NCBI RefSeq assembly: GCF_020217025.1 | Contig: NZ_JAIWOF010000159.1 | Span: 1-10,000 of the forward strand | Length of the DNA: 10,000 bases | Reading direction: 5' to 3' | Source of the DNA: Flavobacterium sp. | GTDB taxonomy: Bacteria > Bacteroidota > Bacteroidia > Flavobacteriales > Flavobacteriaceae | In this document: positions 1 through 10,000 of the stretch, piece after piece | Position numbering within the stretch: the first letter of the stretch is position 1 | Layout: each line of letters starts with the position of its first letter | Notes under the pieces: generated by a model | Seen by the model: only the letters and a program-made list of their open reading frames with translations | Database searches by the model: none | What the model was told of the DNA's origin: nothing | Made by a program: the position numbers and the translations under genes

Positions 1-98
1 ACCAAGCCATTACAAATATAACAAAACATTCCATTCAGCAGCGGATTTTCCGTAGGAAAATCCGGAAGTAGCCATTGAAGCAAACCGCTGTTGTGCAC
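1..98 (-). other. attC-like site of cassette 4 (partial, cut by window start)
   Basis: This is the first half (in coding direction) of an attC-like site. It has the core GTTGTGC at 90-96 on the plus strand (coding strand GCACAAC), a 1-nt spacer, then the arm ACCGC/GCGGT continuing inward. A perfect 10-bp hairpin with loop GTA lies at 42-64 (CGGATTTTCC and its complement). Positions 1-92 match 2353-2444 of the cassette 1 site at 90 of 92 bases, but the core bases differ because they follow the cassette 4 gene's own start core. The other arm lies before the window. Confidence 0.75.
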
Positions 99-103
99 AG
101 GCT

Positions 104-571
104 TTATTTTCGTTTTGATATTCTTATTAAGTTTGGAATAATAGAAATTATAGCACTTGCTCCTATAATAAATCCATAATTTATATCATCCCAATTTAAT
201 TTTCTTATTCCGTCATTACAAGCTGTACATTCTGCAACTTTCATATTAGCATCAATAAAGGAAATTGCTATTAATAAAATTCCAAAGATCAAAAGGCTTA
301 CAGTTAGACTTTTTAAAACTTGTATAAATTTTTGATTCAAATTTTCGAGAGTCAAAATCAAAAGTCCAATTCCGAATGTTATGAAATAAAGTTTATTTGA
401 GAAAATAAAAATATTTTTTCCAACGAATTGAATTTTGTCAGAAGTTGACCATTGAAAAATATCTTGTATTAAGCTACGAAAAAAACCTTCGGAATTAGAT
501 GCTATTACAATTCCTATTATATAAGCTAAAATTCCCAAAACTATCTTTTTTATAAACTTAAGTTTTTTCAT
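104..571 (-). CDS. Small four-helix membrane protein, cassette 4 cargo
   Basis: This encodes a 155-residue protein of unknown function, probably in the inner membrane. Four hydrophobic stretches are visible at about residues 8-25, 60-76, 86-106 and 131-148. A Cys-x-x-Cys pair (C115, C118) lies in the loop before the last helix and could bind metal or be redox-active, though no family is recognised. The ATG at 571 is chosen because it lies 15 bases inside the cassette. The frame stays open back to an ATG at 673, but that extension would translate the preceding attC-like palindrome, so I reject it. The stop at 104-106 lies 8 bases from the next core, giving the tight packing typical of integron cassettes. 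There is no Shine-Dalgarno sequence. A TATATTTG box inside the preceding attC-like site (649-656) could drive it. Confidence 0.72.
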   Translation of the reverse strand: MKKLKFIKKIVLGILAYIIGIVIASNSEGFFRSLIQDIFQWSTSDKIQFVGKNIFIFSNKLYFITFGIGLLILTLENLNQKFIQVLKSLTVSLLIFGILLIAISFIDANMKVAECTACNDGIRKLNWDDINYGFIIGASAIISIIPNLIRISKRK

Positions 572-579
572 AAGCTTGT

Positions 580-713
580 GCACAACGTCCCGTGGCTTTG
601 CGAAGTTTGGGTTTATATTGCCCCGAACCTTTCCATTTGGACTAAAGCCAAATATACAAAAAGATCTTTCCATTAAACACCCAAGCCCAAATTTCGCAAA
701 ACCACTGTTGTGT
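580..713 (-). other. attC-like site of cassette 3 (134 bp)
   Basis: The outer cores are GCACAAC (580-586) and GTTGTGT (707-713). Inside them the arms GTGGCTTTGCGAAGTTTGGG (592-611) and its near-complement (686-705) pair at 18 of 20 positions, and the two exceptions can form G-T pairs on one strand or the other. Spacers between core and arm are unequal: GTCCC on the left and a single T on the right. The loop carries CAAATATA (649-656), which is a perfect TATATTTG -7 box on the coding strand. Cleavage is expected between 586 and 585. Confidence 0.8.
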
Positions 714-717
714 GTAG

Positions 718-1533
718 TTAGAATTTATACTTTGAATTTAATTCTCTTGATAATCCTTCCAAGTCAGGAAAAATTGATGATTCGCTTATACCTGCTAACT
801 TTAACTGTTCTAACATTTGGTCTCGCTCTTTATACGAAATATTAATTTTAACAATTCTATTAAAATTCCTTTTTTTATAGACTGAATTTATTGTTGTGTT
901 TCCACTATGTAGTGTAAAGCATCCCTTTTGACGCAAAACACGTTCGTTTGAATAAGTTGGTGAAATTGCGATTGGTAATTCTTTTTTCTGATTTTGGAAA
1001 TTTAAATATTCCGATATTAATGTTTTGTTTGAATCATCATTAGTACGAATAATTGATGTTTTATTTAATGACAACATGTTTAATTCTTCAGGATTAATAA
1101 TCCATATACAAGGATCAATAAATTGATTATCCCCTTTATTTAGTTTTAGTGCGAAAAATAATGCAAATAAATATCCTTCAGTCCAATCTAAAAGCCTTGT
1201 TTTTAACCCAAAATGTTGCATAAGAAAGTACCATTCATGATTGTCAAAATTTTGACCAGCAATAAAACCTTTTGCTTTATCAAGAAACTCTTCTGTTAGA
1301 TTTTTTTCAGATTCAATTGAATATTCTTTTGCTCTGAAAATACTTGGAATTAATTTATAGTTTTTATTTGCATGCCCACGAAACCAAATTTTATTTGATT
1401 CGAAAATTTTTTGACTTGCAAAGTCAACATGAATGATATACTCCTCAAGAGATTTTATAGTCTTTACGGATTGTAAAAAATCGTTGCCTTTAAACATATC
1501 TGGAATATTTTCAATTTTAGTTTTACTTCTCAA
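718..1533 (-). CDS. FRG domain-containing protein, cassette 3 cargo
   Basis: This encodes a 271-residue cytosolic protein with a clear FRG domain. The name motif is at residues 51-53 (IWFRGHA). The most conserved block, QHFGLKTRLLDWTEG, is at 106-120, followed by FALFFALKL and the PCIWIINPEELN strand near 141-152. RVLRQKGCFTLH is at 198-209 and the C-terminal GISESSIFPDLEGLSREL at about 248-265. FRG proteins are widespread, often lie in mobile or defence-rich regions and in integron cassettes, and their biochemical activity is unsettled; a defence role here is inference. The longest frame begins with TTG at 1533, 40 bases inside the cassette and just after an in-frame stop. An ATG at 1497 (259 residues) is an equally plausible start. 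The stop codon at 718-720 lies 4 bases outside the next core. The gene appears complete. Confidence 0.88.
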   Translation of the reverse strand: MRSKTKIENIPDMFKGNDFLQSVKTIKSLEEYIIHVDFASQKIFESNKIWFRGHANKNYKLIPSIFRAKEYSIESEKNLTEEFLDKAKGFIAGQNFDNHEWYFLMQHFGLKTRLLDWTEGYLFALFFALKLNKGDNQFIDPCIWIINPEELNMLSLNKTSIIRTNDDSNKTLISEYLNFQNQKKELPIAISPTYSNERVLRQKGCFTLHSGNTTINSVYKKRNFNRIVKINISYKERDQMLEQLKLAGISESSIFPDLEGLSRELNSKYKF

Positions 1534-1567
1534 GTAAGCTTAACACGTGATTTTATGGACTAATTAC

Positions 1568-1700
1568 ACACAACGTTCCGCCGCTTCTCGTCAGTTGCGA
1601 ACTTCGGAACGAATTATTTTCTGTTAAAGATAAAAATTCTTGCGAAAGGTAAACGTGAACTTACCACAAAATTCGCAATTGCGAGAAACGGCTGTTGGCG
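1568..1700 (-). other. attC-like site of cassette 2 (133 bp)
   Basis: The cores are ACACAAC (1568-1574) and GTTGGCG (1694-1700). The left arm GCCGCTTCTCG-T-CAGTTGCG (1580-1599) pairs with CGCAATTGCGAGAAACGGC (1674-1692), leaving one unpaired T on the left arm, which recalls the extrahelical base that sets strand choice in classical attC sites. The spacers are GTTCC on the left and T on the right. The loop holds TATCTTTA on the coding strand (1625-1632), one base off the -7 consensus. Expected cleavage is between 1574 and 1573. Confidence 0.78.
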
Positions 1701-1712
1701 GTAGTTGTTTTT

Positions 1713-2267
1713 CTATAACTGCAACCATAAATAACCTTCTTTAAAGTTTTCAAATTCCTTTAAGTCTGTTAAATCTCTGTCGCAAATTGTGTTGGAAATA
1801 ACCAATCCATCCAAATATCTTTTCGGCAAAAAATCTGATGAATTGTAAAGCCCTAAAAAATATCCATTTGGTTCGCCACTTTCAATTTCCCCATAACCAT
1901 ATTCTAAAATATCAAAAATTGGATTGTTGTCTTGAACAAAATCAGCGCCTTCAAACTCATAAAAAGCAAAGCTAAATGACAATTTTAAATCTTTAAGAAA
2001 AGTATATAATGCGGTTCGTATTTCATAAAAATATTTCCCTTTGAGTAGTTTTAGATTTGTATTTGGAAGCTCCAAACCTAATGGAAATATTCCACAAGTG
2101 AATTGTTCTTTTTCGTTTAACAAATAATCGCATTTTGTTATAAATATTCGAAAACCCACTTCAGTGCTGTCACTTAAATAAAATTTATATTTTTCGAATT
2201 CTGATTTGCAATTTTCTGCGTTTTCAATATTGTCAAAAGTTATTCCTAACGAATAAAATGCTCCCAT
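1713..2267 (-). CDS. Hypothetical protein, cassette 2 cargo
   Basis: This encodes a 184-residue acidic protein that I do not recognise. It has no signal peptide, no membrane segment and no catalytic motif that I can see. Aromatic residues are frequent, with a run of Phe and Tyr around residues 92-106 (LKLSFSFAFYEFEGADF) and an acidic, glycine-containing stretch (YGYGEIESGEPNGYF) near 122-136. The overall impression is a compact soluble alpha/beta protein, as with many cassette-borne orphans and with immunity or antitoxin proteins; that comparison is only general. The ATG at 2267 lies 50 bases inside the cassette and the stop at 1713-1715 is 12 bases from the next core. A TATATTTG box in the preceding attC-like site (2365-2372) may supply a promoter. 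Confidence 0.75.
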   Translation of the reverse strand: MGAFYSLGITFDNIENAENCKSEFEKYKFYLSDSTEVGFRIFITKCDYLLNEKEQFTCGIFPLGLELPNTNLKLLKGKYFYEIRTALYTFLKDLKLSFSFAFYEFEGADFVQDNNPIFDILEYGYGEIESGEPNGYFLGLYNSSDFLPKRYLDGLVISNTICDRDLTDLKEFENFKEGYLWLQL

Positions 2268-2310
2268 GTTAAAGTATATTTCTCTCGATGTTTATCGGCG
2301 CCACAATTAC

Positions 2311-2448
2311 CGCCAACGTTCTGTGGCTTGCTCTCAGTGGCGTTGAACCAACACCAAGCCATTACAAATATAACAAAACATTCCATTGAGCAGCGGATTT
2401 TCCGTAGGAAAATACGGAAGTAGCCATTGAAGCAAACCGCTGTTAGGC
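2311..2448 (-). other. attC-like site of cassette 1 (138 bp)
   Basis: The cores are CGCCAAC (2311-2317) and GTTAGGC (2442-2448, exact GTTRRRY). The left arm GTGGCTTGCTCTCAGTGGC (2323-2341) pairs with GCCATTGAAGCAAACCGC (2423-2440) with one unpaired base on the left arm. The spacers are GTTCT on the left and T on the right. A hairpin with loop GTA (2394-2416, one mismatch) and the -7-like box CAAATATA (2365-2372) lie in the loop. The right 92 bases are nearly identical to positions 1-92. Expected cleavage is between 2317 and 2316. Confidence 0.8.
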
Positions 2449-2458
2449 ACAGTATTTT

Positions 2459-3181
2459 CTAAAATTGTTCTTTAAAAATACCATAATCAGTAAACGAATT
2501 TGACTTCATTTTCTTTTTTGGTGTTAAAAAATAAGTTTTATTGGATATTATTTCACTTGTATTTTTTGACAATATTAAATCCTCAATATCAATCGATATA
2601 ATTTCTAAGTTCTTTTTTTGTCTTATAACAATATTTGTCTTTTTTATCTTTAAACTATCAAGATGTTCAGGCTCCATACTTTTTATATCGTTTAAATTAT
2701 AGAAAATTATGCTGTCTCTTGTTTCCTTAAAATTTTCAAACTCGAATGTTCCTAAGCCACTATTTCTTTCCATAAAGCCTTCGTATTGAAATAATTTAGT
2801 TTTAATTTTTAAACCATTTTCTGATAAGCTTGATTCTTTAATTGGAGCGAAGTTTTTTTTCACATCATTTGATGAATTTTCATAATTAGGTTGTTCAAAT
2901 TCAATACCTTTAATTAGTTTTTTATTTGGAATATCTTCAAGATATGAAAACGGAAGATTTTTTGAAATATCAACTTCAAATGTTTCTGTTGAATCTAATA
3001 AAATATAACCTGAAACCATTGTGTCTCTTCCGCCAGATGCGTTATATTTGTATAAAATTTTTGAAGTTCCCTCAATTTTTTGAACATAAAGAGCTGTGCT
3101 CCATTCTCTACTGCAACTATTGAAAAAAAAAGAAAAATAAATAAAAATAAATATCGATATTAAATTCTTATAACATTGCAT
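2459..3181 (-). CDS. Putative lipoprotein, cassette 1 cargo
   Basis: This encodes a 240-residue protein of no recognised family. Residues 1-22 form a hydrophobic signal segment rich in Phe, Ile and Tyr, ending in FNSC with Cys23 as the probable lipidated residue (signal peptidase II). The residues after Cys23 (SREW) do not match the acidic surface-export signal of Bacteroidota lipoproteins, so a periplasm-facing position is more likely. The mature part is polar and rich in Lys, Ser, Glu and Asn, with an IVIRQKKNLEIISIDIEDLI stretch near 185-204 that looks like beta strands. This is the cassette nearest the recombinase, so in a classical integron it would be the most recent arrival and the best expressed. 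The ATG at 3181 is 42 bases inside the cassette and the stop is about 10 bases from the next core. Confidence 0.8.
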   Translation of the reverse strand: MQCYKNLISIFIFIYFSFFFNSCSREWSTALYVQKIEGTSKILYKYNASGGRDTMVSGYILLDSTETFEVDISKNLPFSYLEDIPNKKLIKGIEFEQPNYENSSNDVKKNFAPIKESSLSENGLKIKTKLFQYEGFMERNSGLGTFEFENFKETRDSIIFYNLNDIKSMEPEHLDSLKIKKTNIVIRQKKNLEIISIDIEDLILSKNTSEIISNKTYFLTPKKKMKSNSFTDYGIFKEQF

Positions 3182-3216
3182 TGATATTCTTTTTGAGTTT
3201 TTTGGGGTAATATTGT

Positions 3217-3223
3217 GCCTAAC
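3217..3223 (-). other. attI-like lone core site (GTTAGGC)
   Basis: The coding strand reads GTTAGGC, an exact GTTRRRY core, 44 bases past the recombinase stop codon. Unlike the other four sites it has no palindromic arms on the recombinase side, so it is a simple site as expected of attI. Further AGTT-starting octamers lie between it and the stop codon (AGTTAAAA, AGTTGTAT and AGTTTTTA), reminiscent of the accessory integrase-binding repeats of attI1, but this is A+T-rich DNA and the match is weak. The alternative is that it is the remaining half of a truncated attC site. Confidence 0.65.
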
Positions 3224-3236
3224 TAGTAAATATCAT

Positions 3237-3244
3237 CAAATATA
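3237..3244 (-). promoter_or_regulatory. Candidate cassette promoter (-7 box TATATTTG)
   Basis: A perfect Bacteroidota -7 box TAnnTTTG lies on the coding strand between the recombinase stop codon and the attI-like core. Transcription would begin near 3230, just before the insertion point, and run into cassette 1, as a Pc promoter does. No good -33 TTTG element is found at the usual distance, so this is tentative. No terminator is visible after the recombinase gene either, so readthrough from it is another source of cassette transcription. Confidence 0.4.
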
Positions 3245-3267
3245 TACAACTTTTTTAACTTTAAAAA

Positions 3268-5010
3268 CTATTCTTCAAGTTTTTTCTTACCTTTTATGTC
3301 AACCATTCTATCTAACGGACTCTGTATTCTATCAACAGCAGTTTTCGTTAAATGCGTATAAACAGTCGTGGTTTTTATACTCGAATGCCCTAAAAATTGC
3401 TGAATGTAGCGGATATCCGTGCCATTCTCTAACAAATGGGTCGCAAAACTATGACGCAACGTATGCACCGTAGCCTTCTTCTCTAAACCCGATAACTTTA
3501 TAGCATTGCGCATCACCTGTTGCACACTTCCGGTACTGTAAGGCTCGCCCGCAAACTGACCCTCAAAAACATAATGCTTACCCTTATAAAGTTCTCTATA
3601 AAGCTGTAAAGAAGTAACAATAGAGTAGGGCAACATCACCATTCTGTCTTTCTTACCCTTAGCATTCTTAACATGAATCTTGTGTTCCTCAAATAAAATA
3701 TCATTCCATTTCAAACTCACAATCTCACTCACACGCAAGCCAGCACCATAACCTATCAACAACAAAAGCTTGTGTTTCGGATTATCTACAACTTTAAAAA
3801 TCTGCAAACATTCCTCCATAGTCAATACAACAGGCAACTTTTTCTCCTTCTTTGGTCGTGGAAGTACAAAACTATAGTCAACTTTCCCTAAAACTTGCTG
3901 ATAATAAAATTGAACCCCATTCACCATACTATGTCCACTCGTAGCAGATAAACCACGCTCCATCAAAGAGCCTAAAAAACGAATAATTTCCTCCCTAGTA
4001 ACATCCTCAGGATTTCGAAACTCAAAAAAGCGTAAAAATTGAATAAAAGCACCACAATACGTTCGCAAGGTCGAACTACTATAATTCAAAGCCAATAAAG
4101 TGTCAATCATCTTACTTAAATAACTTTGGGCTTGCTCTGGAACTAAATCCAGTAAGCTTTTCTTCGTTTTAGATAAGTCCAATTGTTTTTTATTAGGCAA
4201 ATTTCGTTTGTCCAAATAATGTTTCGGAAGCAAAGAGGCAATAGTAATACCAGAAGATTCAAACTGTAAATGCAAAGAATCCATCACAACAGGCGCAGCC
4301 GGAAGCAAATAACACCCCTTAATCTTACTGTAGCGAGACATCGAAAAACGCTTTAATTTCTCATGAACCGCAACCATTTTAGGAACATGAACTTCCATCC
4401 AAGCCACATCTTCTAAATGAGGCAAAATCCTAATTTCTCCCTTACCAACAAACGAATCTTTAACAAAATAATCCGTACCAAAAAAGTCAGAAACGCCTAA
4501 AATCTTTTCCACCTCATGCTTTACAACTTCATTTCTAAAAACCATATAGCTTTTATAAGTTCCGTTCCAATAAACCCCTTTAGTCTTCAAAAGTTGTTTA
4601 CTAATTTCATGATGAAAATGCATCTTAAAAACCCAATATTTACCAATACTCGGCAACAATTGTAACTTCAATTTATCCGAAGTTATTACAGTTGGTTTAT
4701 GTTCAGGATTACTCAAAGCAGAGTCTAACTGAAGAGCGCTTGAAGAAGCTATGGGTGAAAGGTCACGGTTATTAATACCGGTCACCATATTGGAAATTGT
4801 AGATTCAGTAACCACCACCAAATCCGGAAAATGAGAACGCAACAAATGATAAGAAGCCTTAGAATAATCCAAATACCAACACCTGCGAGAACCACTATAA
4901 GTAGCACCAAGACGTTTTAAAACGGCAATAATTTCAAAATCCTTATCAAAAAACACCCCAATGCGATAAGCACCATGGTGAAAAATCTTCTCAATACGTA
5001 TATTCTTCAT
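3268..5010 (-). CDS. Integron-integrase-like tyrosine recombinase with long N-terminal extension
   Basis: This encodes a 580-residue tyrosine recombinase. Residues 291-382 form the SAM-like core-binding domain (SSSTLRTYCGAFIQFLRFF) and 392-570 the catalytic domain. The catalytic set is complete: R426 (GYGAGLRVSE), K451 (AKGKKDR), H516 and R519 (HTLRHSFATHLL), H542 (LGHSS) and nucleophile Y551. The ending RIQSPLDRM recalls the SPLD tail of IntI proteins. R426 to H516 is 90 residues, as in Xer recombinases and well short of IntI1 (R146 to H277), so the IntI-specific insertion is absent. Residues 1-270 carry three copies of a weakly conserved module (about 5-63, 117-173, 193-253), described in the findings. 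It lies next to the cassettes and an attI-like core, which suggests it excises and inserts them. The ATG at 5010 is preferred over a frame opening at 5076 because that opening overlaps the promoter. Confidence 0.93.
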   Translation of the reverse strand: MKNIRIEKIFHHGAYRIGVFFDKDFEIIAVLKRLGATYSGSRRCWYLDYSKASYHLLRSHFPDLVVVTESTISNMVTGINNRDLSPIASSSALQLDSALSNPEHKPTVITSDKLKLQLLPSIGKYWVFKMHFHHEISKQLLKTKGVYWNGTYKSYMVFRNEVVKHEVEKILGVSDFFGTDYFVKDSFVGKGEIRILPHLEDVAWMEVHVPKMVAVHEKLKRFSMSRYSKIKGCYLLPAAPVVMDSLHLQFESSGITIASLLPKHYLDKRNLPNKKQLDLSKTKKSLLDLVPEQAQSYLSKMIDTLLALNYSSSTLRTYCGAFIQFLRFFEFRNPEDVTREEIIRFLGSLMERGLSATSGHSMVNGVQFYYQQVLGKVDYSFVLPRPKKEKKLPVVLTMEECLQIFKVVDNPKHKLLLLIGYGAGLRVSEIVSLKWNDILFEEHKIHVKNAKGKKDRMVMLPYSIVTSLQLYRELYKGKHYVFEGQFAGEPYSTGSVQQVMRNAIKLSGLEKKATVHTLRHSFATHLLENGTDIRYIQQFLGHSSIKTTTVYTHLTKTAVDRIQSPLDRMVDIKGKKKLEE

Positions 5011-5044
5011 GGCAAATACAAAATTTAAATGGCTTATAATGATA

Positions 5045-5078
5045 CAAATATACAAAAAATATAATTCCAAAACCAAAA
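5045..5078 (-). promoter_or_regulatory. Recombinase gene promoter
   Basis: On the minus strand there is a perfect -7 box TATATTTG (5045-5052). A TTTTG -33 element lies 21 bases upstream of it (5074-5078), and a second TTTTG lies 15 bases upstream (5068-5072). The spacing fits the flavobacterial consensus. Transcription would begin near 5038, giving a short leader before the ATG at 5010 and excluding any start upstream of it. Confidence 0.6.
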
Positions 5079-5083
5079 TAACA

Positions 5084-5356
5084 CTTCCGTCACTTCGAAA
5101 TCACACCACCGTCACTTCGAGTGATTTTATATTTTAAAAATGCCAATTTTTGAAATATAAAATTGTATCTAGAACTGTAGAACCGAAATAACGCTACCGT
5201 CACTTCGAGTGTTTTGTAATAGTAAAGCCCAAGATTTACTATTACAAAATGTATCGAGAACTACAAAAACGTATTCCCACGACCATCACGTCGAGTATTT
5301 TATAGCTGTAAAGCCTAAGATTAACAACTTAAAAATGTATCGAGAACTATAGAAAC
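5084..5356. repeat. Three diverged copies of a palindromic intergenic repeat
   Basis: Units start at 5109, 5197 and 5283, spaced 88 and 86 bases apart, with a fragment at 5086-5097. Each begins with a variant of CCGTCACTTCGAGTG, contains an inverted repeat, and ends with a variant of GTATCGAGAACTA. In the second unit the inner arms TTTTGTAATAGTAAA (5212-5226) and TTTACTATTACAAAA (5235-5249) are perfect complements. In the others the arms have drifted while keeping some pairing, as expected if the hairpin matters more than the sequence. Similar TCGAG-containing repeats occur between genes in Flavobacterium as far as I recall. There is no coding potential here. Confidence 0.7.
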
Positions 5357-5460
5357 AAAACAACATCATATTTTGTCAAGTCAAGCGAAGTCGAGACTTC
5401 ATAGATACTAGGAAGATACTTGGAACATAAAGCACAGATATAGCACTGATAAAGCACAGT

Positions 5461-5559
5461 TAGTGTATGCTTAGTGTATGGATAGTGTATGGATAGTGTA
5501 TGCGGAGTGTATGCTAGAAGTATGGATACTATATGCTAGAGGTATGTCAAAAGTATGTT
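5461..5559. repeat. Tandem 11-bp repeat, nine copies
   Basis: Nine consecutive 11-base units stay exactly in phase. The first five are nearly identical (TAGTGTATGCT, TAGTGTATGGA twice, TAGTGTATGCG, GAGTGTATGCT) and the last four have drifted (AGAAGTATGGA, TACTATATGCT, AGAGGTATGTC, AAAAGTATGTT). All keep TATG or ATATG at the same place. The unit is not a multiple of three and the array is not inside a gene. The rest of the gap from 5357 to 5460 holds short A+T-rich repeats (AAGCACAG, ATAGCACTG) and nothing I can name. Confidence 0.85.
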
Positions 5560-5584
5560 GTAGCTTTCTAAAAATAGTACTAAC

Positions 5585-5611
5585 AAAAAAAAGCGCCACT
5601 TTCGTAACGCT
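5585..5611 (-). terminator. Rho-independent terminator of the rlmD block
   Basis: On the minus strand an 8-bp stem AGCGTTAC/GTGGCGCT, including two G-U pairs and closed by a GAAA tetraloop, is followed directly by eight T residues. It starts 7 bases after the stop codon of the outer-membrane protein gene, so it ends the transcript of the rlmD, DUF6452, DUF6048 block. Confidence 0.85.
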
Positions 5612-5618
5612 TCATTTC

Positions 5619-6335
5619 TTATTTTTTCTCCGTTGTGGTTTTATTTTTCTTGTAAATAGGGATGAAATAACTCAAGGTGTAATTAAATCCTGCTCCAAAT
5701 TTTCCGTCATACGTTCGGTTGTAACCTGGTATGAAAAGATTATCAAATCCATCTGGCTTTTTATTAGAAACCAAATAGTTTAATCGCACCGAGAATCCCA
5801 AATACACATTGTGGAACAACTCCGCTTTAATTCCTCCCACAACTTCTAACCAACTGGCATTTAAACCACCAAATTTCTCTCCCGAAATTACCGTGTTTTC
5901 ACCATAATAATTCGTTGGATCATAGATTTTATAACTATTTAATGTCTGACTAAAACTACTAAAACCATAACGCATTCCCACGTAAATCATGTTTTCCATG
6001 TTAAGCCAGTTTTCAAATGAGTTGTAGTCAAAACCTACTTTAAAATAGGTGCCTTTAGTAGTAAAGTTCAAACGGTCATCGTCAATAGTCTTGTCTTCGT
6101 TTCCAATTTCTCCAGCAATGTAAAAACGCTTAGTTAAACGATAATCACCCACTACTTCAAAACCACGATAGTCTTTTTCGTAAAACGAACGCGCAATTTT
6201 ATGTAAATCAACACCTAAACGCAGTCCATAACGCTCCGGATACATAACTTTGGCAGTGTCCTTAGTTTGTGCATTTCCTAACAAAGAAACACAAAACAAG
6301 CTCAGACTAAAAATAAATCTTAACATGTACTTCAT
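5619..6335 (-). CDS. DUF6048-type outer-membrane beta-barrel protein
   Basis: This encodes 238 residues. Residues 1-22 are a signal peptide (hydrophobic core FIFSLSLFCVSLL, likely cut after GNA). The mature part alternates polar and aromatic residues in short strands (RFYIAGEIGN, YFKVGFDYNSF, MIYVGMRYGFSSFSQ, VYLGFSVRLNYLV, FGAGFNYTLSYFIPIY), the pattern of a small outer-membrane beta barrel. I recognise it as the DUF6048 type found beside DUF6452 and rlmD in flavobacteria; its function is unknown. The ATG at 6335 lies inside the end of the upstream gene (29-bp overlap), so translation is probably coupled; a second ATG at 6326 is possible. A terminator follows immediately. Confidence 0.85.
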   Translation of the reverse strand: MKYMLRFIFSLSLFCVSLLGNAQTKDTAKVMYPERYGLRLGVDLHKIARSFYEKDYRGFEVVGDYRLTKRFYIAGEIGNEDKTIDDDRLNFTTKGTYFKVGFDYNSFENWLNMENMIYVGMRYGFSSFSQTLNSYKIYDPTNYYGENTVISGEKFGGLNASWLEVVGGIKAELFHNVYLGFSVRLNYLVSNKKPDGFDNLFIPGYNRTYDGKFGAGFNYTLSYFIPIYKKNKTTTEKK

Positions 6336-6810
6336 TTTCGGTTTCTATATTAGGTTGTATCACTTCGATATTTTGAATCCAGTTGTTACTATCTGCAGTT
6401 AACACAATCGGATTAGTATCATTCAAATAAAATAAGGTTTTAAAACCACAAGCACGAGAAATATATTCATCCACTCTTTCGTAGTTAAAAGTGATGGCAT
6501 CTATATTATCATTTGAACTATCAGTATCGCTTCCGTTCTGAATAAAATTCAAAGTGGTAACATCTGCCGTTGTTCTTAATGGAACTTCAATTTTAGAAAC
6601 ATTGTTAAATGCTTTGCCTTCAGAAAATGTGGGTGCTATCACCCCTAAATTCGTTACGTTCTTCAAAACGCTAGGATCAGCAGCATCGTAAAACTCAATA
6701 ATTACTCTTGGTGTTACAGGTGTTCCACTTGCACAAATATCATCTTTTTCGCAGTTCCAAAACGAAACCGCTAAAAGCAAGGATAGGATTATAAAAACTA
6801 TTTTTTTCAT
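6307..6810 (-). CDS. DUF6452-type lipoprotein, possibly surface-exposed
   Basis: This encodes 167 residues. The N-terminus is a lipoprotein signal (MKKIVFIILSLLLAVSFWNC) with Cys20 as the lipidated residue. It is followed by EKDD, which resembles the K-(D/E)-(D/E) lipoprotein export signal described in Capnocytophaga, so transport to the outer face of the outer membrane is possible. The mature part is beta-rich (PRVIIEFYDAADPSVLKNV, KIEVPLRTTADVTTLNFIQ, DAITFNYERVDEYISRACGF) and ends in ENEVHVKIYF. I recognise the DUF6452 type; its role is unknown. It overlaps the downstream outer-membrane protein gene by 29 bp, so the two may act together in the outer membrane. There is no clear promoter in the 150 bp upstream, so it may be cotranscribed with rlmD. 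Confidence 0.87.
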   Translation of the reverse strand: MKKIVFIILSLLLAVSFWNCEKDDICASGTPVTPRVIIEFYDAADPSVLKNVTNLGVIAPTFSEGKAFNNVSKIEVPLRTTADVTTLNFIQNGSDTDSSNDNIDAITFNYERVDEYISRACGFKTLFYLNDTNPIVLTADSNNWIQNIEVIQPNIETENEVHVKIYF

Positions 6811-6824
6811 AAATTTTTTATTTT

Positions 6825-6950
6825 ACCACATAGACACCTAGTTTTTCAAAATGAATTGAGACGTGACACTTTTCATAGTTTTCATAGCGCTGTGTTAATG
6901 AAATGCTATGTTTATCTCAAAAAAAATGGTTTTCTATGTTTCTATGTGGT
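6825..6950. repeat. Inverted repeat between rlmD and the lipoprotein gene
   Basis: ACCACATAGACACCTAG (6825-6841) is complementary to CTATGTTTCTATGTGGT (6934-6950) at 15 of 17 positions. A smaller dyad is nested inside (CATAGC at 6883-6888, GCTATG at 6905-6910). It fills almost the whole gap and begins 11 bases past the rlmD stop codon. I recall similar CCACATAGA-type dyads between genes in other flavobacterial genomes, so it is probably a dispersed intergenic element that may weaken or modulate readthrough. Confidence 0.7.
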
Positions 6951-6960
6951 TTAAATTTAA

Positions 6961-8373
6961 TTATCTTTTTTCTAAAAGAACCACATTTTCCACATGATGC
7001 GTTTGCGGAAACATATCCACAGGGCGTACACGAACTACTTTATATTTCTCATCCATCAAAGCCAAATCACGTGCTTGTGTTGCCGAATTACAACTTACAT
7101 ACACAATTTTTGGCACGTCAGTTTTCAATAACATTTCTACTACATCTTTGTGCATTCCGTCTCTCGGTGGATCGGTGATGATAACGTCAGGTTGTCCGTG
7201 TTGGTTAATGAATTCGTCATTGAATACGTTTTTCATGTCCCCAACATAAAACTCACAATTCGTAATGTTATTGCGTTCCGCATTAGCTTTTGCATCAACA
7301 ATCGCTTCTGGAACGGCTTCAACACCAATTACTTTCTTCGCTTTTTTCGATACGAATTGGGCAATGGTTCCGGTTCCTGTATATAAATCGTAAACGGTTT
7401 CGTTTCCAGTTAATCCAGCAAATTCTCTAGTGATTTTGTACAATTCATACGCTTGGTCCGAATTGGTTTGATAGAACGATTTCGCATTAATACTAAAATG
7501 CAAACCTTCCATTTCTTCCAAAATATAATCACGACCTTTAAACAAAATAATGTCTTGATCATACAAAGTATCATTCAATTTCTGATTGATAACATATTGT
7601 AATGAAGTGATTTGAGGAAAACGCTCCGCTAAGAAGTTCATCATCAATTCGATTCCGTTTTTATCGTTTTCATAAAACTGAAGCAACACCATAAGTTCAC
7701 CAGTTGAAGCGGTACGAATCATCAACGTTCGCAACAAACCTTCCACAGCTCTAGCATTGAAGAACGTTAAGTTGTTTTCGTTAGCAAATCGTTTAATTTC
7801 ATTACGAATTTCGTTAGATGGATCTTCTTGTAAATGACATTTCTCAATATCTAAAATCTTATCCCACATTCTTGGAATATGAAATCCCAACGCATTTTTA
7901 TTGTCAAATTCAGTTCCTGATTGAATTTCCGCATTGGTCATCCAACGCGCATTCGAGAAACCAAATTCCATTTTATTTCGGTAAAACAATTGTTTTTCCG
8001 AACCTAAAATAGGCTCGAATTCAGGCAATTCAATTTTACCAATTCGCTTTAAATTATTATAAACTTCCTGATTTTTATAGAACAATTGTTGGCTGTACTT
8101 CATGTTTTGCCATTTGCAACCACCACAAGCACCAAAGTGCTCACAAACCGGGTCAATTCTATGTTCTGAAAATTCATGGATTTTTATAGCTTTACCTTCG
8201 TAGTAGGCTTTTCTTTTCTTCATCGTTTGCACGTCTACCACATCGCCAGGCACTACATTTGGAAGAAATATTACTTTACCATCAGGAGCTTTAGCTACCG
8301 ATACACCTTTTGCACCTGCATCAAGGATTTTTACGTTTTCGAATACGATTTTTTCTGTTCTCTTTTTTCCCAT
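6961..8373 (-). CDS. rlmD: 23S rRNA (uracil-5-)-methyltransferase RlmD
   Basis: This encodes a 470-residue, SAM-dependent enzyme that makes 5-methyluridine in 23S rRNA (U1939 in E. coli numbering). A TRAM RNA-binding domain occupies about residues 5-65. The iron-sulfur ligands are C77, C83, C86 (CEHFGACGGC) and C179 (IEKCHLQ). The Rossmann methyltransferase domain shows SFYQTN (299-304), the SAM-binding loop DLYTGTGTIA (329-338) and DPPRDG (401-406). Catalytic C428 lies in VSCNSATQARD, and E462 in HHVENVVLLEK is the likely general base. The family also includes RlmC and TrmA, but the TRAM domain and cluster favour RlmD or an RlmCD-type dual enzyme. The ATG at 8373 (MGKKRTEK) is preferred to a frame opening at 8442, because a -7 box lies between them. 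Confidence 0.95.
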   Translation of the reverse strand: MGKKRTEKIVFENVKILDAGAKGVSVAKAPDGKVIFLPNVVPGDVVDVQTMKKRKAYYEGKAIKIHEFSEHRIDPVCEHFGACGGCKWQNMKYSQQLFYKNQEVYNNLKRIGKIELPEFEPILGSEKQLFYRNKMEFGFSNARWMTNAEIQSGTEFDNKNALGFHIPRMWDKILDIEKCHLQEDPSNEIRNEIKRFANENNLTFFNARAVEGLLRTLMIRTASTGELMVLLQFYENDKNGIELMMNFLAERFPQITSLQYVINQKLNDTLYDQDIILFKGRDYILEEMEGLHFSINAKSFYQTNSDQAYELYKITREFAGLTGNETVYDLYTGTGTIAQFVSKKAKKVIGVEAVPEAIVDAKANAERNNITNCEFYVGDMKNVFNDEFINQHGQPDVIITDPPRDGMHKDVVEMLLKTDVPKIVYVSCNSATQARDLALMDEKYKVVRVRPVDMFPQTHHVENVVLLEKR

Positions 8374-8377
8374 GAGG

Positions 8378-8385
8378 CAAAAATA
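8378..8385 (-). promoter_or_regulatory. rlmD promoter -7 box (TATTTTTG)
   Basis: A perfect TAnnTTTG box on the minus strand ends only 4 bases before the rlmD ATG, so the transcript would have almost no leader. No -33 TTTG is found at the usual distance. The 123-bp gap between rlmD and the divergent DUF1003 gene shows no other recognisable element. Confidence 0.4.
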
Positions 8386-8496
8386 AGAATTGTTCACTGG
8401 ATTTGATACGTTTTTTTTGATTTCTATAATTTTTAAAGCCAAGAGTTGTAGAATTCAATGGTTTTAATTGTAAATTAGCTAAAATGTTTTTGAATT

Positions 8497-9195
8497 ATGA
8501 GAAACAATAAAACTTTTATAAGTGCTATTTCCAATATTGAATTTCCTGAGCATGATAGGGTTTCAGGGAAAACAATTCGAACTTCAATTTTAAACCTAAT
8601 TTTAGAAGATTTTCCTGATTTTGATGTGAATGATTCCATTTCTGTACAAGAACTGAATGTGTATCGTGAAAAATACATTTCAAAATTTTTGCAAACCGAA
8701 ATCAGTCAGTTATCAAAATTAGAAAAAGATGTAGTGCGGTCTTTAGGGGATGATACTTCGTTTGTAGCCAAAGTAGAAGAAGAAGTTGATACTAGAAATT
8801 ACGGACAAATTGTAGCAGATAAAGTGGCGGCATTTGGAGGAAGTTGGACCTTTATTATTGCTTTTTTTGTTTTCATTACCATTTGGATTAGTTCCAACGT
8901 GATTATTTTTACGAACAAAGAATTCGATCCTTATCCCTTCATTTTATTGAATTTGATTTTATCCTGTGTGGCAGCATTGCAAGCGCCAGTCATTATGATG
9001 AGCCAAAACCGTCAGGAAGAAAAAGACCGCGAACGCGCTAAGAAAGATTACATGATTAATTTGAAATCAGAACTAGAAATTAGAATGTTAGACGATAAAA
9101 TTGATCATTTGGTAATGCACCAACAACAAGAGTTAATCGAAATTCAAAAAGTGCAAATCGAAATGATGAACGATATTTTGAACCGAATTAAATAG
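8497..9195 (+). CDS. DUF1003 family membrane protein
   Basis: This encodes 232 residues. The DUF1003 block occupies about 103-200: DKVAAFGGSWTFIIAFF, first helix about 117-138 with the IWISSNV motif, then FDPYPFILLNLILSCVAA in the second helix (147-168), QAPVIMMSQNRQ, and DRERAKKDYMINLKSELEI. A charged C-terminal segment from about 171 to 230, with heptad-like spacing (LVMHQQQELIEIQKVQIEMM), looks like a cytoplasmic coiled coil. The N-terminal 100 residues are soluble and start with a CxxC-less version of the domain sometimes found ahead of DUF1003. Function is unknown. It is divergent from rlmD. A weak promoter-like TGTTTTTG lies at 8485-8492. Confidence 0.9.
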   Translation: MRNNKTFISAISNIEFPEHDRVSGKTIRTSILNLILEDFPDFDVNDSISVQELNVYREKYISKFLQTEISQLSKLEKDVVRSLGDDTSFVAKVEEEVDTRNYGQIVADKVAAFGGSWTFIIAFFVFITIWISSNVIIFTNKEFDPYPFILLNLILSCVAALQAPVIMMSQNRQEEKDRERAKKDYMINLKSELEIRMLDDKIDHLVMHQQQELIEIQKVQIEMMNDILNRIK

Positions 9196-9210
9196 GAAAT
9201 TCTATTTTTG
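9176..9210 (+). promoter_or_regulatory. Promoter of the DUF1697 gene
   Basis: The elements are TTTTG (9176-9180), 22 bases, then the perfect -7 box TATTTTTG (9203-9210). The -33 part lies inside the last codons of the DUF1003 gene. Transcription would start near 9215, which makes the ATG at 9226 the real start and excludes a TTG at 9208 inside the -7 box. Confidence 0.6.
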
Positions 9211-9225
9211 CACCAAATTACAACC

Positions 9226-9765
9226 ATGAAAACCCACTTAGCTTTACTTCGCGGAATTAACGTTTCCGGTCATAACATGATAAAAATGGACGCTTTGAAA
9301 TCGCTTTTAGAAAACGCGGGATTTCAAAATGTACGCACGTATATTCAATCAGGAAACGTTTTTGTAGATTCAGAAGAAGAACATGGTGCGAGTGTTGGGT
9401 TTAAAATCAAACAAGAAATTTTCAAAGAATTAGGATTGGAAGTTCCAGTTGTAGTTATTAGTAAAGAAGATTTGGAAGCGTGTTTTAAAAACAATCCGTA
9501 TCTAAAAGAAAACGATTGTGATACCAAGAAATTGTACGTGGCTTTTCTTTCGAAAGAATTGCAAGGAAGCGCCATCAACGATTTAAAAATCAGCCAATTC
9601 AAACCCGACGAAGCAGCAATTGATAAAAGCAGAATCTACATCAAATACGCTGTAGGAGCCGGAAAAACAAGATTAGACCAAAAATATATCGAGAAAAAAT
9701 TAAACGTTGTTGCCACAATTAGAAACTGGAATACGATTTCGACGTTGTTAGAAATGTTTGAGTAG
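9226..9765 (+). CDS. DUF1697 family protein
   Basis: This encodes 179 residues, the usual size for the family. The signature N-terminus is present: LALLRGINVSGHNMIKMDAL, followed by LENAGFQNVRTYIQSGNVFV, which is the most conserved part of DUF1697. The C-terminal block KTRLDQKYIEKKLNVVATIRNWNT ends in the typical R-N-W-N-T motif near residues 165-169. It is a cytosolic alpha/beta protein of unknown biochemical function. It sits 30 bp after the DUF1003 gene on the same strand but has its own promoter-like sequence, so it may be transcribed both alone and with its neighbour. Confidence 0.93.
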   Translation: MKTHLALLRGINVSGHNMIKMDALKSLLENAGFQNVRTYIQSGNVFVDSEEEHGASVGFKIKQEIFKELGLEVPVVVISKEDLEACFKNNPYLKENDCDTKKLYVAFLSKELQGSAINDLKISQFKPDEAAIDKSRIYIKYAVGAGKTRLDQKYIEKKLNVVATIRNWNTISTLLEMFE

Positions 9766-9888
9766 GAGTTTAAAAGGTTAGTGGTTTAAAAGTTTAAAAG
9801 CGTCTGACATAGTTTATACATTTTTTAAAATTTCTTCCATTTCTAAAATCTGTGTTCCAAAAAATAGAATTTTTAGAGATTATTGATT

Positions 9889-10000
9889 TTGAACTTGAAC
9901 TTGCCCTTGAACTTGCCCTTGAACTTGCCCTTGAACTTGCCCTTGAACTTGAACTTGCCCTTGACCTTGCCCTTGACCTTGCCCTTGAATTTGAACTTGA
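9889..10000. repeat. Hexameric tandem repeat TTGAAC/TTGCCC (runs off the window)
   Basis: Eighteen complete hexamers plus TTGA are exactly in phase. TTGAAC and TTGCCC mostly alternate, so the real period is partly 12 bp, with TTGACC variants in two places and one TTGAAT near the end. The array begins 124 bases after the DUF1697 stop codon. The 9766-9888 stretch holds three copies of GTTTAAAAG (9768, 9784, 9792) and nothing else that I recognise. On the minus strand the array is an open frame of alternating Gln and Gly, Val or Ile codons ending in TAA at 9880-9882, so it could be the tail of a gene beyond the window. Confidence 0.9.

Follow-up and report, generated by a model that had tools for sequence, protein, structure and literature searches.

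The additional domain of the integron integrase IntI is called defining for integrons where PMC9668308 treats it, and the same domain served as a selection criterion in the portion of PMC2426708 that concerns it. In the Treponema integrons, as described in part of PMC3607928, intI points towards attI and is read in the same direction as the cassettes. We analyzed a stretch of 10,000 nucleotides of Flavobacterium sp. DNA (contig NZ_JAIWOF010000159.1; the whole stretch is called the window), which contains a complete integron-like locus on its minus strand. Very probably, the locus is a chromosomal integron-like array seen at its recombinase end, of a lineage parallel to IntI, in which the cassettes are recombined by the enzyme encoded at 3268-5010. 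It is not a canonical integron, as its enzyme is without the additional domain and its sites are without extrahelical bases in the left arm. No description of the system was found in the open-licence PMC literature; an earlier description elsewhere is possible.

Anatomy of the locus

The locus comprises the following features, in which R1 denotes a model of the window attC sites:

3268-5010, minus strand: tyrosine recombinase of 580 amino acids (ATG at 5010), from Pfam PF13495 and PF00589, TIGR02249, and AlphaFold models
3223..3267, minus strand: left part of attI, a conserved flank ...GTTGTATATATTTGATGATATTTACTAG ending at the G of G|TT, common to ten loci with different cassettes after it
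3223/3222, minus strand: attI junction G|TT, 44 nt past the recombinase stop codon
2317..3222, minus strand: cassette 1, 906 bp, with ORF 2459-3181 (240 amino acids, no family match)
2311..2448, minus strand: attC of cassette 1, 138 bp, cut at 2317/2316 (R1, 61.3 bits)
1574..2316, minus strand: cassette 2, 743 bp, with ORF 1713-2267 (184 amino acids, no family match)
1568..1700, minus strand: attC of cassette 2, 133 bp, cut at 1574/1573 (R1, 104.7 bits)
586..1573, minus strand: cassette 3, 988 bp, with ORF 718-1533, an FRG-domain protein (Pfam FRG, 1.2e-22) matching PDC-S15, a candidate anti-phage family (PADLOC, 1.6e-53)
580..713, minus strand: attC of cassette 3, 134 bp, cut at 586/585 (R1, 96.3 bits)
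1..585, minus strand: cassette 4, incomplete, with an ORF at about 104-571, cut by the contig end
1-96, minus strand: attC of cassette 4, partial (R1, E 0.069), cut by the contig end

An earlier sequence-only reading had described four minus-strand gene units between palindromes. The same arrangement was recovered here, with palindromes of 134, 133, and 138 bp in R1 coordinates and a partial fourth at 1-96. The recombinase at 3268-5010 is part of the system and was absent from that reading, which understates the case. An Rfam search of the window gave no match up to E 1. Relatives of individual units were found elsewhere: a 78% homologue of cassette 1 stands as a lone cassette, bounded by the same cores, in a genome of another species (G544); sites 92-98% identical to the attC of cassette 2 lie beside different neighbours in several genomes of the same genus; and the region of the cassette 4 ORF has a DNA relative at 69% in another genome (G031).

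G|TT falls exactly at the junctions 2317/2316, 1574/1573, and 586/585, as had been proposed, and at a fourth, the attI junction. The cores are cassette specific. In 123 of 128 pairs counted (13 pairs were dropped), the R'' core was complementary at 6-7 of 7 bases to the start of its own cassette (mean, 6.56), in agreement with the earlier claim that the two ends of a cassette are complementary, whereas it matched the next cassette in 8 of 128 (mean, 3.03) and gave a mean of 3.0 with other cassettes. Complementarity to the own start was 7 of 7 in the two window sites scored and in the first cassette, and, on the side of canonical integrons, R'' of the aadA2 cassette of L276 is likewise complementary to the start of its own cassette. 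AAC/GTT is invariant and a purine follows GTT in 60 of 62 sites, but positions beyond GTTR are variable, so that the RYYYAAC/GTTRRRY cores suggested earlier are only a loose fit.

The first cassette turns over behind a constant attI. Ten loci in nine genomes are identical through ACTAG|TT and then continue into ten different cassette starts; an eleventh attI locus (L274) was left out because of runs of N. The sample contained one genome per species, and breakpoints were compared across loci and species. The sequence-only reading had named displaced breakpoints and a fixed gene order as grounds against itself; neither was found, since the breakpoints tested were exactly G|TT (the ten attI loci and the one lone cassette in another species) and first cassettes differed among the ten loci. 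It is unlikely that the array is a fossil, built in the past by a system now inactive in the window's genome. One genome cannot date the last recombination, and sequences closely related to the lone cassette of G544 sit outside any R1 array. On the other side, the recombinase is intact, and first cassettes are already different among loci whose recombinases are 96% identical, including two such loci of a single genome.

Structure of the attC sites and the recombinase

The usual terms L'', L', and extrahelical base are used here for attC sites. Folding on both strands, a check proposed in the earlier reading, gave z of -1.9 to -4.5 against 200 shuffles each for six folds of three window sites, and these hairpins are consistent with folded single-stranded attC as the substrate. 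The L stem covaries: across a set of 38 sites drawn from the window and its relatives, two-sided changes occurred in 17 of 17 pairs and in 204 cells, versus 64.5 cells in shuffles, and 89.1% of cells paired, versus 29-40% when slid. A left-arm bulge gained at least three pairs in 1 of 108 sites of the system, compared with 22 of 25 sites at IntI loci, both sets having been collected by one structure-free method; 25 of the 108 gained from a right-arm bulge. This collection replaced an earlier measure (0/61 versus 21/22), discarded as biased because the 61 sites came from a scanner demanding ungapped stems. The attC scanner was blind to canonical attC, and its finding of none at eight IntI loci has no evidential value. 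A site filter on core letters kept 37 sites, losing many, and a relaxed filter was then used.

Several mismatched positions are asymmetric, namely, A-C beside AAC/GTT (109 of 113 sites), C-A at the outer end (92 of 113), and T-G at stem position 5 (64 of 70). The A-C position is also present in 16 of the 21 canonical sites listed and is therefore not special to the lineage of enzymes without the additional (I2) domain. The 1/5 spacer register is kept in only 70 of 113 sites, and this asymmetry was dropped as a hallmark of the lineage: canonical Bacteroidota sites have a similar offset, the best being (2,6) in 10 of 21 and (1,5) in 3 of 21. Among 12 canonical IntI loci, R1 gave weak matches (18.9-28.3 bits) at 3, which means that the two types of attC have some similarity.

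The recombinase consists of three beta-beta-alpha-beta-beta-alpha N-terminal repeats (about residues 1-260), a SAM-like core-binding domain, and a catalytic domain. The integron integrase model TIGR02249 matched it in two separate stretches with 209.6 bits, below the cut-off of 265. The spacing from KGxKDR to HxLRH is 59 residues, compared with 100 in annotated IntI1 and in 12 of 12 Bacteroidota IntI loci, and 26 residues, compared with 68, separate the stretches aligned with VchIntI4. The enzyme is therefore without the IntI-specific I2 domain near patch III. In work on VchIntI4, that domain reportedly contacts the extrahelical bases of attC. The missing domain and the different attC build support the earlier suggestion that the cassette-trapping system here belongs to a distinct lineage. 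The recombinase scores under every Xer cut-off in NCBIfam, including the equivalogs TIGR02224 (166 versus 335.15 bits) and TIGR02225 (163.3 versus 329.6 bits), and structure searches placed XerA as near to it as VchIntI4.

Searches with VIA and Foldseek assigned no clear fold to the N-terminal repeats; they may resemble HARP, XPB damage-recognition, and UvsW N-terminal domains, of which the HARP type reads DNA forks. Arrays also occur with short relatives that have no N-terminal domain, so not every member of the group needs it. In the tree, the window lineage was grouped with IntI, Patescibacteria, and others (support, 87/87; drawn open), and the only firm groups were the window enzyme with that of L039 (100/100) and the IntI clade (100/100). 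The tree was dropped as proof that the window lineage is the sister of IntI, which the 87/87 placement does not settle. The Bacteroidota enzymes form several deep lineages, and the window genome's own two Xer-like proteins fall outside the recombinase group.

Distribution and linkage to the recombinase

R1 matched 145 of 296 Bacteroidota genomes, about half of the sample, and gave no match in 29 non-Bacteroidota genomes, 200 Pseudomonadota genomes, or a class 1 integron plasmid. The scans of the 296 and the 200 genomes used stricter filters, and with at most 11 candidates scored per genome in the former, its per-genome counts are lower bounds. Flavobacterium enshiense DK69 contains 84 R1 sites. 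The cassettes of the system carry phage defence and metal-resistance genes, and 93 of 105 cassette ORFs are directed with the array. The attI junction lies 34-178 nt past the recombinase stop in 27 of 33 loci. Of the 24 Bacteroidota loci followed by 1.5 kb or more of sequence, 7 had no downstream R1 match.

The type of attC is linked to the type of recombinase. Among the 93 genomes in which the recombinase reached E<1e-75, 83 had R1 sites, versus 62 of 203 others (Fisher, 2e-22); at E<1e-109 the count was 45 of 46. Both cut-offs were chosen post hoc. Neither the recombinase nor IntI was detected in 144 genomes, 52 of which contained R1 sites (at least three sites in 24 of those 52); these may be recombinase-less clusters, missed enzymes, or false matches.

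The locus could instead be a canonical integron whose IntI was replaced or lost, with cassettes moved by IntI in trans and a neighbouring recombinase of other function. Integrase-less integrons are common in the literature as covered in part of PMC9668308, and canonical IntI exceeded the cut-off in 84 of 296 Bacteroidota genomes, so that it is not rare in this phylum, in which the earlier reading had called integrons much less well described. This alternative is nevertheless very improbable: at E<=1e-60 the window's genome has no canonical IntI, and none of the 30 sampled genomes of its family has one; R1 sites track the I2-less recombinase (61 of 68 recombinase-only genomes), not IntI (10 of 59 IntI-only genomes); the attC build at IntI loci differs; and attI adjoins the I2-less recombinase in 33 loci. 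That the palindromes are ordinary dispersed repeats lying by chance between small genes near a phage-type integrase is scarcely credible, because, although near-identical palindromes recur many times within a genome and across genomes, the cores are cassette specific, the breakpoints are exact, all 68 of 68 downstream matches lie on the recombinase strand, and the sites are associated with the recombinase.

Proposed mechanism and comparison with known systems

We infer that the enzyme encoded at 3268-5010 joins attC sites to attI at 3223/3222, the attC sites probably acting as folded single bottom strands. Entry of circular cassettes at G|TT would make each cassette begin with TT and end in an attC with an R'' core complementary to that beginning. 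New cassettes would be placed beside attI while older ones shift away. The cassette ORFs have the direction of the array and of the recombinase. The conserved A-C/G-T non-Watson-Crick positions may carry the strand signal in place of extrahelical bases, and the N-terminal repeats possibly help to read the hairpin.

The chances are about even that there are at least two integron designs: one with IntI, whose I2 domain reads extrahelical bases of the folded attC, and one, widespread in Bacteroidota, with an I2-less tyrosine recombinase reading attC hairpins without them, in which A-C/G-T positions would set the choice of strand and N-terminal repeats resembling DNA-fork-reading domains would help in some members. 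The I2-less design would then be older, or cassette capture would have arisen more than once. Two independent features differ jointly: a domain of the enzyme described as required for integron activity, and the feature of the DNA that this domain reportedly reads. The joint difference opens the minimal requirements for single-strand cassette recombination to direct test. In Bacteroidota the system is common, and it was probably overlooked because surveys require the additional domain; surveys selecting on it cannot detect the system.

XerC, XerD, and archaeal XerA have the same catalytic fold as the window recombinase, which differs in being tied to a cassette array and in scoring under the Xer cut-offs. 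The Treponema integrons are similar in that intI reads towards attI with the cassettes but, in the part of PMC3607928 that describes them, are defined by intI, whereas the window enzyme is without the additional domain. The canonical IntI integrons of other Bacteroidota share the phylum and have cassette chains beside the integrase; in contrast to the window, they have the 100-residue spacing throughout, their chains are mostly upstream and divergent, and their attC mostly needs an extrahelical base. With canonical chromosomal integrons the locus shares a recombinase beside attI, a one-directional array of cassettes that mostly hold one gene each, insertion at G|TT, complementarity of R'' to the start of its own cassette, and imperfect hairpin attC sites with unequal spacers. 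It differs from them in its enzyme, which has extra N-terminal repeats in addition to being without the additional domain, in the L stem of its attC, which is without left-arm extrahelical bases, and in orientation: the window recombinase is transcribed towards attI, along with the cassettes, whereas the canonical integrase is divergent, as is the recombinase of the short I2-less relatives.

Recombinase and cassette junctions of the window

The window, a 10-kb contig from a genome of 2.5 Mb in 238 contigs whose relatives, where named, belong to Flavobacterium, carries minus-strand open reading frames set apart by three palindromes of 133 to 138 bp, together with two features that mark the head of the array:

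3268-5010, transcribed towards the array: tyrosine recombinase open reading frame with SAM-like and catalytic domains
3223/3222, minus-strand array: attI junction at G|TT

The sequence-only reading had proposed cassette junctions at 2317/2316, 1574/1573, and 586/585; all three were located exactly at G|TT, and the attI junction is a fourth beyond these. For either strand, the palindromes folded better than shuffled sequences (z, -1.9 to -4.5). Among 38 sites from the window and its relatives, the L stem showed covariation in 17 of 17 pairs, with pairing in 89.1% of cells versus 29 to 40% after sliding. Upstream of the recombinase lie a spaced repeat of 86 to 88 bp (5096-5358) and 11-bp tandem repeats resembling AGTGTATGGAT (5451-5535), and the contig ends in a 12-bp minisatellite resembling CTTGAACTTGCC (9889-10000), similar to the sequence that opens contig C157.

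The recombinase matched the integron integrase model TIGR02249 at 209.6 bits, below the 265-bit cutoff, in two pieces whose intervening gap falls in the place of the additional (I2) domain of IntI. The aligned stretches are separated by 26 residues, versus 68 in VchIntI4, and the KGxKDR and HxLRH motifs by 59 residues, versus 100 in IntI1. This motif spacing was 58 to 63 in all measurable related Bacteroidota loci (L067 being unmeasurable) and 100 in eight IntI proteins from other phyla. The AlphaFold model predicts a catalytic part structurally near VchIntI4 and XerA and an N terminus of three beta-beta-alpha-beta-beta-alpha repeats, which gave weak matches to XPB, UvsW, and HARP domains. Among the 120 relatives listed, those with names were called recombinase, XerD, or tyrosine-type recombinase, and none was called integron integrase.

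Cassette arrays and their linkage to the recombinase

A scan of related loci yielded 62 sites of the same build. R1, a covariance model of this attC type, gave 137 matches in 99 sources, every one in Bacteroidota-labeled loci or same-order genomes. A site lay downstream of the recombinase in 17 of 24 Bacteroidota loci, each with at least 1.5 kb of downstream sequence; all 68 downstream matches were on the recombinase strand, and three matches were upstream. R1 matched 145 of 296 Bacteroidota genomes, including 83 of the 93 with the recombinase (E<1e-75) versus 62 of the 203 others (Fisher, 2e-22). There were 22 places in the window's own genome (E<=0.05), 84 in F. enshiense DK69, 16 in Algibacter onchidii, and 10 in Winogradskyella ursingii. 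No match was found in 29 non-Bacteroidota genomes, on a class 1 integron plasmid, or in 200 genomes of the phylum of Rubrivivax, for which the positives are those of the separate run on the 296 Bacteroidota genomes. One locus in another genome (L230) packs 26 sites within 20 kb, many of them >90% identical to the window site at 2311-2448, yet its genes differ.

In 123 of 128 consecutive pairs, at least 6 of the 7 bases of the AAC core (R'') matched the start of the cassette to which the core belongs (mean match, 6.56, versus 3.03 for the next cassette's start and 3.0 for others); 13 pairs were left out because AAC or GTT was absent from the model position. The longest open reading frame ran with the array in 93 of 112 cassettes and against it in 12, and 7 had none. 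Ten loci from nine genomes, with recombinases 64 to 100% identical, share ...ATATTTACTAG|TT and then diverge; an eleventh was left out because of runs of N. Two of the ten (L266 and L267) belong to one genome, which has the recombinase and attI twice, with different first cassettes. The distance from recombinase stop to attI was 34 to 178 nt in 27 of 33 loci and 222 to 943 nt in the other six. The start core at attI matched at 6 to 7 of 7 bases in 31 of 33 loci, a score that takes the best GTT of the interval and is biased towards matches.

Away from attI, genome G544 contains a solitary homologue of cassette 1 (78% identity), bounded by the same cores as cassette 1 and flanked by an AAA-type gene and a miaB-like gene, labels assigned from sequence; R1 did not match its attC. 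At 5814-6596 of locus L226, a solitary cassette lies beyond any R1 array, and its attC was unmatched by R1. Among 98 cassette proteins, two matched Shedu SduA and one each matched restriction-modification, GajB, and AbiL models; further matches were to metal transport, SUKH, and IS110 transposase families. The product of window cassette 3 is an FRG protein that matches PDC-S15.

Canonical IntI and two attC designs in Bacteroidota

Canonical IntI scored above the cutoff in 84 of the 296 Bacteroidota genomes, which was unexpected, and in 0 of 30 genomes of the window's family. R1-positive genomes made up 61 of 68 with the recombinase only, 22 of 25 with both enzymes, 10 of 59 with IntI only, and 52 of 144 with neither. 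At 12 Bacteroidota IntI loci, the KGxKDR-HxLRH spacing was 100 in all 12; chains of paired cores were upstream and divergent at 10, solely downstream at one (L285), and not found at L287, with control counts of 0 in all. R1 gave weak matches at three of these loci. Cassette chains adjoin canonical IntI at most of the 12 loci; Bacteroidota genomes with canonical IntI include L289, L290, L295, and L296.

The extrahelical comparison used sites gathered through core pairing alone, with structure unused, from 26 of 28 loci supplied for recombinases lacking the additional domain (I2-less) and 6 of 10 for IntI. A bulge in the left arm added at least 3 pairs in 1 of 108 I2-less sites versus 22 of 25 IntI sites, and one in the right arm was of use in 25 and 7 of these sites, respectively. 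I2-less sites have a fixed non-Watson-Crick A-C beside AAC/GTT (109 of 113; also present in 16 of the 21 canonical sites listed), C-A at the outer end (92 of 113), and, among the 70 keeping the 1/5 register, T-G at stem position 5 (64) and A-C at position 14 (43). The A-C beside the cores, the outer C-A, and the position 14 A-C are mismatches on the top strand but read as T-G or G-T wobbles on the bottom strand; at position 5 this strand behavior is reversed.

Relation to known integrons

The window system functions like an integron, with recombination itself inferred. Two features that define the canonical integron family were tested for and found lacking, which places the system outside that family under its definition. 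The additional domain is treated as defining in the relevant part of Ghaly 2022 (PMC9668308), and an early survey describes selecting proteins that have it or the intI patch (PMC2426708). For Bacteroidetes, the IntegronFinder 2.0 paper mentions In0 elements found earlier and a single complete integron, that of Salinibacter ruber (PMC9024848). A 2021 set of taxon-specific attC models contains none for this phylum (PMC8352920). Canonical IntI in Bacteroidota is commoner here than the cited portions of these papers report.

In a Peregrinibacteria contig (L085), a palindrome at 8219-8372 lies close to a related recombinase; it ends in AAC/GTT, has a 1/4 spacer, and possibly marks a similar system in Patescibacteria. 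Two I2-less recombinases (L231, 7543-8415, also without the N-terminal repeats; L042, 9473-10555) have arrays upstream and divergent, like canonical integrons. The window's own orientation resembles that of Treponema integrons, in which, as described in the account of them, the integrase is transcribed towards attI (PMC3607928).
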